From positions 7,564,001 through 7,628,000 of the forward strand of contig NZ_CP106798.1 of the NCBI RefSeq assembly GCF_025642155.1: a DNA stretch of 64,000 bases. Reading direction: 5' to 3'. This DNA is from Streptomyces sp. HUAS 15-9 (GTDB taxonomy: Bacteria > Actinomycetota > Actinomycetes > Streptomycetales > Streptomycetaceae). This document shows, piece by piece, positions 1 to 64,000 of this stretch (position 1 is the stretch's first letter; each line of letters starts with the position of its first letter). Below the pieces are notes generated by a model, which ran no database searches, was not told where the DNA came from, and saw nothing but the letters and a program-made list of their open reading frames with translations. Made by a program: the position numbers and the translations under genes.

Positions 1-186
1 CTTCACCAGCCCCTCGACCGCGCCGCCGCCCTCCGGCGTGAAGAACCGCTGCGCGACGACCGTCGCGAAATACCCGTAGACGGCGAACTCGTACCACTCG
101 ATGAAATTGCCCACCGACCCCGCGACCAGCGCCCTTACGGACGACGCCTGCTCCGGGGTCCGGCGATCTTCGAAAGTCAGCTTCAT
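1..186 (-). CDS. MFS transporter, metabolite:H+ symporter type (N-terminal fragment)
   Basis: Only the first 62 codons lie in the window; the gene continues past the left edge. The protein starts MKLTFEDRR and then carries GNFIEWYEF, the signature at the start of the first membrane segment in the metabolite:H+ symporter branch of the major facilitator superfamily (ProP, KgtP and citrate or dicarboxylate relatives). Membrane location and proton-coupled uptake of an organic acid or osmolyte follow from the family; the substrate cannot be told from this fragment. The ATG at 184-186 is the only start that precedes the motif at a normal distance. The gene diverges from the AAA/TPR gene at 368, leaving about 180 bp for two promoters. 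Confidence 0.8.
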   Translation of the reverse strand, partial: MKLTFEDRRTPEQASSVRALVAGSVGNFIEWYEFAVYGYFATVVAQRFFTPEGGGAVEGLVK

Positions 187-367
187 TCCCAGGCCTGTTG
201 ACGGTCCGACGACTCGACAGCGGCAGGTCCGGGCAGGCGCGCGTCGTCCTCACGCGCCCCTGTTCACCCGTCACGGCAACACGTGCCCGGAGCGGCCTCC
301 ACACAGCCAATCCGACGGTTACGCTCGGGGTCTGTACGTCATTCGGGCGACACCGGGGAGGTAACGG

Positions 368-3046
368 ATGACGGAGGCACGGCCCCCTGCGGCCGCTTCG
401 CCTTCCCTGTGGGAGCGCGACGCGGAGATCGCCGCCGTCACACAGGCGCTCGACGCCCTGTGCGCGGACCGCTCGTCCTCCGGGAACCTGCTCGTGTTCC
501 GTGGCGACGCCGGAATCGGCAAGACGGCGCTCCTGACCGAGACCCGCCGAATCGCCGAACGACGCGGCTGCACCGTATGGTCCACCCGCGGCGGCGAGAA
601 CCTGAAGTCCGTCCCGTTCAACGTGGTACGGCAGCTGCTGCAGCCCGCGCTGGTCTCGCTGATGCCACAGGAGGCCCGCGAGTACCTCGGCGACTGGTAC
701 GACATCGCGGGGCCCGCGCTCGGCATAACGGAGCCCGGTGAGCGGCAGGCCGACCCACAGGGCGTGTGCGACGGCCTGGTCGCCGCCGTCCGCCGACTGG
801 CCAAACGGGAGTGGCCGCTGGTGCTGCTCGTCGACGACGCGCACTGGGCCGACCAGGAGACCCTGCGCTGGCTCACCGCGTTCACCGAGCGCCTCGACGA
901 TCTGTCCGTCCTGGTCGTGGTCGCCCGCCGGCCCGGCGAGGTGTCCGGCGACATCGCCCGCTGCCTCGACGCGATCACCGCCACCGCGGGCCGCCCTGTC
1001 AGCAACCTCAGCGCCCTCACCCCGGACGCCACCGCCGGTCTCACCCGCGCCACCCTCGGCCGGCACGCCGACGCCCCGTTCTGCCGCGAGGTCTGGGCCG
1101 TCACCGGCGGCAACCCGTACGAGACCGTCGAACTCCTCGCCAAGGTGCAGGACAGCGACATCCACCCGGTGGAGGCCCACGCCGGCGAGCTCCGCCCTCT
1201 GAACCGCACCGCCCGCGGCGGCGGACTCGTCGCCCGGCTGGAGGGCCTCGGCATCGACGCCACCCGGTTCGCCTGGGCGGCCGCCATCCTCGGCACCGGC
1301 ATCACCGTGGACCTGGTCGCCCAGCTCGCCACCATGAGCATGGACGACGCCGAACGCTGTGCCGAACTGCTGTGCGGCGCCCGCATCCTCACCACGCCCG
1401 ACCCCGCCGCCGCCCGGCCCGACGACGGCGACCTGGAGTTCGTCCACCCGCTGATCGCCTCCGCCGTCTACAACTCCATCCCCGAGGCCCTGTGCACCGC
1501 CATGCACGGCATCGCCGCCCAGGTCGTCACCGACTCCGGGCGCGGTGCCGCGGCGGCTTCCCGGCACCTGCTGCAGGTGCACCCGGACGACGACGAGGAA
1601 CTCGTCGAGCAGCTGCGCGAGGCGGCCCGGGAACACCTCGCCGTCGGCGCCCCGGACGCGGCCCGCCGCTGTCTGGAACGCGCTCTGGTCGAACCGCCCG
1701 CGCCCGAGGTCCACGCGCGCGTGCTCTACGAACTGGGCTGCGCCACGCTCCTGACCGCTCCCGCGACCACGATCGACCATCTGCAGAGCGCGCTCGGCAT
1801 GCCCGGCCTCGACGGCGACGAACGCGTCGACGCCGTCTTCCGCCTCTCCCAGGCACTGCTCCACAACAACCAGCTGGAGGAGGCCGTCCGCACGGTGGAG
1901 GCCGAGGCCGCCCGCCACGAACCCGGGCCCGCCCGGCTGCGGCTGCAGGCCGTGCACCTCATGTGGGAGGGCATCCACGGCGAGGCCGCCGCACCCGGCC
2001 GCTCCGCACGACTCGCCGACCTCGCCCGGACCTGCACCGGCCGCGACAACTCCGAGCGCGCCCTGCTGATCCTGCGCGGCTTCGACGCGATGACCCACGG
2101 CGAGAGCGTGGAGGAGGTCGTCGAACTGTGCGACCGCGCCCTCGTGAACGGCCGACTCGCCCCCGGTCTGGGCTGGACCGACACCGAGTGGGGCGTCGAA
2201 CTGCTGATGATGCTGGGCAGCGCGTACACCTACGCCGACCGGCTCGACCGCGCCGAGAGCCTGTTCGCCGAGGCATTGCGCGCCTACACGACCGCGGGCT
2301 GGAGCGGCGGCCATCTCTCCCTGGCGAACGCGTTCCTCGGCCTCGCCTACCGTCGGCAGGGCCGCCTCAGGGACGCGGAGAGCATCCTGCGCGAGTCCCT
2401 CGCACTGGCCGAACGCGTCGGCCGCGGACTGCCCCTGTACTGGTCGGCGACCAGCGGGCTCGTCGACACGCTGCTGGCCCGCGGCCATGTGGACGAGGCC
2501 CGGGCGGTGGCCGAGCGGTACGGCTTCGCACCGCCCTACCCGTCGACGATCGTGCTGCCCGACACCCGCTCCGTGCGCGGTCGGCTGCTGCTCGCCCTCG
2601 GCCGTACCGAGGAGGGCATCAACGAACTGGAGGCGGCCGGGAAGACGGCGGCCGCCCGGGGCGGCCACCATCCGGTCCTCGCGCCCTGGGCCGTCGACCT
2701 CGCCAAGGCCCTCACCGCGCAGGATCCGCCGCGCGCCGCCCGGCTCGCCACCGAGGCCCGCCGCCAGGCCGAGCGCCTCGGCACGGACACCGCCATCGGC
2801 GAGGCCCTGCGCTGCGCGGCCGCCCTGGAGACCGGACAGCGAGCGGTACGGCTGGCCGCGCAGGCCGTCGCCTACCTGGAGGCCTCGCCCTGCCAGTACG
2901 AACACGCCGCCGCCCGCGTCGAGTACGGCATCGCGGCCCGTTCCGTCGCCGAACTCAACCGGGGCATGGCACTCGCGCGCTCGTGCGGGGCGGACGGGCT
3001 GGTGGCGCAGGCCGGACAGGCACTGGAGACGGGCGGCCTCAGCTGA
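368..3046 (+). CDS. Large AAA ATPase with TPR-like region, LuxR/LAL-like but lacking an HTH
   Basis: This 892-residue protein has a Walker A motif GDAGIGKT at residues 46-53 and a Walker B-like LLVDDAHWAD near residue 155. That is the arrangement of the STAND/LAL ATPases that normally drive a C-terminal LuxR helix-turn-helix. From about residue 400 onward it is made of Ala/Glu/Arg-rich helical repeats resembling tetratricopeptides. The C terminus ends at AGQALETGGLS, and no LuxR-type helix-turn-helix is visible, although the length is close to that of full LAL regulators. It may sense a ligand and act on a protein partner rather than on DNA, or it may have lost its DNA-binding end; I infer nothing more specific. 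It converges on the SDR gene with only 10 bp between stops. Confidence 0.7.
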   Translation: MTEARPPAAASPSLWERDAEIAAVTQALDALCADRSSSGNLLVFRGDAGIGKTALLTETRRIAERRGCTVWSTRGGENLKSVPFNVVRQLLQPALVSLMPQEAREYLGDWYDIAGPALGITEPGERQADPQGVCDGLVAAVRRLAKREWPLVLLVDDAHWADQETLRWLTAFTERLDDLSVLVVVARRPGEVSGDIARCLDAITATAGRPVSNLSALTPDATAGLTRATLGRHADAPFCREVWAVTGGNPYETVELLAKVQDSDIHPVEAHAGELRPLNRTARGGGLVARLEGLGIDATRFAWAAAILGTGITVDLVAQLATMSMDDAERCAELLCGARILTTPDPAAARPDDGDLEFVHPLIASAVYNSIPEALCTAMHGIAAQVVTDSGRGAAAASRHLLQVHPDDDEELVEQLREAAREHLAVGAPDAARRCLERALVEPPAPEVHARVLYELGCATLLTAPATTIDHLQSALGMPGLDGDERVDAVFRLSQALLHNNQLEEAVRTVEAEAARHEPGPARLRLQAVHLMWEGIHGEAAAPGRSARLADLARTCTGRDNSERALLILRGFDAMTHGESVEEVVELCDRALVNGRLAPGLGWTDTEWGVELLMMLGSAYTYADRLDRAESLFAEALRAYTTAGWSGGHLSLANAFLGLAYRRQGRLRDAESILRESLALAERVGRGLPLYWSATSGLVDTLLARGHVDEARAVAERYGFAPPYPSTIVLPDTRSVRGRLLLALGRTEEGINELEAAGKTAAARGGHHPVLAPWAVDLAKALTAQDPPRAARLATEARRQAERLGTDTAIGEALRCAAALETGQRAVRLAAQAVAYLEASPCQYEHAAARVEYGIAARSVAELNRGMALARSCGADGLVAQAGQALETGGLS

Positions 3047-3056
3047 CCACGCCGCC

Positions 3057-3848
3057 TCAGATCGCCAGCAGCTGCTCGGTGACCGCTTGCAGGCGCTTGC
3101 GCACCTCGGGGTCGTACGTCCCCTCGTGCGCCCTGGCCGGCCGCGCGCCGTCGAAATAGCCGCCCGAGCCCAAGTCCCCGGTGGCCAGGGCCAGTACGCC
3201 CGTCGCTCCGTCCGCGACCGTGTTCCAGGGCGTGATCCCGCCCTCGCGGACCATCGCGGTGTCCATATAGGTCGCGGGGTGCAGCACATTGACCGACACA
3301 CCGCTGCCGGCCAGCTCCTCCGCGAGCGAGAACGTATGGGCGGCGAGGGCGAACTTGCTGCGGCAGTACGCCGACACACCGCTGTAGCCGCGGGTGAGCT
3401 CCGGGTCGGCGAAGTCGAGCGGCTCCTGGCCGACCGAGCCGACATTGACGATCCGGGACGGCGTGTTCGCGCGCAGCACCGGCAGCAGGGCGCGGGTCAG
3501 CACCACGGGGGCGAGATAGTTCACCGCCAGCCGCAGCTCGTGCCCGTCGGCGCTCAGTTCGCGGCCGGAGCCACGCGGCCCGGCGCCCACCCCGGCGTTG
3601 TTGATCAGCACGTCGAGCCAGGGCCGCGCCTTCGCCACCCGGGCGCCCAGCTCGCGGACCTGCGCCAGCGAAGCGAGGTCCGCGACGAACCCTTCGGCCT
3701 CACCCTCGGCGCGCAGCTCCTCGACGAGCCGCCGCGTCCGTTCCGGGTCACGTCCGTGGGCGAGCACGACATGCCCGGAGCGGACCAGCTCGAAGGCGAC
3801 GTACCGGCCGAGTCCGGAGGTGGCACCGGTGATCAGAACAGTGGACAT
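3057..3848 (-). CDS. SDR-family NAD(P)-dependent oxidoreductase
   Basis: This is a 263-residue classical short-chain dehydrogenase. The cofactor-binding TGATSGLG is at residues 7-14, NNAGV is near residue 86, a Ser is in the VGSVG stretch, and the catalytic pair appears as YCRSK near residue 160. It starts at ATG (3846-3848) with nothing unusual upstream. The protein resembles the retinol-dehydrogenase/oxidoreductase-like SDRs common in actinomycetes; the substrate is unknown. It is a single gene, convergent with the AAA/TPR gene and followed upstream by the DUF3048 lipoprotein gene on the same strand 68 bp away, so co-transcription is possible but not shown. Confidence 0.85.
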   Translation of the reverse strand: MSTVLITGATSGLGRYVAFELVRSGHVVLAHGRDPERTRRLVEELRAEGEAEGFVADLASLAQVRELGARVAKARPWLDVLINNAGVGAGPRGSGRELSADGHELRLAVNYLAPVVLTRALLPVLRANTPSRIVNVGSVGQEPLDFADPELTRGYSGVSAYCRSKFALAAHTFSLAEELAGSGVSVNVLHPATYMDTAMVREGGITPWNTVADGATGVLALATGDLGSGGYFDGARPARAHEGTYDPEVRKRLQAVTEQLLAI

Positions 3849-3916
3849 GTCTCCACCCTAGGCACGCTCCGGCACGGGCTGCGCGGTGCCGCTGGGCCAG
3901 GCCCGGGAGGGGCGCC

Positions 3917-4900
3917 CTAGTCGGACCGCGCGAACACCACCCACACCTGGCCCTTCGCGAAGTTCATGGGCGTGCCGTCGGCGGTGGTGAACTCCGTGCC
4001 GTCGGCCGCGGCCGTGCGGGTCCAGGTCGCGTCGAAGGCGCGCCCGTCCCGCAGCACCTCCGCCTTCCCCGTGCCCACTGTCTCGGTGTACGGCGTGTTG
4101 TTGCCGAGGACGTCGTGGTACGCGGACTCGCGCACCTTCACGTACTGCACGACGACCGTCGCGGGGGCCAGCCGCTTCCCGTCGGCCGTCTTCGTGGGCG
4201 TGCCGTCCATCCCGACCAGCCAGCGGTGCCGGTCGGCGGACCAGGTGAAGCTGAACTCGGCCACGGGATAGCGCACGGTGCGCGAGGTCTCGGCCCGCCC
4301 GCCCGCCGGTGCCGTGCCGTAGTGGAAGCCGGTGGTCAGCGCGGCCGCGCCCGGCGTGGCGGACAGCAACCGGTCCGGGTGCAGATAGAGGTTGTGCGGC
4401 GCCGCCTTGTCACCGCCGCGGAAGAAGGCGTCGGACGCGTTGCCGGGTGTCTCCGGTCGTAGCGGTGCCTTGTCGATCAGCGGCAGCAGCTTGGTCTGTG
4501 CCCCCGAGAAGGCGAGCGTCGGACGGTCGAACTGGCGCAGCAGCTCCAGATCGGACTCGCGGGCGCTGCGCACCGGCCCGATGACCTTCGGCAGCTTGGT
4601 CGCGTACACCGCCATCAGCCGGCTCAGCCCGCCCTCGACCTGCTCCGCGTACACGACGTCCGCGGAGTCCAGCCCCGTCTGCGGGCGGGCCGCGGGCACA
4701 TTGTCGATCTTCACGGCGAGCACGTGGCCGGTGCCGCCGCGCGGGGCCGGCCCGCTGGTCCGGCCGAGGCCGTCGTCGACCGGGCCGGGGCCGTGTCCCG
4801 ACGTACAGCCCGCCGCGAGAGAAACCGTCAACGCGACGCCCAGAAATGCTGTCGTCATCGCTCTCGTCGTGGCGCGTAGTGTGCGCGCTCTGTGCCCCAT
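3917..4900 (-). CDS. DUF3048 (YerB-like) lipoprotein
   Basis: The N terminus has a basic stretch (MGHRARTLRATTR), a hydrophobic core (FLGVALTVSL) and AAGC, a lipobox-like site, so the mature protein is probably a membrane-anchored lipoprotein facing outward. The rest matches the DUF3048 family (YerB of Bacillus): an early AVKIDN-type segment and a long conserved middle with RSARESD and GGDKAAPHNLYLHPD. The family has no established reaction. A GTG 24 bp further upstream (4924) is in frame; I prefer the ATG at 4900 because it gives a normal signal peptide length of about 30 residues before the Cys. The 3-prime end lies 68 bp upstream of the SDR start. Confidence 0.8.
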   Translation of the reverse strand: MGHRARTLRATTRAMTTAFLGVALTVSLAAGCTSGHGPGPVDDGLGRTSGPAPRGGTGHVLAVKIDNVPAARPQTGLDSADVVYAEQVEGGLSRLMAVYATKLPKVIGPVRSARESDLELLRQFDRPTLAFSGAQTKLLPLIDKAPLRPETPGNASDAFFRGGDKAAPHNLYLHPDRLLSATPGAAALTTGFHYGTAPAGGRAETSRTVRYPVAEFSFTWSADRHRWLVGMDGTPTKTADGKRLAPATVVVQYVKVRESAYHDVLGNNTPYTETVGTGKAEVLRDGRAFDATWTRTAAADGTEFTTADGTPMNFAKGQVWVVFARSD

Positions 4901-5009
4901 GCCCACCGTCGCCACCGTTGCCACCAGGTCCGTGCCGTCGATTGTGCGCTCATCAGTTCATTGATGGCCATACCCCCGTGATTCTGATCGAGCTTGGCGA
5001 TTGGGCCGG

Positions 5010-6080
5010 TCAGCCGGGGCTGCCGAGGATCTCCGCGAGGTCGTAGCGCACCGGTTCCTCCAACTGGGCGTAGGTGCAGCTCTCCGGGGTGCGGTCCGGG
5101 CGCCAGCGGCGGAAGCGGGACGTGTGCCGGAAGCGGACCCCGTTCTCCATGTGGTCGTACGCCACCTCGGCCACCCGCTCCGGCCTGAGCGGCACCCAGG
5201 ACAGGTCCTTCTTGCCCGACCAGCGGCTGGGTGCCCCGGGCAGCCGGGCCGTCTCGTGCGCGGCCTCCTGCGACCAGGCCGCCCACGGATGCCCGGCCGT
5301 ATCCGTCATACGCAGCGGCTCCAGCTCCTCGACCAGCTCGGCGCGGCGCTTCATCGCGAACGCGGCGGACACGCCCACGTGCTGGAGGGCGCCCTGGTCG
5401 TCGTACAGACCGAGCAGCAGCGAGCCCACCACCGGACCGCTCTTGTGGAAGCGGTAGCCCGCCACGACGACATCCGCCGTACGCTCGTGCTTGATCTTGA
5501 ACATCGCCCGCTCGTCCTGCAGATAGCGCACGCCGGGCGGCTTGGCGACGACCCCGTCCAGGCCCGCCCCCTCGTACTGCTCGAACCACTGCCGCGCCAC
5601 GTCGATATCGGTCGTCGCCGGCGCCAGATGGACGGGCGCCGTCACCCCGGACAGCGCCCTGGCGAGCAGCGCCCGGCGGTCCGTCAGTGGAACGTCCAGC
5701 AGTGACTCGTCGGCCAGGGCCAGCAGGTCGAACGCGACGAAGGAGGCGGGCGTCCGCTCCGCCAGCATGCGCACCCGGGAGTCCGCCGGGTGGATGCGCT
5801 CGGTCAGCGCGTCGAAGTCGAGCCGCCCCTCCCGGGCGATCACGATCTCGCCGTCCAGCACACAGCGCGCGGGCAACCGCTCCTTCAACACCGCGACCAG
5901 CTCAGGAAAGTACCTGGTCAACGGCTTCCCGGTACGGCTGCCGAGCTCCACCTCGTCCCCGTCACGGAACACGATCGCCCGGAAGCCGTCCCACTTCGCC
6001 TCGTAGTGCATGTCCGGCGGGATCTTCGCCACCGACTTGGCGAGCATCGGCTTCACGGGCGGCATCACCGGCAGATCCAT
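5010..6080 (-). CDS. ligC: ATP-dependent DNA ligase, LigC/LigD-ligase type
   Basis: A 356-residue ATP-dependent DNA ligase. The nucleotidylation motif KWDGFR places the AMP-accepting lysine at residue 29; later motifs include LDGEIV, FVAFDLL, GLDGVVAK and a terminal FKIKHERTADVVVAGYR. It has the adenylation and OB domains only, with no polymerase or nuclease domains, as in stand-alone LigC or the ligase part of mycobacterial LigD. It is divergent from the polymerase/primase gene at 6154 with 73 bp between starts, so the two parts that are fused in LigD are encoded side by side here. I recall S. coelicolor SCO6707 and SCO6709 as the matching pair, without having checked. No ku gene is in the window. 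Confidence 0.9.
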   Translation of the reverse strand: MDLPVMPPVKPMLAKSVAKIPPDMHYEAKWDGFRAIVFRDGDEVELGSRTGKPLTRYFPELVAVLKERLPARCVLDGEIVIAREGRLDFDALTERIHPADSRVRMLAERTPASFVAFDLLALADESLLDVPLTDRRALLARALSGVTAPVHLAPATTDIDVARQWFEQYEGAGLDGVVAKPPGVRYLQDERAMFKIKHERTADVVVAGYRFHKSGPVVGSLLLGLYDDQGALQHVGVSAAFAMKRRAELVEELEPLRMTDTAGHPWAAWSQEAAHETARLPGAPSRWSGKKDLSWVPLRPERVAEVAYDHMENGVRFRHTSRFRRWRPDRTPESCTYAQLEEPVRYDLAEILGSPG

Positions 6081-6153
6081 GCTCCGATTCTGCGCGCATA
6101 CCGCGGCTGCCGCCCGGTGTGCGAGGTGTGCGGGGTACGCCTACCGTGGCCGC

Positions 6154-7188
6154 ATGGGTGACGCGGTGGAACTGGAGGCGGGCGGCCGGACCGTGCGGCT
6201 GTCCAGCCCGGACAAGGTCTTCTTCCCGGAGCGCGGTTTCACCAAGCTGGACCTGGCCCGGTACTACATCGCGGTCGGCCCCGGCATCCTGCGCGCCCTG
6301 CGCGACCGCCCCACCACCCTGGAGCGCTATCCGGACGGGGTGACCGGCGAGTCCTTCTTCCAGAAGCGGGCGCCCAAGAACATGCCCGACTGGATCCCCA
6401 CCGCCCACATCACCTTTCCCAGCGGCCGCTCCGCGGACGAGATGTGCCCCACGGAGGAGGCCGCCGTCGTGTGGGCCGCGCAGTTCGGCACCCTCACCTT
6501 CCACCCCTGGCCGGTGCGCCGCACCGACGTCGACCGCCCCGACGAGCTCCGCATCGACCTCGACCCGCAGCCCGGCACCGATTTCGACGACGCCGTCCGC
6601 GCCGCCCACGAACTGCGCGCCGTCCTCGACGAGTTCGGCGGACTGCGCGGCTGGCCCAAGACCTCCGGCGGGCGCGGGCTGCATGTCTTCGTGCCCATCG
6701 AACCGCGCTGGACCTTCACCCAGGTGCGCCGGGCCGCGATCGCCGTGGGCCGGGAGATGGAACGCCGGATGCCGGACCACGTGACGATCAAGTGGTGGAA
6801 GGAGGAACGCGGCGAGCGCATCTTCATCGACTACAACCAGACCGCCAGGGACCGCACCATCGCCTCCGCCTATTCCGTACGTCCCCGCCCGCACGCCCCG
6901 GTCTCGGCCCCCCTGCGCTGGGACGAAGTGGGCGAGGCCCACCCCCGGGACTTCGATCTCGCGACCATGCCCGCCCGCTTCGCCGAACTCGGCGACGTAC
7001 ACGCCGACATGGACGACCACGCCTACTGCCTCGACGCCCTGCTCGAACTCGCCCGCAAGGATGAATATGACCACGGCCTGGGCGACCTGCCCTATCCGCC
7101 CGAGTACCCGAAGATGCCCGGCGAGCCCAAACGCGTCCAGCCGAGCCGGGCACGACGCGAGAAGCAGCAGCCACCATCGGACGGGTGA
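6154..7188 (+). CDS. LigD-type polymerase/primase domain protein
   Basis: A 344-residue archaeo-eukaryotic-primase-type polymerase of the LigD PolDom family, which fills or extends DNA ends with NTPs during nonhomologous end joining. Visible features are LSSPDKVFFPE near the start, FFQKRAPKNMP, the metal-binding RIDLDPQPGTDF (DxD) near residue 132, and TSGGRGLHVFVP near residue 170. I chose ATG 6154: the conserved protein begins there (MGDAVELEAGG), and the in-frame extension upstream would overlap the divergent ligase promoter. The neighbouring divergent ligase suggests joint action in end repair. The C terminus ends in a basic, Lys/Arg-rich tail. Confidence 0.9.
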   Translation: MGDAVELEAGGRTVRLSSPDKVFFPERGFTKLDLARYYIAVGPGILRALRDRPTTLERYPDGVTGESFFQKRAPKNMPDWIPTAHITFPSGRSADEMCPTEEAAVVWAAQFGTLTFHPWPVRRTDVDRPDELRIDLDPQPGTDFDDAVRAAHELRAVLDEFGGLRGWPKTSGGRGLHVFVPIEPRWTFTQVRRAAIAVGREMERRMPDHVTIKWWKEERGERIFIDYNQTARDRTIASAYSVRPRPHAPVSAPLRWDEVGEAHPRDFDLATMPARFAELGDVHADMDDHAYCLDALLELARKDEYDHGLGDLPYPPEYPKMPGEPKRVQPSRARREKQQPPSDG

Positions 7189-7225
7189 CGACCCCATCCC
7201 GGCCCGCAACTCCCTCTCCCATGAC

Positions 7226-7237
7226 GAGAGCGCTCTC
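7226..7237. promoter_or_regulatory. Palindromic LacI-type operator
   Basis: GAGAGCGCTCTC is a perfect 12-bp palindrome whose central AGCGCT matches operators of LacI/GalR-family sugar regulators in Streptomyces (for example the CebR class). It sits 57 bp upstream of the regulator start at 7295, so autoregulation is the simplest reading (inference). Confidence 0.7.
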
Positions 7238-7294
7238 ACCCCGCCCCCCGCACGGGGATATCCTGATCCGCAATCGCCGATGAGGAGTCCCGAA

Positions 7295-8335
7295 GTGACC
7301 GAGACAGCGCCACGTCCCACGTTGGAGGCCGTGGCCGCGCGGGCGGGGGTGTCGCGGGCCACCGTGTCCCGGGTGGTCAACGGTGGGGACGGAGTCAGGG
7401 AGCCGCTGGTGGAGCGGGTCCGGCGGGCGGTCGAGGAACTCGGCTACGTCCCCAACCAGGCCGCGCGCAGCCTGGTGACGAAGCGGCACGACGCCGTCGC
7501 CGTGGTCATCGCCGAACCTGAGACCAGGGTCTTCGCCGACCCCTTCTTCGCCTTGCAACTGCGCGGGATCAGCAAGGAGCTGACGGCGCACGACAACCAG
7601 CTCGTCCTGTTGCTGACCGAGGGCCGGGACGACCACGCGCGCGTGGCCCGCTATCTCGCCGGAGGCCATGTCGACGGCGCGCTCGTCTTCTCGCTGCACC
7701 TCGACGATCCGCTGCCCGGGCTGATCCGGGGCGCGGGCGTGCCCACGGTGTTCGGCGGCCGGCCCGGCTGGAACCACGGCACGCCCGACGCGGTGTACGT
7801 CGACAGCGACAACCGGGGCGGGGCCCGCGAGGCCGTACGCCATCTCGTCGGCCTCGGCCGGAGGCGGATCGCGCACATCACCGGCGCCCTCGACCAGACC
7901 TCCGCGGTGGACCGGCTCGACGGGTTCCGGGACGTGATGGCGGACGCCGATCCGCTGCTGATCGTGGAGAGCGACTTCACCCCGGCCGGCGGCGAGCGCG
8001 CCATGCGGGAACTCCTCGACCGCTGCCCGGACGTGGACGCGGTGTTCGCCGCGAACGACCTCGGCGCCTCCGGAGCGCTGCGCGTACTGCGCGCGAGCGG
8101 ACGGAGGGTGCCCGAGGACGTCGCCGTGATCGGCTTCGACGACATGCTGCCCGTCGCCGAACAGACCGACCCGCCCCTGACCACGATCCGTCAGGACATA
8201 GAGGAGATGGGACGGTTGATGGCCCGCCTCCTGCTGCGTGGCCTGGACCGCGGGGCGACCCGCGAGGATTCCGCGGCGGACGCGCCCTCCGGTGTCATCC
8301 TGCCGACGACGCTGGTACGGCGCGCCTCCGCGTAG
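7295..8335 (+). CDS. LacI-family transcriptional regulator
   Basis: A 346-residue regulator. The N-terminal helix-turn-helix and hinge helix read TLEAVAARAGVSRATVSRV, then VVNGG and PNQAARSLV, the standard LacI/GalR arrangement. The rest is a periplasmic-binding-protein-like sugar domain with VDGALVFS, GRRRIAHITG and the conserved DVAVIGFDD and PLTTIRQD near the end. I chose GTG 7295 because GAGGAG at 7282-7287 is a well-placed ribosome binding site; ATG 7280 is an in-frame alternative. No sugar transporter or glycosidase is adjacent, so its regulon must be elsewhere if it controls carbohydrate use. The operator-like palindrome at 7226-7237 suggests self-repression. Confidence 0.9.
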   Translation: MTETAPRPTLEAVAARAGVSRATVSRVVNGGDGVREPLVERVRRAVEELGYVPNQAARSLVTKRHDAVAVVIAEPETRVFADPFFALQLRGISKELTAHDNQLVLLLTEGRDDHARVARYLAGGHVDGALVFSLHLDDPLPGLIRGAGVPTVFGGRPGWNHGTPDAVYVDSDNRGGAREAVRHLVGLGRRRIAHITGALDQTSAVDRLDGFRDVMADADPLLIVESDFTPAGGERAMRELLDRCPDVDAVFAANDLGASGALRVLRASGRRVPEDVAVIGFDDMLPVAEQTDPPLTTIRQDIEEMGRLMARLLLRGLDRGATREDSAADAPSGVILPTTLVRRASA

Positions 8336-8337
8336 GC

Positions 8338-8374
8338 CCCCGGCCCGGTCCCCGTTGCTGGGGGCGGGCCGGGG
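8338..8374. terminator. Bidirectional hairpin terminator
   Basis: CCCCGGCCCG (8338-8347) pairs perfectly with CGGGCCGGGG (8365-8374), and an inner CCCC/GGGG extends the stem. It lies between the convergent lacI-type and VOC genes and probably serves both. There is no clear T-run, as is usual in Streptomyces. Confidence 0.65.
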
Positions 8375-8403
8375 TGCTCACCCCCCGCCGGGGATGCCGG
8401 GTC

Positions 8404-9192
8404 TCAGGCCTGCGGCTCGCTCTTGATCACCGCGAAGCGGGCGCCGTACGGGTCGGTGAGCTTGGCCATCCGGCCGACGCCCTCCATGCTCGTGGCGGGC
8501 ATGCGGACCTTGCCGCCCAGCTGCTGCGCCTTCTCGACCACGGCGTCGGTGTCCTCGACCTCGAAGTACGGCAGCCAATAGGCGCCGGCCTCGGCCTCCG
8601 CGGGGTCGTCGGCCAGCGGGACCATTCCGCCGAACATCGCGTCCTCACCGCCCTCGGTGGGATTGACGCAGGTGTACGTGCCGCCGGGGAAGGGCATGGC
8701 GGACGTCTCCAGACCGAGCACCTGGTGGTAGAACGCGGCGGCCGCGGCGATGTCCGGCGTGTACAGCTCGACCCAGCACAGCGAACCGGGTTCGTTCGCC
8801 TTGTCCACACCCTTGGTCAGGGCCGGCTGCCAGAGCCCGAAGGGCACGCCCGCCTGGTCGGCGAGGACCGCCATGTGGCCCTGCCCCATCACGTCCATGG
8901 GCTGGAGCAGCACGCTGCCGTGCGCCCCCTCGGCGGCCTTGGCCGTGGCCTGCGCGTCCGCGCTCTGGAAGTACACGGTCCAGGAGGGCGGACCCTGCTC
9001 CGGAGTGGTCTGCATACCGCCGGCCACGGTCTTGCCGTCCAGTTGGAAGAAGCCGTAACCGCCGGCATCGGGTCCCGCCGACTGGAACCGCCAGCCGAAG
9101 AGACCGCCGTAGAAGGAGGTGGCGCCCTCGATGTCGGATGTGCCGACGTCGAGCCAGTTGGGTGCGCCGTTGACGAAACGGGTGGTGAGCAT
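8404..9192 (-). CDS. Two-domain VOC (glyoxalase/bleomycin-resistance-like) protein
   Basis: A 262-residue protein made of two vicinal-oxygen-chelate domains. The first opens with PNWLDVGTSDIEGATSFYGG and the second, near residue 140, with WVELYTPDIAAAAAFYHQV; each ends in a PYG- or VPFG-type strand. This is the arrangement of the mycobacterial Cfp30B family (27 kDa antigen) found in many actinomycetes, often annotated as hydroxylase. No reaction is established. ATG 9190-9192 starts the conserved protein; upstream in-frame codons run into an intergenic stretch with no conservation expected. The region 9193-9477 between this gene and the WhiB-like gene must hold divergent promoters; I see no clear motif in it. 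Confidence 0.85.
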   Translation of the reverse strand: MLTTRFVNGAPNWLDVGTSDIEGATSFYGGLFGWRFQSAGPDAGGYGFFQLDGKTVAGGMQTTPEQGPPSWTVYFQSADAQATAKAAEGAHGSVLLQPMDVMGQGHMAVLADQAGVPFGLWQPALTKGVDKANEPGSLCWVELYTPDIAAAAAFYHQVLGLETSAMPFPGGTYTCVNPTEGGEDAMFGGMVPLADDPAEAEAGAYWLPYFEVEDTDAVVEKAQQLGGKVRMPATSMEGVGRMAKLTDPYGARFAVIKSEPQA

Positions 9193-9477
9193 CTTCGCCC
9201 TCCTCAAAAGGGTCCCGTTCTCAGTGCACTGCCGAGTCTTGCACCGCCCACTGACAATCGCTGCCGCAGCGCGTCCGCGCACCGGACCGCCCACCGCGAC
9301 TACCCTCGGTGACCAGCCGCGTTCCTCTTGATTTCCTCCCGGACCCGCGCGCCGCCGTGCGCCGCCGCGTGCCGGGGGAGCATCATCGGGGCGGCAGTCG
9401 GGCCTCGTATACGCCACGGCCGCGGCGTTGACCCGGCGTTGAGCGAACGTTTTTCGCGGGGCGGCACGATCCTGCTC

Positions 9478-9723
9478 ATGCACATCGAAACGATCACCTC
9501 GCCCGACCTCGCCTGGCAGGAGGAGGCGTTGTGCGCGCAAACGGGGGCGGACTTCTTCTTCCCGGAGCCCGGCAGCTCGGTACGGGAGGCGAAGCGGATC
9601 TGCGGCCTGTGCCCGATCCGCTCGGCCTGTCTGGCGTACGCGCTCGACAACGACGAGCGCTTCGGCGTCTGGGGCGGCCTGTCGGAGAAGGAACGGCTGG
9701 CGCTGAGGCGTACAGCGCTGTGA
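9478..9723 (+). CDS. wblH: WhiB-like (Wbl) iron-sulfur regulator
   Basis: An 81-residue Wbl protein. The four cluster-binding cysteines are C19, C42, C45 and C51 (CGLCPIRSAC), followed by the G(V/I)WGG turn at about residues 68-72 and a basic C-terminal tail (KERLALRR). Such proteins bind a 4Fe-4S cluster and usually work with the principal sigma factor. ATG 9478 is the natural start. The symbol wblH rests on position only: I recall that S. coelicolor wblH lies near ligC and ssgD homologues, so treat it as tentative. The gene ends 32 bp before the promoter box of the first tRNA gene. Confidence 0.85.
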   Translation: MHIETITSPDLAWQEEALCAQTGADFFFPEPGSSVREAKRICGLCPIRSACLAYALDNDERFGVWGGLSEKERLALRRTAL

Positions 9724-9754
9724 CGCCCGGACGGTGCGTCACCCCGGCCCGGCC

Positions 9755-9772
9755 GTTAGGATCCGGGAACGC
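9755..9772 (+). promoter_or_regulatory. Promoter box for tRNA genes 1-2
   Basis: GTTAGGATCCGGGAACGC contains TAGGAT (9757-9762), a good -10 hexamer, ending 12 bp before the first tRNA base. The same 18-mer with one change recurs at 10000-10017 before the third tRNA gene. No convincing -35 hexamer is seen. Confidence 0.6.
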
Positions 9773-9774
9773 GT

Positions 9775-9846
9775 CCGGGCGTAGCGCAGAGGCAGGCGCA
9801 CCGCCTTGCTCAGGCGGCCACACCGGTTCGAATCCGGTCGTCCGGA
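9775..9846 (+). tRNA. tRNA-like gene 1, anticodon GCU (Ser-type), no long variable arm
   Basis: A 72-nt cloverleaf. Acceptor CCGGGCG (9775-9781) pairs with CGTCCGG (9839-9845) with one G-U; U8 A9; D-stem GCGC/GCGC around AGAGGCAG; anticodon stem CCGCC/GGCGG; loop TTGCTCA giving anticodon GCU at 9808-9810; four-base variable loop; T-arm ACCGG/CCGGT with loop TTCGAAT; A73. No CCA is encoded. GCU would read AGC (serine), but true tRNA-Ser has a long variable arm that seryl-tRNA synthetase needs and this has none; C37 is also odd. Tertiary positions U8, A14, G15, G18, G19, C56 and A58 are kept, so the fold looks functional. It lies only 7 nt before gene 2, so the two are probably co-transcribed. 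Confidence 0.8.
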
Positions 9847-9853
9847 CGTGCGG

Positions 9854-9925
9854 GGGTCGGTAGCGCAGAGGCAGGCGCACCTTCATGGCATGAAGGACAC
9901 GCCGGTTCGAATCCGGCCCGGCCCG
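9854..9925 (+). tRNA. tRNA-like gene 2, anticodon GGC (Ala-type)
   Basis: A 72-nt cloverleaf. Acceptor GGGTCGG (9854-9860) pairs with CCGGCCC (9918-9924) with one U-G at 4:69; D-arm GCGC-AGAGGCAG-GCGC is identical to gene 1; anticodon stem CCTTC/GAAGG; loop ATGGCAT with anticodon GGC at 9887-9889; variable loop ACAC; T-arm GCCGG/CCGGC with TTCGAAT; G73. The anticodon reads GCC (alanine), but the G3-U70 pair that alanyl-tRNA synthetase recognises is absent (here G3-C70) and the discriminator is G rather than A. Its scaffold differs from the usual Streptomyces tRNA-Ala as I remember it and matches the other three tRNA genes here instead. Confidence 0.85.
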
Positions 9926-9965
9926 CGACAGGCCCGTACGGGGCGGGGTGGCACACCCGGGCGGT

Positions 9966-9981
9966 CCGCACATCCGTGCGG
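9966..9981. terminator. Small hairpin after tRNA genes 1-2
   Basis: CCGCAC (9966-9971) and GTGCGG (9976-9981) form a 6-bp stem with loop ATCC, between the end of tRNA 2 and the promoter box of tRNA 3. It may end the two-tRNA transcript; the stem is short, so this is weak. Confidence 0.4.
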
Positions 9982-9999
9982 CCACGGCCGCCGTGTGCG

Positions 10000-10017
10000 G
10001 TTAGGATCCGGGAGCGC
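10000..10017 (+). promoter_or_regulatory. Repeated promoter box before tRNA 3
   Basis: GTTAGGATCCGGGAGCGC copies the box at 9755-9772 with a single A-to-G change; TAGGAT (10002-10007) is the likely -10. Transcription from here would enter tRNA 3 and, with no room for another obvious promoter, the zinc-ribbon/SDR gene 28 bp further on. Confidence 0.6.
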
Positions 10018-10039
10018 ACCCGGACGGGACGCGTTACTC

Positions 10040-10111
10040 GGTCCTGTAGAGCAGAGGCAGACTCGCCACCCTCTCAAGGTGGATACGCCGGTTCGAATCC
10101 GGCCGGGACCA
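10040..10111 (+). tRNA. tRNA-like gene 3, anticodon CUC (Glu-type)
   Basis: A 72-nt cloverleaf. Acceptor GGTCCTG (10040-10046) pairs with CGGGACC (10104-10110); D-arm GAGC-AGAGGCAG-ACTC has three good pairs; anticodon stem CCACC/GGTGG; loop CTCTCAA with anticodon CUC at 10073-10075; variable loop ATAC; T-arm GCCGG/CCGGC with TTCGAAT; A73. The anticodon reads GAG (glutamate). The D-loop and T-arm are the same as in the other tRNA genes of this locus. It ends 28 bp before the start codon of the zinc-ribbon/SDR gene, so it probably has to be cut out of a longer transcript. Confidence 0.85.
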
Positions 10112-10139
10112 CGGCACGGCGGACACGGGGCGGGTACGG

Positions 10140-11504
10140 ATGGGCGAGGCGATCACCGACGCGGTTGCCGGCACGACCACGGACACGGTCACCGAGGCGG
10201 AACTGGCCGCCTTCCACCAGGTGGTGGGCAAGCTGCGCGCGCTGCCCGTCGACGATCCGGTGCGACTGCGGGCCGAGCAGGTCGCCGCCTCCTTCACGCG
10301 CGACGGCCGACTGCGGCGGCGTAAGGCGCGCGGCGCCGAAGCGTCCGCGGCCGACGCGGCGGCGATGGCGGCGACCGCGACCGGCGCCCCGGACCGCCGT
10401 GAGGACGCCCCGTTGGCCGAGTCCGGCGCCGGGGGAGTCTTCCTCCGGCCGCGCACCTGCTACGTCTGCAAGTCGCCCTATCGACAGGTCGACACCTTCT
10501 ACCACCGGCTCTGCTCCGAGTGCGCCGCCGACAACACCGCCCGCCGCACCCTGAGCACCGACCTGAGCGGCCGCCGGGCGCTGCTCACCGGAGGCAGGGT
10601 AAAGATCGGTTTCCAACTCGCCCTGATGATGCTCCGGGACGGCGCCGAGGTCCTCGTCACCTCGCGCTTCCCGCACGACACCGTGCGCCGCTTCCGGGAG
10701 GCCGAGGGCAGCGCACAATGGCTGGACAGACTGACCGTCCTCGCCGTCGACCTGCGCGACCCGCGCCAGGTGCTCGGGCTGTGCGAGGAACTGCGGCGGG
10801 AGGGCCGGCCGCTGGACATCCTCGTCAACAACGCCGCGCAGACCGTGCGGCGGCCGCCCGAGTCGTATGCGCTGCTGTCCGCCGGGGAGTACGACGCGCT
10901 GCCCGCGGGGGCCCGGCAGGCGCCCGGGTTCCGGCCGATGCGGATGCTGGAGGGCCCGGCCGCCGCCCTGCCCCTCGCCCTGCGCGAGGCCGACGAGGCC
11001 GGGCTGCTGCCCGACCCGTCCCCGGAGAACTCCTGGTCGGCCCGGCTCGGCGCGCTCGACCCGGCCGAGGTCCTGGAGACCCAGCTCGTCAACGCCCTTG
11101 CCCCGGCGCTGCTGTGCGACCGGCTGCTGCCCCTGCTGCTGACCGCGCCCCGGCCACGCCGGTACGTGGTCAATGTGACCGCCGTCGAGGGCCGCTTCGC
11201 CGTCCGCAACAAGATGCCGGGCCATCCCCACACCAACATGGCCAAGGCGGCCCTGAACATGCTCACCCGCACCAGCGCCGCGGAACTCGCCGCCCAGGGT
11301 GTGCACATGTGCGCCGTCGACACCGGCTGGATCACCGACGAGAACCCGGCCCCGAAGAAGGCCCGGATGGCCGAGGCCGGGTTCCGCACACCGCTCGACA
11401 TCGTGGACGGGGCGGCCCGGGTGTACGACCCGATCGTGCGGGGCGAGGCCGGGAACCCGGTGTCGGGGGTGTTCCTGAAGGACTACCGGGAGGCGGCATG
11501 GTGA
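10140..11504 (+). CDS. Zinc-ribbon/SDR-fold protein with degenerate active site
   Basis: A 454-residue protein. Residues about 106-128 carry two CxxC-type pairs (CYVCKS and CSECA), a likely zinc ribbon. From about residue 145 it has a short-chain-dehydrogenase fold: the nucleotide motif reads TGGRVKIG, where the usual middle Gly of TGxxxGxG is Lys, then LVNNAAQ. Near residue 368 the conserved K sits in HTNMAKAALN, with Thr where SDRs have the catalytic Tyr. The fold and NNA motif are clear, but ordinary SDR catalysis is doubtful. A family with this zinc ribbon and PHTNMAK motif is, from memory, found in bacteria, fungi and plants without a known reaction. Its 3-prime end overlaps the leucine-rich-repeat gene by 7 bp, so translation is coupled, and tRNA 3 sits in its leader. 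Confidence 0.8.
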   Translation: MGEAITDAVAGTTTDTVTEAELAAFHQVVGKLRALPVDDPVRLRAEQVAASFTRDGRLRRRKARGAEASAADAAAMAATATGAPDRREDAPLAESGAGGVFLRPRTCYVCKSPYRQVDTFYHRLCSECAADNTARRTLSTDLSGRRALLTGGRVKIGFQLALMMLRDGAEVLVTSRFPHDTVRRFREAEGSAQWLDRLTVLAVDLRDPRQVLGLCEELRREGRPLDILVNNAAQTVRRPPESYALLSAGEYDALPAGARQAPGFRPMRMLEGPAAALPLALREADEAGLLPDPSPENSWSARLGALDPAEVLETQLVNALAPALLCDRLLPLLLTAPRPRRYVVNVTAVEGRFAVRNKMPGHPHTNMAKAALNMLTRTSAAELAAQGVHMCAVDTGWITDENPAPKKARMAEAGFRTPLDIVDGAARVYDPIVRGEAGNPVSGVFLKDYREAAW

Positions 11505-12691
11505 GCGAGGAGCCCGAGGAGGCGCACCCGGGCGGCGTCGCCGGGGTGCCGTACGTCGTGCCGCGCCCCCTCGCCGAACTGGAGCCCCTGCTGGACTGGT
11601 TGCGCGCGGGCCGCCCGGCCGGGGAGCGGCTGGACTTCACGGCCGGTACGGCGCTGCCCGACGGGCGGCTCGACCTGTGCAAGCAGGGGGTCGGGGCGGA
11701 GGGTGCCGCGCTGATCGCCGACGCGCTCGCCCAAGGACCGTCTCCGGTACGGCACCTGCTGCTCGGCACCGACGCGCTGGGCGACGACGGGGCGGCCGCC
11801 GTCGCCGAGAGCACGGGGGACGTCGAGACGCTGTATCTCGGCTGCAACGGGATCACCGCGGGCGGTGCCTGCCGGATCGCCGACAATCTGCGGGCCTCGC
11901 CGCAGGTCGTCACCGGTGTGTGGCTGAAGAGGAACCCGCTCGGCAGCGGGGGCGGGCAGGCCGCGGCCGAACTCATCGAGTCCGCACGGTCGTTGCGCAC
12001 CCTCGACCTCGTCCAGACCGGCCTGGACGCGCCGGGCGCCGCCGTCCTGGCCGACGCACTGCTGGCGGCCGCCGGGGGCGGGCGGCGGATCGAGCGGCTC
12101 TTCGTCAGCGGCAACCCGCTGGGCGAGGCGGGCGCGCGGGCGCTCGCCGCCGTCGTCGCCTCAGGCGCGGTCGATGAACTGTACGTGTCCGCGGCCCGCT
12201 TGGGAGACACGGGCGCACTCCGTCTGGCCGAGGCCCTGGAGCGGGCACCGTACGGGCGGCTCACCCGGCTGGCCGTCGCCAGCAACGGCATCGGACCGTC
12301 CGCCGCGGCCCGCCTGGTGACGGCGGCGACCGCGGCCGGCGTCACGCTGCTGGACCTCGGCCGGGTCCGGGCGGCGGCGGTGCTCGCGGCGCAGGACAAC
12401 CGGCTCGACCTGACGTCCGCCGAGACCATCGCCGCGGCCCTCGCCGACGGCGAGCACCGGCTCGCCCACCTCGTCCTGACCCACACCGGGCTGCGCAGCC
12501 GCGAGGCCCACCGCCTCCTCGACCACGCGGCCCACGCCACGACAGCCACCCGCTTCCGGCTCGGCGACGGCATCGCCGCCAGCGTCAAACGCCGTCTGGA
12601 CGCCCTGAGCGCACACATCCCCGCACCGGCCGTCCCGGCGGACGTGGCGGCCATCCGCAGCGTGCACCGCACGGCGCCACCGGAGGCGTGA
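11498..12691 (+). CDS. Leucine-rich-repeat (ribonuclease-inhibitor-like) protein
   Basis: A 397-residue cytoplasmic protein with no signal peptide. It consists of about ten LRR units of the RNI type, with recurring patterns such as GAAAVAE..VETLYLGCNGI, RSLRTLDLVQTGL, RRIERLFVSGNPL and GRLTRLAVASNGI. Such horseshoe proteins bind other proteins; some eukaryotic members bind ribonucleases, and bacterial relatives are often named gala proteins. Start ATG 11498 overlaps the upstream SDR-like gene (stop at 11502-11504). It converges on the MoxR-type ATPase gene with 39 bp between stops. A role as a protein-binding partner within this locus is inference. Confidence 0.85.
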   Translation: MVSEEPEEAHPGGVAGVPYVVPRPLAELEPLLDWLRAGRPAGERLDFTAGTALPDGRLDLCKQGVGAEGAALIADALAQGPSPVRHLLLGTDALGDDGAAAVAESTGDVETLYLGCNGITAGGACRIADNLRASPQVVTGVWLKRNPLGSGGGQAAAELIESARSLRTLDLVQTGLDAPGAAVLADALLAAAGGGRRIERLFVSGNPLGEAGARALAAVVASGAVDELYVSAARLGDTGALRLAEALERAPYGRLTRLAVASNGIGPSAAARLVTAATAAGVTLLDLGRVRAAAVLAAQDNRLDLTSAETIAAALADGEHRLAHLVLTHTGLRSREAHRLLDHAAHATTATRFRLGDGIAASVKRRLDALSAHIPAPAVPADVAAIRSVHRTAPPEA

Positions 12692-12730
12692 GCCGGGGCG
12701 GGGCCCGGTGGCCCGGACCCACGAGCCGCC

Positions 12731-14569
12731 TCAGCTCCGCCGCATTCCGGTGAGCACCTCCGTCCAGAAGCGCTGTTGCTGCTGCGACGCTCCCACGAGA
12801 TACGTCGCCCGCAGCTTGGGCGGCAGCAGCGCCACCAGCCGGGCCACCACCGCCCGGTGCTTCTTCAGCTGGGACAGCTCCGCGTTGGCGAGGATCTGGT
12901 GGACCACGTCGCTGTCGTTCTCGCCCTCGTCCGAGCGGTCGGCCGCTCGGCGCAGGCGCTTCTCCCACAGGTCGGCGTCCCGGGCGAGCTCGCGCAGGCC
13001 CGTGACCGGGCGTCCGCGCAGCCGGTCCATCAGGGCAGTGAGCGGCACGGGCGCGTACTCGCCGTCGCCGAGGTAGACGGTGCCCATCTCCAGCGGCAGC
13101 CCCCGCCGGTGCAGCTTGATGAGGCGCTCCAGGGTGCGCTTGGTGATCCAGGCGCGCCCGTCGTCGTCGATGTCGTGCTTCCACCACTCAAGGACCGTCT
13201 CGGCGTCCGTGCCGTACTGCGCAAGGAGCCACTCGTTGGCCGGTATGTCCTCCGGCTCGACGGTGAGCGAGGCCGTGAAACGGGTCGCCTGGGCGATGTT
13301 GTTCCGGGACACCAGGAGCTTGCGGCCCAGATGGTAGGGCGGATTCTGGACCGCTATCTGCGCCCGCAGTTTCTCGATCCGCTGCCCCGCCAGCGACCAC
13401 TCCTGGGTGACCTCCATGAGCTTGGCGAACGCGGCCTTGTCCTTGGGCCTGTTGTACTCGTCCCACACGATCGCCTTCGGCTCGGGGCCGGTGAAGGGCA
13501 TGGCGAGGAGGTTGTCCAGCGTGCCGTCCGGGGACGGGATCGGCGCGCACAGATCCTCCACGTTCGTCACGGGCAGGGAGAAGTACAGCGGATCCCGGCC
13601 GAGCCCTTCGCGCAGGGTCTCGCGCACCAGCTCCGTCTTGCCGCAGCCGGGCGGGCCCTGCAGCAGGACCGTCCACCGGTTGCGCAGGGCGGCACGTACC
13701 ACCTGCCGTACCGGGTCGGGGACGGTGGCCGGGTTGCGGGTGCCGAGCGCCTCGGCGATCCGGTCGAGGATCTCCGACGTGCGGTTCTGACCCGGGCGGC
13801 CGTCCGGGCCCGGCTCGGCCAGCCGCACCCGCTCGCCGTCGACCAGGGGCAGGCCCCAGCGCAGCGGGAAGCCCTCCCCGGCGTTGGCCAGGACATGGTC
13901 CAGGGTGCGCGGGGAGAGCAGCTCACGCAGCTCCGGGCAGAGCGAGGCCCACAGGGAGAACACCGGACGCAGGTCCCACTGGCGGTACTTGGCCGCCAGA
14001 TGGCGCCGCCAGGACGTGTCGTTCGCGGTGATCCGGATCGTCACCATGCGGTCGAGCAGCGCCAGGTCGCCGCGCCGTGCCGACGTCTCGGCCAGCGACT
14101 CGTTGTCCGTCAGGAACACGCCGACGCAGCCCAGGGCGCGCAGATCGTGCTCGCCGAGCGTCCAGTTGCAGGCGATCTGCATCAGCTGCGACTGGATCGT
14201 GTCGCCCGCCTGCAGCGAGTCGTCGATGAGCAGCACGAAGGGCCTGCCCGGCTTGAGCTGGCTCATCACCAGCTGACGCAGGACCAGTTCACCGGTCCGC
14301 GGGTCGCGCACCGGCGCGTTGACGAGCAGGTCGTCGGGTGTCAGGTTCGCCGCGGGGACGTACACCAGCGTGGCGTCCGGGTGGGAGCGGGCGATGTGGC
14401 AGAAGAACGTCGCCGTCTTGCCGATGCCGTGCTCGCCGAAGACCTGCCCGGTCTGCCCCATGTCGATCATCGCGTCGATGAAGGCCTCGAGGCGTGAGTC
14501 GGCCGACTGCCGTGGGTCCGTGCGGTCTGCGTGGTCTGTGTGGTCCGTGTGCTGTGCTTCCGTGGTCAT
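12731..14569 (-). CDS. MoxR-type AAA ATPase with two AAA modules
   Basis: A 612-residue protein with two ATPase modules. The first Walker A is GEHGIGKT at residues 45-52; the second, GPPGCGKT, is near residue 305 and is followed by a Walker B-like IVWDEYNRPKD. The second module resembles MoxR/dynein-like AAA proteins, which typically pair with a vWA partner to remodel or load cofactors into target complexes. Here the vWA gene ends with TAG directly abutting this ATG, so the two are translated from one message. The N terminus is rich in His/Asp/Thr (short HTD-type repeats). Target and trigger are unknown. Confidence 0.85.
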   Translation of the reverse strand: MTTEAQHTDHTDHADRTDPRQSADSRLEAFIDAMIDMGQTGQVFGEHGIGKTATFFCHIARSHPDATLVYVPAANLTPDDLLVNAPVRDPRTGELVLRQLVMSQLKPGRPFVLLIDDSLQAGDTIQSQLMQIACNWTLGEHDLRALGCVGVFLTDNESLAETSARRGDLALLDRMVTIRITANDTSWRRHLAAKYRQWDLRPVFSLWASLCPELRELLSPRTLDHVLANAGEGFPLRWGLPLVDGERVRLAEPGPDGRPGQNRTSEILDRIAEALGTRNPATVPDPVRQVVRAALRNRWTVLLQGPPGCGKTELVRETLREGLGRDPLYFSLPVTNVEDLCAPIPSPDGTLDNLLAMPFTGPEPKAIVWDEYNRPKDKAAFAKLMEVTQEWSLAGQRIEKLRAQIAVQNPPYHLGRKLLVSRNNIAQATRFTASLTVEPEDIPANEWLLAQYGTDAETVLEWWKHDIDDDGRAWITKRTLERLIKLHRRGLPLEMGTVYLGDGEYAPVPLTALMDRLRGRPVTGLRELARDADLWEKRLRRAADRSDEGENDSDVVHQILANAELSQLKKHRAVVARLVALLPPKLRATYLVGASQQQQRFWTEVLTGMRRS

Positions 14570-15976
14570 CTACCGTGATCCTGTGGTGACGCGATGGCAG
14601 TCCATCGCCGGTGTGTGCGTCTCGGGCCAGTCGCTGCCGCCCTGGGTGATCAGCCAGATCCATTTGTCCGGCTCGGCCGGAGTGATCGGCGGGGCGTATC
14701 CGTCGGTGAGCATCACGACGGCGTCCGGGGTCACGTCGAACCGGCGCCCGTTCACCTCCGTGCGGCCCTCCACGTGGTCCGCGACCGCCTGGAAGCTCGT
14801 GCCACCGCCGCCGTAGACCCGCTCGCCCGGTCTGAACGGCATCACCACGGCGTCGAAGGACAGCCAGTGCGCCTCCACCCCGTCGATCCGGCCGACGAGT
14901 TCGGTGAGCCACCTGATGACGTGGTCCGGCATCGAGCCCGAGGTGTCGTACGCGATGACCAGCACCTTGTCCCGCACCGGGCCCCGTCGCGAGAGCATCG
15001 GGTCCTGGCCCAGGTCCGCGAGCAGCGCGCCCCGCTTCTTCGGGTACACCAGCCGCTCGCCGTCACGCAGTTTCGAGCCGAGTACGTCGACCAGCCAGCG
15101 CTGCCACCAGTCGACCGTACGCGTGCGCGTGGTCTCGCCGCGGAGCATGCCCGCGCCCAGGTTTCCCCAGATCCGGGCGGCCCGCGCCGAGCCCTCCTCG
15201 GTGCGGCCCATCAGGTCGAGCAGCTCGCGCTCCGCGCCCGGGTGCCCGCGTCGGGCCGCCAGCAGGGAGTTGAGCAGCGCGGAGGACGTCACCGCGTCGA
15301 CGGTCTCCTGATCGGCCGGGACGAGATTGCCCTCCAGGTGCACGCACAACCGTCGCTCCGGGACGGGAGGATGGCGCATGCGCTTCAGTTCGCCGTACAC
15401 CCGCATGTCCGTCCGGGTAAACGTCTCGTACGCCACCGGCTCCAGGCCGTGCGTCGTCAGGTCCTCCCAGTAGGCGTCGTACACCGTGCGCGGGTCGACG
15501 CCCGTGGGCCGGCCGTCGAGCAGCGGCAGTTCCGCACGGCCCAGCCGGACCAGCGCCACATGGTTGATGGACACCTCGGCGGCCAGCTCGAACACCGGGT
15601 CGTCGCGCAGCTCGGCGTCCGCGAACAGATGGCGGTGCACCAGATGCCGCGCCTCGTGGAACAGCACGAACTTCACGCCGTCCAGGCCCAGTGCGACGAA
15701 GCAGTCCGGGTTGTAGAGCAGCAGGCAGGAGCCGTCGCCGGAGGCGACCACGGCCGCCGTGTCCACCGCCGTCGTCGGGATCTGGTGGTGGCACTTCGTG
15801 TACAGCCAGGACGCCACCGCCGACTCGGTCAGCCCGAAGTCCAGCAGCGCGGCCTCCTTCAGCCGCCGCGCCTCCTCGACCACCGCCGGATCCGCCGGGC
15901 GGTAGCGCTCCAGTGCCCGGCGGTCGGTGAGGTCGACCACATGAGGGCGCCGTCGCCCCTGCTCCCCGTACGCCAT
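14570..15976 (-). CDS. DUF2201-like protein: metallopeptidase-like domain plus vWA domain
   Basis: A 468-residue protein from ATG 15976 (an in-frame upstream start at 16045 would run toward the tRNA 4 promoter). The N-terminal half has FHEARHLVHRH with HExxH at residues 107-111, as in the metallopeptidase-like domain of the DUF2201 family. The C-terminal third is a vWA-like domain with the metal-binding DTSGS near residue 343 and a later MLTDGYAPP strand. MoxR-vWA pairs are known chaperone-like machines; the peptidase activity is not proven. The gene is first in an operon with the tandem-AAA ATPase (stop and start abut) and is divergent from tRNA 4 with about 100 bp between them. Confidence 0.85.
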   Translation of the reverse strand: MAYGEQGRRRPHVVDLTDRRALERYRPADPAVVEEARRLKEAALLDFGLTESAVASWLYTKCHHQIPTTAVDTAAVVASGDGSCLLLYNPDCFVALGLDGVKFVLFHEARHLVHRHLFADAELRDDPVFELAAEVSINHVALVRLGRAELPLLDGRPTGVDPRTVYDAYWEDLTTHGLEPVAYETFTRTDMRVYGELKRMRHPPVPERRLCVHLEGNLVPADQETVDAVTSSALLNSLLAARRGHPGAERELLDLMGRTEEGSARAARIWGNLGAGMLRGETTRTRTVDWWQRWLVDVLGSKLRDGERLVYPKKRGALLADLGQDPMLSRRGPVRDKVLVIAYDTSGSMPDHVIRWLTELVGRIDGVEAHWLSFDAVVMPFRPGERVYGGGGTSFQAVADHVEGRTEVNGRRFDVTPDAVVMLTDGYAPPITPAEPDKWIWLITQGGSDWPETHTPAMDCHRVTTGSR

Positions 15977-16058
15977 GCGAAGCCCCCCGTGCACCCTGTA
16001 ACGCGCTTCCCCCGGTGCTTCATTGGTACCAGCCCGCACTGACAACGGGCCAAGGCAT

Positions 16059-16064
16059 TACGCT
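16059..16064 (+). promoter_or_regulatory. Probable -10 of tRNA 4
   Basis: TACGCT ends 12 bp before the first base of tRNA 4, the same spacing as TAGGAT before tRNA 1. CTGACA at 16039-16044 is a partial -35, but at 14 bp the spacer is short. Confidence 0.4.
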
Positions 16065-16076
16065 GTGCGGCAAGGG

Positions 16077-16151
16077 CGGGGCCGTAGCGCAGAGGCAGGC
16101 GCACCTGGTCTCCAAAACCGGAAGACGCCGGTTCGAATCCGGCCGCCCCGT
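16077..16151 (+). tRNA. tRNA-like gene 4, anticodon CCA (Trp-type), irregular acceptor
   Basis: A 75-nt cloverleaf-like RNA. CGGGGC (16077-16082) pairs with GCCCCG (16145-16150); an extra C at 16083 is bulged before G84-C144. Then U8 A9 and the same GCGC-AGAGGCAG-GCGC D-arm as tRNAs 1 and 2, an extra base at 16104, anticodon stem CTGGT/ACCGG, loop CTCCAAA with anticodon CCA at 16112-16114, five-base variable loop, T-arm GCCGG/CCGGC with TTCGAAT and T73. The anticodon reads UGG (tryptophan), but bacterial tRNA-Trp has G73. It is the least regular of the four and could be degenerate or specialised. Confidence 0.75.
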
Positions 16152-16161
16152 CCCCCTGGAT

Positions 16162-16203
16162 CTCATGGAGCCACCGGGTGAACCCGGTGGCTCCAGCCAT
16201 GAG
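16162..16203. terminator. Strong hairpin after tRNA 4
   Basis: CCACCGGG (16171-16178) pairs with CCCGGTGG (16183-16190) in an 8-bp core that extends outward through AG/CT, and CTCATGG (16162-16168) with CCATGAG (16197-16203) adds a second stem across a four-base bulge. It lies just downstream of tRNA 4 and upstream of the AhpD-like promoter, so it probably ends the tRNA transcript. Confidence 0.6.
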
Positions 16204-16225
16204 ACGCAGCTCACATGGGGCCTCC

Positions 16226-16252
16226 TGTCACACATCGACCGCCTGTCCGGTC
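16226..16252 (+). promoter_or_regulatory. ECF41-type promoter of the AhpD-like gene
   Basis: TGTCACA (16226-16232) followed after 16 bp by GGTC (16249-16252) matches the published ECF41 promoter pattern (TGTCACA, then CGTC) apart from one base. It lies 34 bp upstream of the ATG at 16287, and an ECF41-type sigma gene is 1.2 kb away. Confidence 0.65.
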
Positions 16253-16286
16253 AATGGTGTGCAACCACCACACAGGAGAGACCACC

Positions 16287-16760
16287 ATGCAATCTCGACT
16301 CGACTACTTCGGCAGTCCCCTCGCGGGCAAGGTCCTGCGGCACATCAACTCGGCCGGCAAGGCGGTTCTGGACTCGGCGCTGCCGGCCGAGATCCAGGAA
16401 CTGGTGAAGATCCGGGCCAGTCAGATCAATGGCTGCGGCTTCTGCACCGACATGCACACCAAGGACGCCGCCGCGGCGGGCGAGACCGTGCAGCGCCTCC
16501 ACCTGGTCGCGACCTGGCGCGAGGCCACGGTCTTCACCGAAGCGGAGCGCGCCGCGCTGGAGCTGGCCGAACAGGGCACCCGTATCGCCGATGCGGCGGG
16601 CGGTGTCCCGGACACGGTCTGGGAGAACGCCGCCAAGCACTTCGACGAGGAGCAACTCGTCGCGCTGATGTCGCTGATCGCCATCATCAACGCCTACAAC
16701 CGCATCAACGTCATCAACCAGCAGCCTGCCGGGGACTACCAGCCCGGTCAGTTCGGCTGA
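16287..16760 (+). CDS. AhpD/carboxymuconolactone-decarboxylase-family protein
   Basis: A 157-residue protein with the AhpD-like core: ELVKIRASQINGCGFCTDMH places a redox CxxC (CGFC) and a nearby His near residues 49-56. Members act as thioredoxin-like peroxidase partners or small-molecule decarboxylases; this single-domain form is probably a redox protein of the cytoplasm. CAGGAGAG at 16272-16279 is a good ribosome binding site for ATG 16287. Genes of this family are the usual neighbours and targets of ECF41 sigma factors (the carboxymuconolactone decarboxylase/oxidoreductase/epimerase set), and both an ECF41-like promoter and the sigma gene are present here, so regulation by that sigma factor is a reasonable inference. 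Confidence 0.9.
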   Translation: MQSRLDYFGSPLAGKVLRHINSAGKAVLDSALPAEIQELVKIRASQINGCGFCTDMHTKDAAAAGETVQRLHLVATWREATVFTEAERAALELAEQGTRIADAAGGVPDTVWENAAKHFDEEQLVALMSLIAIINAYNRINVINQQPAGDYQPGQFG

Positions 16761-16790
16761 GCCGGCCCGCACCCCTCGCCGTGCGCCGTC

Positions 16791-16824
16791 CGTCTCCCCG
16801 CCCCGGCCCCGGGGCGGGGAGACG
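16791..16824. terminator. Bidirectional terminator, 16-bp perfect stem
   Basis: CGTCTCCCCGCCCCGG (16791-16806) is exactly complementary to 16809-16824, with two bases between. It stands between the convergent AhpD-like and cupin genes. Confidence 0.75.
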
Positions 16825-16862
16825 GCGTGCGTGTGTCCTTCCCGGCCCGAGGAGCGGTGCCG

Positions 16863-17306
16863 TCAGCTCTCGGGGCGCGGAGCCCGCAGATGTGCCCGGC
16901 GAGCCAGTTCCTCCTCGTCCACCAGCGTGAGCATCGGCTGACCCGGTGCGCACAACATGGTCACGAGGAAGCGGGTGCGCGCGTCCGGCAGGGCGTTGCC
17001 GTCCTGGTAGTGGATCACGTCACCGCCCGGCTCCCAGAACGTCCCGCCGGCCTCGACCACACGTTCCGGCTCGCCCTCCAGCTCGAAACGGACAGCGCCT
17101 TCGAGCACGTATCCGAAGGTCGGCCCGGAGTGCCGGTGCGGGGGAGTCCCGGGGTCGCCGGGAGGCCACTCGATCACGACGGTCATGCCCGACGCGCCCT
17201 CGGGGATGAACGGGGGTTTGGCGTCCTGCAGCAGCGTCAACGCCGTCTGCCAGGTCCCGGACCGCGGCTCCGCGTCGGTCCGGGCCTCCGAGTCCTTGTT
17301 CGCCAC
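16863..17306 (-). CDS. Cupin-domain protein
   Basis: A 147-residue single cupin barrel: motif 1 reads GTPPHRHSGPTFGYVLEG (metal-binding His pair and Glu) and motif 2 is PGGDVIHYQDG. It probably binds a metal and a small molecule; many such proteins are detoxifying dioxygenases or signal-binding proteins, and none can be chosen here. The start is GTG 17304-17306, with ACCTCC on the top strand at 17318-17323 acting as the ribosome binding site; seven adenines separate it from the start on the message. It is divergent from the ECF41 sigma gene and so may belong to the same response. Confidence 0.8.
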   Translation of the reverse strand: MANKDSEARTDAEPRSGTWQTALTLLQDAKPPFIPEGASGMTVVIEWPPGDPGTPPHRHSGPTFGYVLEGAVRFELEGEPERVVEAGGTFWEPGGDVIHYQDGNALPDARTRFLVTMLCAPGQPMLTLVDEEELARRAHLRAPRPES

Positions 17307-17461
17307 TGTTTTTTTGCACCTCCACGATCTGCGTCCGGCAGGATCCCGACTTCCATCGTCCGGCAGGAAAGGCGTTCACGGAGTCCGGGCAGATCAATGC
17401 GACCGTGGGCGTGCCTCTCCGAGGGCTTGTAGCATGGTGGCCGAAGCCGGAGGGACCGATC

Positions 17462-18358
17462 ATGCACGCCGAGACCGACGCGGCCGCGCTGGAAAACGCC
17501 GCGCGAGAGTTCGTCGCGGTGCGGCCGCAGCTTTTCGGAATCGCGTACCGCGTACTGGGCAGTCGCGTCGAAGCCGAGGACGTCATTCAGGAGACATGGC
17601 TTCGGTGGCAGAACACCGACCGCGGCGGCGTACGTGAGCCGATGGCGTTCCTGACCACGGTCACGGCCCGACTCGCCATCAGTTCCGCCCAGTCCGCCAG
17701 GGTTCGGCGGGAGTCGTACGTCGGCCCCTGGCTGCCCGAACCGGTCGACACCGGCCAGGATCCACAACTGGGCGCGGAAAAGGCGGAGGCGCTGGAACTG
17801 GCGGTTCTCTTTCTTCTGGAGAAGACGAATCCGGTGGAACGGGCCGCTTATGTTCTGCGGGAGGCCTTCGATTATCCCTACCGGCAGATCGCGGAAATTC
17901 TGAAAACCAGCCAGGCAAACGCGCGCCAATTCGTCAGCCGTGCCCGGAAACATCTGGCGGCCGAACGCAGGAAACCGGTCGGCCCGGACGAGCACCGGCG
18001 TCTGCTGGAGGCATTTCTCGGCGCGGCCCGGACGGGCGACATGTCCGCGCTGGAGGACGTTCTCGCCTCGGATGTCGTCAGCTATTCCGACGGCGGCGGG
18101 GTGCGCGGAGCATCCAGGATTCCGGTCGTCGGACGCTCCCGTGTGGCCAGGTACCTCGTGGCCTTCGCGCCGCGTTTCTGGGACGGGGCGGACATCCGGT
18201 GGGTCGAGGCCAACGGCCGTCCTGCCGTCCTCGTCTCCGCGCACGACGGCACGGTCGCGCTGCTGTCCGTCGACGTGTCGGCGCAGGGCGTCGAACGGAT
18301 CATGTGGGTGATGAACCCGGCCAAGTTCGATCCGTACGTGGCCTCTCTCGGCGGCTGA
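17462..18358 (+). CDS. ECF41-family sigma factor (SigJ-like) with SnoaL-like C-terminal domain
   Basis: A 298-residue sigma factor. Region 2 is at residues about 15-85 (FGIAYRVLGSRVEAEDVIQE and WLRWQ), region 4 near 120-170 (YPYRQIAEIL and QANARQFVSRAR), followed by a SnoaL-like domain of about 115 residues with DGGG near residue 208 (YSDGGGVRGASR), the hallmark of ECF41, where the C-terminal domain controls the sigma factor in place of a separate anti-sigma. GGAGGG lies just upstream of ATG 17462. The stretch 17760-17960 is noticeably less G+C-rich than neighbouring genes. The AhpD-like gene at 16287 with a TGTCACA promoter is its likely target. Confidence 0.88.
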   Translation: MHAETDAAALENAAREFVAVRPQLFGIAYRVLGSRVEAEDVIQETWLRWQNTDRGGVREPMAFLTTVTARLAISSAQSARVRRESYVGPWLPEPVDTGQDPQLGAEKAEALELAVLFLLEKTNPVERAAYVLREAFDYPYRQIAEILKTSQANARQFVSRARKHLAAERRKPVGPDEHRRLLEAFLGAARTGDMSALEDVLASDVVSYSDGGGVRGASRIPVVGRSRVARYLVAFAPRFWDGADIRWVEANGRPAVLVSAHDGTVALLSVDVSAQGVERIMWVMNPAKFDPYVASLGG

Positions 18359-18390
18359 CGCGTCGTACCGAAACGCTCCCGCGCCCGGGC

Positions 18391-19230
18391 TCAGGCTATC
18401 GCGCCCGCCGTCGCCAGCAGTTCCGGTGCGTTGCCGTGGAACGTCTCGACGAGCTGGGCCAGTACCGCCCAGGCGTCCTCGCGGTCGCCCAAGTGGTCGT
18501 GGACGAGCGGGCGCAGGGCTTGCTCGGCCTCCTCGACGCGGGCCGGGAACAGTACATGACCCATGGAGAGGACCTGGAGGACGTGTACGGCGGGGCCGTG
18601 GGCCGTCGCGTACTCGGCCGGGCCCTCGAGCACACCCGCCCCGCGGACCCGGTGGGTGAACTTGCGGTGCGAGCCGAACCGCTCGCGCAGCGCGGGCGGG
18701 CAGTCCGGGCGTACGGACAGCGCCCAGCGCGCGTACCCGGGCAGTGGACGCTCGCCGTGCGCCTCGGCGACCGCCGCCCAGTCGGTGCGCGTCAGGACCA
18801 TGGACCCGGCCGCCCGGGCCTGTTGAAGGGACGTCGCTTCCCGCAGCGCGCCCACGAGGCCGTGCCGCACATAGCTCTCGGGCACCTCGGGTTCCTCGCC
18901 CGGCAGGGTGGGGTGCACCGGGACCGGCTCGGTGCGCCCGGGACCGAACGGCACGCCCCGCGCGATGGCCCGGCGCAGCGCGGTGTCGGTGCCGATGGAC
19001 TGCCACACCACCGCGTTGAGGTCCGGGTCGTCCTGCTGAAGGACCCACAGCACCACCGAGGACGGCAGCACATTGGCCCAGGCCCACGCCCGGTCGAGCC
19101 GGCGCAGGACCGCCGTGGGGTGCTCGGGGCCGGGCAGGCCGGTCCGCGTCCGGATCCGTCCGGCGGTTTCCTCGTCGATCAGGCCGAGGAGAAAGCCGAC
19201 TGCCTGCTCCGCCCTGGTGTGGTCACGCAT
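18391..19230 (-). CDS. Conserved actinomycete protein of unknown function
   Basis: A 279-residue protein from ATG 19230 (an in-frame start at 19272 would add 14 residues). It has no signal peptide or membrane segment and is helical, with motifs such as RTRTGLPGPEHPTAVLRRLD, LNAVVWQSIGTD and RPDCPPALRERFGSHRKF. I recognise no catalytic motif or named domain. It converges on the ECF41 sigma gene, and its 3-prime end is 32 bp from that stop. Codon use is typical of the window, so it is a real gene, but the function is unknown. Confidence 0.65.
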   Translation of the reverse strand: MRDHTRAEQAVGFLLGLIDEETAGRIRTRTGLPGPEHPTAVLRRLDRAWAWANVLPSSVVLWVLQQDDPDLNAVVWQSIGTDTALRRAIARGVPFGPGRTEPVPVHPTLPGEEPEVPESYVRHGLVGALREATSLQQARAAGSMVLTRTDWAAVAEAHGERPLPGYARWALSVRPDCPPALRERFGSHRKFTHRVRGAGVLEGPAEYATAHGPAVHVLQVLSMGHVLFPARVEEAEQALRPLVHDHLGDREDAWAVLAQLVETFHGNAPELLATAGAIA

Positions 19231-19315
19231 GTCGGCATGATGCCGCAGGCCACTGACAAGGCGCACCGGCAAATCGGTGCGCCCCGCATGGTGTTGTCGG
19301 ACCCGGTGCCGCCGG

Positions 19316-20290
19316 TCAGGCCCCGGCGCGCGCCGCCACCCGCGCCTTCCGGGCGGCCAGCTTCTCGTCGAACTTCGAGGCCTCCGCGTCGAGACCGCCC
19401 ATGAACAGGCCGAGTTCGTCCTGTGCCTGCTTCCCCTCCGGGCCGAGCCCGTCGATCTCCATGATCTTCAGGAAGCGCAGCACGGGCTGGAGGACGTCGT
19501 CGTGGTGGATACGGAGGTTGTAGACCTCGCCGATCGCCATCTGGGCCGCGGCGCGCTCGAAGCCGGGGATGCCGTGGCCGGGCATGCGGAAGTTCACGAC
19601 GACGTCCCGCACGGCCTGCATGGTCAGGTCGGGGGTGAGTTCGAAGGCGGCCTTCAGCAGGTTGCGGTAGAAGACCATGTGGAGGTTCTCGTCGGTCGCG
19701 ATGCGGGCCAGCATGCGGTCGCAGACCGGGTCGCCGGACTGGTGGCCGGTGTTGCGGTGCGAGATGCGGGTCGCGAGCTCCTGGAAGGCGACGTAGGCGA
19801 TCGAGTGCAGCATCGAGTGACGGTTGTCGGACTCGAAGCCCTCGCTCATGTGGGACATGCGGAACTGCTCCAGCTTGTCCGGGTCCACCGCGCGCGAGGT
19901 GAGCAGGTAGTCGCGCATCACGATGCCGTGCCGGCCCTCCTCGGCCGTCCAGCGGTGCACCCAGGTGCCCCAGGCGCCGTCCCGGCCGAACAGCGAGGCG
20001 ATCTCGTGGTGGTAGCTGGGGAGGTTGTCCTCCGTCAGAAGGTTGACCACGAGGGCGGTGCGGCCGATCTCGGTGACCTTGGACTGCTCCTTGTCCCAGG
20101 CCTCGCCGTCCTCGAACTGGCCGGGGAAGTTACGGCCGTCGGTCCACGGGACGTACTCGTGGGGCATCCAGTCCTTGGCGACCTTCAGATGGCGGTTCAG
20201 CTCCTTCTCGACCACTTCCTCGAGCGCGTACAGCAGCTTCGCGTCGGTCCACACGGACGGGCTGCCGAGGGGAGGAGAGGTGATCGTCAC
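19316..20290 (-). CDS. desA: Acyl-[acyl-carrier-protein] desaturase (soluble di-iron)
   Basis: A 324-residue member of the plant-type soluble stearoyl-ACP desaturase family. Iron ligands are visible as the early E in LTEDNLPSYHHEI, then W(T)AEEGRHG (EExxH) near residue 117 and DENLHMVFY (DExxH-type) near residue 205. It uses a di-iron centre, oxygen and reduced ferredoxin to place a double bond in an ACP-bound fatty acid, adjusting membrane fluidity. GTG 20288-20290 follows a TGGAG ribosome binding site. Its promoter region carries three 15-bp operator-like repeats (20360-20404), so repression by a TetR-type lipid regulator is likely but not proven. Confidence 0.9.
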   Translation of the reverse strand: MTITSPPLGSPSVWTDAKLLYALEEVVEKELNRHLKVAKDWMPHEYVPWTDGRNFPGQFEDGEAWDKEQSKVTEIGRTALVVNLLTEDNLPSYHHEIASLFGRDGAWGTWVHRWTAEEGRHGIVMRDYLLTSRAVDPDKLEQFRMSHMSEGFESDNRHSMLHSIAYVAFQELATRISHRNTGHQSGDPVCDRMLARIATDENLHMVFYRNLLKAAFELTPDLTMQAVRDVVVNFRMPGHGIPGFERAAAQMAIGEVYNLRIHHDDVLQPVLRFLKIMEIDGLGPEGKQAQDELGLFMGGLDAEASKFDEKLAARKARVAARAGA

Positions 20291-20357
20291 AGGAACTCCA
20301 GGGGGACGCCGTACAAGGGGGGATGAAACGGGGGTGAGCCGGCGAGCGGCGCCGGAA

Positions 20358-20404
20358 CCTACGAGATCGTAGGCTACGAAGCCGTAGGTTACGAAGCCGT
20401 AGGT
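20358..20404. promoter_or_regulatory. Three tandem 15-bp palindromic operators before the desaturase gene
   Basis: TACGAGATCGTAGGC, TACGAAGCCGTAGGT and TACGAAGCCGTAGGT follow each other without gaps (20360-20404). Each contains inverted TACG/CGTA arms; the outermost, CCTACGAGATCGTAGG (20358-20373), is a 7-bp-arm palindrome. They lie about 70-115 bp upstream of the desaturase start and look like a cooperative repressor site. Confidence 0.7.
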
Positions 20405-20467
20405 TAAGCGTGGCGTAAAGATCGCTGATCAGATGCCGTTCCGCTGCTGTACCGGGACATGTCAAAG

Positions 20468-20495
20468 AGCCCCGGGACGCGCAGGTCCCAGGGCT
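20468..20495. terminator. Hairpin terminator of the dimethylargininase gene
   Basis: AGCCC/GGGCT and GGGAC/GTCCC form a 10-bp stem with one mismatch around the loop GCGCAG, just downstream of the stop at 20518 on the minus strand. Confidence 0.6.
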
Positions 20496-20517
20496 GTTGG
20501 GGTGATGGATCACACGA

Positions 20518-21294
20518 TCAGGCGTACAGCCCCCGCAGGCGCACCGAGAGGCACGTCACACATCCCTCGAGCTTCTCGAACTCGCTGATGTCCACCGTGA
20601 CCACCTGATGGCCGAGATCGGTGAGCAGTTCCTCCGTCTTGGGCGCGCTGTCCGCCATCAGGAGCTTGCTCCCGCCGAGCAGTACCACGTGCGCGCCGGC
20701 CTCCTCGGGCACCGCGAGGAAGCCCGGGAACAAGGAGGGGCGGTCCACGTTCGGGATGTGCCCGATCACCGTGCCGTCGGGCAGCGCGGTGACCGCCGAC
20801 TTCAGATGCAGCACCTTGTTCACCGGTACGGCGACCACCCGCGCGCCCAGCGGCTCGAAGGCGGCCCGCACCTGCTGCACCCCGGCCGCGTTGGTGCGCC
20901 CGCCCCGGCCGACATAGATCGTGTCGCCGACCTTCAGGACGTCACCGCCGTCCAGGGTGCCCGGCTCCCAGATCCAGTTGACCGAGCAGCCGAGGCGGGC
21001 CACGGCCTCCTCGACCCCGGCGGTCTCGTCCCGCCGGGACTCGGCACCCGGCCGGGTGATCAACGCCACGTTCTTGTACATGACCACGGTGTCCTCGACG
21101 AACACCGAGTCCGGGCAGTCGTCGGCCGCGTCCACCTCGACCGTCTCCCAGCCGTGCGTACGCAGCGCCTCCACGTACGCCTCCCACTGCTCCACGGCGA
21201 GTTCCGCATCGACCTTCTCCCGCTCGATGTGCGTCACCAGGCCTTCGGCGAGGCGCGGGCTGGGGCGGCGGACGAGGGCCTTCTTGCTGGGCAC
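20518..21294 (-). CDS. ddaH: Dimethylargininase (DDAH)-type amidinohydrolase
   Basis: A 258-residue member of the guanidino-group-modifying superfamily. Motifs: PDSVFVEDTVV (substrate-binding acids) near residue 61, GTLDGGDVLKVG near 112, the catalytic His in LHLKSAVTAL near 162, and the nucleophilic Cys in EGCVTCLSVRL close to the C terminus. DDAH hydrolyses methylated arginine to citrulline and methylamine; small actinomycete homologues may also act on arginine-like compounds. The start is GTG 21292-21294. It is a single gene between the desaturase operator region and the ABC-F gene. Confidence 0.88.
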   Translation of the reverse strand: MPSKKALVRRPSPRLAEGLVTHIEREKVDAELAVEQWEAYVEALRTHGWETVEVDAADDCPDSVFVEDTVVMYKNVALITRPGAESRRDETAGVEEAVARLGCSVNWIWEPGTLDGGDVLKVGDTIYVGRGGRTNAAGVQQVRAAFEPLGARVVAVPVNKVLHLKSAVTALPDGTVIGHIPNVDRPSLFPGFLAVPEEAGAHVVLLGGSKLLMADSAPKTEELLTDLGHQVVTVDISEFEKLEGCVTCLSVRLRGLYA

Positions 21295-21400
21295 GACGGG
21301 TCTCCGTATCGGCGGGTCGGTACGGCGCCACGATGCGGCGCCGATTCGCCATCATGCAGGCCCGGACCGGGCGGAGAAAACCCCGGCGCCGGGCCGTGTC

Positions 21401-21440
21401 CGGCCGAAGGCGCTCCAAGGGGGCCGAAGGCGCTCCAAGG
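21401..21440. repeat. Two-copy 20-bp tandem repeat
   Basis: The 20-bp unit GGCCGAAGGCGCTCCAAGG plus one base occurs twice in a row (21401-21420 and 21421-21440), differing at the first base, in the gap between the dimethylargininase and ABC-F genes. Nothing else is seen in 21295-21470. Confidence 0.7.
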
Positions 21441-21470
21441 GGACGGTCGGGAGGAGCGCCGACGGGACGG

Positions 21471-23096
21471 TCAGGCCGGGTCCCCGACCTCCTCGGGTGT
21501 CGTCTCCTTCAGTTCTCCCCCCTCCATGAGCAGCCAGCGGGTGATGCCGAGAGACTCGAGGAACGGCAGGTCGTGGCTGGCCACGATCAGCGCTCCCTCG
21601 TAGGACTCCAGGGCGGTCGTGAGCTGGCGCACGCTCGCCATGTCCAGGTTGTTCGTCGGCTCGTCGAGCAGGAGCAGCTGTGGCGCGGGCTCGGCCAGCA
21701 TCAGCGCCGCCAGGGCCGCCCGGAAGCGTTCGCCGCCGGACAGCGTGGCCGCCTTCTGGTCGGCGCGGGCGCCCCGGAACAGGAAGCGGGCCAGACGCGC
21801 CCGGACCCGGTTGTCGGTGGCGCCCGGCGCGAACCGGGCCACGTTCTCGGCGACGGACAGCTCGCCGTCGAGGACGTCCAGCCGCTGCGGCAGGAACCGC
21901 AGCGGCACATGCGTCTCCGTCTCGCCCGCCACCGGTGCCAGCTCCCCGGCGATGGTGCGCAGCAGGGTCGTCTTGCCGGCCCCGTTGCGCCCGATCAGCG
22001 CGATCCGCTCGGGACCGCGCAGGTCGAGGACGCCGTCGACGCGCGCTCCGTACGCCAGTTCCAGTCCGTGCAGGGTGAGCACGTTCCGGCCCGGTGGCAC
22101 GGCCGTGTACGGCAGGTCGACGCGGATCTCGTCGTCGTCCCGTACGGCGTCCACCGCCTCGTCGAGCCGCCCCTTGGCCTCGGCGAGCCTCTCCTCGTGC
22201 ATGATGCGGTGCTTGCCCGCGGACTCCTGCGCCGCGCGCTTGCGTGCGCCCATCACGATCTTCGGTTCGCGCTTCTGGTCCCACATCTTCTGCCCGTAGC
22301 GCTTGCGGCGGGCCAGCTTGACCTGGGCGTCGACCAGTTCGCGCTTCTGCTTGCGAAAGTCCGCCTCGGCGACCCGCACCATGCGTTCGGCCGCCTCCTG
22401 CTCCACGGCGAGGGCCTCCTCGTAGGCCGAGAAGTTCCCGCCGTACCAGGTGATCTCCCCGGCACGCAGATCCGCGATCTGGTCGACCAGTTCGAGGAGT
22501 TCACGGTCGTGGCTGACGACGACCAGTACGCCCGGCCAGCACGAGACGGCCGCGTACAGCCGCCTGCGCGCGTACAGGTCGAGGTTGTTGGTGGGCTCGT
22601 CGAGCAGCAGTACGTCCGGGCGGCGCAGCAGCAGCGCGGCCAGGCGGAGCAGTACCGACTCGCCGCCCGACACCTCGCCGACCGTGCGGTCCAGGCCGAT
22701 GGGCCCGAGACCGAGTTCACCGAGGGTGACGAGCGCACGCTCCTCGACGTCCCAGTCGTCGCCGACCGTGTCGAAGTGCTCCGCGGCCGCGTCGCCCGCC
22801 TCGATGGCGCGCACCGCGGCCCGCCGGGCGGCGATGCCGAGCGCCTCGTCGACGCGCAGGGCGGTGTCGAGCGTGACGTTCTGCGGGAGGTAACCGACCT
22901 CGCCGGTCACCTTGACGGTGCCGTCCGACGGGGTGAGCTCGCCGGCGATCAGCTTCAACAGGGTAGACTTTCCCGATCCGTTGACGCCGACGAGCCCGGT
23001 CTTGCCGGGGCCGAAGGCCACGTCGAGGCCGTCGAGGACGAGGGTGCCGTCGGGCCAGCCGAAGGACAGGGACGTACAGCTGAGGGAAGTGGACAC
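21471..23096 (-). CDS. ABC-F family ATPase
   Basis: A 541-residue soluble protein with two ABC modules and no membrane domain. Walker A motifs are GVNGSGKST near residue 38 and GRNGAGKTT near 334; signatures are SGGE in each half, with LLLDEPTNNLD twice. A charged linker with RKRYGQKMWDQKR lies between them, as in ABC-F translation factors. These proteins bind the ribosomal E site; some give resistance to macrolides, lincosamides or pleuromutilins, others help stalled translation. I chose GTG 23096, which fits the first conserved strand (STSLSCTSLSFGW); the frame stays open to 23234. The long upstream leader has stable hairpins. Confidence 0.85.
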   Translation of the reverse strand: MSTSLSCTSLSFGWPDGTLVLDGLDVAFGPGKTGLVGVNGSGKSTLLKLIAGELTPSDGTVKVTGEVGYLPQNVTLDTALRVDEALGIAARRAAVRAIEAGDAAAEHFDTVGDDWDVEERALVTLGELGLGPIGLDRTVGEVSGGESVLLRLAALLLRRPDVLLLDEPTNNLDLYARRRLYAAVSCWPGVLVVVSHDRELLELVDQIADLRAGEITWYGGNFSAYEEALAVEQEAAERMVRVAEADFRKQKRELVDAQVKLARRKRYGQKMWDQKREPKIVMGARKRAAQESAGKHRIMHEERLAEAKGRLDEAVDAVRDDDEIRVDLPYTAVPPGRNVLTLHGLELAYGARVDGVLDLRGPERIALIGRNGAGKTTLLRTIAGELAPVAGETETHVPLRFLPQRLDVLDGELSVAENVARFAPGATDNRVRARLARFLFRGARADQKAATLSGGERFRAALAALMLAEPAPQLLLLDEPTNNLDMASVRQLTTALESYEGALIVASHDLPFLESLGITRWLLMEGGELKETTPEEVGDPA

Positions 23097-23231
23097 AAGG
23101 GCCTCGCGGTTGCTGGATGCGGTCGGGGTGAACGCGTGTAGAGACACCACGAGGCGCGGACCGGGGAACCGGGGGCACACAAGGGCCCTGTGCCGGAGGA
23201 CGGCTCGGACGCCGAGGTCGCACACGACGCA

Positions 23232-23248
23232 CACACCCGACGGGTGTG
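23232..23248. promoter_or_regulatory. Inverted repeat in the ABC-F leader
   Basis: CACACCCG (23232-23239) and CGGGTGTG (23241-23248) form a perfect 8-bp inverted repeat about 140 bp upstream of the ABC-F start; GGCACA/TGTGCC around 23173-23193 is a second possible stem. Stacked hairpins in a long leader are common where ABC-F genes are controlled by attenuation, but no leader peptide could be assigned. Confidence 0.35.
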
Positions 23249-23375
23249 ACGCGGTGTCTCAGGACCTCAGACGAGCAACGTCCTTCTCCAATCGACGGCA
23301 ACAGGACCGATGAACAACGTACGAGGGGTGCGTCGGGCCGTCAACGCAATAAAAAGCCGACGGCGACCGGCTAGG

Positions 23376-23792
23376 TCAGCAGGCGTCCCGCATCAATTCG
23401 GCCAGGCCGTGGTCGAGGTCCAGCTGGAGGTGTTCCAGGCCCTCGGGCACGAGCTCGTTCGTGGCCTGAAGGAACCGGCGGATCTCGCCCGTGCGCACGT
23501 GCACCACGGCGGTGCCCTCGGGGGCGTGGAACTCCAGGACGGTGCGGTCGTATCCGTACGGCCGCACCCGGACGTCGCCGCGGCCCTCCGGGCCGTGCAG
23601 GCCGGCGGAGAGGAGCTCGCGGGCGAAGCTCCAGCACACCTCGACGCCCTCCAGGGTGGCCGGGGCGGGGAAGGTCATCCGGACGGCGAACGGGTCGTGC
23701 CGGTCGTAGCGCAGCGTGGCGGGAATGCTCGGCATGCGCGGTGCGGCGGCGACGAGTCGGGCCTCTACGGGCTGCTCGATGACGGTGGACAA
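23376..23792 (-). CDS. ssgD: SsgA-like sporulation/cell-division protein, SsgD-like
   Basis: A 138-residue SsgA-like protein (SALP). Family features: LRYDRHDPFAVRMTF near residue 28, WSFARELLSAGL, GRGDVRVRPY, LEFHAPEGTAVVHV and the acidic end PEGLEHLQLDLD. SALPs steer peptidoglycan synthesis and septation in sporulating actinomycetes. The start appears to be TTG 23790-23792, with GGGAG just upstream. The symbol ssgD rests on position: I recall S. coelicolor ssgD (SCO6722) lying in the same neighbourhood as fadB-like, idi and hopanoid genes. The gap 23793-24005 holds the promoters of this gene and the divergent YCF48-like gene; no motif is clear. Confidence 0.8.
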   Translation of the reverse strand: MSTVIEQPVEARLVAAAPRMPSIPATLRYDRHDPFAVRMTFPAPATLEGVEVCWSFARELLSAGLHGPEGRGDVRVRPYGYDRTVLEFHAPEGTAVVHVRTGEIRRFLQATNELVPEGLEHLQLDLDHGLAELMRDAC

Positions 23793-24005
23793 CGCCTTGC
23801 TCCCTCGTGACGGCTGGACGAACTTCCGGGTGGCTGAGACCTGGCACTGGAAGAGACGACGGAATCAGCCAATCCGTGCACACGAATTTCGAGTGACCTC
23901 GGTCACCGCGTCCATGCACGCGAGCGTCAGGCGTGTTCCGCGCTGCCCCGCGCGGCGGTCGGGCCCCCTGGACGGTGCCGGGGCGGTGGGCTAGCTTCGC
24001 CCGCC

Positions 24006-25120
24006 ATGAGGCGCTTGGGGAGCACGCGACGAACGAGACGTACGACCCGTACCAGCCGGACGGTGGCCGCGGGGGTGGCCTGCGGGGCCGCGCTCGCCGC
24101 GCTGATGCTCGCACCGGCGCACGCCGCGCCGCGGGGCGGCCACCGCGCACCGCACTGGGAACTCAAGGACACCGGCACCCCCGACATCCGCTACCGCGGG
24201 CTGTCCGCCGTCAGCCGCGACACCGCCTGGGTGGCCGGATCCGGCGGTACGGTTCTGCGCACCACGGACGGCGGGGCGAGCTGGCGGAACGTCTCTCCAC
24301 CGGGCGCGGCCGCGCTGCAGTTCCGGGACATCGAGGCGTTCGACGCGCGGCGCGCGGTGGTGCTGGCCATCGGCGAGGGCGAGGACTCCCGCGTCTACCG
24401 CACCGAGGACGGCGGCGCGACCTGGACCGAGTCCTTCCGCAACACCGACCCGAAGGCGTTCTACGACTGCCTCTCCTTCTTCGACCGCCGCCACGGCCTC
24501 GCCATGAGCGACCCGGTGGCCGGAAAGTTCCGCATCCTGTCCACCGGCGACGGCGGCCGCACCTGGCGGGTGCTGCCCTCCGACGGCATGCCCGCCGCGC
24601 TGGACGGCGAGGCGGGCTTCGCGGCGAGCGGCCAGTGCCTGGCCACCTCCGGTCCCAGGGACGTCTGGCTGGCGACCGGTGGCGGGGCACGCGCGCGCGT
24701 GCTGCACTCCACGGACCGCGGCCTGACCTGGAACGCCAGCGACACACCGGTCCCGGCCGGCGATCCGGCCCGCGGCGTGTTCGCTCTCGCCTTCCGCGAC
24801 CGCACCCACGGCCTCGCCGTCGGTGGCGACTACCGCGCGGAGCAGCCCTCCCCGCGGGCGGCGGCGCTCACCCCGGACGGCGGCCGCAGCTGGCGGCCCG
24901 CCGGCACGCCCCGTCCGCCTACCGCTCCGGCGCCGCCTGGCTCCCGCACAGCGGCGGCGCCGCGCTCGCCGTCGGCCCCACCGGAACCGACCTGACCACG
25001 GACGCCGGGCGCACCTGGCGGACGGTCGACACCGGCTCGTACGACACCGTGGACTGCACCCCCGACCTGGGCTGCTGGGCGGCCGGGGAGAAGGGGCGCG
25101 TGGCGCGGCTGGAGAGCTGA
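24006..25120 (+). pseudogene. Secreted YCF48-like beta-propeller protein, frameshifted
   Basis: The N terminus (basic twin-Arg-rich start, hydrophobic core, then APAHA) is a signal peptide, so the protein is exported. It then shows repeated blades with WxxxxTxDGGxxW patterns (TTDGGASWRNV, TEDGGATWTES, TGDGGRTWRVL), as in YCF48/BNR-like propellers. The first frame stops at 24995 after a Pro/Ala-rich nonsense tail, while the conserved end (SAYRSGAAWLPHSGG to GRVARLES) is read in another frame up to 25120. The switch point is near 24905-24915 in a C-rich run; one missing base would restore a protein of about 370 residues. Either a real disruption or a sequencing error. Confidence 0.7.
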
Positions 25121-25182
25121 TGCGGTGGGTCCCGGTGCGGGTACTCGGTCGTCGTACACGACACGAGAGGAAGTGAGCGGTC

Positions 25183-25515
25183 GTGCCACGCGGTGCCAGT
25201 CCCAAGCGGGAACGTCAGTACGAGCACATCAAGCAGAGCGCCCTGGACCGGGGCGAGAGCACGGAGCGTGCCGAGGAGATCGCGGCGCGGACGGTCAACA
25301 AGGAACGCGCCAGGGCCGGTGAGTCGAAGACCGCCGGCCGCACCTCGACCCAGGACATGTCGTCCGGCGAGCGTGGTGGCAGGCGGTCGCACCAGGGTGC
25401 CCAGGGGCCCACGTACGACCAGCTGTACGAGGAGGCCAAGCGGCGCGGCATCAAGGGCCGTTCGGACATGAACAAGCAGCAGCTGCGGAGCGCGCTGGGC
25501 GGCAAGAAGGGTTGA
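25183..25515 (+). CDS. Small basic Rho-N/SAP-like protein
   Basis: A 110-residue, very hydrophilic protein from GTG 25183 with GAGAGGAAG upstream. The N-terminal half is charged and helical (RERQYEHIKQSALDRGESTE and ARTVNKERAR). The C-terminal 45 residues (TYDQLYEEAKRRGIKGRSDM, then NKQQLRSAL) match the Rho N-terminal/SAP-like fold that binds nucleic acid. Similar proteins are widespread in streptomycetes, often annotated as plasmid stabilisation proteins; a DNA-compaction or stress role is possible. It is the only gene between the YCF48-like gene and the convergent YciI-like gene. Confidence 0.8.
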   Translation: MPRGASPKRERQYEHIKQSALDRGESTERAEEIAARTVNKERARAGESKTAGRTSTQDMSSGERGGRRSHQGAQGPTYDQLYEEAKRRGIKGRSDMNKQQLRSALGGKKG

Positions 25516-25525
25516 GCCCGCGCGC

Positions 25526-25822
25526 TCAGCGCAGCGTCTCGCGGTAACGCTCCAGCTCGGGCGCCGTCTTGGTGGCGATGAACTCCGTGATGCGGTACTC
25601 GCACACCCCGGCGGTGACGAAAGGATCGCCCGCGGCGACGTTCTCGATGCGGGCGCGGTCCTCCGCGACGGCCAGGATCACCCCGCCCTCGCGGGGGTTC
25701 TTGCGCCCGGAGGCGAGGAACACGCCCTTCTCGTACTGCTCGTCGAGCCATGCCACGTGCGCCGGCATCACGGCGTCCACGGCGTCGAGCGGCGCGGTGT
25801 AGATCAGCTCCAGTACGAACAT
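25526..25822 (-). CDS. YciI-family protein
   Basis: A 98-residue YCII-like protein: MFVLELIYTAPLDAVDAVMP, then HVAWLDEQYEKGVFLASG and a GGVILAVAED strand followed by DPFVTAGVCEY. The fold is a ferredoxin-like dimer with a conserved His-Asp pair; the function is unknown beyond a suspected small-molecule hydrolase or dehydrochlorinase role in some relatives. ATG 25820-25822 is the start. It is divergent from the endonuclease V gene (61 bp between starts) and converges on the Rho-N-like gene. Confidence 0.85.
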   Translation of the reverse strand: MFVLELIYTAPLDAVDAVMPAHVAWLDEQYEKGVFLASGRKNPREGGVILAVAEDRARIENVAAGDPFVTAGVCEYRITEFIATKTAPELERYRETLR

Positions 25823-25883
25823 GATCGAGAGCCTACCCCTGGGTGCCCGCGCGGCCGGCCGGACCCGTACAGTCGACCCCACC

Positions 25884-27032
25884 ATGACGACCGTACGTGT
25901 GCCCGCGGACTGGCCCGCGACCGAGGAGCAGGCCCGCGCCGTACAGGACGAACTGCGCGGACGGGTGGTGCTGGACGAGCCGGGGCCGCCGCCCGGGACG
26001 GGGTACGTCACAGGGGTCGACGTCGCCTACGACGACGAGCGGGACGTCGTCGCGGCCGCGGCCGTGGTGCTCGACGCGGCGACGCTGGACGTGGTGGCCG
26101 AGGCGACGGCCGTCGGGCGGATCTCCTTCCCGTACGTGCCCGGGCTGCTCGCCTTCCGCGAGATTCCCACCGTCCTGGCCGCCCTCGACGCCCTTGCCCA
26201 CCCGCCGGGCCTGGTGGTCTGCGACGGCTACGGACTGGCCCACCCGCGCCGCTTCGGCCTCGCCAGCCACCTCGGCGTGCTCACCGGGCTGCCCACGATC
26301 GGCGTCGCCAAGAACCCGTTCACCTTCACGTACGACGACCCGGAGGCCCGGCGCGGCAGCGGCACCCCGCTCCTCGCGGGCACCGAGGAGGTCGGCCGTG
26401 CCCTGCGCACCCGGGACTCCGTCAAGCCCGTCTTCGTCTCCGTCGGCCACCGGGTGAGCCTGGACAACGCCTGCGCCCACACCCTCGCGCTCACCCCCGA
26501 GTACCGGCTCCCGGAGACGACCCGCCGCGCGGACGCCCTCTGCAGGCGCGGGCTTCGCGAGGCGACGAGCGGGCGGAGCCCCCTGGTCGAGCAGGCGGCC
26601 GCGGATCCCGAACGGAGCTGGGGCCGTTCCCTGTTCGAGCGCCAGCCCCTTCCCGTCGTCTGGGCGGGCCGGGTGCTCCGGGCGGCGGCGGAGGAGCTGG
26701 GCCGGACACCGGAGATCGACGCCGCGCTGGACCTCGCGGACGACCGGGACCGCTGGAGCCAGGGGCGCGAGGTGTTCGGGCTGGTGCGCGGGCGGGGGCT
26801 TGCGGCCTGGGAGTATCCGACGGAGGAACAGCGGCTCCTGGTCCGCCTCGCGGAGCTGGTCGGCAAGCTCGCCCACAACGAGGCGGGACCCCCGCCCTTC
26901 TTCGACTACCACACGGGGTGGCAGATCGGTCCCCTGGCGGTCCGGCTCGCCACCGCCGCGCACGATCCGGCCGTACGGGACCGCATCGCACAAGCGCTGG
27001 GGGACTGGCCGCCGGCCGAGTACGAGGCCTGA
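25884..27032 (+). CDS. nfi: Endonuclease V fused to a 150-residue C-terminal domain
   Basis: Residues 1 to about 222 are a full endonuclease V, the deoxyinosine repair nuclease: GVDVAYDD near residue 47, SFPYVPGLLAFREIP near 83 with the catalytic Glu, VVCDGYGLAHPRRFGLASH near 112 and GVAKNPF, then DNACAHTLALTPEYRLPETTRRAD. Typical family members stop there, at 220-235 residues. This protein continues in frame for about 150 residues (FERQPLPVVWAGRVLRAAAE, DRDRWSQGREVFGLVRGRGL, PPFFDYHTGWQIGPLAVRL) with no recognised domain. It may be a true fusion, or two genes joined by a small sequence change near 26560. The ATG at 25884 starts the conserved part. Confidence 0.85.
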   Translation: MTTVRVPADWPATEEQARAVQDELRGRVVLDEPGPPPGTGYVTGVDVAYDDERDVVAAAAVVLDAATLDVVAEATAVGRISFPYVPGLLAFREIPTVLAALDALAHPPGLVVCDGYGLAHPRRFGLASHLGVLTGLPTIGVAKNPFTFTYDDPEARRGSGTPLLAGTEEVGRALRTRDSVKPVFVSVGHRVSLDNACAHTLALTPEYRLPETTRRADALCRRGLREATSGRSPLVEQAAADPERSWGRSLFERQPLPVVWAGRVLRAAAEELGRTPEIDAALDLADDRDRWSQGREVFGLVRGRGLAAWEYPTEEQRLLVRLAELVGKLAHNEAGPPPFFDYHTGWQIGPLAVRLATAAHDPAVRDRIAQALGDWPPAEYEA

Positions 27033-27041
27033 GCACGTCGT

Positions 27042-27239
27042 GTGAGTAGCTGTACGGATGTGACGGCCCCGAGGGACCGGCACGCTGTGGCGCATGAAGA
27101 CATCCCGTGCCGCAAAGCCCTCGCAGACCCCAACCGCCCCGTCGAGCGCGCCGTGACGGCCGCGCTGGTCCTCGCCGTGCCGGCGGGGCTCGGCTGGATA
27201 GGCGGGATGATCTACACCGTACTGGGGTGGCCGCTCTAG
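27042..27239 (+). CDS. Small single-pass membrane protein (start uncertain)
   Basis: The last 33 residues, VERAVTAALVLAVPAGLGWI followed by GGMIYTVLGWPL, are one hydrophobic membrane segment, and the stop is at 27239. The upstream start is unclear: GTG 27042 gives 65 residues, but ATG 27093 in another frame (MKTSRAAKPSQTP) reads like a better N terminus and would join this segment if one base in the CCCC run near 27130 were altered. No partner or function is known. Confidence 0.4.
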   Translation: MSSCTDVTAPRDRHAVAHEDIPCRKALADPNRPVERAVTAALVLAVPAGLGWIGGMIYTVLGWPL

Positions 27240-27281
27240 CCGCTCCGGCCCCTCCAATTGCTCCCGCCGCGCAGCGCGGCG

Positions 27282-28460
27282 CTAGAAGGCCGCCGCCACC
27301 CTGAACGTGATCCCCGCCCCGCGCAGCCGCTCGGTCAGGGCGTCGCCCATCGCCTGAACCGTCGTGACCTGGCCGGCCGTCGGCGGCAGGTCGTCGAAGG
27401 CCAGGGACAGGGCCGACTCGGCGAACATCTTCGCCGTCTCGCCGTAACCGGGGTCGCCGCCGCGGACCTCCGTGAGCACGCGTCGGCCGCCGCCCTGGCC
27501 GACGAACCGGACCGAGAACCAGCTCTTCGCGCGCTTGTCGGCGCTCGGCCCGTCCCCGGGCTTGAGCCGGTTCGACAGCCAGCGCCGGGCGGGCGGCAGC
27601 TGGGCGGCGGCGAGCACCGCGCCCACGGCCGCGACCGAGCCCAGGGCGACGGGCAGCCGTTCGACGGCCGCGTAGTGCCGGTAGCGGAAGTCCGGGCCGT
27701 ACCGGTCCAGGGCCTTCGCCGAGCGCCGGACGATCTGCGCGTCGATGGTCGGCAGGGGGAGGGCCCAGGCCCCGACCTCCTTGGCGAACCGCGGCGCGCC
27801 GGTCGGTGCAGAAGCCCTGCGCCCCATCAGCCGCGGCTCGTGCCGGCCGCGGTCGCGCGCGGCGGCGAACATCTGCCGGCCGCGCCCCATCTGGGTCAGT
27901 GCCGAGGCGAGGGTGCCACCGGAGAAGGTGGCGTCGGCGGTCACGTATCCGTCCACCGTCAGCGGTACGCCCTCGGGCAGCTGCCGGACCGTGAAGTACG
28001 CCCCCAGGTCGTGCGGCACCGAGTCGAAACCGCAGGCGTGCACCAGCCGGGCGCCGGTCTCACGCGCGCGTGCGTCGTGGCGGACGTACATCAGGTCCAC
28101 GAACTCGGGCTCGCCCGTGAGGTCGAGATAGTCCGTCCCGCTGTCCGCGCAGGCGGCGACGAGTTCCTCGCCGTAGCGGACGTACGGCCCGACGGTCGAT
28201 GCCACCACGCGCGCGTGCCCGGCCAGTTCGCGCAGTGTGTCGGGTTCGGTGACGTCGGCCCGGAGCACTCCGACCTCCGCACCTCCCGGCAGCCGCTCGC
28301 GCAGCGCCCGCAGCCGGCTTTCGTCACGGCCGGCGATCGCCCAGCGCAGGTCCGCGGGCGCGTGGGCGGCCAGGTACTCCGCGGTGAGCGTGCCGACGAA
28401 GCCCGTGGCTCCGAAGAGCACGATGTCGTAGGGACGGTCCGTCCTGTTCAGCCTGCTCAT
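27282..28460 (-). CDS. Saccharopine-dehydrogenase-like / trans-acting enoyl reductase family oxidoreductase
   Basis: A 392-residue protein with an N-terminal Rossmann fold (DIVLFGATGFVGTLTAEYL near residue 12), AGRDESRLRALRE, VASTVGPYVRYGEELVAAC and YLDLTGEPEFV. This is the arrangement of the Rv2953/Rv2449c group: NAD(P)-binding oxidoreductases related to saccharopine dehydrogenase, some of which reduce double bonds made by polyketide synthases. A hydrophobic helix near residue 270 (LGSVAAVGAVLAAAQL) suggests membrane association. No polyketide genes are next to it. ATG 28458-28460 is the start; the gene is divergent from the MmcQ/YjbR gene. Confidence 0.82.
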   Translation of the reverse strand: MSRLNRTDRPYDIVLFGATGFVGTLTAEYLAAHAPADLRWAIAGRDESRLRALRERLPGGAEVGVLRADVTEPDTLRELAGHARVVASTVGPYVRYGEELVAACADSGTDYLDLTGEPEFVDLMYVRHDARARETGARLVHACGFDSVPHDLGAYFTVRQLPEGVPLTVDGYVTADATFSGGTLASALTQMGRGRQMFAAARDRGRHEPRLMGRRASAPTGAPRFAKEVGAWALPLPTIDAQIVRRSAKALDRYGPDFRYRHYAAVERLPVALGSVAAVGAVLAAAQLPPARRWLSNRLKPGDGPSADKRAKSWFSVRFVGQGGGRRVLTEVRGGDPGYGETAKMFAESALSLAFDDLPPTAGQVTTVQAMGDALTERLRGAGITFRVAAAF

Positions 28461-28551
28461 GACACCTCTCGGTCGTGCAACCCGCGCCGCTGTCGGTGGC
28501 TGAGGCTAGCGTGAGGTGTGCGGAGCCCGACGACCAGCCCGGAGGCTGCCG

Positions 28552-28932
28552 ATGGCCGTGTCCAGCAACGCCCTGAAGAAGTGGGAGAAAGTACGAGAGT
28601 TCGCTCTCGGGCTGCCGGGTGCGGTCGAGGAGTTCCCCTGGGACGAGAGCGTCGCGAAGGTCAACAAGAAGGTGTTCGTCTTCCTGGGCGTCAGCGACGG
28701 CAGCTATCCGCTGGGCGTCACGGTCAAGTTCGGGGACGAGTCGGCGCACGCGCACGCCCTGACCTCCCCGGGCGCCGAACCCGCCGGATACGGCCTCGGC
28801 CGGGCGGGCTGGGTGCGGATCCCGCTCCAGGAGCCGGGGGCCCCGGCTGTCGAGCTGCTGTGCGACTGGGTCGAGGAGAGCTATCGGGTGATCGCCCCCA
28901 AGCGGTTCATAGCGGAACTCGACGCACGCTGA
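28552..28932 (+). CDS. MmcQ/YjbR-family DNA-binding-like protein
   Basis: A 126-residue protein of the YjbR (CyaY-like fold) family: REFALGLPGAVEEFPWDE near the start, KVNKKVFVFLG, a central strand set and the end DWVEESYRVIAPKRF. Members are called DNA-binding by structural similarity only. GGAGG at 28541-28545 precedes ATG 28552 at a good distance. The gene stands alone, followed by a 138-bp regulatory gap before the CaiB-type gene. Confidence 0.85.
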   Translation: MAVSSNALKKWEKVREFALGLPGAVEEFPWDESVAKVNKKVFVFLGVSDGSYPLGVTVKFGDESAHAHALTSPGAEPAGYGLGRAGWVRIPLQEPGAPAVELLCDWVEESYRVIAPKRFIAELDAR

Positions 28933-28977
28933 CCTTCCCCGGACCACGCTGGTCGAGCGGGCTTCCGGTTAACTTGG

Positions 28978-29060
28978 CTAAGCGCTTGCTCGCCCAGGTC
29001 TTGTGCCGGGTGGAACACGTTCCTAACATCACTGGTGTTACATCAGTTGTGTCATATGAC
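28978..29060. promoter_or_regulatory. Promoter region of the acyl-CoA operon with stacked palindromes
   Basis: Four inverted repeats lie within 83 bp: AAGCGCTT in CTAAGCGCTTGCT (28978-28990), GGAACACGTTCC (29012-29023), the imperfect TAACATCACTGGTGTTA (29024-29040) and GTCATATGAC (29051-29060). GGAAC-AC-GTTCC resembles TetR-type sites such as the KstR box of sterol catabolism (TnnAACnnGTTnnA, here one mismatch). The first start codon, ATG 29071, follows directly, so binding here could shut off the operon. Confidence 0.6.
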
Positions 29061-29070
29061 TGGGGGCGGC

Positions 29071-30225
29071 ATGAGGACGGCGAAGACGCCGACGACGGCA
29101 CAGGGCCCGCTCACGGGCGTGCGCGTGGTCGAGCTGGCCGGGATCGGGCCCGGCCCGTTCGCCGCGATGCTCCTCGCCGACCTGGGCGCCGACGTTGTAC
29201 GGGTGGACCGGCCGGGCGGCAACGGCCTGGGCATCGATCCGGCGTACGACATCACCAACCGCAACAAGCGCTCGGTGCTCGTCGACCTGAAGTCGGCGGA
29301 CGGCCCGTCGCGCGTCCTCGACCTGGTCGAACGGGCCGACATCCTCATCGAGGGCTTCCGCCCCGGCGTCGCCGAGCGCCTCGGCGTCGGCCCCGAGGAC
29401 TGCCACGCCCGCAATCCCCGGCTGGTCTACGGCCGGATGACCGGCTGGGGCCAGGAGGGCCCCCTCGCCCAGCGCGCCGGCCACGACATCGCGTACATCG
29501 CCCTCACCGGCACCCTCGGCATGATCGGCGCCCCGGACGAGCCCCCGGCCATCCCCGCGAACCTGGTCGGCGACTACGCGGGCGGCTCCCTCTACCTGGT
29601 CGTCGGTGTCCTCGCCGCCCTGCACCACGCGCGCGCGACCGGCACCGGCCAGGTCGTCGACGCCGCCATCGTGGACGGCGCCGCGCACCTCTCCGCGATG
29701 ATCCACGGCATGCTGGCCGCCGGCGGCTGGCAGGACCGGCGCGGCGCCAACCTCCTGGACGGCGGCTGCCCCTACTACGGCACCTACGAGACCGCCGACG
29801 GCAGATACATGGCAGTCGGCGCCCTGGAGCGGCAGTTCTACGAGGAGTTCCTGCATCTGATGGACCTCGACGAGCTGGCCCCCGCCCGCAAGGACTGGAC
29901 CCGCTGGGGCGAGCTGCGCGAGCGCGTCGCCGCCCGCTTCAAGTCCCGTACTCAGGACGAGTGGACGGCCGTCTTCGAGGGCTCCGACGCCTGTGTGGCC
30001 CCCGTCCTGTCCCTCCGCGAGGCCCCGCACCATCCGCATCTCGCCGCCCGCGGCACCTTCACCGACCACGGCGGCATCACCCAGCCCGCGCCGGCCCCGC
30101 GCTTCACCGAGACCCCCACCACCGTCCGCACCGGACCCGTCCTGCCGGGCGCCGACACCACGGAAGTGGCCCGAGACTGGGACGTACCCCGGCTCGTCAC
30201 CGACCCCGAGAAGGACGGTGACTGA
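29071..30225 (+). CDS. CaiB/BaiF family CoA transferase (alpha-methylacyl-CoA racemase-like)
   Basis: A 384-residue class III CoA transferase or racemase: GVRVVELAGIGPGPFAAMLL near residue 15, DLGADVVRVDRPGG, RNKRSVLVDLKS, GRMTGWGQEGPLAQRAGHD near residue 127 (racemase active-site His/Asp region) and GTYETADGRYMAVGALE. Alpha-methylacyl-CoA racemases interconvert 2-methyl epimers of branched acyl-CoAs so that beta-oxidation can proceed, which suits the thiolase and FadB genes downstream. ATG 29071 is preferred; ATG 29056 is an alternative inside the last palindrome. The stop overlaps the next start by 1 bp. Confidence 0.88.
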   Translation: MRTAKTPTTAQGPLTGVRVVELAGIGPGPFAAMLLADLGADVVRVDRPGGNGLGIDPAYDITNRNKRSVLVDLKSADGPSRVLDLVERADILIEGFRPGVAERLGVGPEDCHARNPRLVYGRMTGWGQEGPLAQRAGHDIAYIALTGTLGMIGAPDEPPAIPANLVGDYAGGSLYLVVGVLAALHHARATGTGQVVDAAIVDGAAHLSAMIHGMLAAGGWQDRRGANLLDGGCPYYGTYETADGRYMAVGALERQFYEEFLHLMDLDELAPARKDWTRWGELRERVAARFKSRTQDEWTAVFEGSDACVAPVLSLREAPHHPHLAARGTFTDHGGITQPAPAPRFTETPTTVRTGPVLPGADTTEVARDWDVPRLVTDPEKDGD

Positions 30226-31236
30226 TGGAACTCTCGATCCCCCTCGACTACGCGACCGACCCGCGCACGGCCGCGGACCAGGCCGCCGCACTGGAGTCGG
30301 CAGGCCTCGACGCCGTCTGGGTCGCGGAGGCGTACGGCTTCGACGCGCCCACGATCATGGGCTGTCTGGCCGCCCGCACCGAACGGATGAAGATCGGCTC
30401 CGCGATCCTCAATGTCTACTCCCGCACCCCGGCCCTGATCGCCCAGACCGCCGCCGGCCTCGACGCCATGTCGGGCGGCCGCGCCATCATCGGGCTCGGC
30501 GCCTCCGGCCCGCAGGTGATCGAGGGCCGGCACGGCAAGCCGTACGACAGGCCCCTCGGCCGCACCCGCGAGACCATCGAGCTGACCCGACGCATCCTGC
30601 GCCGCGAGGTCATCGACCACCACGGCATCACGGACATGCCCCGGCCCGGCGGCCTCGGCAAGCCCCTGAAGATCCTCACCAAGCCCGTGCGCCCCGCGGT
30701 GCCGCTGTACGTCGCCTCCCTCGACCCCGCCAACGTCCGTATGACCGCCGAGATCGCCGACGGCCGGCTGCCCACCCTGTTCGTCCCGGAGAAGGCCAAA
30801 GACGTGTGGGGCCCCGCTCGCGGAAGGCGCCGCCCGCCGCGACCCCGCCCTGGGGCCGCTGCGGATCGTCGCGGGCGAGCTGCTCGCCATCGGCGAGGAC
30901 GCGGCCGCCGTACGGGACCTCGCCCGCCCGAAGATCGCCCTGTACGTCGGCGGCATGGGCGCGCCCGGCAAGAACTTCTACAACGACCTCGCCGTCGCGT
31001 ACGGCTACGAGAAGGAAGCCCGGCTCATCCAGGAGCTGTACCTGTCCGGCCGCAAGAAGGAGGCCGAGGCGGCCGTCCCGGACGAACTCTGCGAGCTCAT
31101 GTCGCTGTGCGGCCCGGAGGGTTACGTCCGTGAGCGCGTCGCCGCGTTCCGCGAGGCGGGCGTGACGATGCTGAACGTCGTCCCGGTGGGCCAGGAACCG
31201 GCCCGCCTGGTCGAGACCGTCAAGAGCTGGCTCTGA
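30225..31236 (+). pseudogene. Luciferase-like (LLM, F420-type) oxidoreductase, frameshifted
   Basis: The first 197 codons encode a luciferase-like TIM barrel: LDAVWVAEAYGFDAPTIMG near residue 27, KIGSAILNVYSRTP, GRAIIGLGASGPQVIEG and PLYVASLDPANVRM. After KAKDVWG (about 30812) the frame turns to Arg/Pro-rich nonsense, while the conserved end (GGMGAPGKNFYND to LVETVKSWL) continues in the +1 frame to 31236. The total length fits 336 codons plus one extra base, so a single inserted base in GGGGCCCCG is enough. It is second in the acyl-CoA operon. Functional family: F420- or flavin-dependent oxidoreductase; substrate unknown. Confidence 0.75.
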
Positions 31237-31267
31237 AAAACCCTCACCCTCCCGGAAAGGCTTGTCA

Positions 31268-32482
31268 GTGAGCACCGAAGCGTACGTGTACGACGCGATC
31301 CGCACCCCGCGCGGCCGCGGCAAGGCGAGCGGCGCCCTGCACGGCACGAAGCCCATCGACCTGGTCGTCGGACTCATCCACGAGATCCGTGACCGTTTCC
31401 CCGGTCTCGACCCGGCCGCCGTCGACGACATCGTCCTCGGCGTGGTCGGCCCGGTCGGCGACCAGGGCTCGGACATCGCCCGGATCGCGGCGATCGCGGC
31501 CGGACTGCCGGACACCGTGGCGGGCCTCCAGGAGAACCGCTTCTGTGCGTCCGGCCTGGAAGCCGTCAACCTGGCCGCCGCCAAGGTGCGCTCCGGCTGG
31601 GAGGACCTCATCCTGGCCGGCGGCGTGGAGTCGATGTCCCGGGTGCCGATGGCCTCGGACGGCGGCGCCTGGTTCAACGACCCCATGACCAACCTCGCCG
31701 TCAACTTCGTGCCCCAGGGCATCGGCGCCGACCTGATCGCCACCATCGAGGGCTTCTCCCGGCGCGACGTCGACGAGTACGCGGCCCTCTCGCAGGAGCG
31801 CGCGGCCACCGCCATGAAGGAGGGCCGCTTCGAGCGCTCCGTCGTCCCCGTCAAGGACCGCAGCGGACTCGTGGTCCTCGACCACGACGAGTTCCCGCGC
31901 CCCGGCACCACCGCCGACTCCCTCGCCAAGCTGAAGGCGTCATTCGCCGACATCGGCGAGCTGGGCGGCTTCGACGCGGTGGCCCTGCAGAAGTACCACT
32001 GGGTCGAGAAGATCGACCACGTCCACCACGCGGGCAACTCCTCCGGCATCGTGGACGGCGCCTCGCTGGTCGCGATCGGCTCCAAGGAGGTCGGCGAGCG
32101 CTACGGACTCACCCCGCGCGCGCGGATCGTCTCCGCCGCCGTCTCCGGCTCCGAGCCGACCATCATGCTCACCGGGCCCGCGCCCGCCACCCGCAAGGCA
32201 CTCGCCAAGGCCGGGCTGACCATCGACGACATCGACCTCGTCGAGATCAACGAGGCGTTCGCGGCCGTCGTGCTGCGCTTCGTCAAGGACATGGGCCTGT
32301 CCCTGGACAAGGTCAACGTCAACGGCGGCGCGATCGCGCTGGGCCACCCGCTCGGCGCCACCGGCGCGATGATCCTCGGCTCGCTCATCGACGAACTGGA
32401 GCGCCAGGACAAGCGGTACGGCCTCGCCACGCTGTGCGTGGGCGGCGGCATGGGCATCGCCACCATCGTCGAGCGCATCTAG
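31268..32482 (+). CDS. fadA: Acetyl-CoA C-acyltransferase (thiolase)
   Basis: A 404-residue thiolase: the acylated cysteine is in [15 protein letters not shown] near residue 94, then [11 protein letters not shown], the His of [13 protein letters not shown] and [11 protein letters not shown] near residue 360, and the second active Cys in [11 protein letters not shown]. It cleaves 3-ketoacyl-CoA in beta-oxidation, with the FadB-type enzyme encoded 46 bp downstream as partner. GTG 31268 is the start, after a GGAAAGG ribosome binding site. In this operon it would release acetyl- or propionyl-CoA from the acyl-CoAs handled by the CaiB-type and luciferase-like gene products. Confidence 0.92.
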
Positions 32483-32528
32483 TCCCCAGCGGCAGCGAAG
32501 ACTTCAGACCTCAACGGAGACCCCTGAC

Positions 32529-34706
32529 ATGACCGAGAGCACCACCATCCGCTGGGAACAGGACGACACCGGCGTCGTCACCCTCGTCCTCGACGACCCC
32601 AACCAGTCCGCGAACACCATGAACGCGGCCTTCCGCGACTCGCTCGCCGCGATCACGGACCGCCTGGAGGCGGAGCAGGACTCCATCCGCGGCATCATCT
32701 TCACCTCCGCCAAGAAGACCTTCTTCGCGGGCGGCGACCTGCGCGACCTCATCCGCGTCACCCCCGAGACCGCCCAGGACCTGCTCGACGGCGGCCTCGC
32801 CATCAAGCGGAACCTGCGCCGCATCGAGACCCTGGGCAAGCCGGTCGTCGCGGCGATCAACGGCGCGGCCCTGGGCGGCGGTTACGAACTCGCCCTCGCC
32901 TGCCACCACCGCGTCGCCCTCGACACCCCCGGGACCAAGATCGGCTGCCCCGAGGTCACCCTCGGCCTGCTCCCCGGCGGCGGCGGAGTCGTACGCACCG
33001 TACGCCTGCTCGGCATCGCCGACGCGCTGCTGAAGGTCCTCCTCCAGGGCACCCAGTACAACGCGCGGCGCGCCCAGGAGAACGGCCTCGTCCACGAAGT
33101 GGCCGCCACGCCCGAGGAACTGCTCGCGAAGGCCCGCGCCTTCATCGACGCCAACCCCGAGTCGCAGCAGCCCTGGGACAAGCCGGGCTACAAGATCCCG
33201 GGCGGCACGCCGGCCAACCCCAGGTTCGCGGCCAACCTCCCCGCCTTCCCTGCCACCCTGCGCAAGCAGACCGGCGGCGCGCCCTACCCGGCCCCGCGCA
33301 ACATCCTCGCGGCCGCCGTCGAGGGCTCACAGGTCGACTTCGAGACCGCCCAGGTCGTCGAGGCTCGCTACTTCGTCGAGCTGGCGGCGGGCCAGACCTC
33401 GAAGAACATGATCCAGGCGTTCTTCTTCGACCTCCAGGCCGTCAACTCCGGCGCCAACCGCCCCAAGGGCATCGAGCCGCGCCAGGTCCGCAAGGTCGCC
33501 GTCCTCGGCGCCGGCATGATGGGCGCGGGCATCGCCTACTCGTGCGCCCGCGCGGGCATCGACGTCGTCCTGAAGGATGTGTCGGCCGAGGCGGCCGCCA
33601 AGGGCAAGGGCTACTCCGAGAAGCTGTGCGCCAAGGCCGTCGCCAAGGGCCGTACCAGCCAGGAGAAGGCCGACGCGCTGCTCGCCCGCATCACGCCCAC
33701 CGCCGACGTGGCCGACCTCGCCGGCTGCGACGCGGTCATCGAGGCCGTCTTCGAGGACACGATCCTCAAGCACAAGGTGTTCCAGGAGATCGAGAGCGTC
33801 CTCGCCCCCGACGCGCTGCTCTGCTCCAACACCTCCACCCTGCCCATCACCGCCCTCGCCGAAGGCGTGGAGCGCCAGGCCGACTTCATCGGACTGCACT
33901 TCTTCTCGCCCGTCGACAAGATGCCGCTCGTCGAGATCATCAAGGGCGAGCGCACCGGCGACGAGGCCCTCGCGCGCGCCTTCGACCTGGTCCGGCAGAT
34001 CAACAAGACGCCCATCGTCGTCAACGACTCCCGCGGCTTCTTCACCTCCCGGGTGATCGGCCACTTCATCAACGAGGGCGTCGCGATGGTCGGCGAGGGC
34101 ATCGAGCCCGCGTCGGTCGAGCAGGCGGCCGCCCAGGCCGGCTACCCGGCCAAGGTGCTCTCCCTGATGGACGAGCTGACCCTCACCCTGCCCCGCAAGA
34201 TCCGCAACGAGACGAAGCGGGCCGTCGAGGAGGCGGGCGACACCTGGCAGGCGCATCCCGCCGAGGCCGTCATCGACCGCATGGTCGACGAGTTCGGACG
34301 CCCCGGGCGCAGCGGCGGCGCGGGCTTCTACGAGTACGGCGAGGACGGCAAGCGGGCCGGGCTGTGGCCGGGGCTGCGCGAGCACTTCACCGAGCCCGGA
34401 CACCAGATCCCGTTCCGGGACATGCAGGAGCGCATGCTCTTCTCCGAGGCGCTCGACACCGTCCGCCTCCTCGAAGAGGGCGTCCTGACGTCCGTCGCCG
34501 ACGCCAACATCGGCTCCATCTTCGGCATCGGCTTCCCGGGCTGGACCGGCGGCGTGCTCCAGTACATCAACGGCTACGACGGTGGTGTCGCCGGTTTCGT
34601 GGCACGCGCGCGTGAACTCGCCGAGCGCTACGGCGAGCGGTTCCAGCCGCCCGCGCTGCTGGTCGAGAAGGCGGAGCGGGGGGAGACCTTCAGCGACGCG
34701 CGCTGA
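32529..34706 (+). CDS. fadB: Multifunctional enoyl-CoA hydratase / 3-hydroxyacyl-CoA dehydrogenase
   Basis: A 725-residue trifunctional alpha-subunit-like protein. Residues about 1-290 are an enoyl-CoA hydratase (ANTMNAAFRD, KKTFFAGGDLRDL, INGAALGGGYELALACHHR). From about 320 comes the NAD-binding hydroxyacyl-CoA dehydrogenase (VAVLGAGMMGAGIAYSCARA), with FIGLHFFSPVDKMPLVEII holding the catalytic His near residue 457 and a C-terminal dehydrogenase domain to about 710. It hydrates and oxidises enoyl-CoA to 3-ketoacyl-CoA for the thiolase. GGAGAC precedes ATG 32529. Last gene of the operon; a strong hairpin follows. Confidence 0.93.
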   Translation: MTESTTIRWEQDDTGVVTLVLDDPNQSANTMNAAFRDSLAAITDRLEAEQDSIRGIIFTSAKKTFFAGGDLRDLIRVTPETAQDLLDGGLAIKRNLRRIETLGKPVVAAINGAALGGGYELALACHHRVALDTPGTKIGCPEVTLGLLPGGGGVVRTVRLLGIADALLKVLLQGTQYNARRAQENGLVHEVAATPEELLAKARAFIDANPESQQPWDKPGYKIPGGTPANPRFAANLPAFPATLRKQTGGAPYPAPRNILAAAVEGSQVDFETAQVVEARYFVELAAGQTSKNMIQAFFFDLQAVNSGANRPKGIEPRQVRKVAVLGAGMMGAGIAYSCARAGIDVVLKDVSAEAAAKGKGYSEKLCAKAVAKGRTSQEKADALLARITPTADVADLAGCDAVIEAVFEDTILKHKVFQEIESVLAPDALLCSNTSTLPITALAEGVERQADFIGLHFFSPVDKMPLVEIIKGERTGDEALARAFDLVRQINKTPIVVNDSRGFFTSRVIGHFINEGVAMVGEGIEPASVEQAAAQAGYPAKVLSLMDELTLTLPRKIRNETKRAVEEAGDTWQAHPAEAVIDRMVDEFGRPGRSGGAGFYEYGEDGKRAGLWPGLREHFTEPGHQIPFRDMQERMLFSEALDTVRLLEEGVLTSVADANIGSIFGIGFPGWTGGVLQYINGYDGGVAGFVARARELAERYGERFQPPALLVEKAERGETFSDAR

Positions 34707-34731
34707 GCACGTCCCCAGGTGACACGGCCGC

Positions 34732-34767
34732 GCCCGCGTCCTGCCGGACCTCCGGCCAGGCGCGGGC
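34732..34767 (+). terminator. Hairpin terminator of the acyl-CoA operon
   Basis: GCCCGCG (34732-34738) pairs with CGCGGGC (34761-34767), and CCTGCCGG/CCGGCCAGG forms an inner stem. It lies 25 bp after the fadB stop. Confidence 0.6.
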
Positions 34768-34872
34768 GTGCGCCGTTGCGGGTGAACTTCTTGCACACCT
34801 GTGGACAGCGGGGACTTGGGGACGCGACCGTGAGGGCGAGCGAACCCGGCCATACCGCTCAGGGGGGTCCCC

Positions 34873-36207
34873 ATGCCGTGCTCACGCTCTGCCCTGCGAA
34901 GATTCCTCGCCGTCGCCTCCGCCTGCCTCCTCGGCGGCGCCTCTGCCCTGGCGGTCGCTCCCGTCGCCGCGGCCGAACCGGCCACACCGGTCGGCTATCC
35001 GGCGGGCTCGACCGCCACCCGCTACTCGGGGCTCGCCTTCGACGCCTGCACGGCCCCGCCGCTCACCACCGTGCAGGCCTGGAACGCCTCGCCCTACCGC
35101 GCCCTCGGCGTCTATGTCTCCGGCGTCAACCGTACGTGCGCCCAGCCGCAGCTGACCGCGTCCTGGGTGGCCTCCGTGACCGGGCTGAAGTGGCGCCTGC
35201 TGCCCATCCACAAGGGCCTGCAACCGCCGTGCGGGGCACGGCCGTCCGACGCCAAGATCAGCACGAGCCCGGCCACGGCCCGCTCGCAGGGCACCGCGGC
35301 CGCCACGGAGGCGATCGCCGCGGCCAAGGCCCTCGGCATGCTGCCAGGCAGCGCCCTCTACAACGACATCGAGCACTACACCCAGACCGATGCCATCTGC
35401 CGCACGGCTGTCCTGACCTACGTCTCCGCCTGGACCAAGGAACTCCACCGGCTCGGCTATGTCTCCGGCGTCTACATGAACCTCAACCTGGGCGCCCGCC
35501 AACTCGCCGACAGCTACACGTCCACGGCCTACGCCCGCCCGGACGCCCTGTGGATCGCGCGCTACGACAGCGTCGACTCCCTCAAGGGCTGGGCCAACAT
35601 CGCCGACTCCAAGTGGGCCGTCCACCAGCGCGCCAAGCAGTTCCGCGGCGGCCACGACGAGACCTACGGGGGAGTGACCCTCAACATCGACACCGACCGG
35701 CTCGACGCGCCCGTCGCCACGGTGGCGTACCCGTACAAGGTGACCAGCACGACCCCGCTCAACGCACGCACCGGGCCCGCGACCAGCTACCCGGTCACCT
35801 CGACCCACGCCCCCGGCTCGACCGTGAAGGTCGTCTGCCAGACGCCCGGCACCAAGGTCGGCACCACCTCCGTGTGGGACAGGCTCACCAACGGCGGTTA
35901 TGTCTCGGACCGTTACGTCAGCACCCCCTCCAGCACCGGCTACAGCGCGCCGCTGCCCCGCTGCGCCTACCCGTACCAGGTGACCGCCCCGGCAGGCGTG
36001 ACCGAGCGCAGCGGCCCCGGCACGGGGTACTCCGCCGTCGGCACCTCACCGGGCGGAGCCCTGGCGTGGGTCACCTGCCAGCGGTCCGGTTCGACGGTCG
36101 GCACCACCAAGATCTGGGACCGGCTGGACAACGGACACTATGTGTCGGACCACTATGTGGCCACGCCCAGCGGCACCTCGTACAGCAAGCCCGTGCCGCG
36201 CTGCTGA
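34873..36207 (+). CDS. Secreted DUF1906 glycoside-hydrolase-like protein with two SH3-like repeats
   Basis: A 444-residue exported protein. A signal peptide (MPCSRSALRRFLAVASACLL, then a small-residue stretch ending PVAAA) is followed by a DUF1906/Rv2525c-like TIM-barrel domain at about residues 50-275: GLAFDACTAPPLTTVQAW, ALGVYVSGVN, YNDIEHY and IARYDSV. Two bacterial SH3-type repeats of about 75 residues follow (LNARTGPATSYPVTSTHAPG and ERSGPGTGYSAVGTSPGG), which bind cell-wall material in other proteins. It probably acts on peptidoglycan or another wall polymer outside the cell; enzymatic activity of DUF1906 is uncertain. Confidence 0.85.
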   Translation: MPCSRSALRRFLAVASACLLGGASALAVAPVAAAEPATPVGYPAGSTATRYSGLAFDACTAPPLTTVQAWNASPYRALGVYVSGVNRTCAQPQLTASWVASVTGLKWRLLPIHKGLQPPCGARPSDAKISTSPATARSQGTAAATEAIAAAKALGMLPGSALYNDIEHYTQTDAICRTAVLTYVSAWTKELHRLGYVSGVYMNLNLGARQLADSYTSTAYARPDALWIARYDSVDSLKGWANIADSKWAVHQRAKQFRGGHDETYGGVTLNIDTDRLDAPVATVAYPYKVTSTTPLNARTGPATSYPVTSTHAPGSTVKVVCQTPGTKVGTTSVWDRLTNGGYVSDRYVSTPSSTGYSAPLPRCAYPYQVTAPAGVTERSGPGTGYSAVGTSPGGALAWVTCQRSGSTVGTTKIWDRLDNGHYVSDHYVATPSGTSYSKPVPRC

Positions 36208-36231
36208 GCCGCGCGTCGGGAAACGGTGGGT

Positions 36232-36945
36232 TTACGGAGCCGCGTCTGCCTGCGAGTCGTCGAGCCACAGGCGCAGCTCCTGCTTCAGGGACCGCTGGAA
36301 CGTGGTCAGCAGCCCCTGCACCACCAGCGGCTGCATATGGGCGGACAGCGATCGCACATGCCGCGCGTCCCGCTCCGACACCTCGCCGCGCAGCAGTTGC
36401 GACAGCTCGTGGGCGGCCGCGCGCGAGTGTTCCAGGAGCACCTTCCGCGCGGCGAGGATCGCCTCCTGGGAGAGCGGTACGTCCAGCAGCTCGACGCCGA
36501 GCCGCAGCTGTCCGAGGTCCACGCGGTACGCGTCACCGGCCCGCTCGACGACGTCCATCGCCACGAGCCGGTCCAGGTCGCCCTCGTCCAGGGACCGCCC
36601 CGCCCGCCGCTCGAGTTCCTCGCGCGACAGCGTCTCCGCCGTGTCCGGGGCCCACGAGGAGACCACGGCCCGGTGCACGGCGAGCTCGTGCGCGGTCAGG
36701 TCCGGCGGCAGCTGTCGCAGATACCGCTCGATCGCGGCCAGCGTCATGCCCTGGTGCTGCAGCTCCTCGATCAGCGCCAGGCGCGCCAGATGCTCACGGC
36801 CGTAGTGACCCACCCGGCGCGGACCGATCACAGGCGGCGGCAGCAGGCCCCTGGTGCCGTAGAAGCGGACCGTGCGGACGGTGACGCCCGCCCGGGCGGC
36901 CAGCTCGTCGATGGTGAGGGTCGGCTCCTCGGTCTCGGTCGTCAT
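36232..36945 (-). CDS. MerR-family transcriptional regulator
   Basis: A 237-residue regulator from ATG 36945. The N-terminal winged helix reads LTIDELAARAGVTVRTVRFY, then GTRGLLPPP, RRVGHYGREHLARL and IEELQHQGMTLAAIERYL, the standard MerR fold, followed by a long helical effector region of about 150 residues without a Cys cluster, so a metal sensor is unlikely. It is convergent with the DUF1906 gene. Just upstream on the other strand lies the tail of a broken amino acid permease gene, which may once have been a target. Confidence 0.88.
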   Translation of the reverse strand: MTTETEEPTLTIDELAARAGVTVRTVRFYGTRGLLPPPVIGPRRVGHYGREHLARLALIEELQHQGMTLAAIERYLRQLPPDLTAHELAVHRAVVSSWAPDTAETLSREELERRAGRSLDEGDLDRLVAMDVVERAGDAYRVDLGQLRLGVELLDVPLSQEAILAARKVLLEHSRAAAHELSQLLRGEVSERDARHVRSLSAHMQPLVVQGLLTTFQRSLKQELRLWLDDSQADAAP

Positions 36946-36974
36946 GTGCAGCAGTATTGCTGTCTCACCAGTGC

Positions 36975-37233
36975 TGTGAAACCCGTCCGGCGTGCCCGGG
37001 CGGGCCTGGTCACCCGGCCGCACTTCCGCCTCAAGGGCAGCCCCGGCACGGAGATCGCCACGATCGCCTTCCTGCTGGTCTGCCTCGGCATGATGTGGAA
37101 CGACCCCGAGGTCGGCCGCAAGACCCTGATGCTCATCCCGGTGATCGCCGCGCTGCTGGTCGGCGGCTGGTACGGGGTGCGCCGCCGGGTGTCGAAGACC
37201 GCGGACCGGGAGCTGTCCGAGCTTACGAAGTAG
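36975..37233 (+). pseudogene. C-terminal remnant of an APC-type amino acid permease
   Basis: The frame ending at 37233 reads FRLKGSPGTEIATIAFLLVC, then LGMMWNDPEVGRKTLMLIPV and IAALLVGGWYGVRRR. This looks like the last two membrane helices and cytoplasmic tail of GABA/asparagine-permease-type transporters. The ten upstream helices are absent; the 5-prime part of the same frame runs antisense through the MerR gene and is not protein-like. So only the gene end survives, probably after a deletion that brought the MerR gene next to it. Confidence 0.6.
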
Positions 37234-37275
37234 CAGGTCACGGCCACTGTCAGTGGCATCGCCTACGGTGGCGTC

Positions 37276-37764
37276 ATGTCGGAGATCACCTATGTCCGGG
37301 GTGACGCCACCGTGCCGTCGGTCAAGGGCGTCAAAGTGATCGCCCACGTCTGCAACGACATCGGGGGATGGGGAAAGGGCTTCGTGCTGGCGCTCTCGCG
37401 CCGTTGGCCGGAGCCCGAGGCGGAGTACCGCGCATGGCACCGCCACCGTGCGTCGAACGACTTCGGCCTGGGTGCGATACAACTCGTGCGGGCCGAGCGG
37501 TATGTCTGGGTGGCCAACATGATCGGCCAGCGCGGTACTCGCACGGGCAGCAAGGGCGTGCCCGTGCGCTACGAGGCCATCGACACCGCACTGGCCCGGC
37601 TCGCCGACGAAGTGATCGAACTCGGCGCGTCCGTGCACATGCCCCGCATAGGCTGCGGTCTGGCAGGCGGGAAGTGGTCCCGGATCGAACCGCTGATCAT
37701 GGAGCGGCTGGTGCGGCGCGGGATCGCGGTGACGGTGTACGACCAAGGGGAGGGCGGGGGATGA
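37276..37764 (+). CDS. Macro-domain protein (ADP-ribose binding/processing)
   Basis: A 162-residue single macro domain: ITYVRGDATVPSVKGVKVIA, HVCNDIGGWGKGFVLALSRR (the loop that holds the distal ribose), and PRIGCGLAGGKWSRIEPLI near residue 125. It resembles the Poa1p/ADP-ribose-1''-phosphatase group, which removes or hydrolyses ADP-ribose phosphates. Its stop overlaps the next start as ATGA, so the PfkB-type kinase is translated with it and probably acts on a related ribose compound (inference). Confidence 0.88.
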   Translation: MSEITYVRGDATVPSVKGVKVIAHVCNDIGGWGKGFVLALSRRWPEPEAEYRAWHRHRASNDFGLGAIQLVRAERYVWVANMIGQRGTRTGSKGVPVRYEAIDTALARLADEVIELGASVHMPRIGCGLAGGKWSRIEPLIMERLVRRGIAVTVYDQGEGGG

Positions 37765-38678
37765 GCGGGGACATCGACGTCCTGGTGCTGGGCGGCGCGG
37801 GCGTGGACACGATCGTGTACGTCCCCGAGCTGCCGCTCCCGTACGCCGACAGCTACATGATCGACTCCGGGATCCGCACCCGCGCCGGGCAGACCGGCGA
37901 CTTCGTCGCGGTGGGCCTGAGCGCGCTGGGCCTGCGCACCCATCACCTCGACCTGCTCGGTGACGACCCCGAGGGCGAACTCGTCCGCGCGCTGCACCGG
38001 GAGCGCGGGATCCCGCTCACCGCGATCCCACAGCCCGCCGGCACCAAGCGCGCGGTGAATCTGGTCGGTCCGGACGGCCGCCGGCTCTCCCTCTACGACA
38101 CCAGCCGCGCCCACGCCGACGACCGCTTCCCGGAGCGGACGGTCCGGGACCTCGCCGCGTCGAGCCGGCACGTCCACGTGGCCATCACCCACCCGTGTGC
38201 CCACGTCCTGCCCGCACTGCGCGAGACGGGTGTCTCCGTCTCGACCGACCTGCACGACTGGGACGGCGAGAACCCCTACCACGAGTCCTTCGCGTACACG
38301 GCGGACATCGTCTTCCTCTCAGCGACGGCCCTCACCGACCTCGGCCGGACGATGCGCCGCATCGCCGACCGGGGCAGAGCCCGGCTGGTCGTCGCCACCG
38401 CCGGGGCCGAGGGCGCTTACCTGCTGGCCGACGGCGAGCCGAGCCACATACCGACGGTGACACCACCCGCGCCGGTGGTGGACACGAACGGCGCGGGCGA
38501 CGCCTTCGCCGCCGCCTTCCTCTTCGCCCACCTCAACGGGGAGCCGCCCCGACGGTCCGCCCTGTACGGGACGGTGGCCGGGGCGTACGCCTGCACGGTG
38601 CCGTCGACGGAGACGGCCGCGATAGCCAGGGACGAACTGCTGGACCGGGTCGCCGAGTTGGAGTCGGCCGGCGTGTGA
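37761..38678 (+). CDS. PfkB/ribokinase-family sugar kinase
   Basis: A 305-residue ribokinase-like kinase: VLVLGGAGVDTIVYVPELPL near the start, RTRAGQTGDFVAVGLSALGL (substrate Gly pair region) near residue 38, and the catalytic DTNGAGDAFAAAFLFA near residue 241 with the general-base Asp. It would phosphorylate a sugar such as ribose, deoxyribose or a nucleoside. The start is ATG 37761, overlapping the macro-domain stop by 4 bp. Pairing with a macro domain hints at a joint role in recycling ADP-ribose-derived ribose; this is not demonstrated. Confidence 0.88.
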   Translation: MSGDIDVLVLGGAGVDTIVYVPELPLPYADSYMIDSGIRTRAGQTGDFVAVGLSALGLRTHHLDLLGDDPEGELVRALHRERGIPLTAIPQPAGTKRAVNLVGPDGRRLSLYDTSRAHADDRFPERTVRDLAASSRHVHVAITHPCAHVLPALRETGVSVSTDLHDWDGENPYHESFAYTADIVFLSATALTDLGRTMRRIADRGRARLVVATAGAEGAYLLADGEPSHIPTVTPPAPVVDTNGAGDAFAAAFLFAHLNGEPPRRSALYGTVAGAYACTVPSTETAAIARDELLDRVAELESAGV

Positions 38679-38716
38679 GCCACCGTGCCGCGTCCGCCGG
38701 CACCGGACTGGCGTGC

Positions 38717-39115
38717 CGGGTGACATCCTCGGCCGGGGCCGGGTGAGCCGCCTGGCCCTCGGCGCCATGTCTCTTCAGTGGATCGGCCCGCGTGCGCCTC
38801 GATCGTCGCCTGCCTGGCGGCGGCCGTCCTGACGGCCGGGCGGCGACCCCGCCGACCCGGACGCCGCCGTCGGCCCGTCGCGGCAGGCGATGTGCTCGGT
38901 CGGAGCCGGGTGAGCGGCCCGGCTCCGACCCAGTGCTTCCGGCGCCTCGTTCGCTGCCTGGCCGCGTCCGTCCGGACAGGCGACGTTGGGCCCATCGGGC
39001 TCGGACGCCGCGATTGCGTGACCTCGGAGGAGGCCGGGGTGAGCCGCCCGGGTCCTGCCCCGGCCCCGTACCTGCGGTGTCTCAGCCTCCGTGTGCCTCG
39101 TTCGTCGCCTCGATC
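38717..39115. repeat. Three degenerate copies of a ~130-170-bp element
   Basis: The gap between the kinase and aminopeptidase genes is filled by diverged repeats. A block ending in a CCGGGTGAGC(C/G)GCC-like string and then TGCCTCGTTCG-like text recurs at about 38717, 38886 and 39017; the last runs into the 3-prime end of the aminopeptidase gene (GTGCCTCGTTCGTCGCCTCG near 39095). They look like old duplications of the gene end. No gene is seen in 38679-39081. Confidence 0.45.
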
Positions 39116-40575
39116 TTCTTCCAGGACTTCGGCTGGACGGGGGCCGCCGCGGGCTTGGCGACGACCGCGGAGCGGGCCGCGGCGGACGTCGGCTTCGTCG
39201 GCTGGAACAGCCAGGTGTCGAAGAGGGCGGACAGCGGCTTGCCCGAGACCTTCTCGGCGTACGTCCGGAAGTCGGCCACGGACGCGTTGCCGAACGCGTG
39301 CTCCTTCGGCCAGCCCTTCAGAATAGCGAAGAACGCGTCGTCACCGACCTCGTTGCGCAGCGCCTGGACGGCCAGCGCGCCCCGGTCGTAGACGGCGGTG
39401 TCGAACTGGTCGTCCGGTCCCGGGTCACCGGGCTCGACGGTCCAGAAGGCGTCGTCGGCGGGGTGCGAGGCGTACACATAGTCGGCGAGCTCCTGCGTGG
39501 TGCCCTCGCCCTCGTGCTCCGACCACAGCCACTGCGCGTACCGCGCGAAGCCCTCGTTGATCCAGATGTCCTTCCAGCCCTTCAGCGACACGTCGTCGCC
39601 GTACCACTGGTGTGCCAGCTCATGCACGACCACCGAGGTGTTGGAGCCGTTCGCGAACTGGCGCGGGCTGTAGTACACGCGGGTCTGGGTCTCCAGCGCG
39701 AACCCGGTGGTGGTGTTGGGGACATACCCTCCGGCCGAGCTGAAGGGGTACGGCCCGAAGTAGCCCGTGAGCCAGTCGACGATCTCCCCGGTCCGCTCCA
39801 CGCTCGCCCGCGCCGCCCCGTCGTTGTCCCCGAGGTCCTTGCTGTACGCGTTGACGACGGGGACCCCGCCCTCGGAGGTGCCGGTCGTGATGTCGAACTT
39901 CCCGATCGCCAGCGTGGCGAGATAGGTCGCCTGCGGCTTGTTCTCACGCCAGTTGTAGCGGGTCCAGCCCAGCTTCGAACCGCTCGACTGGAGCGTGCCG
40001 TTGGAGATGGCCTGGGTGCCGTCCGGCACGGCCACCGACACGTCGTAGGTCGCCTTGTCCAGCGGGTGGTCGTTGCTCGGGAACCACCACCAGGCCGCCT
40101 CGGGCTCGTCGGCCGCGACCGCGCCGTCGGGCGTGCGGTGCCAGGTGGTGAAGCCGTACGCGCTCTTCGTCGACGGCACCCCGCTGTAGCGGACCACCAC
40201 GGTGATCGGCGTGCCCTTCGCGAGGGGGGTCTTAGGGGTGATCACCAGCTCGTGCTGCCCGGAGGTGGCGAAGCCGGCCTTGGCGCCGTTGACCCGTACC
40301 TCGCTCACGTCCAGCAGGAAGTCCAGATCGAAGCTGGACAGATCCTGCGTGGTCCTCGCCTGGATCGTCGCCGTACCCGCCAGCTCGTCCGTGGCCGGCT
40401 GGTACGTCAGCCGCAGGTCGTAGTGGGAGACGTCGTAACCGCCGTTGCCGTAGTACGGGTAATAGGGATCGCCGATGCCCGGTGCGCCGGGAGCGGAACT
40501 TGCGGCCGATGCCGGGATCGCCAGCAGGAGACAGGCCGCCGCGAGCGCGCCCGGCGCGAAGATTCTGCGGTGCAC
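39082..40575 (-). CDS. Secreted M1-family metallopeptidase
   Basis: A 497-residue exported zinc aminopeptidase-like protein from GTG 40575 (GGAG ribosome binding site six bases before; ATG 40599 is an alternative). The signal peptide is VHRRIFAPGALAAACLLLAI, then PASAA. The catalytic zinc motif HELAHQW is near residue 315, with the second Glu in NEGFARY about 18 residues on. The usual GxMEN exopeptidase motif is replaced by GFALETQT. This is a short M1 form without the large C-terminal domain. Secreted peptidases of this kind are common in streptomycetes; the next gene to the right is another secreted peptidase, transcribed divergently. Confidence 0.87.
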   Translation of the reverse strand: MHRRIFAPGALAAACLLLAIPASAASSAPGAPGIGDPYYPYYGNGGYDVSHYDLRLTYQPATDELAGTATIQARTTQDLSSFDLDFLLDVSEVRVNGAKAGFATSGQHELVITPKTPLAKGTPITVVVRYSGVPSTKSAYGFTTWHRTPDGAVAADEPEAAWWWFPSNDHPLDKATYDVSVAVPDGTQAISNGTLQSSGSKLGWTRYNWRENKPQATYLATLAIGKFDITTGTSEGGVPVVNAYSKDLGDNDGAARASVERTGEIVDWLTGYFGPYPFSSAGGYVPNTTTGFALETQTRVYYSPRQFANGSNTSVVVHELAHQWYGDDVSLKGWKDIWINEGFARYAQWLWSEHEGEGTTQELADYVYASHPADDAFWTVEPGDPGPDDQFDTAVYDRGALAVQALRNEVGDDAFFAILKGWPKEHAFGNASVADFRTYAEKVSGKPLSALFDTWLFQPTKPTSAAARSAVVAKPAAAPVQPKSWKKIEATNEAHGG

Positions 40576-40756
40576 GAGAACTCCAAGTCGTAGGGGCACG
40601 AAGTCTGTTCGGAGCCTATTCAGGACCTGTGGCCCCTGACCTGTCCACAGCCCCTCGTGTCACACGATCGCCATCCGGCCGACATGAGCCCCCCGGTCCC
40701 GACGTTCACTCAGCTGCCCTCTTCTGCACGGCAGTTGACCGAGGTACCGTCCGCGC

Positions 40757-42706
40757 ATGCCGAAACGCACGCGCTTCACGATCTGGAGACCGCTCGCGAC
40801 ACTGGCCGTCGCGGCTCTGATGGCCGCGTTCCTCACCCCCGTGGCCGCCCGGGCCACCCCGCGCGAGAGCCGTCCCGTCTACTCGTACGCCCACGCCATC
40901 CGTGAGGCCGTGTGGGTGGACACCGGTCTCGACGGGGACGGCGACGGGAGGACGGACCGCGTCGCCGCCGACATCGTCCGGCCGGGCGAACCCGCCCGCC
41001 AGGGCCGCAAGGTGCCGGTCATCATGGACGCCAGCCCGTACTACTCCTGCTGCGGGCGCGGCAACGAGAGCCAGAAGAAGACGTACGACGCGAGCGGCCG
41101 CGTCGTCCAGATGCCGCTCTTCTACGACAACTACTTCGTGCCCCGCGGCTACGCCTTCGTCGGCGTCGACCTGGCCGGTACCAACCGCTCCGACGGCTGT
41201 GTCGACATCGGCGGCCGCTATGACATCGGGTCCGCGAAGGCCGTGATCGACTGGCTGAACGGCCGCGCCAGGGGCTACACCAGCCGCACCGGCAACACCA
41301 CGGTCAGGGCCACCTGGACCAACGGCAAGACCGGCATGATCGGCAAGAGCTGGGACGGCACCATCGCCAACGGCGTCGCCGCCACCGGCGTCAGGGGCCT
41401 GAAGACCATCGTCCCGATCAGCGCCATCTCCTCCTGGTACGACTACTACTTCGCCAAGGGCGCACCGCTGTACGACTCCGGCCCCGACTGGCTGTCCGAC
41501 GCCGTCGAGAGCGCCGCTGCCCGCGCCCACTGTGCCGCGGTGCAGAAGAAGCTCGTCGACGGCGCCCCGCGCACCGGTGACTGGACCGGCCTGTGGACCG
41601 AACGCGATTACGTCAGGCACGCGTCCAAGGTGAAGGCCAGTGTGTTCCTGGTGCACGGCATGCAGGACCTCAACGTCCGCACCAAGCACTTCGGCCAGTG
41701 GTGGGACGCCCTCGCCAGGCACGGTGTCGAGCGGAAGATCTGGCTCTCCCAGACCGGCCACGTCGACCCCTTCGACTACCGGCGCGGGGCCTGGGTCGAC
41801 ACCCTGCACCGCTGGTTCGATCATGAGCTCCTCGGCTACGCCAACGGCATCGACCGCGAGCCGATGGCCGACATCGAGCGCCACCCGGACCAGTGGGTCA
41901 CCTCCAAGCTCTGGCCGCCGCGCGACACACAGAGCACCACCCTGCGCCCGGCCACCGGCAGCAAGCCGGGCGTCGGCACGCTCGGCCTGCGCCGGGGACA
42001 GGGAACCGAGACCTTCACCGACAACCCGGCCCTGAGCGAGACCGACTGGGCCGCCCGCATCGGCACGTCCACCCCCGAGAAGGCCGGTTTCCTCAGCAAG
42101 CCGCTCACCCGGGACCTGCGCCTGTCCGGCTCGTCCCAGGTCACCGTGACCGCCACGCCGACCACCTCGACGGCCCATCTCTCCGCGGTCCTCGTCGACC
42201 TCGGCCCCGGCACCATCCGGGACTACGCGGACGACGGCGAGGGCATCACCACCCTCACGGGCCGCACCTGCTGGGGCGCGAGTACGGCCGGGGACAGCTC
42301 CTGCTTCAAGGCGACCAAGGCGAAGACCGAGGCCGTCGACTACACGGTGTTCAGCCGCGGCTGGGCCGACCTCGGCAACTACGCCGACGCCGGCAAGGGC
42401 GTCCCGCTCACCCCCGGCAAGGCGTACACCATCACGCTGGACCTGGCGGCCACCGACCATGTCGTCCCCAAGGGACACCGCCTGGCGCTGATCGTCGCCG
42501 GCACCGACAAGGACCTCATCGACCCGCCGTCGACCACCCCGACGCTCACCGTCGACCTGTCCCGCACGTCGGCCGGGCTGCCACTGGTGGGCGGCCCGGC
42601 GGCGTTCACCCGGGCGACCTCGGGCGCCGCGTCCACCGCCCCCGCACCCACCCCCCTGGAAGGCGTCCGCTCACCCCGTACGATCCAGCGCCTCCCCGGC
42701 AGCTGA
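40757..42706 (+). CDS. Secreted X-Pro dipeptidyl-peptidase (S15 family)
   Basis: A 649-residue S15-type alpha/beta hydrolase. After a basic N terminus and hydrophobic signal (LATLAVAALMAAFLTPVAA) comes the catalytic core: the nucleophilic Ser in GKSWDGTIANG near residue 198, the Asp in MQDLNVRTKHF near 305 and the His in TGHVDPFDYRRG near 337. A jelly-roll C-terminal domain follows (SGSSQVTVTATPTTSTAHLS, SAVLVDLGPG). It removes Xaa-Pro dipeptides from peptide N termini outside the cell. It converges on the D-amino-acid oxidase gene. Confidence 0.9.
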   Translation: MPKRTRFTIWRPLATLAVAALMAAFLTPVAARATPRESRPVYSYAHAIREAVWVDTGLDGDGDGRTDRVAADIVRPGEPARQGRKVPVIMDASPYYSCCGRGNESQKKTYDASGRVVQMPLFYDNYFVPRGYAFVGVDLAGTNRSDGCVDIGGRYDIGSAKAVIDWLNGRARGYTSRTGNTTVRATWTNGKTGMIGKSWDGTIANGVAATGVRGLKTIVPISAISSWYDYYFAKGAPLYDSGPDWLSDAVESAAARAHCAAVQKKLVDGAPRTGDWTGLWTERDYVRHASKVKASVFLVHGMQDLNVRTKHFGQWWDALARHGVERKIWLSQTGHVDPFDYRRGAWVDTLHRWFDHELLGYANGIDREPMADIERHPDQWVTSKLWPPRDTQSTTLRPATGSKPGVGTLGLRRGQGTETFTDNPALSETDWAARIGTSTPEKAGFLSKPLTRDLRLSGSSQVTVTATPTTSTAHLSAVLVDLGPGTIRDYADDGEGITTLTGRTCWGASTAGDSSCFKATKAKTEAVDYTVFSRGWADLGNYADAGKGVPLTPGKAYTITLDLAATDHVVPKGHRLALIVAGTDKDLIDPPSTTPTLTVDLSRTSAGLPLVGGPAAFTRATSGAASTAPAPTPLEGVRSPRTIQRLPGS

Positions 42707-42711
42707 CGGGT

Positions 42712-43656
42712 TCAGGCGGCCGCGCCCACCAGCGCGGCCGCCTCCCGGGCGCAGCCCCAGGCCACGGTGACGCCGGCGCCGCCGTGGCCGTAGTTGTGGA
42801 CCAACGCCCGTCCGTCCGGCAGCGGCAGGCGCTCCAGCCGTACCGCGCCGCGCGCCGGGCGCAACCCCACGCGATGGGCCAGCACCCGCGCCCCGGCGAT
42901 CTCCGGCCGGACCGCGGCACACCGGGCGATGATCCCCGCGGCCACGGCCGGGTCCGGCTCCAGGGACCACGCGTCGTCCTCCGCCGTACCGCCCAGGATC
43001 AGTCCGCCCGGCTGGGGAAAGAAGTAGGTGGAGGTGTCCGAGGAGTGATCGACGGAGGTGAACCAGGTCGTGACGCCCGGGTTCGCCACCACGACCAGCT
43101 GACCGCGCACCGGCCGCACCGCCGGGTCCGGTACGAGCTCACGGGCCCCCAGACCGGTGCAGTTGACCACGACCGGCGCGGGTACCCGGGCCAGATCGGT
43201 CACCACCCGCTCCTCGACCGTGCCGCCCGCCTTCAGCAACCGCGCCCGCAGCCACGCCAGATGGACCGGCATGTCGATCAACGGCAGCAGAGCCGCCAGA
43301 CCTTCGCCGTCGTCCGCGGTACGCAGCCCCGGCACCCGCGCCGCCCAGGGACCCAACTCGTCCAGAGACATCCCGCGGTGTACGCCCTCGACCACGCGTA
43401 TGCCGGTCTCCTCCGGCCGCGTCGCCAGTTCCTCGTACTCGGCGAGGGATTCGAGGGCCCAGCCGCCGACGAGCGGCTCCGGTTCGATGCGGTACGGCCA
43501 CCACAGCGCGCCGGCGACCGCCGAGGTCGTGCGCTCGGCCGGGTCCCGGTTCCACACCCGTACCCGGACGCCGTTCTCGGCCAGCACCACGGCCGTGGTC
43601 AGCCCGACGACCCCGCCGCCGACCACGATCACGTCGTGACTCCGCTCACGCTCCAC
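42712..43656 (-). CDS. D-amino-acid oxidase
   Basis: A 314-residue FAD enzyme. VIVVGGGVVGLTTAVVLAENG near residue 10 binds FAD; ALWWPYRIEPE, NCTGLGARELV, RGQLVVVANPG and the C-terminal HNYGHGGAGVTVAWGCA form the active site and second FAD loop of D-amino-acid oxidases. It oxidises D-amino acids to keto acids, ammonia and hydrogen peroxide and could recycle D-Ala released from the cell wall. ATG 43654-43656 is the start; the gene is divergent from the gene at 43723. Confidence 0.9.
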   Translation of the reverse strand: MERERSHDVIVVGGGVVGLTTAVVLAENGVRVRVWNRDPAERTTSAVAGALWWPYRIEPEPLVGGWALESLAEYEELATRPEETGIRVVEGVHRGMSLDELGPWAARVPGLRTADDGEGLAALLPLIDMPVHLAWLRARLLKAGGTVEERVVTDLARVPAPVVVNCTGLGARELVPDPAVRPVRGQLVVVANPGVTTWFTSVDHSSDTSTYFFPQPGGLILGGTAEDDAWSLEPDPAVAAGIIARCAAVRPEIAGARVLAHRVGLRPARGAVRLERLPLPDGRALVHNYGHGGAGVTVAWGCAREAAALVGAAA

Positions 43657-43722
43657 GCGGGGACGTTAGCGGAATATGTCATGCTGCGCTCACAGGCGTC
43701 CCCTTCTGGGAATACTCACAGC

Positions 43723-44751
43723 ATGTCTGCCGCATACGTGTCCTTCGGCCTGGCGCCGGCGATGCGCGCCGGCGGTGTGCTCTCCGACGGCGGCTACCAG
43801 GTCCACCGGGACTTCGTGGACTTCATCGTCGACGGACGTCCGCTGCTGTTCCAGCTGTCCGACCTGGACGCCGTCTCACCGCTCGCCTCCGACGTCCCGC
43901 CCGCCATCTTCACCGCGCAGGTCCGCAGCCTGCTCCTGGAGAGCGAGGCGCCCCTGCCCGACGGCCGCTACGTCGTCTACGGCTGCCCCGAGTGCGAGGA
44001 CCTGGCCTGCGGTGCGGTCACCGCCGTCATCGAGCGGGACGGCGACGACTACATCTGGCGGGACTTCGCCTGGCAGACCGAGGACCACGCCGACCTGGAG
44101 CTCAACGGCTATCACGGCATAGGGCCCTTCTGCTTCCACGGCGACGAGTACCGCGCGGCCCTCGGCGCCCTCCTCGACGACACCGACGCGCAGGCACAGC
44201 CCCGCCGCCGGGTGCTGCTGATCGGCGCCCGCGTCGCCCTCCTCGCCAAGCTCGCCGCCGCCCTGCGCACCATCGGCATCGGCGCCGACATCACCCAGGA
44301 CGCCACGGGCGTTCCCGAGGAGGAACTGCGCGCGTACGGCGCCGTCGCCTTCGGCCGGGCGATCGGCGAGGCGCAACGGGCCGCCGTACGCCGGGCGTTC
44401 GAACGCGCCCGCGTCGACGTGGCCTATGTCGACGGGCTCGCCCCGATCGTCCCCCTGCTCGTCGCGCAGATCGAACACGCCCTGGACCGCCGCCCCGTGG
44501 CACAGCGCCGGCTGACCCGCCTGGTGGCGGCGGACGGCGAGGCGGGCATCGAGGTCACCTCACCCTGCCGGGTCCGTCTCACGGCGTACCGCCTCGACCG
44601 GCTCTACCGCATCCACACCCGGGAGGTCTTCGACGGCGTCCTGGAGGCCGGCCTGCACCGCATCGCCCTGGACGCCAAGGCGGTCAAGGGGGAGTCCTTC
44701 GTCGTGGCCCGGACCTCGGGGAGCGTGCTGGTGGAGGCGATGGCCCGCTGA
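43723..44751 (+). CDS. Conserved protein of unknown function with a Cys cluster
   Basis: A 342-residue protein. Residues 85-96 read YGCPECEDLACG, three Cys that could bind zinc. The first half is mixed alpha/beta (QVHRDFVDFIVDGRPLLFQL and YIWRDFAWQTED); the second contains a Rossmann-like strand-loop-helix (RRVLLIGARVALLAKLAAAL near residue 165). Often annotated loosely as oxidoreductase in streptomycetes; I cannot assign a reaction. ATG 43723 is preferred; ATG 43681 is possible. The -10-like TACTCA at 43713 is only 5 bp before the ATG, so leaderless translation is conceivable. Confidence 0.65.
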   Translation: MSAAYVSFGLAPAMRAGGVLSDGGYQVHRDFVDFIVDGRPLLFQLSDLDAVSPLASDVPPAIFTAQVRSLLLESEAPLPDGRYVVYGCPECEDLACGAVTAVIERDGDDYIWRDFAWQTEDHADLELNGYHGIGPFCFHGDEYRAALGALLDDTDAQAQPRRRVLLIGARVALLAKLAAALRTIGIGADITQDATGVPEEELRAYGAVAFGRAIGEAQRAAVRRAFERARVDVAYVDGLAPIVPLLVAQIEHALDRRPVAQRRLTRLVAADGEAGIEVTSPCRVRLTAYRLDRLYRIHTREVFDGVLEAGLHRIALDAKAVKGESFVVARTSGSVLVEAMAR

Positions 44752-44771
44752 CCGGCGCGGCGCGCGGCCAT

Positions 44772-44777
44772 TAGGAT
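44772..44777 (+). promoter_or_regulatory. -10 box of a probably leaderless ABC-F gene
   Basis: TAGGAT ends 10 bp before ATG 44788, which would place the transcript start at or very near the first codon. Many Streptomyces genes are leaderless in this way. Confidence 0.5.
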
Positions 44778-44787
44778 CGGCGGTCTG

Positions 44788-46428
44788 ATGACTGCCACCC
44801 TCGTCGCCAAGAACCTCGCCGCCGGCCACGGCGACCGCTCGCTCTTCTCCGGACTCGACCTCGTCGTCGCGCCCGGGGACGTGATCGGGCTGGTCGGCGC
44901 CAACGGCGCGGGCAAGTCCACGCTCCTGAAGATGCTCGCCGGACTGCTCACGCCCGAGCACGGCGAACTGCGCCTGTCCCCGCCCACCGCGACCGTCGGC
45001 CATCTGCCCCAGGAGCCGGAACGACGGCCCGGCGAGACCGTACGGGAGTTCCTCGCCCGCCGCACCGGCGTCGCCGAGGCCCAGCGGGTGATGGACGAGG
45101 CGACCCAGGCCCTGGTCGACGGCGTGCCCGGTGCCGACGACGCCTACGCCACCAGCCTGGAGCGATGGCTGGATCTCGGCGGCGCCGACCTGGAGGAGCG
45201 GGCGGAGGAGGTCGCCGACTCGCTGGGCCTGGCGGTGGACCTGGACCAGCCGATGACATCCCTGTCCGGCGGCCAGGCGGCCCGCGCCGGCCTCGCCTCG
45301 CTCCTGCTCTCCCGCTACGACGTCTTCCTGCTCGACGAGCCCACCAACGACCTCGACCTGGACGGCCTGGAGCGCCTCGAACGCTTTGTGACCGGCCTGC
45401 GCGCGGGGACCGTCGTCGTCAGCCACGACCGCGAATTCCTCACCCGCACCGTCACCAAGGTCCTCGAACTCGACCTCGCCCAGCGGCAGATCAACCTCTA
45501 CGGCGGCGGCTACGAGGCCTACCTGGAGGAGCGCGAGGTGGCCCGCCGGCACGCCCGCGACGACTACGAGGAGTACGCCGACAAGAAGGCCGCCCTCCAG
45601 GACCGCGCGCAGACGCAGCGCTCCTGGATGGACAAGGGCGTGAAGAACGCCCGGCGCAAGGCGGGCAACGACAACGACAAGATCGGCCGCAAGTTCCGCA
45701 GCGAGGCCAGCGAGAAGCAGGCCGCGAAGGCCCGCCAGACCCAGCGCATGATCGAACGCCTCGATGTGGTCGAGGAGCCGCGCAAGGAGTGGGAGCTGCG
45801 CATGGAGATCGCGACCGCGCCGCGCTCCGGCGCGGTGGTCGCGACCCTGCGGGAGGCGGAGGTACGGCGCGGGGACTTCACCTTCGGCCCGGTGTCACTG
45901 CAGATCGACTGGGCGGACCGGGTCGCGGTGACCGGCGCCAACGGCGCGGGCAAGTCGACACTGCTGGGCGCGCTGCTCGGCCGTGTCCCGCTGCACGCCG
46001 GGCACGCCTCCCTCGGCTCGGGCGTCCTGGTCGGCGAGGTCGACCAGGCCCGCAAGGTGTTCCACGGCCCGGAGGCGCTGCTGGACGCCTTCTGCGCGGC
46101 CGTCCCGGACACCGAGCCGGTCGAGGTCCGCACCCTGCTCGCCAAGTTCGGCCTGAAGTCGGACCATGTGCTGCGCCCGGCGGCCACCCTCTCCCCGGGC
46201 GAGCGCACCCGCGCCGCCCTGGCGCTCCTCCAGGGCCGGGGCGTCAACCTGCTCGTCCTCGACGAGCCGACCAACCACCTCGACCTGCCCGCCATCGAAC
46301 AGCTGGAGTCCGCCCTGGACTCCTATGAGGGCACGCTGCTCCTGGTCACCCACGACCGCCGGATGCTGGACGCGGTCCATGTGACCCGCCGACTGGAGAT
46401 GGCGGCGGGCAAACTCACGGAACGCTGA
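44788..46428 (+). CDS. ABC-F family ATPase
   Basis: A 546-residue soluble ABC-F protein with two ABC modules: Walker A GANGAGKST near residues 37 and 389, signatures LSGGQ near 166 and a variant LSPGE near 470, and LLDEPTNDLD/LDEPTNHLD. The linker contains the charged RSWMDKGVKNARRKAGNDND and KIGRKFRSEAS typical of the translation-factor branch. It probably helps stalled ribosomes or gives low-level antibiotic tolerance. It differs from the ABC-F protein at 21471-23096 in linker and signature, so the two are not recent copies. A strong terminator lies 108 bp downstream. Confidence 0.88.
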   Translation: MTATLVAKNLAAGHGDRSLFSGLDLVVAPGDVIGLVGANGAGKSTLLKMLAGLLTPEHGELRLSPPTATVGHLPQEPERRPGETVREFLARRTGVAEAQRVMDEATQALVDGVPGADDAYATSLERWLDLGGADLEERAEEVADSLGLAVDLDQPMTSLSGGQAARAGLASLLLSRYDVFLLDEPTNDLDLDGLERLERFVTGLRAGTVVVSHDREFLTRTVTKVLELDLAQRQINLYGGGYEAYLEEREVARRHARDDYEEYADKKAALQDRAQTQRSWMDKGVKNARRKAGNDNDKIGRKFRSEASEKQAAKARQTQRMIERLDVVEEPRKEWELRMEIATAPRSGAVVATLREAEVRRGDFTFGPVSLQIDWADRVAVTGANGAGKSTLLGALLGRVPLHAGHASLGSGVLVGEVDQARKVFHGPEALLDAFCAAVPDTEPVEVRTLLAKFGLKSDHVLRPAATLSPGERTRAALALLQGRGVNLLVLDEPTNHLDLPAIEQLESALDSYEGTLLLVTHDRRMLDAVHVTRRLEMAAGKLTER

Positions 46429-46476
46429 CCGCCCCTCGCACCGTACCGGGGACCGGGCCCGTCCGCCCTCGGGGCC

Positions 46477-48999
46477 TCAGCCGAGCCACGGCAGTGCCGC
46501 GGGCTGCGGGGCACTGCGCCGCCCAGGGCCCGGCGGCCCTTCCCCTCCCGCACACGCGGGAGGGCGAAGGGCGCGCTCCGGTGTCTCAGCCGCGGCGGCC
46601 GCTCTTCGGGTCGAGCAGGCCCGCGCGGCGCAGCGCGTCCGCCATCGCGCTGTTGGCGGGCGGCGGGGAGCCTGGCGTCCGCCCCGGTCTCCGCCGCGGC
46701 CCTGGCCCGCGCGCTGCTGGCCCTGCCGCTGTTGGCCCTGGCGCTGCTGTCCCTGCCGCTGCTGGGGCGGCCGTCCGCCACCGCCGCGCTGCTGGCGCTC
46801 CTGCGGCGCCGCCTCGTCGTCCAGACGCAGCGTCAGCGAGATCCGCTTGCGCGGGATGTCCACGTCGAGGACCTTCACCTTGACGATGTCACCGGGCTTC
46901 ACCACGTCACGCGGGTCCTTGACGAACGTCTTCGACATCGCGGAGACATGCACGAGGCCGTCCTGGTGGACACCGACGTCCACGAACGCCCCGAACGCGG
47001 CCACGTTCGTGACGACGCCCTCCAGCACCATCCCGGAGGACAGGTCGGAGATCTTCTCCACACCCTCCTTGAAGGTCGCCGTCCTGAACGCCGGACGCGG
47101 GTCACGGCCCGGCTTCTCCAGCTCCTTCAGGATGTCGGTGACGGTCGGCAGACCGAAGGTGTCGTCCACGAACGAAGACGGCTTCAGCGAGCGCAGCACC
47201 CCCGTGTTGCCGATGAGGGCGGCCACCTCCTGGCCGGAGGTCTTCACCATGCGCCGTACGACCGGGTACGCCTCCGGGTGCACGCTGGACGCGTCCAGTG
47301 GGTCGTCACCGCCACGGATCCGCAGGAAGCCCGCGCACTGCTCGTACGCCTTCGGGCCCAGCCGTGCCACGTTCTTCAGCTGCGAGCGCGAGGTGAACGG
47401 GCCGTTGGCGTCCCGGTGGGACACGATGTTCTCCGCGAGCCCGGAAGTGATGCCGGAGACCCGGGCGAGCAGCGGCGCGGAGGCGGTGTTCACGTCCACG
47501 CCCACGCCGTTCACACAGTCCTCCACCACCGCGTCCAGCGAGCGCGACAGCTTCACCTCGGACAGGTCGTGCTGGTACTGACCGACGCCGATCGACTTCG
47601 GGTCGATCTTCACCAGCTCGGCCAGCGGGTCCTGCAGCCGGCGCGCGATGGAGACCGCGCCGCGCAGCGACACGTCCATGTCCGGCAGCTCCTGCGAGGC
47701 GAACGCCGACGCCGAGTACACGGAGGCGCCCGCCTCCGACACCATCACCTTGGTGAGCTTCAACTCGGGGTGCCTGGAGATCAGTTCACCGGCGAGCTTG
47801 TCGGTCTCCCGGGACGCGGTGCCGTTGCCGATCGCGATCAGCTCGACCGTGTGCTCCTTCGCCAGCCGGGCGAGCTTCGCCAGGGCCTCGTCCCACTTGT
47901 TGGCCGGGACGTGCGGATAAATGACGTCGGTGGCGACGACCTTGCCGGTCGCGTCGATCACGGCCACCTTCACGCCCGTACGGAAGCCCGGGTCCAGGCC
48001 CAGCGTCGCGCGCGTGCCGGCCGGGGCGGCGAGCAGCAGGTCGCGCAGGTTCGCGGCGAAGACGTCGACCGCCTCGTCCTCGGCGGCCGTGCGCAGCCGC
48101 AGCCGCAGGTCGATGCCGAGGTGGACGAGGATGCGGGTGCGCCAGGCCCAGCGGACCGTGTCCGTCAGCCACTTGTCGGCGGGGCGGCCGCGGTCGGCGA
48201 TGGCGAACTTCGACGCGATGATCCCCTCGTACGACGACGGGCCCTCCGTCGGCTCCTCCGGCTCCAGGACGAGGTCCAGGACCTCCTCCTTCTCGCCGCG
48301 CAGCATGGCGAGGATCCGGTGCGAGGGCAGCTCGGTGAACGGCTCGGCGAAGTCGAAGTAGTCGGCGAACTTGGCGCCCGCCTCCTCCTTGCCGTCGCGC
48401 ACCTTCGCGGCCAGGCGCCCGCGCACCCACATGCGCTCGCGCAACTCGCCGATCAGGTCGGCGTCCTCGGAGAACCGCTCGGTGAGGATCGCCCGCGCGC
48501 CGTCCAGGGCGGCCTGCGGATCGGCGACGCCCTTGTCGGCGTCCACGAAGGCGGCGGCCGCGGCGAGCGGCTCGACCGTCGGGTCCCCGAGCAGGCCGTC
48601 GGCCAGCGGCTCCAGGCCCGCCTCGCGCGCGATCTGCGCCTTCGTCCGGCGCTTCGGCTTGTACGGCAGGTAGATGTCCTCCAGGCGCGCCTTGGTCTCG
48701 GCACCCCGGATCCGCCCCTCCAGCTCCTCGGTGAGCTTGCCCTGCTCGCGCACCGACTCCAGGATCGCGGTCCGCCGCTCCTCCAGCTCCCGCAGATAGC
48801 GCAGCCGCTCCTCGAGGGTGCGCAGCTGCGCGTCGTCGAGCATCTCGGTCGCTTCCTTGCGGTAGCGGGCGATGAAGGGCACCGTCGAACCGCCGTCGAG
48901 CAGCTCCACGGCTGCCTTGACCTGCCGCTCCCGTACGCCGAGCTCTTCGGCGATCCTGCCTTCGATGGACCCTGCTGCGAGGGACCCGGGTGTCGTCAC
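46477..48999 (-). CDS. tex: Tex family RNA-binding transcription accessory protein (frameshifted tail)
   Basis: About 800 residues of a Tex protein: an N-terminal helical part ([20 protein letters not shown]), a YqgF-like nuclease fold ([20 protein letters not shown] near 350), helix-hairpin-helix segments ([20 protein letters not shown]), and an S1 RNA-binding domain near 660 ([20 protein letters not shown]). GTG 48999 fits the conserved start. After a GQQRQ repeat the frame turns Arg-rich near 46665 and stops at 46477. In another frame the expected end [19 protein letters not shown] and TGA at 46586 appear, with the terminator 46536-46572 right after it, so one base is probably missing here. 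Confidence 0.85.
46536..46572. terminator. Bidirectional terminator, 16-bp stem
   Basis: GCCCTTC then CCCTCCCGC (46536-46551) pairs with GCGGGAGGG and GAAGGGC (46556-46572), with loop ACAC and one bulged C. It lies between the convergent ABC-F and tex genes and supports the tex stop at 46586. Confidence 0.75.
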
Positions 49000-49158
49000 G
49001 ATGCCGTACCGCCTTCTCCACTGAGGTTGCGCGGCAATTGTGGCAGGTGGCACCGACAACCGGGGATCAGGGCGCTCCCGCATGGCGGATTGTTCATGGC
49101 GGAAAAGGTGGGGTACCCGTCATTGCGGCCGTCCGCCGGGGCGCCAAGAATCGAAACC

Positions 49159-50118
49159 ATGGCGCAACGAACCGTTCTCGTCGTCCTCTTCGACGGCGTC
49201 CAGAGCCTCGACGTCACCGGCCCCCTGGAGGTCTTCGCGGGCGCCGAGAGCCACATCCCGGGCAGCTACCGCATCCGTACGGCCTCCCTGGACGGCGCCC
49301 CCGTACGCACTTCCAGCGCGCTCACCCTCGTACCGGACCAGTCGCTGGCGGACGCGTCCGAGCCGCACACCCTGCTCGTCCCCGGAGGGCAGGGCACCCG
49401 CCACCCCGATCCGCGGCTGACCGACTGGCTGCGCCGGCACGGGCCGTGTGCCGAGCGGCTGGTCTCCGTGTGCACCGGGGCGATCCTGCTCGCGGAGGCC
49501 GGTCTGCTGGACGGCCGCCGCGCCACGACCCACTGGGCGTACTGCGGAAAACTCGCCCGGGACCACCCCGCCGTCGAGGTCGACCCCGACCCCATCTACG
49601 TACGCGACGGACACGTCGCCACGTCGGCCGGTGTCACCTCCGGGATAGACCTCGCCCTCGCCCTGGTCGAGGAGGACCTGGGCCGGGACCTCGCGCTCTC
49701 CATCGCCCGCCATCTGGTGGTCTTCCTGCGCAGGCCCGGGAACCAGGCCCAGTTCAGCGCCCAGCTCGCCGCGCAGACCGCACGGCGTGAGCCGCTGCGC
49801 GAGGTCCAGCAGTGGATCAGCGAGCACCCGGACGGCGATCTGAGCGTCGAGTCGCTCGCCGCCCGCGCCCGGCTCTCGCCCCGCCACTTCGCCCGCTCCT
49901 TCCAGGCGGAGACCGGCGTCACCCCCGGCCGCTACGTCGACCGGGTCCGTCTGGAACACGCCCGTCGGCTCCTGGAGGACACCACCGACGGCGTCGAGGA
50001 GATCTCCCGCGCCAGCGGCTACGGCACACCCGAGGCCATGCGGCGCGCGTTCGTCAAGGCACTCGGGACCGCACCGGCCGAGTACCGCCGCCGGTTCCGT
50101 ACCGCGCCCGCCCACTGA
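49159..50118 (+). CDS. GlxA-type AraC-family regulator with DJ-1/PfpI-like sensor domain
   Basis: A 319-residue protein. Residues 1-180 are a DJ-1/PfpI-like domain (VLFDGVQSLDVTGPLEVFAG and SVCTGAILLAEAGLLDGRRA with its nucleophile-elbow Cys). Residues about 215-315 hold two AraC-type helix-turn-helix motifs (LSVESLAARARLSPRHFARS and EEISRASGYGTPEAMRRAF). This is the FtrA/GlxA/ArgR group. ATG 49159 is the start. The related PfpI-like gene starts 75 bp downstream on the same strand and is a likely target or partner. Confidence 0.9.
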   Translation: MAQRTVLVVLFDGVQSLDVTGPLEVFAGAESHIPGSYRIRTASLDGAPVRTSSALTLVPDQSLADASEPHTLLVPGGQGTRHPDPRLTDWLRRHGPCAERLVSVCTGAILLAEAGLLDGRRATTHWAYCGKLARDHPAVEVDPDPIYVRDGHVATSAGVTSGIDLALALVEEDLGRDLALSIARHLVVFLRRPGNQAQFSAQLAAQTARREPLREVQQWISEHPDGDLSVESLAARARLSPRHFARSFQAETGVTPGRYVDRVRLEHARRLLEDTTDGVEEISRASGYGTPEAMRRAFVKALGTAPAEYRRRFRTAPAH

Positions 50119-50192
50119 ACCCGTCGACTGAACGCGCCGAACTCGCCTGCAGAACCCGTCCACAGAACCCGTCCACCGAAAGGGGACTCGCG

Positions 50193-50828
50193 ATGCACAT
50201 CGCCTGCGTCGTCTACGACCGTTTCACCGCCCTCGACGTCGTGGGGCCCTACGAGGTCCTCGCCCGTCTCCCGGACGTCCGCCTCGACTTCGTCGCCGAG
50301 CGGCCCGGCCCCGTGCGCACCGAGACGGGATTCCTCGCCGTCACCGCGGACAAGGCCCTGGACGAGGTGCCGCACCCCGACCTCGTCGTGGTCGCCGGCG
50401 GCCCCGGCACCTTCGCCCAGCTGGAGAACGAGACCCTCCTGGAGTGGCTGCGCGGCGCCGACGCCACGAGCACCTGGACCACCTCCGTGTGCTCCGGCTC
50501 GCTGCTGCTGGCCGCCGCCGGACTGCTGGGGGGCCGCCGGGCCACCAGCCATTGGGTCGCGCTCGACCTGCTCAAGGAGTACGGCGCCGTGCCGACCGGG
50601 GAACGGGTCGTCACCGACGGCAAGTACGTCACCGCGGCCGGTGTCTCCTCCGGCATCGACATGGGCCTCACGCTGGTCGGCCGGATCGCGGGCGACGAGC
50701 ACGCCCAGGCCGTGCAGTTGCTGACCGAGTACGACCCGCAGCCGCCCTACGACGCCGGGTCCCCGGGCAAGGCGCCCGCGCACCTCGTCGAGGAGTTCCG
50801 TACGGACAGCCGGTTCACTCTGGCGTAG
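50193..50828 (+). CDS. DJ-1/PfpI-family protein
   Basis: A 211-residue DJ-1/PfpI-type protein: YDRFTALDVVGPYEVLARLP, VVAGGPGTF and SVCSGSLLLAAAGLLGGRRA with the conserved Cys of the nucleophile elbow near residue 106. It matches the isonitrile-hydratase-like branch (InhA), but activity cannot be told from the sequence. AAAGGGGA precedes ATG 50193. The sensor domain of the upstream GlxA-type regulator has the same fold, so the pair may have arisen by duplication. The 3-prime end overlaps the convergent enoyl-CoA hydratase gene by 14 bp. Confidence 0.87.
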   Translation: MHIACVVYDRFTALDVVGPYEVLARLPDVRLDFVAERPGPVRTETGFLAVTADKALDEVPHPDLVVVAGGPGTFAQLENETLLEWLRGADATSTWTTSVCSGSLLLAAAGLLGGRRATSHWVALDLLKEYGAVPTGERVVTDGKYVTAAGVSSGIDMGLTLVGRIAGDEHAQAVQLLTEYDPQPPYDAGSPGKAPAHLVEEFRTDSRFTLA

Positions 50829-51570
50829 GCACGATCCAGGTGAAGCGCGGCGGGCGGCGCTCCAGGAAGGCGGCGACCCCCTCCGCGGTGTCGCCGCTGC
50901 CGCGCGCCTGCTCCGTCCAGTGCGCGTCCCGGTCGGTGCGCCCGTTCGCGAACTCCTTCGCCGCGGCCTGCGTCAGCTGCGAGCGCGAGACCAGGACCCG
51001 GGCGAACTCGGCGACCCGCTTGCCGAGTTCGCCCTCCGGCAGCAGCTCGTCGATCAGACCCGTGCGCAGGGCCCGCTCCGCCTCGATCAACTCGCCCGAG
51101 AAGAGGAGGTACTTGGCGGTGGCCGGGCCCACCAGCGAGACCAGCCGGCGGGTGGAGGACGACGGATAGACGATGCCGAGCTTCGCCGGGGTCACCCCGA
51201 ACAGCGACCCCTCCTCGGCGAACCGCAGATCGCAGGCCGCCGCGAGCTGAGACCCACCGCCCACGCAGTGACCGCGGATCGCCGCCAGGGTCGGCTTGGG
51301 GAACGCAGCCAGGGCCTCCTCCGCCGCCACGGCGAGCCGCTGCGCCTCCTCCGGCGAGCCCCGCAGCGTCGAGATGTCGGCCCCGGCGCAGAAGGTCGCG
51401 CCCTCGCCGGTGAGCACCAGCGCCCGCACGGCGGGGTCGGCGGCCAGTGCGTCGAGCAGCGGGGGCAGGGACCCCCACATCGCGGCCGTCATGGCGTTGC
51501 GCTTGGCCGGGTGGTGGACGACTACGGTGGCGACCGAGTCGGCGACCGAGTGCAGCAGCTGGGGCTCCAT
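50815..51570 (-). CDS. Enoyl-CoA hydratase/isomerase family protein
   Basis: A 251-residue crotonase-fold enzyme: HHPAKRNAMTAAMW, GEGATFCAGADISTLRG near residue 55 and IRGHCVGGGSQLAAACDLRF near residue 98 (oxyanion-hole Gly pair), then GVTPAKLGIVYPSSSTRRL. One of the two usual hydratase Glu positions is Gln (GGGSQLAAA), so isomerase or another crotonase-type reaction is possible. It stands alone, so its pathway is unknown. ATG 51568-51570 is the start. Confidence 0.87.
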   Translation of the reverse strand: MEPQLLHSVADSVATVVVHHPAKRNAMTAAMWGSLPPLLDALAADPAVRALVLTGEGATFCAGADISTLRGSPEEAQRLAVAAEEALAAFPKPTLAAIRGHCVGGGSQLAAACDLRFAEEGSLFGVTPAKLGIVYPSSSTRRLVSLVGPATAKYLLFSGELIEAERALRTGLIDELLPEGELGKRVAEFARVLVSRSQLTQAAAKEFANGRTDRDAHWTEQARGSGDTAEGVAAFLERRPPRFTWIVPTPE

Positions 51571-51816
51571 GCGGGGATGCTATCCGCCGCCGCCCGGGCA
51601 TGATCCCCGGGGGAACCCGTCAAACCCGTACAACCCGAATAGTTCGCGAAGGCGGCGCGACCGGAACAGGAGCAGTCCCACAACTGACCTTGTCATACGC
51701 CAACGGTCAGAACCGCTCGATACCAGCCGACTTCCTGTCAGACCTGTGGGGTGGAGCAGGTCGTTATCAACACTCGACGTGTGGTGACAATCGAGCGCGA
51801 GGGTGGCGACCGGACG

Positions 51817-52311
51817 ATGGAAAACCACGGGCGCGGGTACGACCCGCGCCCACACGGAGGCGACCAGAGGGCGCCGGACCCGCTGCCGTACGAAGGGGTG
51901 TGGCGGTTCACCGCCGCCGCAGTCGACGCCTCGGTCCCGCAGGCGCGACACGCCGTGCGGGACCTGCTGCTGCGCCAGGGCGTCCCGGTCTCGGACGACC
52001 TGGTCCACGGGCTGTTGCTGATCGTCTCCGAACTGGTCACCAACGCGGTGAAGCACGCGGCGCTGCTGTCGCCGATGCTCGCCGTGGAGGTGGCCGTCGG
52101 TGCCGAGTGGGTGCGCGTGTCGGTGGAGGACAACCATCCCTACCGCCCGACCGCCCTGGAGGCCGATCACGGTCAGACCGGCGGCCGGGGGCTGCTCCTG
52201 GTCCGCGAGGTGGCCCAGGAGGCGGGCGGGGTGGTCGACGTGGAGCACACGGCGAGCGGCGGCAAGGTGATCTGGGCCGCCCTGCCGCTCAAACCGGTCC
52301 GGCTGGTGTGA
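51817..52311 (+). CDS. RsbW-like ATP-binding protein (HATPase)
   Basis: A 164-residue GHKL-type ATPase: ARHAVRDLLLRQGVPVSDDL, LIVSELVTNAVKHA (N box, near residue 78), VEDNHPYRP (G1-type box) and GGRGLLLVREVAQEAG (G2 box). Streptomycetes have dozens of such small anti-sigma-kinase-like proteins; the partner is usually not adjacent and is not visible here. ATG 51817 follows GAGGGTGG; GTG 51751 in frame is an alternative that would add 22 residues. Its stop lies 6 bp from the convergent idi gene. Confidence 0.85.
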   Translation: MENHGRGYDPRPHGGDQRAPDPLPYEGVWRFTAAAVDASVPQARHAVRDLLLRQGVPVSDDLVHGLLLIVSELVTNAVKHAALLSPMLAVEVAVGAEWVRVSVEDNHPYRPTALEADHGQTGGRGLLLVREVAQEAGGVVDVEHTASGGKVIWAALPLKPVRLV

Positions 52312-52317
52312 GTCTCC

Positions 52318-52911
52318 TCACCAGCCCGCGGACGGGCCCGTCAGCTCCCTGACCGCCGGACGGGCCGCGTCCAGGACGGTCATGAACCAGGAGGAGAAGG
52401 TGTCCTTCGCGTGCCGCTCCGCCAGCTCGGCGGGGGTCACGAAGGCGGTCTGCGCCACCTCCTGGGGATCCGGCCCGAGCGGGGCCTGCACCATGCCGAC
52501 GAACAGGTGGTTGTACTCCTGCTCGACCAGGCCCGAGGCCGGGTCGGGGTGGTTGTAGCGGACCGTGCCCGCCTCGGCCAGCAGCGAGGGCGAGACGCCC
52601 AGCTCCTCGTACGTCCGCCGGGCCGCCGCCGCGAACGGCGCCTCGCCGGGGTAGGGGTGGCCGCAGCAGGTGTTGGACCACACGCCGGGGGAGTGGTACT
52701 TGCCGAGGGCCCGCTGCTGGAGCAGCAGCCGCCCGCGCTCGTCGAAGAGGAACACCGAGAACGCGCGATGCAGCTGTCCCGGCGGCTGATGGGCCGCGAG
52801 CTTCTCCGCGGTGCCGATCGTCACACCCTTCTCGTCGACCAGTTCCAGCAAAATCTCGTCCGCGGTGCCGTTCGACGAGCTGTGCGTCGCGGTGGCAGGT
52901 GTGATCGGCAT
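52318..52911 (-). CDS. idi: Isopentenyl-diphosphate delta-isomerase (type I)
   Basis: A 197-residue Nudix-fold isomerase: HRAFSVFLFDERGRLLLQQR near residue 47, the active-site Cys in VWSNTCCGHPYPGE near residue 80, the REEL-like RRTYEELGVS and the metal-binding EQEYNHLFVGM near residue 127. It converts isopentenyl to dimethylallyl diphosphate for isoprenoid synthesis. ATG 52911 with GAAGGA just upstream gives the usual family length; starts at 52917 and 52974 are in frame. Squalene and hopanoid genes lie 10 kb downstream, fitting a shared isoprenoid supply. Confidence 0.92.
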   Translation of the reverse strand: MPITPATATHSSSNGTADEILLELVDEKGVTIGTAEKLAAHQPPGQLHRAFSVFLFDERGRLLLQQRALGKYHSPGVWSNTCCGHPYPGEAPFAAAARRTYEELGVSPSLLAEAGTVRYNHPDPASGLVEQEYNHLFVGMVQAPLGPDPQEVAQTAFVTPAELAERHAKDTFSSWFMTVLDAARPAVRELTGPSAGW

Positions 52912-53101
52912 ACCCATCCTTCGCCTCGGTCTTGGCACCCCAAGTCTGCCGTACGAATCCGGCGCTACCGGCACTTCCCGGCACGGGCCACGCCGGAAGA
53001 GGGACCCGGTAGATGATCGTGCCCGGCAGGGGTGGCCGGGAACCGTCCCGCGGCCTCGAGCACAAGGACGCGGGGTCGCCCCGGACCGCTGCGTTCCGGT
53101 C

Positions 53102-53129
53102 GTGACGGCCTTCAGTGAGGTGCCGTCAC
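53102..53129 (-). terminator. Hairpin at the end of the cation-transporter gene
   Basis: GTGACGGC (53102-53109) pairs with GCCGTCAC (53122-53129), the latter including the gene stop codon. Likely minus-strand terminator. Confidence 0.5.
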
Positions 53130-54067
53130 AGGCACAGGCGTGCCTCGTGCTCCGCGTGCCCGCCGGGCTCCAGCTGGAAGGTGCAGTGCTCCACGTCGAA
53201 GTGGTGGCCCAGACAGCCCTGCAACTCGTGCAGCATCTTCTCGTGGCCTATGGCGCTCAGCACGTCCGAGCGCACGACCACGTGCGCGGACAGCACCGGC
53301 AGACCGGAGGTGATGGTCCAGGCGTGCAGATCGTGTACGTCCTCCACACCGTCCAGCGCCAGGATGTGGGCCCGCACCTCCGCCATGTCGACGTCCTTGG
53401 GAGCGGCCTCCAGCAGCACGTCGAGGGTCTCGCGCAGCAGCTTCACCGTGCGCGGGACGATCATCAGGCCGATGACCAGCGAGGCGATCGGGTCGGCTGC
53501 CTGCCAGCCCGTCGCCAGGATCACCGCCGCCGAGACGATCACCGCGAGCGAGCCGAGCGCGTCCGCGGCCACCTCCAGGAACGCGCCGCGCACGTTCAGG
53601 CTGTCCTGCTGGCCCTTCATCAGCAGCGTGAGCGAGATCATGTTCGCGACCAGGCCGATCGCACCGAACGTGAGCATCAGCTGGCCGTGGGTCTCGGCGG
53701 GGGTGAAGAACCGCTGGATCGCCTCGTACAGGACGTAACCGCCGACGCCGAGCAGCAGCAGACAGTTGGCGAGGGCGGCGAGGATCTCGGCGCGCGCGAG
53801 GCCGAAGGTGCGGTTGGTGCTCGGCGGGCGGTTGGCGAAGTGGATGGCGAGCAGGGCCATGCCCAGGCCCAGCGCGTCCGTGGCCATGTGCGCCGCGTCC
53901 GCGATCAGCGCGAGCGAGTCGGCGAGCACACCACCGGCGATCTCGATCACCATGACGGCGAGCGTGATCGACAGGGCGACGCGCAGCCTGCCGCGGTAGG
54001 CCGCGGCCGCCGTACCGGTGGGAGGCGCGTGTGTGTGCCCGTGCCCGTGGTCGTGACCGGCCCCCAT
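53126..54067 (-). CDS. Cation diffusion facilitator (zinc/cobalt efflux)
   Basis: A 313-residue CDF transporter. The N terminus is His-rich (GHDHGHGHTH), a metal-binding loop. Six membrane helices follow; the metal site appears as ALIADAAHMATDALGLG (HxxxD pattern) in helix 2 and EVAADALGSLAVIVSA (DxxxD-type) in helix 5. The C-terminal cytoplasmic ferredoxin-like domain starts near residue 220 (AEVRAHILALDGVEDVHDLH). It exports zinc or related divalent metals in exchange for protons. ATG 54067 follows GGAGGG; the start 33 bp upstream (54100) is less likely. Confidence 0.92.
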   Translation of the reverse strand: MGAGHDHGHGHTHAPPTGTAAAAYRGRLRVALSITLAVMVIEIAGGVLADSLALIADAAHMATDALGLGMALLAIHFANRPPSTNRTFGLARAEILAALANCLLLLGVGGYVLYEAIQRFFTPAETHGQLMLTFGAIGLVANMISLTLLMKGQQDSLNVRGAFLEVAADALGSLAVIVSAAVILATGWQAADPIASLVIGLMIVPRTVKLLRETLDVLLEAAPKDVDMAEVRAHILALDGVEDVHDLHAWTITSGLPVLSAHVVVRSDVLSAIGHEKMLHELQGCLGHHFDVEHCTFQLEPGGHAEHEARLCL

Positions 54068-54155
54068 GGATCCGCCCTCCTGTGTGTCGCCCGGGATCAC
54101 AGTGAACTACGGGAGGGGGGTATCGGGCAACGCGGCACTGAACACCGTTGTCATG

Positions 54156-54192
54156 TGCCCTGACCTGCGGAAACGAACCGCAGGTCAGGGCA
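54156..54192. terminator. Perfect 15-bp hairpin terminator
   Basis: TGCCCTGACCTGCGG (54156-54170) is exactly complementary to 54178-54192, with loop AAACGAA. It lies just after the galE-like stop on the minus strand and upstream of the transporter gene. Confidence 0.75.
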
Positions 54193-54200
54193 TTGCCGGT

Positions 54201-55172
54201 TCACTTGCCGTGGTGCAGCTGCCAGCCCTGCCACGCCGACTCCACCATCTCGCGCACCCCGCGCCTCGCCCGCCAGCCCAGTACCTCGGCGGCACGCGCG
54301 GCCGAGGCGACCGCGCGCGGCGCGTCCCCGGAGCGACGTTCCTCGACGACGGGCGCCCGCCCATCGCCGGTGACCTCGCCGATGACCGTGATCAGTTCGC
54401 GGACCGAAACTCCCTCGCCGCGGCCGATGTTCACCGTCAGATCACCGGCCGCGCCGCCCCGGGTGAGCCGGCGGGCCGCCGCGAGATGGGCCTCGGCGAG
54501 GTCGGCGACATGGATGTAGTCGCGGACGCAGGTGCCGTCCGGCGTCGGGTAGTCGTCCCCGAAGATCCGCGGGGCCTCGTTTCTCGTGAGCCGGTCGAAG
54601 ACCATCGGCACGATGTTGAACACACCCGTGTCGGACAGCAGCGGCGCGGCCGCGCCCGCCACGTTGAAGTAGCGCAGACAGACGGTCGCCATGCCGTGCG
54701 CCTGCCCCGCCGCCCGCACCAGCCACTCCCCGGCGAGTTTGGTCTCGCCGTACGGGTTCACCGGGGCACACGGGGTGTCCTCCGTGATGAGGTCCACATC
54801 CGGGTTCCCGTACACGGCCGCCGACGAGGAGAACACGAACCGCTCGATCCCGGCCTCACAGGCCCCCTCCAGCAGCGTGGCGAGGCCGCCGACGTTCTCC
54901 CGGTAGTAGCGCGTGGGCTGCGCCACCGACTCGGCGACCTGCTTGCGCGCCGCGAGATGCACCACACCCGTCACCCCGTGCTCGGCGAAGACCTGCTTGA
55001 CGAGGTCCGCGTCCATCGTGGAGCCCGTGATGAGCGGGATCTCGTCCGGGAGCCGCTCGGGCACCCCGGTCGACAGATCGTCCAGGGCCACGACACGCTC
55101 CCCGGCCCCGGTCATGGCCCGCGCCACATGTGCCCCGATGTATCCGGCCCCGCCGGTGATCAGCCAAGTCAT
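54201..55172 (-). CDS. galE: UDP-glucose 4-epimerase-like NAD-dependent epimerase
   Basis: A 323-residue extended short-chain dehydrogenase: WLITGGAGYIGAHVARAM at the N terminus, VVHLAARKQVAESV, SSSAAVYGNPD, the catalytic YGETK near residue 146, LRYFNVAGA and GTCVRDYIHVADLAEAH, the pattern of GalE. It interconverts UDP-glucose and UDP-galactose, feeding galactose into cell-wall or capsular polymers. ATG 55172 has GGTGGA six bases upstream; ATG 55178 is possible. It is divergent from the glycopolymer operon starting at 55464, to which it may supply precursors. Confidence 0.9.
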   Translation of the reverse strand: MTWLITGGAGYIGAHVARAMTGAGERVVALDDLSTGVPERLPDEIPLITGSTMDADLVKQVFAEHGVTGVVHLAARKQVAESVAQPTRYYRENVGGLATLLEGACEAGIERFVFSSSAAVYGNPDVDLITEDTPCAPVNPYGETKLAGEWLVRAAGQAHGMATVCLRYFNVAGAAAPLLSDTGVFNIVPMVFDRLTRNEAPRIFGDDYPTPDGTCVRDYIHVADLAEAHLAAARRLTRGGAAGDLTVNIGRGEGVSVRELITVIGEVTGDGRAPVVEERRSGDAPRAVASAARAAEVLGWRARRGVREMVESAWQGWQLHHGK

Positions 55173-55463
55173 GGTCATCCACCCTATGCCGAGGCCGCGC
55201 GGGGGACGCACGATGTCCCGGATGCCCGGAACGGGGCCGGGCGTGCGCGGCACGGTTTGTGGGGCGGGCCCCCGATCCCCGATGATGATCGCGGCAAAGG
55301 CCGGTGGAGCCCGCGTCGACCGGCCCGTGAACGGGCGGTGAACACGGGCTTCCGGTCATCGGATAGCCTCTGCCGACATGCCGCCCGGGTGTCACGGACA
55401 AGCGGCCCATCCAATACGCGGACGACCGGCGCGAACGTGCCGGCACCCAGGGAGTGAGTTCGG

Positions 55464-57305
55464 TTGCCGACCGCCATCGTCACCGGTCAGCCGGTCCCCG
55501 GATCGTCGCTCGAGAGCGATCTGCGGTCCCTCGGCTTCGACGTGCGGGTGGCCACCGACGCCTCGGACACCGAGGCGCTCCTCGCCGCCGTCCCGGCCGA
55601 CCGGCGGGTGGCCGTCGTCGACGCCCGCTTCGTGGGCCATGCGCACGCGCTGCGCCTCGGCCTCACCGACCCCCGCTTCCCGCTCGCCGCGATCCCGGGC
55701 GCCGTGACCGCCCAGCCGGCCGGCCGCCAGGCCCTGACCCGTGCGGTCGCCCGGGAGACCTCGGCGGGCGGTACGGGCGCGGTCGCCGTGGACAGCGTCG
55801 CCGAGGGCATCGTCACCGCCCTCGACGTCGACGGCGCGGACGTGCACCGCCCCGAGCTCGGCAGCCTGGTCGCCGCCGTCCCCACCGGCCCGCAGGCCCG
55901 CAACGAGGCACGCCAGGCCGTGGACGCCGTCGACGACGAGGCCGTACGCCTGAAGTCGGCCGTGAAGTCCCGCGACGGCTTCTTCACCACGTTCTTCATC
56001 AGCCCGTACTCGCGCTACCTCGCCCGCTGGTGCGCCCGCCGGGGTCTCACCCCCAACCAGGTCACCACCGCCTCGTTGCTCACCGCGCTGATCGCGGCGG
56101 GCTGCGCGGCCACCGGCACCCGCGCGGGATTCGTCGCCGCGGGCATCCTGCTGATCTGCTCGTTCGTCCTGGACTGCACCGACGGCCAGCTCGCCCGCTA
56201 CTCGCTCCAGTACTCGACGCTCGGCGCCTGGCTGGACGCCACCTTCGACCGCGCCAAGGAATACGCCTACTACGCGGGCCTCGCGCTCGGCGCGGCCCGC
56301 GGCGGCGACGACGTCTGGGCCCTCGCCCTGGGCGCCATGATCCTGCAGACCTGCCGGCACGTCGTGGACTTCTCCTTCAACGAGGCCAACCACGACGCCA
56401 CCGCCAACACCAGCCCCACCGCCGCCCTCTCCGACAAGCTCGACAGCGTCGGCTGGACCGTCTGGGTGCGCCGGATGATAGTCCTGCCCATCGGCGAACG
56501 ATGGGCGATGATAGCCGTCCTCACGGCGGCCACGACCCCGCGCATCACCTTCTACGCGCTGCTGATCGGCTGCGCCCTCGCGGCGACGTACACCACGGTG
56601 GGGCGGGTGCTGCGGTCGCTGACCCGCAAGGCGATGGGGGTCCCCCCAGGCGTTGAGCACTGGGGGAGCACGGACCGGGCGGCGCGGGCACTGGCGGACC
56701 TGGCCGATTCGGGCGCCCTCACGGACGGCCTCGTACGACTCTTCAAGAAGGGCCTCAAGACGGGGCTGCCCGGCCTCGCCGTCCCCGCCGTCGCCTTCCT
56801 GGGCGCGGCCGCCGTCGTGGCCGCCTGCGCACTGACCGACTTCGGCGGGCCGCTGCCCGTGATCGCGGCCGCCGTCTACGCCCTGACCTCCGCACTTGCC
56901 GTCGCCCGCCCGCTCAAGGGCGCCCTCGACTGGCTGGTCCCGCCGTTCTTCCGGGCCGCCGAATACGGCACCGTGCTCGCCCTCGCCGTCAAAGCGGAGG
57001 TGAACGGAGCCCTTCCCGCGGCTTTCGGCCTGGTGGCCGCCGTCGCCTACCATCACTACGACACGGTGTACCGCATCCGCGGGAACGCCGGAGCGCCGCC
57101 GGCCTGGCTGGTGCGCGCCATCGGGGGGCAGGAGGGTCGGACGCTGCTCGTCACCGTGCTGGCAGCGCTGCTCACCGCCGCGCAGTTCAAGGTCGCGCTC
57201 ACGGTCCTGGCCGTGGCCGTCGCCCTCGTGGTGCTCGTCGAGAGCATCCGCTTCTGGGTGTCCGCAGGGGCGCCCGCCGTACACGACGAAGGAGAAACCG
57301 CATGA
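55464..57305 (+). CDS. DUF5941/CDP-alcohol phosphatidyltransferase membrane protein
   Basis: A 613-residue protein from TTG 55464 (GGGAGTGAG upstream). Residues 1-170 look like a soluble nucleotide- or sugar-binding domain; then a multi-helix membrane domain holds the complete CDP-alcohol phosphotransferase motif at about residues 236-261 (DCTDGQLAR, then GAWLDATFD, with all four Asp). The C-terminal half (DUF5941) has further helices. It probably transfers a polyol- or sugar-phosphate from a CDP donor to a lipid-linked acceptor at the membrane. First gene of a close-packed operon; it overlaps the next gene by 4 bp. The gap 55173-55463 holds its promoter region; TAGCCT near 55363 is a possible -10. 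Confidence 0.85.
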   Translation: MPTAIVTGQPVPGSSLESDLRSLGFDVRVATDASDTEALLAAVPADRRVAVVDARFVGHAHALRLGLTDPRFPLAAIPGAVTAQPAGRQALTRAVARETSAGGTGAVAVDSVAEGIVTALDVDGADVHRPELGSLVAAVPTGPQARNEARQAVDAVDDEAVRLKSAVKSRDGFFTTFFISPYSRYLARWCARRGLTPNQVTTASLLTALIAAGCAATGTRAGFVAAGILLICSFVLDCTDGQLARYSLQYSTLGAWLDATFDRAKEYAYYAGLALGAARGGDDVWALALGAMILQTCRHVVDFSFNEANHDATANTSPTAALSDKLDSVGWTVWVRRMIVLPIGERWAMIAVLTAATTPRITFYALLIGCALAATYTTVGRVLRSLTRKAMGVPPGVEHWGSTDRAARALADLADSGALTDGLVRLFKKGLKTGLPGLAVPAVAFLGAAAVVAACALTDFGGPLPVIAAAVYALTSALAVARPLKGALDWLVPPFFRAAEYGTVLALAVKAEVNGALPAAFGLVAAVAYHHYDTVYRIRGNAGAPPAWLVRAIGGQEGRTLLVTVLAALLTAAQFKVALTVLAVAVALVVLVESIRFWVSAGAPAVHDEGETA

Positions 57306-58054
57306 TCGGCCTCGTGCTGGCGGCGGGCGCCGGACGGCGTCTTCGCCCCTACACCGACAGCCTTCCCAAGGCATTGGTGCCGGTGGGTCCCGCGGGCATA
57401 GAGGACAGCATCACCGTGCTCGACCTCACGCTCGGCAACTTCGCCGAGGTCGGCCTGACCGAGGTCGCGATCATCGTCGGCTACCGCAAGGAAGCCGTGT
57501 ACGAGCGCAAGGCGGCCCTCGAGGCGAAGTACGGCCTGAAGCTCACCCTCATCGACAACGACAAGGCCGAGGAGTGGAACAACGCCTACTCCCTGTGGTG
57601 CGGGCGTGACGCCCTCAAGGACGGTGTGATCCTCGCCAACGGCGACACCGTGCACCCGGTCTCCGTCGAGAAGACCCTGCTCGCCGCCCGCGGCGAGGGC
57701 AAGAAGATCATCCTCGCCCTGGACACGGTGAAGAACCTGGCCGACGAGGAGATGAAGGTCGTCGTCGACGCCGACAAGGGCATGACGAGGATCACCAAGC
57801 TGATGGACCCCGCCGAGGCTTCCGGCGAGTACATCGGCGTCACCCTGATCGAGGGCGACGCGGCCCCGGAGCTGGCCGACGCGCTCAGGACCGTGTGGGA
57901 GACCGACCCGCAGCAGTTCTACGAGCACGGCTACCAGGAGCTCGTGAACCGCGGCTTCAGGATCGACACGGCGCCCATCGGCGACGTCCAGTGGGTCGAG
58001 ATCGACAACCATGACGACCTCGCCAGGGGACGGGAGATCGCGTGCCAGTACTGA
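57302..58054 (+). CDS. NTP-transferase (nucleotidylyltransferase)
   Basis: A 250-residue sugar- or polyol-phosphate nucleotidyltransferase: MIGLVLAAGAGRRLRPYTDS at the N terminus (GxGxRxxPxT), LPKALVPVGPAG, then DNDKAEEWNNAYSLWCGRDA and NGDTVHP with the metal Asp. Small LicC/TagF-group enzymes of this kind make CDP-choline, CDP-ribitol or CDP-glycerol-type donors, which suits the two CDP-alcohol phosphotransferases in this operon; the actual substrate is unknown. ATG 57302 overlaps the upstream gene (ATGA), and the 3-prime end overlaps the next gene by 13 bp. Confidence 0.85.
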   Translation: MIGLVLAAGAGRRLRPYTDSLPKALVPVGPAGIEDSITVLDLTLGNFAEVGLTEVAIIVGYRKEAVYERKAALEAKYGLKLTLIDNDKAEEWNNAYSLWCGRDALKDGVILANGDTVHPVSVEKTLLAARGEGKKIILALDTVKNLADEEMKVVVDADKGMTRITKLMDPAEASGEYIGVTLIEGDAAPELADALRTVWETDPQQFYEHGYQELVNRGFRIDTAPIGDVQWVEIDNHDDLARGREIACQY

Positions 58055-59103
58055 CGAGGCTCATTCCCTCGCCGCTCGTCGTGGACATCCGCCCGGGTGC
58101 CCTCGACGACCTGGCCGGTGTGCTGGCCGACGAGCGCATCTCGCACTCCGGCCGGCTCGCCGTCGCCGTCAGCGGCGGCTCCGGCGCCAGGCTGCGCGAG
58201 CGCCTCGCGCCCTCGCTGCCCGGCGCCAGCTGGTACGAGGTGGGCGGCGGCACCCTCGACGACGCCGTGCGGCTGGCCGGCGACATCAAGGCCGGTCACT
58301 ACGACGCGGTCGTCGGCCTCGGCGGCGGCAAGATCATCGACTGCGCCAAGTTCGCCGCGGCCCGGGTCGGCCTGCCCCTGGTCGCCGTGCCGACGAACCT
58401 CGCGCACGACGGTCTGTGCTCGCCGGTCGCCACCCTCGACAACGACGCGGGGCGCGGCTCCTACGGCGTGCCGAACCCGATCGCGGTCGTCATCGACCTG
58501 GATGTGATCCACGAGGCCCCGGTGCGCTTCGTACGGGCCGGTATCGGCGACGCGATCTCCAACATCAACTCGATCGCGGACTGGGAGCTGTCCAACCGCG
58601 TCAACGGCGAGAAGATCGACGGCCTCGCCGCCGCCATGGCCCGCCAGGCCGGCGAGGCGGTGCTGCGGCACCCCGGCGGCATCGGGGACAACGACTTCCT
58701 CCAGGTGCTCGCCGAGGCGCTGGTCCTCACCGGCATCGCGATGTCGATCTCGGGCGACTCCCGGCCCGCCTCGGGCTCCTGCCACGAGATCAACCACGCC
58801 TTCGACCTGCTCCACCCCAGGCGCGCCGCGAGCCACGGCGAGCAGTGCGGGCTGGGCGCGGCCTTCGCGATGTATCTGCGCGGGGCCCACGAGGAGTCGG
58901 TGCACATGGCCCAGGTGCTGCGCCGGCACGGGCTTCCGGTGCTGCCGGAGGAGATCGGCTTCACCGTGGACGAGTTCGTCCGGGTCGTGGAGTTCGCTCC
59001 GGAGACCCGGCCCGGCCGCTACACGATCCTCGAACACCTCGACCTCAAGACCCACCAGATCAAGGACTTCTACGCGGACTATGTCAAGGCCATCGGTAGC
59101 TGA
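58042..59103 (+). CDS. Glycerol-1-phosphate dehydrogenase-like (AraM-type) enzyme
   Basis: A 353-residue iron/zinc-dependent dehydrogenase of the glycerol/DHQ-synthase fold: VVGLGGGKIIDCAKFAAARV near residue 92 (GGGx2xD nucleotide site), VPTNLAHDGLCSPVATLDND near 115, and metal-ligand His in HEINHAFDLL and SHGEQCGLG near residues 247 and 270. It is close to sn-glycerol-1-phosphate dehydrogenases (AraM, EgsA). In this operon it would make the polyol-phosphate to be activated by the nucleotidyltransferase (inference). GTG 58042 lies within the end of the previous gene. Confidence 0.85.
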   Translation: MPVLTRLIPSPLVVDIRPGALDDLAGVLADERISHSGRLAVAVSGGSGARLRERLAPSLPGASWYEVGGGTLDDAVRLAGDIKAGHYDAVVGLGGGKIIDCAKFAAARVGLPLVAVPTNLAHDGLCSPVATLDNDAGRGSYGVPNPIAVVIDLDVIHEAPVRFVRAGIGDAISNINSIADWELSNRVNGEKIDGLAAAMARQAGEAVLRHPGGIGDNDFLQVLAEALVLTGIAMSISGDSRPASGSCHEINHAFDLLHPRRAASHGEQCGLGAAFAMYLRGAHEESVHMAQVLRRHGLPVLPEEIGFTVDEFVRVVEFAPETRPGRYTILEHLDLKTHQIKDFYADYVKAIGS

Positions 59104-59860
59104 ACTCCGCACGGTCGTCCATCCCCCGGGAGTGAAGGACCGACGCAGCGGTGAGCACTGGATGGGGCGCCTCTATATGCGCGAGGTGTCCCTGCGGGTC
59201 GACCGCTACCTGGTGAACACCAGGGTCACACCCAACCAGCTCACGTACCTGATGACCGTCTGCGGTGTGCTCGCGGCCCCGGCCCTGCTGGTGCCGGGGA
59301 TCCCGGGCGCCCTGCTCGGCGTGGTCATGGTCCAGCTGTATCTGCTGCTGGACTGCGTCGACGGTGAGATCGCGCGCTGGAAGAAGCAGTACTCGCTCGG
59401 CGGGGTCTATCTGGACCGGGTCGGCGCCTATCTGACCGACGCGGCGGTCCTGGTCGGCCTCGGCCTGCGCGCCGCCGACCTGTGGGGCTCCGGGCGGATC
59501 GACTGGCTGTGGGCCTTCCTCGGCACCCTGGCCGCCCTCGGCGCGATCCTGGTCAAGGCGGAGACCGACCTGGTCGGTGTCGCTCGGCACCAGGGCGGTC
59601 TGCCGCCGGTCAAGGAGGCCGCCTCCGAGCCCCGCTCCTCCGGCCTGGCGCTGGCCCGCCGTGCCGCCGCGGCGCTCAAGTTCCACCGGCTGATCCTCGG
59701 GATCGAGGCGTCCTTGCTGATCCTGGTCCTGGCGATCGCGGACCAGATCAGGGGCGACCTGTTCTTCACCCGGCTCGGCACCGCCGTACTCGCCGGAATC
59801 GCGCTGGTGCAGACCGTGCTGCACCTGGTGTCCGTCCTGGCGTCGAGCAGGCTGCGGTGA
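59081..59860 (+). CDS. CDP-alcohol phosphatidyltransferase with altered motif
   Basis: A 259-residue membrane enzyme of the CDP-alcohol phosphotransferase family with about six helices: VTPNQLTYLMTVCGVLAAP precedes the motif DCVDGEIAR-x8-GVYLDRVGA at about residues 91-116. The fourth Asp of the usual DxxDGxxAR...GxxxDxxxD pattern is Ala here, although the related gene 1.8 kb upstream keeps it. This Asp is considered the catalytic base, so the enzyme may be inactive, use another residue or work as a partner. ATG 59081 overlaps the previous gene by 23 bp; the end overlaps the glycosyltransferase start (GTGA). Confidence 0.85.
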   Translation: MSRPSVAELRTVVHPPGVKDRRSGEHWMGRLYMREVSLRVDRYLVNTRVTPNQLTYLMTVCGVLAAPALLVPGIPGALLGVVMVQLYLLLDCVDGEIARWKKQYSLGGVYLDRVGAYLTDAAVLVGLGLRAADLWGSGRIDWLWAFLGTLAALGAILVKAETDLVGVARHQGGLPPVKEAASEPRSSGLALARRAAAALKFHRLILGIEASLLILVLAIADQIRGDLFFTRLGTAVLAGIALVQTVLHLVSVLASSRLR

Positions 59861-60750
59861 GTGCGATGACGTCTTCACTGAAGGTCGGCGCGGTCGTCAT
59901 CACCATGGGCAACCGCCCCGACGAGCTCCGCGCCCTGCTCGACTCGGTCGCCAAGCAGGACGGCGACCCGGTCGAGGTGGTCGTCGTCGGCAACGGTTCG
60001 CCGGTGCCGGAGGTCCCCGAGGGCGTACGGACGCTGGAGCTGCCCGAGAACCTGGGCATCCCGGGCGGCCGCAACGTCGGCACAGAGGCCTTCGGGCCGG
60101 GCGGCCGGGACGTCGACATATTGCTCTTCCTCGACGACGACGGCCTCCTCGCCCAGCACGACACCGCCGAGCTGTGCCGGCAGGCCTTCGCCGCCGACCC
60201 CGAGCTCGGAATCATCAGCTTCCGCATCGCCGACCCCGACACCGGCGTCACCCAGCGCCGCCACGTCCCGCGGCTGCGTGCCTCCGACCCGATGCGCTCC
60301 TCCCGGGTCACCACCTTCCTCGGCGGCGCCAACGCCGTCCGTACCCGGGTCTTCGCCGAAGTCGGCGGCCTGCCGGACGAGTTCTTCTACGCCCACGAGG
60401 AGACCGACCTCGCCTGGCGGGCCCTGGACGCGGGCTGGATGATCGACTACCGGTCCGACATGGTGCTGTACCACCCCACGACCGCGCCCTCCCGGCACGC
60501 GGTCTACCACCGTATGGTCGCCCGCAACCGCGTCTGGCTGGCCCGCCGCAACCTCCCCGCCCCGCTGGTCCCCGTCTATCTCGGGGTGTGGCTGCTGCTC
60601 ACGCTGCTGCGCCGGCCCTCGCGCCCGGCGCTCAGGGCCTGGTTCGGCGGGTTCAAGGAGGGCTGGGCCACTGGGTGCGGTCCCCGCCGGCCCATGAAGT
60701 GGCGTACGGTGTGGCGGCTGACCCGTCTGGGCCGGCCTCCGGTCATCTGA
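59857..60750 (+). CDS. Family 2 glycosyltransferase
   Basis: A 297-residue GT-A glycosyltransferase: AVVITMGNRPDELRALLDSV near the start, VVVVGNGSPVPEV, LPENLGIPGGRNVGTEAF, ILLFLDDDG (metal-binding DxD) near residue 91 and FFYAHEETDLAWRALDAGW near 180 with the catalytic E(E/T)D region. It probably adds a sugar to the lipid-linked polymer made by this operon. GTG 59857 overlaps the upstream stop by 4 bp; ATG 59866 is an alternative. A hydrophobic C-terminal stretch (LGVWLLLTLL) may tie it to the membrane. Confidence 0.88.
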   Translation: MSAMTSSLKVGAVVITMGNRPDELRALLDSVAKQDGDPVEVVVVGNGSPVPEVPEGVRTLELPENLGIPGGRNVGTEAFGPGGRDVDILLFLDDDGLLAQHDTAELCRQAFAADPELGIISFRIADPDTGVTQRRHVPRLRASDPMRSSRVTTFLGGANAVRTRVFAEVGGLPDEFFYAHEETDLAWRALDAGWMIDYRSDMVLYHPTTAPSRHAVYHRMVARNRVWLARRNLPAPLVPVYLGVWLLLTLLRRPSRPALRAWFGGFKEGWATGCGPRRPMKWRTVWRLTRLGRPPVI

Positions 60751-60833
60751 CAAGCTCGACCTGAGGCGTCACGCATCGCGCGGCGAAGCGCGGACCGCCT
60801 CGAAGACGAACTCGAAGACGAAAGTTTCCACCC

Positions 60834-61763
60834 GTGAGTGAGACAACGCATGACGCCGGGGTCGCGGTGAACGCGCCTCCGTCGCCCGACGAGGGACTGC
60901 CGGCCGCCCAGCTCGCCGCCAAGTACGGGCTCGCCGTGAGCGGTGCCCGCCCCTCGCTCGTCGAGTACGTCCGACAGCTGTGGGGCCGGCGGCACTTCAT
61001 CCTCGCCTTCTCGCAGGCGAAGCTGACCGCCCAGTACAGCCAGGCCAAGCTCGGGCAGCTCTGGCAGGTGGCCACCCCGCTGCTGAACGCCGCGGTGTAC
61101 TACTTCATCTTCGGGCTCATCCTCAAGGCGGACCGGGGCATGTCGCACGACGTGTACATCCCGTTCCTGGTGACGGGTGTGTTCGTCTTCACCTTCACGC
61201 AGAGCTCGGTGATGGCCGGCGTGCGCGCGATCTCCGGCAACCTCGGCCTGGTCCGCGCCCTGCACTTCCCGCGTGCCTCGCTGCCCGTCTCCTTCGCGCT
61301 GCAGCAGCTCCAGCAGCTGCTGTTCTCGATGCTGGTGCTGTTCGTCGTCGCGGTCGGCTTCGGCAGCTACCCGGACCTGTCCTGGCTGCTGATCGTCCCG
61401 ATCCTCGGCCTGCAGTTCCTCTTCAACACCGGCCTCGCGCTGATCATGGCCCGGGCGGGCGCCAAGACCCCGGACCTCGCCCAGCTGATGCCGTTCGTGA
61501 TGCGTACCTGGATGTACGCGTCGGGCGTGATGTTCTCCATCCCGATCATGCTGGCCGACAAGCCGCAGTGGGTGGCCACCACCCTGCAGTGGAACCCGGC
61601 CGCCATCTTCATGGACCTGATGCGCTTCGCGCTCATCGACGGCTACGGCTCCGAGAACCTCCCCGAGCACGTCTGGGTGGCCGCGGGCGCCTGGTCCGCG
61701 CTGCTCGCCGTCGGCGGCTTCGTGTACTTCTGGAAGGCGGAGGAGAGGTACGGCCGTGGCTGA
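60834..61763 (+). CDS. tagG: ABC-2 type glycopolymer exporter, permease subunit
   Basis: A 309-residue membrane protein with about six helices, starting at GTG 60834. LVEYVRQLWGRRHFILAFSQ, then AKLTAQYSQAKLGQLWQVAT, is the TagG/RfbA-type N terminus; later helices include YYFIFGLILKADRG and MPFVMRTWMYASGVMFSIPI. It forms the channel that flips teichoic-acid or O-antigen-like polymers across the membrane together with the ATPase encoded next, whose start overlaps its end by 8 bp. An 83-bp gap separates it from the glycosyltransferase gene, so an internal promoter is possible. Confidence 0.87.
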   Translation: MSETTHDAGVAVNAPPSPDEGLPAAQLAAKYGLAVSGARPSLVEYVRQLWGRRHFILAFSQAKLTAQYSQAKLGQLWQVATPLLNAAVYYFIFGLILKADRGMSHDVYIPFLVTGVFVFTFTQSSVMAGVRAISGNLGLVRALHFPRASLPVSFALQQLQQLLFSMLVLFVVAVGFGSYPDLSWLLIVPILGLQFLFNTGLALIMARAGAKTPDLAQLMPFVMRTWMYASGVMFSIPIMLADKPQWVATTLQWNPAAIFMDLMRFALIDGYGSENLPEHVWVAAGAWSALLAVGGFVYFWKAEERYGRG

Positions 61764-62535
61764 GCAGGACCAGCGGGAACTCATCCCCACCGTCATCGCG
61801 GACGAACTGCACATCGTCTACCGGGTCAATGGCGCCAAGACCGGCAAGGGCAGCGCCACCGCCGCGCTCAGCCGCATCCTCAAGCGCGGCGAGGAGCGGG
61901 GCGTGCGCAAGGTGCACGCCGTACGGGGCGTGTCCTTCGTCGCCTACCGCGGCGAGGCCATCGGTCTGATCGGCTCCAACGGCTCCGGCAAGTCCACGCT
62001 GCTGCGTGCCATCGCCGGTCTGCTGCCCGCGGAGAAGGGCAAGGTCTACACCGACGGCCAGCCGTCGTTGCTCGGTGTCAACGCGGCCCTGATGAACGAC
62101 CTCACCGGGGAGCGCAACGTCATATTGGGCGGGCTCGCCATGGGCATGTCCCGTGAGGAGATCAGGGAGCGTTACCAGGACATCGTCGACTTCTCCGGGA
62201 TCAACGAGAAGGGCGACTTCATCACCCTGCCGATGCGCACCTATTCCTCCGGCATGGCGGCCCGTCTCCGCTTCTCCATCGCCGCCGCCAAGGACCATGA
62301 CGTCCTGATGATCGACGAGGCCCTGGCCACCGGCGACCGCAAGTTCCAGAAGCGCTCCGAGGAACGCATCCGTGAACTGCGCAAGGAAGCCGGCACCGTG
62401 TTTCTGGTCAGTCACAACAACAAGTCCATCCGCGACACCTGCAACCGCGTCCTGTGGCTGGAGCGCGGCGAGTTGCGCATGGACGGACCGACCGACGAGG
62501 TGCTCAAGGAGTACGAGAAGTTCACGGGCAAGTAG
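61756..62535 (+). CDS. tagH: ABC glycopolymer exporter, ATP-binding subunit
   Basis: A 259-residue ATPase: Walker A GSNGSGKST at about residues 73-81, the signature YSSGMAARLRFSIAAA near 163, and Walker B VLMIDEALATGD near 187. YSSGM in place of LSGGQ is characteristic of polysaccharide exporters such as TagH, Wzt and KpsT. It powers export by the permease encoded upstream. GTG 61756 is the start. It is the last gene of the operon; a strong hairpin follows at 62550-62580. Confidence 0.9.
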   Translation: MAEQDQRELIPTVIADELHIVYRVNGAKTGKGSATAALSRILKRGEERGVRKVHAVRGVSFVAYRGEAIGLIGSNGSGKSTLLRAIAGLLPAEKGKVYTDGQPSLLGVNAALMNDLTGERNVILGGLAMGMSREEIRERYQDIVDFSGINEKGDFITLPMRTYSSGMAARLRFSIAAAKDHDVLMIDEALATGDRKFQKRSEERIRELRKEAGTVFLVSHNNKSIRDTCNRVLWLERGELRMDGPTDEVLKEYEKFTGK

Positions 62536-62549
62536 CCCGGCTCCGCCCA

Positions 62550-62580
62550 GGGCCCTGCCGGAACCTTTCCGGCGGGGCCC
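62550..62580 (+). terminator. Terminator of the glycopolymer operon
   Basis: GGGCCC-T-GCCGGAA (62550-62563) pairs with TTCCGGC-G-GGGCCC (62567-62580), a 14-bp stem with one T-G pair, 14 bp after the tagH stop. Confidence 0.8.
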
Positions 62581-62680
62581 GGCGTCTGCAAAGGAAACGT
62601 CAACTCCGGCTTCCCGTAGGAATCTTGACGCCAATCGGTGTGTTGTTGTGATGTGCAGGACACCCCGACGGACCTCGCTG

Positions 62681-62692
62681 CGTTGTACAACG
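62681..62692. promoter_or_regulatory. Perfect palindrome in the hopanoid promoter region
   Basis: CGTTGTACAACG is a perfect 12-bp palindrome about 215 bp upstream of hpnC. TTGACG (62627-62632) and the -10-like GATAAT (62729-62734) are also in the gap 62581-62825. Together they suggest regulated transcription of the hopanoid genes, but the start site cannot be fixed. Confidence 0.4.
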
Positions 62693-62834
62693 TAAGCTGT
62701 ACCGGTCCCCGAAAGCGGCAAGTGGGGCGATAATACGCGACACCTACCGTCAGGGGCGCTCCACCGACGGCGAGGCGGCGTGTCCGAAATAGTGTGTATT
62801 GGGTCGGCAGTGTAGAACGGGAGATGTGACGGCA

Positions 62835-62900
62835 ATGGCTACGGAAACTCCCCAGCTCAACGCAGCATGTGCCGTCCACGCCCCGGGCAGCGTGCGGTGA
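62835..62900 (+). CDS. Candidate leader ORF coupled to hpnC
   Basis: ATG 62835 (or GTG 62826) opens a 21-codon frame ([21 protein letters not shown]) whose TGA overlaps the hpnC start as GTGA. The tight overlap suggests translational coupling; no conserved domain is seen. It could equally be a chance frame. Confidence 0.4.
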   Translation: MATETPQLNAACAVHAPGSVR

Positions 62901-63799
62901 CGGCGACCGGTACGCCGCGCACCCTGGATCCCGAGCGCGGCACCCTCGACAAGGCCGCGGACGAGAACTTCCCGGTGGCCCCGTTCTTCCTGCCCCGGGC
63001 CTGGCGCGACGACCTCATGGCGGTGTACGGCTTCGCGCGTCTCGTCGACGACATCGGCGACGGCGACCTCGCACCCGGCGGCGCCGACGCCCGTCTGCTC
63101 GGCGTGTCGCCCGACCGGGCCGAGGACCGCCTGCTGCTCCTCGACGCCTTCGAGGGCGATCTGCACCGCGTGTTCGACTCCACCCCGCACCACCCCCTGC
63201 TGCGCCGCCTCCAGCCCACCGTCCGCCGGCGCTCCCTCACCCCCGGGCCCTTCCTCGGCCTGATCGAGGCCAACCGCCAGGACCAGATCGTCAAGCGGTA
63301 CGAGACCTACGACGATCTCCTCGCCTACTGCGAGCTGTCCGCCAACCCCGTCGGCCGCCTCGTCCTCGCCGTCACCGGAACCTCGACCCCCGAGCGGATC
63401 CGCCTCTCCGACTCGATCTGCACGGCCCTCCAGATCGTCGAACACCTCCAGGACGTCGCCGAGGACCTCGGCCGCGACCGGATCTATCTGCCCGCCGAGG
63501 ACATGAAACGCTTTCAGGTCCAGGAGGCGGATCTCGCCACGACAACCGCGGGCGCATCGGTGCGCGCACTGGTTGCATACGAATCAGAACGCGCCCGTGG
63601 TCTCCTGAATGAAGGCGCCCCCTTGGTGGGTAGCGTCCACGGCAGGTTGAGGCTGCTGCTCGCGGGGTTCGTGGCGGGGGGAAGGGCGGCGATCCGCGCG
63701 ATCGCCGCCGCCGAATACGACGTACTTCCCGGCCCGCCCAAGCCCGGCAGGGTCCAGCTGCTGCGCGAGGTGGGCGTGACCCTGCGAGGAGAGGGGTGA
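62897..63799 (+). CDS. hpnC: Squalene synthase-type enzyme HpnC
   Basis: A 300-residue trans-isoprenyl synthase: [38 protein letters not shown] with the first Asp-rich motif near residue 53, [16 protein letters not shown], and the second motif in [18 protein letters not shown] near residue 187. HpnC acts with HpnD and HpnE to turn two farnesyl diphosphates into squalene for hopanoids. GTG 62897 is preferred because the conserved protein starts there; ATG 62867 is in frame. The stop overlaps the hpnD start by 4 bp. Confidence 0.92.
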
Positions 63800-64000
63800 T
63801 CCGGACCGTGGAGTCTCCACCACACGTGTCCTCACCGGTACTCGCCGCCTACAGCTACTGCGAGGCCGTCACCGGACAGCAGGCCCGTAATTTCGCGTAC
63901 GGCATCAGGCTGCTGCCGACGCCCAAGCGCCGCGCCATGTCGGCGCTGTACGCCTTCTCCCGGCGCGTCGACGACATCGGCGACGGCGCGCTGGCGGACG
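63796..64000 (+). CDS. hpnD: Presqualene diphosphate synthase HpnD (N-terminal fragment)
   Basis: The window ends after 68 codons. GTG 63796 overlaps the hpnC stop (GTGA). The protein begins [13 protein letters not shown] and carries [20 protein letters not shown], then [13 protein letters not shown], the first Asp-rich motif of squalene/phytoene synthases. HpnD condenses two farnesyl diphosphates to presqualene diphosphate. With hpnC this marks the start of a hopanoid operon that continues to the right. Confidence 0.9.

Follow-up and report, generated by a model that had tools for sequence, protein, structure and literature searches.

Background

In Ro60/Y RNA and RtcR/RtcB loci, a vWA-type or AAA protein lies near a tRNA-like RNA. 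Adjacent MoxR AAA+ and vWA genes are found in the MoxR-vWA ternary conflict systems (Kaur et al. 2020, PMC7159879), where such pairs are proposed to deploy effectors; in the main text of that paper, DUF2201 and SDR are absent, and 'tRNA' occurs once, in a reference. A study of phage tRNAs able to evade anticodon nucleases (van den Berg et al. 2023, PMC10264068), in the part considered here, finds altered anticodon loops in them and explains these as the outcome of an arms race with enzymes that cut tRNA. Finally, tRNA-Asp-AUC of Streptomyces SPC6 (Chen et al. 2022, PMC9262613) appears, in the portions of the report used here, as a single, solitary decoding tRNA. It gave 48,557 small-RNA reads in its own strain, reached the level of native tRNA-Asp in S. 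coelicolor, being expressed like a normal tRNA, restored translation of a GAU-rich eGFP reporter mRNA and boosted antibiotics; the reporter test, as described in those portions, leaves the inserted amino acid unspecified.

Here we describe a cassette of tRNA-like genes and protein genes in a Streptomyces genome. The analysed stretch of 64,000 nucleotides is called the window below. The cassette RNAs share altered anticodon loops with the phage tRNAs. However, whereas the latter are phage-borne with a proposed translational role, according to the part of PMC10264068 considered, the former are linked on the chromosome to fixed proteins, and in most of them the acceptor identity does not match.

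The locus

In the window, ARAGORN identifies four tRNA-like genes and no more, all on the forward strand: tRNA-like 1 (9775..9847, anticodon GCU at 9808-9810), tRNA-like 2 (9854..9926, GGC at 9887-9889), tRNA-like 3 (10040..10112, CUC at 10073-10075) and tRNA-like 4 (16077..16151, CCA at 16112-16114; 16076-16154 in ARAGORN, 16078-16150 in Rfam). The Rfam tRNA model, whose gathering score is 29, gives them 53.1, 53.4, 57.6 and 44.6 bits, respectively. All four contain GCAGAGGCAG and CCGGTTCGAATCCGG. In the whole 9.6-Mb genome, this two-arm pattern has four forward matches and no reverse match, and all four lie inside the window; the reversed pattern, used as a control, has none. The genome holds 75 Rfam tRNA matches in total, and native tRNAs for the same anticodons sit elsewhere with other arms (two Ser-GCU, two Ala-GGC, three Glu-CUC and one Trp-CCA). 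A preliminary description of this DNA had claimed four tRNA-like genes with common arms and four anticodons; ARAGORN and Rfam confirm this, and the family proves to be larger than was claimed.

RNAfold folds tRNA-likes 1 and 2 into full cloverleaves but misses the D-arm of RNA 3 and the anticodon arm of RNA 4; the fold z values of the four are -2.3, -3.0, -2.1 and -1.8. The anticodon loop of tRNA-like 1 is UUGCUCA, with C37, and the RNA has no long variable arm. As read from the sequence, the acceptor of tRNA-like 2 lacks G3:U70. tRNA-like 3 matches the native tRNA-Asp in the 5' strand of the acceptor and in the anticodon stem, and the acceptor pair of tRNA-like 4 is C1:G72.

Two forward-strand TAGGAT boxes may be promoters: a -10-like box at 9757..9762, 12 nt 5' of tRNA-like 1, and a second at 10002..10007, 5' of tRNA-like 3. 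In 53 of 64 loci, a box of the form TA[AGC][GAC]ATC occurs no more than 45 nt from the first tRNA-like gene, against about 0.002 expected per stretch searched. Between the vWA gene and tRNA-like 4, the palindrome TTGGTACCA (16023..16031) is a possible operator; it is present in 29 of 55 CCA loci, and has 29 matches in total across 1.27 Mb of such loci.

The protein calls of the preliminary description agree with Pfam and the open reading frames. A Zn-ribbon and SDR-fold protein (10140..11504, forward; Pfam) is followed by an LRR_6 leucine-rich-repeat protein (11498..12691, forward; Pfam), the start of which overlaps the SDR stop. On the reverse strand lie a MoxR-like protein with two P-loops, GEHGIGKT and GPPGCGKT (12731..14569; Pfam AAA_5 and ORF), and a protein with a DUF2201 metallopeptidase (HEARH) and a vWA domain (DTSGS) (14570..15976; Pfam, with the motifs taken from the ORF). 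The N-terminal part of the SDR protein is ribbon-like, with four Cys. Classical SDR oxidoreductases have a catalytic Ser and Tyr, whereas the cassette SDR has Ala348 and Thr365 in 125/125 aligned sequences, at what we take to be the sites of these two residues of the catalytic tetrad; Lys369 is retained. A WhiB-family regulator (9472..9723, forward; Pfam) adjoins the cassette, and a WhiB gene lies upstream in 58/69 loci with RNAs and in 7/11 without; its membership is uncertain.

The MoxR and vWA genes are adjacent (12731-15976), as in the ternary systems described in the main text of PMC7159879, but general Pfam and PADLOC collections, as opposed to dedicated models, give no match to VMAP, iSTAND or FtsH in the four cassette proteins. 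Scans with Pfam, PADLOC and NCBIfam recognise no nuclease in these proteins, and no TROVE/Ro60, RtcB or RNA ligase domain; the sole RtcR match is weak (E 0.006) and confined to the AAA part. The cassette resembles Ro60/Y RNA and RtcR/RtcB loci in having a vWA-type or AAA protein beside tRNA-like RNA, but lacks recognisable TROVE, RtcB and ligase domains, and a role in RNA repair or of the Ro60 type was rejected on that ground.

Linkage of RNAs and proteins across genomes

Among 295 genomes of the genus, the SDR is present in 47 and window-type RNAs in 29. All 29 have the SDR (P 4e-28, a statistic that ignores shared ancestry). Chance association, which the preliminary description had named as the alternative, can therefore be set aside, since window-type RNAs occur without the SDR in 0/29 genomes. 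The SDR occurs without them in 18/47. At the level of loci, RNAs are found at 69 of 80 SDR loci, always on the SDR strand (124/124 upstream RNAs and 55/55 CCA RNAs), and 11 have none; contig ends truncate 11/80 SDR loci. The median distance from RNA to SDR, measured to the matched region, is 37 nt. The downstream RNAs on the SDR strand are all CCA (54/54), and the anticodon of non-CCA RNAs is NNC or GCN in 123/126. In one case (G530), a window-type RNA lies about 9 kb away from the SDR.

The other proteins are less constant. The 69 RNA-bearing loci contain LRR in 43 cases, MoxR in 41 and vWA in 39, and the 11 RNA-less loci contain none of these; the 28 RNA loci that show no MoxR, some of which reach contig ends, yet retain RNAs. 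The vWA gene was found in 10 of 150 genomes, six of which (one only 82% complete) have neither SDR nor RNA pattern. MoxR-vWA, which the preliminary description had emphasised, was rejected as the core of the cluster, because it is also found without RNAs and is absent from many RNA loci. The constant partner of the RNAs is the Zn-ribbon/SDR protein, and LRR and MoxR-vWA are optional.

Conserved arms and changing anticodons

Of 181 RNAs, 90 fit one 72-nt frame, giving 76 distinct sequences, in which the stems are paired in 66 to 76 and G15-C48 is present in 74. G18 and G19 occur in all 42 and 34 rows of two slots; note that the row filter itself demanded the T-loop TTC. The D-loop of the preliminary description is indeed common to the four window RNAs, but AGAGGCA, closed by a C-G pair (kept in 75/76 distinct sequences) and with a single bulged base that varies, is the better reading of it. 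The family thus has the core of a canonical elongator tRNA (cloverleaf, D/T-loop bases and Levitt pair).

The positions at which the cassette RNAs change fastest are exactly those that tRNA genes normally keep constant. In the 42-locus slot, 46/72 positions are invariant, 11 of them fixed by the row filter, while the quickest-changing positions include 34, which has the most changes (12), and the discriminator. The anticodon changed at least 15 times in 42 loci and at least 27 times in 52 (shuffled means 18.0 and 29.5). In these tRNA-like RNAs, the D- and T-arms stay fixed and the anticodons change fast. The anticodon arm resembles the native arm of the same anticodon: the likeness is 9.15 vs 7.48 of 14 positions (0/5000 shuffles), or 8.58 vs 7.97 without CCA RNAs (5/5000).

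Anticodon loops and charging identity

A canonical elongator tRNA generally requires a purine at position 37. Among 124 non-CCA RNAs, 29 have C37 and one has U37; C37 occurs in 13/15 GCU and 6/6 GCA RNAs. U33 is present in 112/124, and only 63/174 RNAs have a loop identical to the native one.

The amino-acid identity of a tRNA is set by particular acceptor bases. CCA-type RNAs have C1:G72 with C73 in 46/55 cases, the native base being G73; G3:U70 occurs in 0/19 GGC-type RNAs and U73 in 1/23 GCC-type RNAs, and GCU RNAs (n=15) measure 72-77 nt and lack a long arm. The discriminator partly tracks the amino acid, with G73 in 12/23 GUC and A73 in 16/24 CUC RNAs. Overall, acceptor and anticodon mostly disagree for Trp, Ala, Ser, Gly and Cys types, and agree in about half of Asp and about two thirds of Glu types. 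Judged from these bases, most acceptor ends appear to be at odds with the amino acid of the anticodon.

Related RNAs

A sister family lies 5' of an LRR-ankyrin-MoxR-vWA operon in 6/6 fetched AUC-type RNAs (gene order from protein clusters, with Pfam run on one locus). ARAGORN assigns AUC to three and UCG, shifted by one base, to the other three. The MoxR-vWA pair linked to them is a second pair, very distant from that of the window, whose own locus is not AUC. By description only, one member of this family fits the published tRNA-Asp-AUC: in the portions of PMC9262613 used here, both have AUC, purine 32 and C33, some members (e.g. L182) share an anticodon stem of three G:C pairs and two mismatches, and both loci have LRR, a second protein, MoxR and a fourth gene 3' of the RNA. 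Those portions do not describe other anticodons, a CCA companion or the SDR-linked family. In 19 genomes, vs 3.5 expected, solitary CCA RNAs are found together with other sister RNAs.

A UGC tRNA-like RNA and two bare anticodon-arm hairpins lie 5' of one Deinococcus SDR gene. The hairpins are composite, with anticodon-like loops GCU and CCA, and two hairpins appeared in 0/3000 shuffles; the tRNA-like RNA folds no better than shuffles (z -0.8). No tRNA was found near the SDR at the other three of four plasmid SDR loci or at seven SDR loci of a phylum sample. In the 350 nt upstream of 32 RNA-less SDR loci, an anticodon-like hairpin is absent in 30 and weak in two. Only the Deinococcus hairpins are counted, because GC-rich loci yield such hairpins by chance, mostly within genes; bare hairpins at other loci were rejected for this reason.

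Possible functions

Many bacteria of the soil have such RNAs in small sets, and one body with swapped anticodons, usually by the same unstudied proteins, suggests decoys or baits and not only parts for translation. The reading that we favour, if tentatively, is that the RNAs are decoys or inhibitors, acting through the anticodon arm, of enzymes that attack tRNA anticodon loops. The cassette would produce a small set of tRNA mimics with near-native anticodon arms on one fixed body; the anticodon would be swapped fast to follow the attackers, the body would be conserved because a partner protein, most likely the Zn-ribbon SDR, holds it, and LRR, MoxR and metallopeptidase-vWA may be added sensing and effector parts. 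In its favour we counted the linkage to the SDR, the fast anticodons, the poor charging identity, the altered loops, the likeness to native arms, the Deinococcus hairpins and the second, very distant MoxR-vWA pair at the sister RNAs. From the interpretation in the preliminary description, the non-chance association stands and decoy or sensing fits best in our view, but RNA repair and the emphasis on MoxR-vWA do not. With somewhat more reserve, these RNAs may represent a class of regulatory RNA that is new in bacteria: tRNA mimics with hypervariable anticodons, which would serve as RNA antitoxins or decoys against anticodon-loop enzymes while a Zn-ribbon SDR with altered catalytic residues holds them. 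Some lineages would couple them to LRR and MoxR-metallopeptidase-vWA modules, and in Deinococcus they would be stripped down to hairpins.

Points that we counted against the decoy reading are translation by a sister RNA, the canonical core, the common U33, the partial discriminator agreement and the 63/174 native loops, as well as the lack of a recognised nuclease in the cassette, the single Deinococcus locus and the SDRs without RNAs.

The main rival, which we consider rather unlikely, is that these are working elongator tRNAs that add decoding capacity and are carried with a mobile or contingency gene cluster. The canonical core, the RNAs' own promoter-like boxes and the discriminators of part of the GUC and CUC RNAs speak for it, as does the published AUC member, which is expressed, rescues GAU-rich eGFP and boosts antibiotics, although the reporter test, as described in the part of PMC9262613 considered, is silent on the amino acid inserted. 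However, native tRNAs cover all four window anticodons, three of them in multiple copies; in the Ala, Ser, Gly, Cys and Trp types, most of the identity elements are wrong; C37 is frequent (29/124) and anticodon turnover near random; and the bare Deinococcus hairpins would be unchargeable.

Less probable still is a guard model, in which an SDR/LRR complex holds RNA baits whose cleavage frees a MoxR-metallopeptidase-vWA effector. It accords with the effector deployment proposed for MoxR-vWA pairs in the main text of PMC7159879, with the linkage of two very distant pairs to such RNAs, and with the HEXXH and DxSxS motifs of the window protein; but RNAs are kept at the 28/69 loci showing no MoxR (some truncated by contig ends), MoxR-vWA also occurs without RNAs, and the toxic effector is only putative. 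The least probable explanation gives the anticodon no role and takes the RNAs for surplus tRNA copies under weak constraint, or for processing signals within the SDR/LRR mRNA leader: almost free anticodon drift on the SDR tree, the same-strand position just 5' of the SDR (median 37 nt) and the RNA-less SDR loci agree with it, but the restriction of downstream RNAs to CCA and of 123/126 non-CCA RNAs to NNC or GCN, the arm likeness to native tRNAs, the separate promoter-like boxes and the 19 genomes (vs 3.5 expected) shared by solitary CCA and other sister RNAs argue against it.

If the RNAs are decoys, bacteria use entire tRNA mimics as an evolving weapon against phage or toxins that cut tRNA, and the attackers would be readable from the mimic anticodons. 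If the RNAs instead serve in decoding, anticodon swaps on mismatched acceptors would be a natural source of mistranslation. Either way, annotation as ordinary tRNAs for Ser, Ala, Glu, Asp or Trp is misleading, and the antibiotic-boosting tRNA-Asp-AUC, as described in the part of PMC9262613 used here, is placed in a new context.

Wider distribution

Phage origin was rejected, as a search of 50,697 phage records at E 1e-20 gave no match to the SDR, and so was plasmid spread, with only four plasmid matches to the SDR, all distant. On viral contigs, the pattern gives 15 stretches, mostly ordinary phage tRNAs, and none has cassette proteins in the stretch examined. In a class sample, 23/296 genomes have the pattern, 11 within the genus and 12 outside it. 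Eight of these 12 have only ordinary tRNA-Leu(UAA) matches (45-46 nt), and the other four, from one family, have real members.

The cassette in the window and its genome

The preliminary description placed four tRNA-like genes at 9775, 9854, 10040 and 16077 (anticodons GCU, GGC, CUC and CCA), and ARAGORN and Rfam both confirm them. The protein calls also hold: the RNAs enclose genes for an SDR-fold protein with a four-cysteine ribbon (SDR, 10140..11504, + strand), an LRR protein (11498..12691, +), a tandem P-loop MoxR-like protein (12731..14569, -) and a DUF2201 metallopeptidase-vWA protein (14570..15976, -). The shared D-arm/T-arm pattern has four matches in the whole 9.6-Mb genome, every one in this cassette; the genome has 75 Rfam tRNA matches, and ordinary native tRNAs for all four anticodons are present.

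The cassette occupies one shared chromosomal place in the window and in 7 of 10 other RNA loci compared, flanked by WhiB/VOC/LacI-type genes on one side and desaturase/DDAH-type genes on the other (names from reading of the ORFs, WhiB alone by Pfam). An ASdes Rfam match lies at 19872-19939 (+ strand, 65.9 bits); the desaturase-like ORF is on the other strand. In 29 of 55 loci the palindrome TTGGTACCA, at 16023-16031 in the window, occupies the gap from the vWA gene to the CCA RNA; 29 is also its total number of matches in 1.27 Mb, and it is perhaps an operator for both. A second SDR-family gene, 49% identical, is present elsewhere in the same genome (G000:C1:7762487-7763233).

Association of the RNAs with the SDR gene

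A strict pattern found the RNAs in 11 of 150 genus genomes and a looser one in 73 of 295, with none for a reversed-pattern control. Divided by eye, these 73 comprise 29 with the window type and 45 with a sister type, whose D-arms are mostly GCAGAGGT-like, one genome having both. SDR is present in 47 of the 295 genomes, including all 29 of the window type (hypergeometric chance 4e-28, shared ancestry ignored) and only 4 of the 45 of the sister type. For the window-type RNAs, the proposed co-occurrence with proteins stands for SDR. Ordinary-looking phage tRNA-Thr genes at two loci (L264 and L270) also carry the family's D-arm, GCGCAGAGGCAGGCGC, and therefore the D-arm alone is insufficient to define the family.

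The SDR search yielded 170 places, and the locus counts in this and the next paragraph refer to the best 80 of these, mainly from Streptomyces, with Kitasatospora, Actinacidiphila and Allokutzneria. Any RNA is present in 69 loci: 64 have non-CCA RNAs, one to four each, in the 1 kb ahead of SDR, and 55 have a CCA RNA. The strand is that of SDR throughout, for the 124 upstream and the 55 CCA RNAs alike; 54 of the 55 CCA RNAs are downstream of SDR, where no same-strand RNA with another anticodon was found. CCA stands upstream in L176 and L096, and the smallest layouts are RNA-SDR-CCA RNA (L106) and SDR-CCA RNA (L138, L143). At L115, directly before 8876, an apparent leftover 3' half of a tRNA-like gene precedes an intact one, which seems to be a sign of gain and loss.

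Relatives of the window LRR, MoxR and vWA proteins occur in 43, 41 and 39 of the 69 RNA-bearing loci and in none of the 11 RNA-less ones, although this absence is not fully independent because the SDRs there are more distant (mean identity 75% vs 84%). MoxR-vWA is optional rather than the core: 6 of the 10 genomes (among 150) with the vWA gene have neither SDR nor the RNA pattern.

All 125 aligned SDRs, some sharing a genome, keep Lys369, the four cysteines of the ribbon and the motifs TG-R-KIG and NNA, but have Ala348 and Thr365 in the classical SDR Ser and Tyr places, beside a constant HPHTNM. The SDR thus probably retains NAD(P) binding but does not carry out ordinary SDR chemistry.

Anticodon loops, charging identity and possible function

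One 72-nt frame fits 90 of 181 RNAs (76 distinct); their stems are preserved with many compensatory changes, and a D-arm C-G pair and the bulged base after it are nearly constant. In one slot followed through 42 loci, the minimum numbers of changes are 12 at position 34, 9 at position 38, 9 at the discriminator and 8 at position 32. No change was counted at 46 of the 72 positions, 11 of which were fixed by the row filter (positions 8, 10-16, 53-55). On the SDR tree, anticodon labels are scattered almost like shuffled ones (15 changes vs a shuffled mean of 18.0, lowest 14 in 60 shuffles; second set, 27 vs 29.5, lowest 26). NNC or GCN anticodons account for 123 of 126 non-CCA RNAs. Measured against the native tRNAs of the window's genome only, anticodon arms are nearer to their native counterpart with that anticodon than under shuffled labels (80 distinct arms, 0 of 5000 shuffles; 60 arms without CCA, 5 of 5000), most of all for CCA, CUC and GUC.

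Charging expectations were the host's own native-tRNA rules, with stems fitted automatically. In the best 80 of 170 SDR loci, the CCA type has C73 and C1:G72 in 46 of 55, where the host rule expects G73. G3:U70 is missing from all 19 of the GGC type, U73 is found in 1 of 23 of the GCC type and 0 of 6 of the GCA type, and the GCU type (15 RNAs of 72-77 nt) has no long arm. Working tRNAs are not known to have a pyrimidine at position 37. C37 occurs in 29 of 124 non-CCA RNAs of these loci, including 13 of 15 GCU and all 6 GCA.

We favour the reading that the tRNA-likes are decoys or inhibitors of anticodon-loop enzymes. In phage tRNAs, altered anticodon loops have been attributed to attack by tRNA-cutting enzymes (PMC10264068), which offers a precedent. 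Among the papers listed by searches of an open-access library, none dealt with such a decoy family. Ranked second is a role as decoding tRNAs, with which the discriminators partly agree, as Asp and Glu require (G73 in 12 of 23 GUC, A73 in 16 of 24 CUC). Membership of a guard system ranks third. The view that the RNAs are drifting copies comes last.

Range beyond Streptomyces relatives

Sampling 296 genomes of the class showed RNAs ahead of SDR and LRR genes in three more genera, all of one family (L214, L215, L216; SDRs 47-53% identical). A second SDR group (45-53% identical) has no adjoining RNA in 14 fetched loci (L217-L230); SDR of either group is present in 72 genomes.

A plasmid of Deinococcus sp. 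KNUC1210 encodes an SDR homologue (52% identical). Ahead of it stand a tRNA-like gene with anticodon UGC (52.4 bits, E 3.5e-10) and two anticodon-arm hairpins, one with loop CUGCUAA, like Ser-GCU, and the other with CUCCAAC, like Trp-CCA; the hairpins and the tRNA-like together account for 4590-4626, 4672-4745 and 4747-4782 of locus L272. A possible further tRNA-like 3' half lies at about 4510-4588. Apart from the first hairpin's mirror image, no further composite hairpin of this kind was found in the 11-kb locus, and shuffling it 3000 times gave one such hairpin in 8 cases and two in none. For each hairpin, none of 200 shuffles folds as well (z -4.3 and z -4.7); the UGC gene folds no better than shuffles (z -0.8, 42 of 200). 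The hairpins repeat Streptomyces anticodon classes without a chargeable body. No other single finding hints as strongly that the anticodon arm is the part that matters, though this is one locus.

Among the best 120 matches listed, relatives of the Deinococcus SDR belong by name to Deinococcus, Hymenobacter, Gemmata, Roseiflexaceae and cyanobacteria. No tRNA was found near SDR at three other plasmid loci and seven phylum-sample loci. On a Tsukamurella plasmid (L271, 4719-6185 and 8430-9118), where no tRNA was found, a Phd/VapC toxin-antitoxin pair follows the SDR homologue at a distance of a few genes.

The sister family and tRNA-Asp-AUC

Twenty regions of the sister family were fetched. In all six cases of a sister RNA with GCAUCGA or GCAUCAA as its loop, LRR-ankyrin-MoxR-metallopeptidase/vWA genes follow directly (domains from Pfam on one locus). 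ARAGORN reads three of them as AUC and three as UCG; by manual reading all six are AUC with C33. One AGC-type and one GCA-type RNA precede an ankyrin-cluster gene, and no common neighbour was found in the 20 regions for the seven CCA-type and five other RNAs. The sister-locus LRR is about 41-42% identical to that of the window; MoxR and vWA have near-zero BLASTP similarity to the window pair (best E 0.12 and 0.004), and DUF2201 is matched by the vWA proteins of both. MoxR-vWA pairs therefore either joined such RNAs twice or diverged very far.

The stated features and neighbours of the tRNA-Asp-AUC of Chen et al. match this family. That paper (PMC9262613) reports it in 32 of 4649 streptomycete genomes, describes it as constitutively expressed, able to decode a GAU-rich reporter and raising antibiotic production, and suggests an ancestral integrative element. 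CCA and non-CCA sister RNAs occur together in 19 genomes vs 3.5 expected (31 and 33 of 295). L190 and L192 belong to mirror-image ends of one chromosome contig, and the solitary CCA-type RNA there is therefore present twice.
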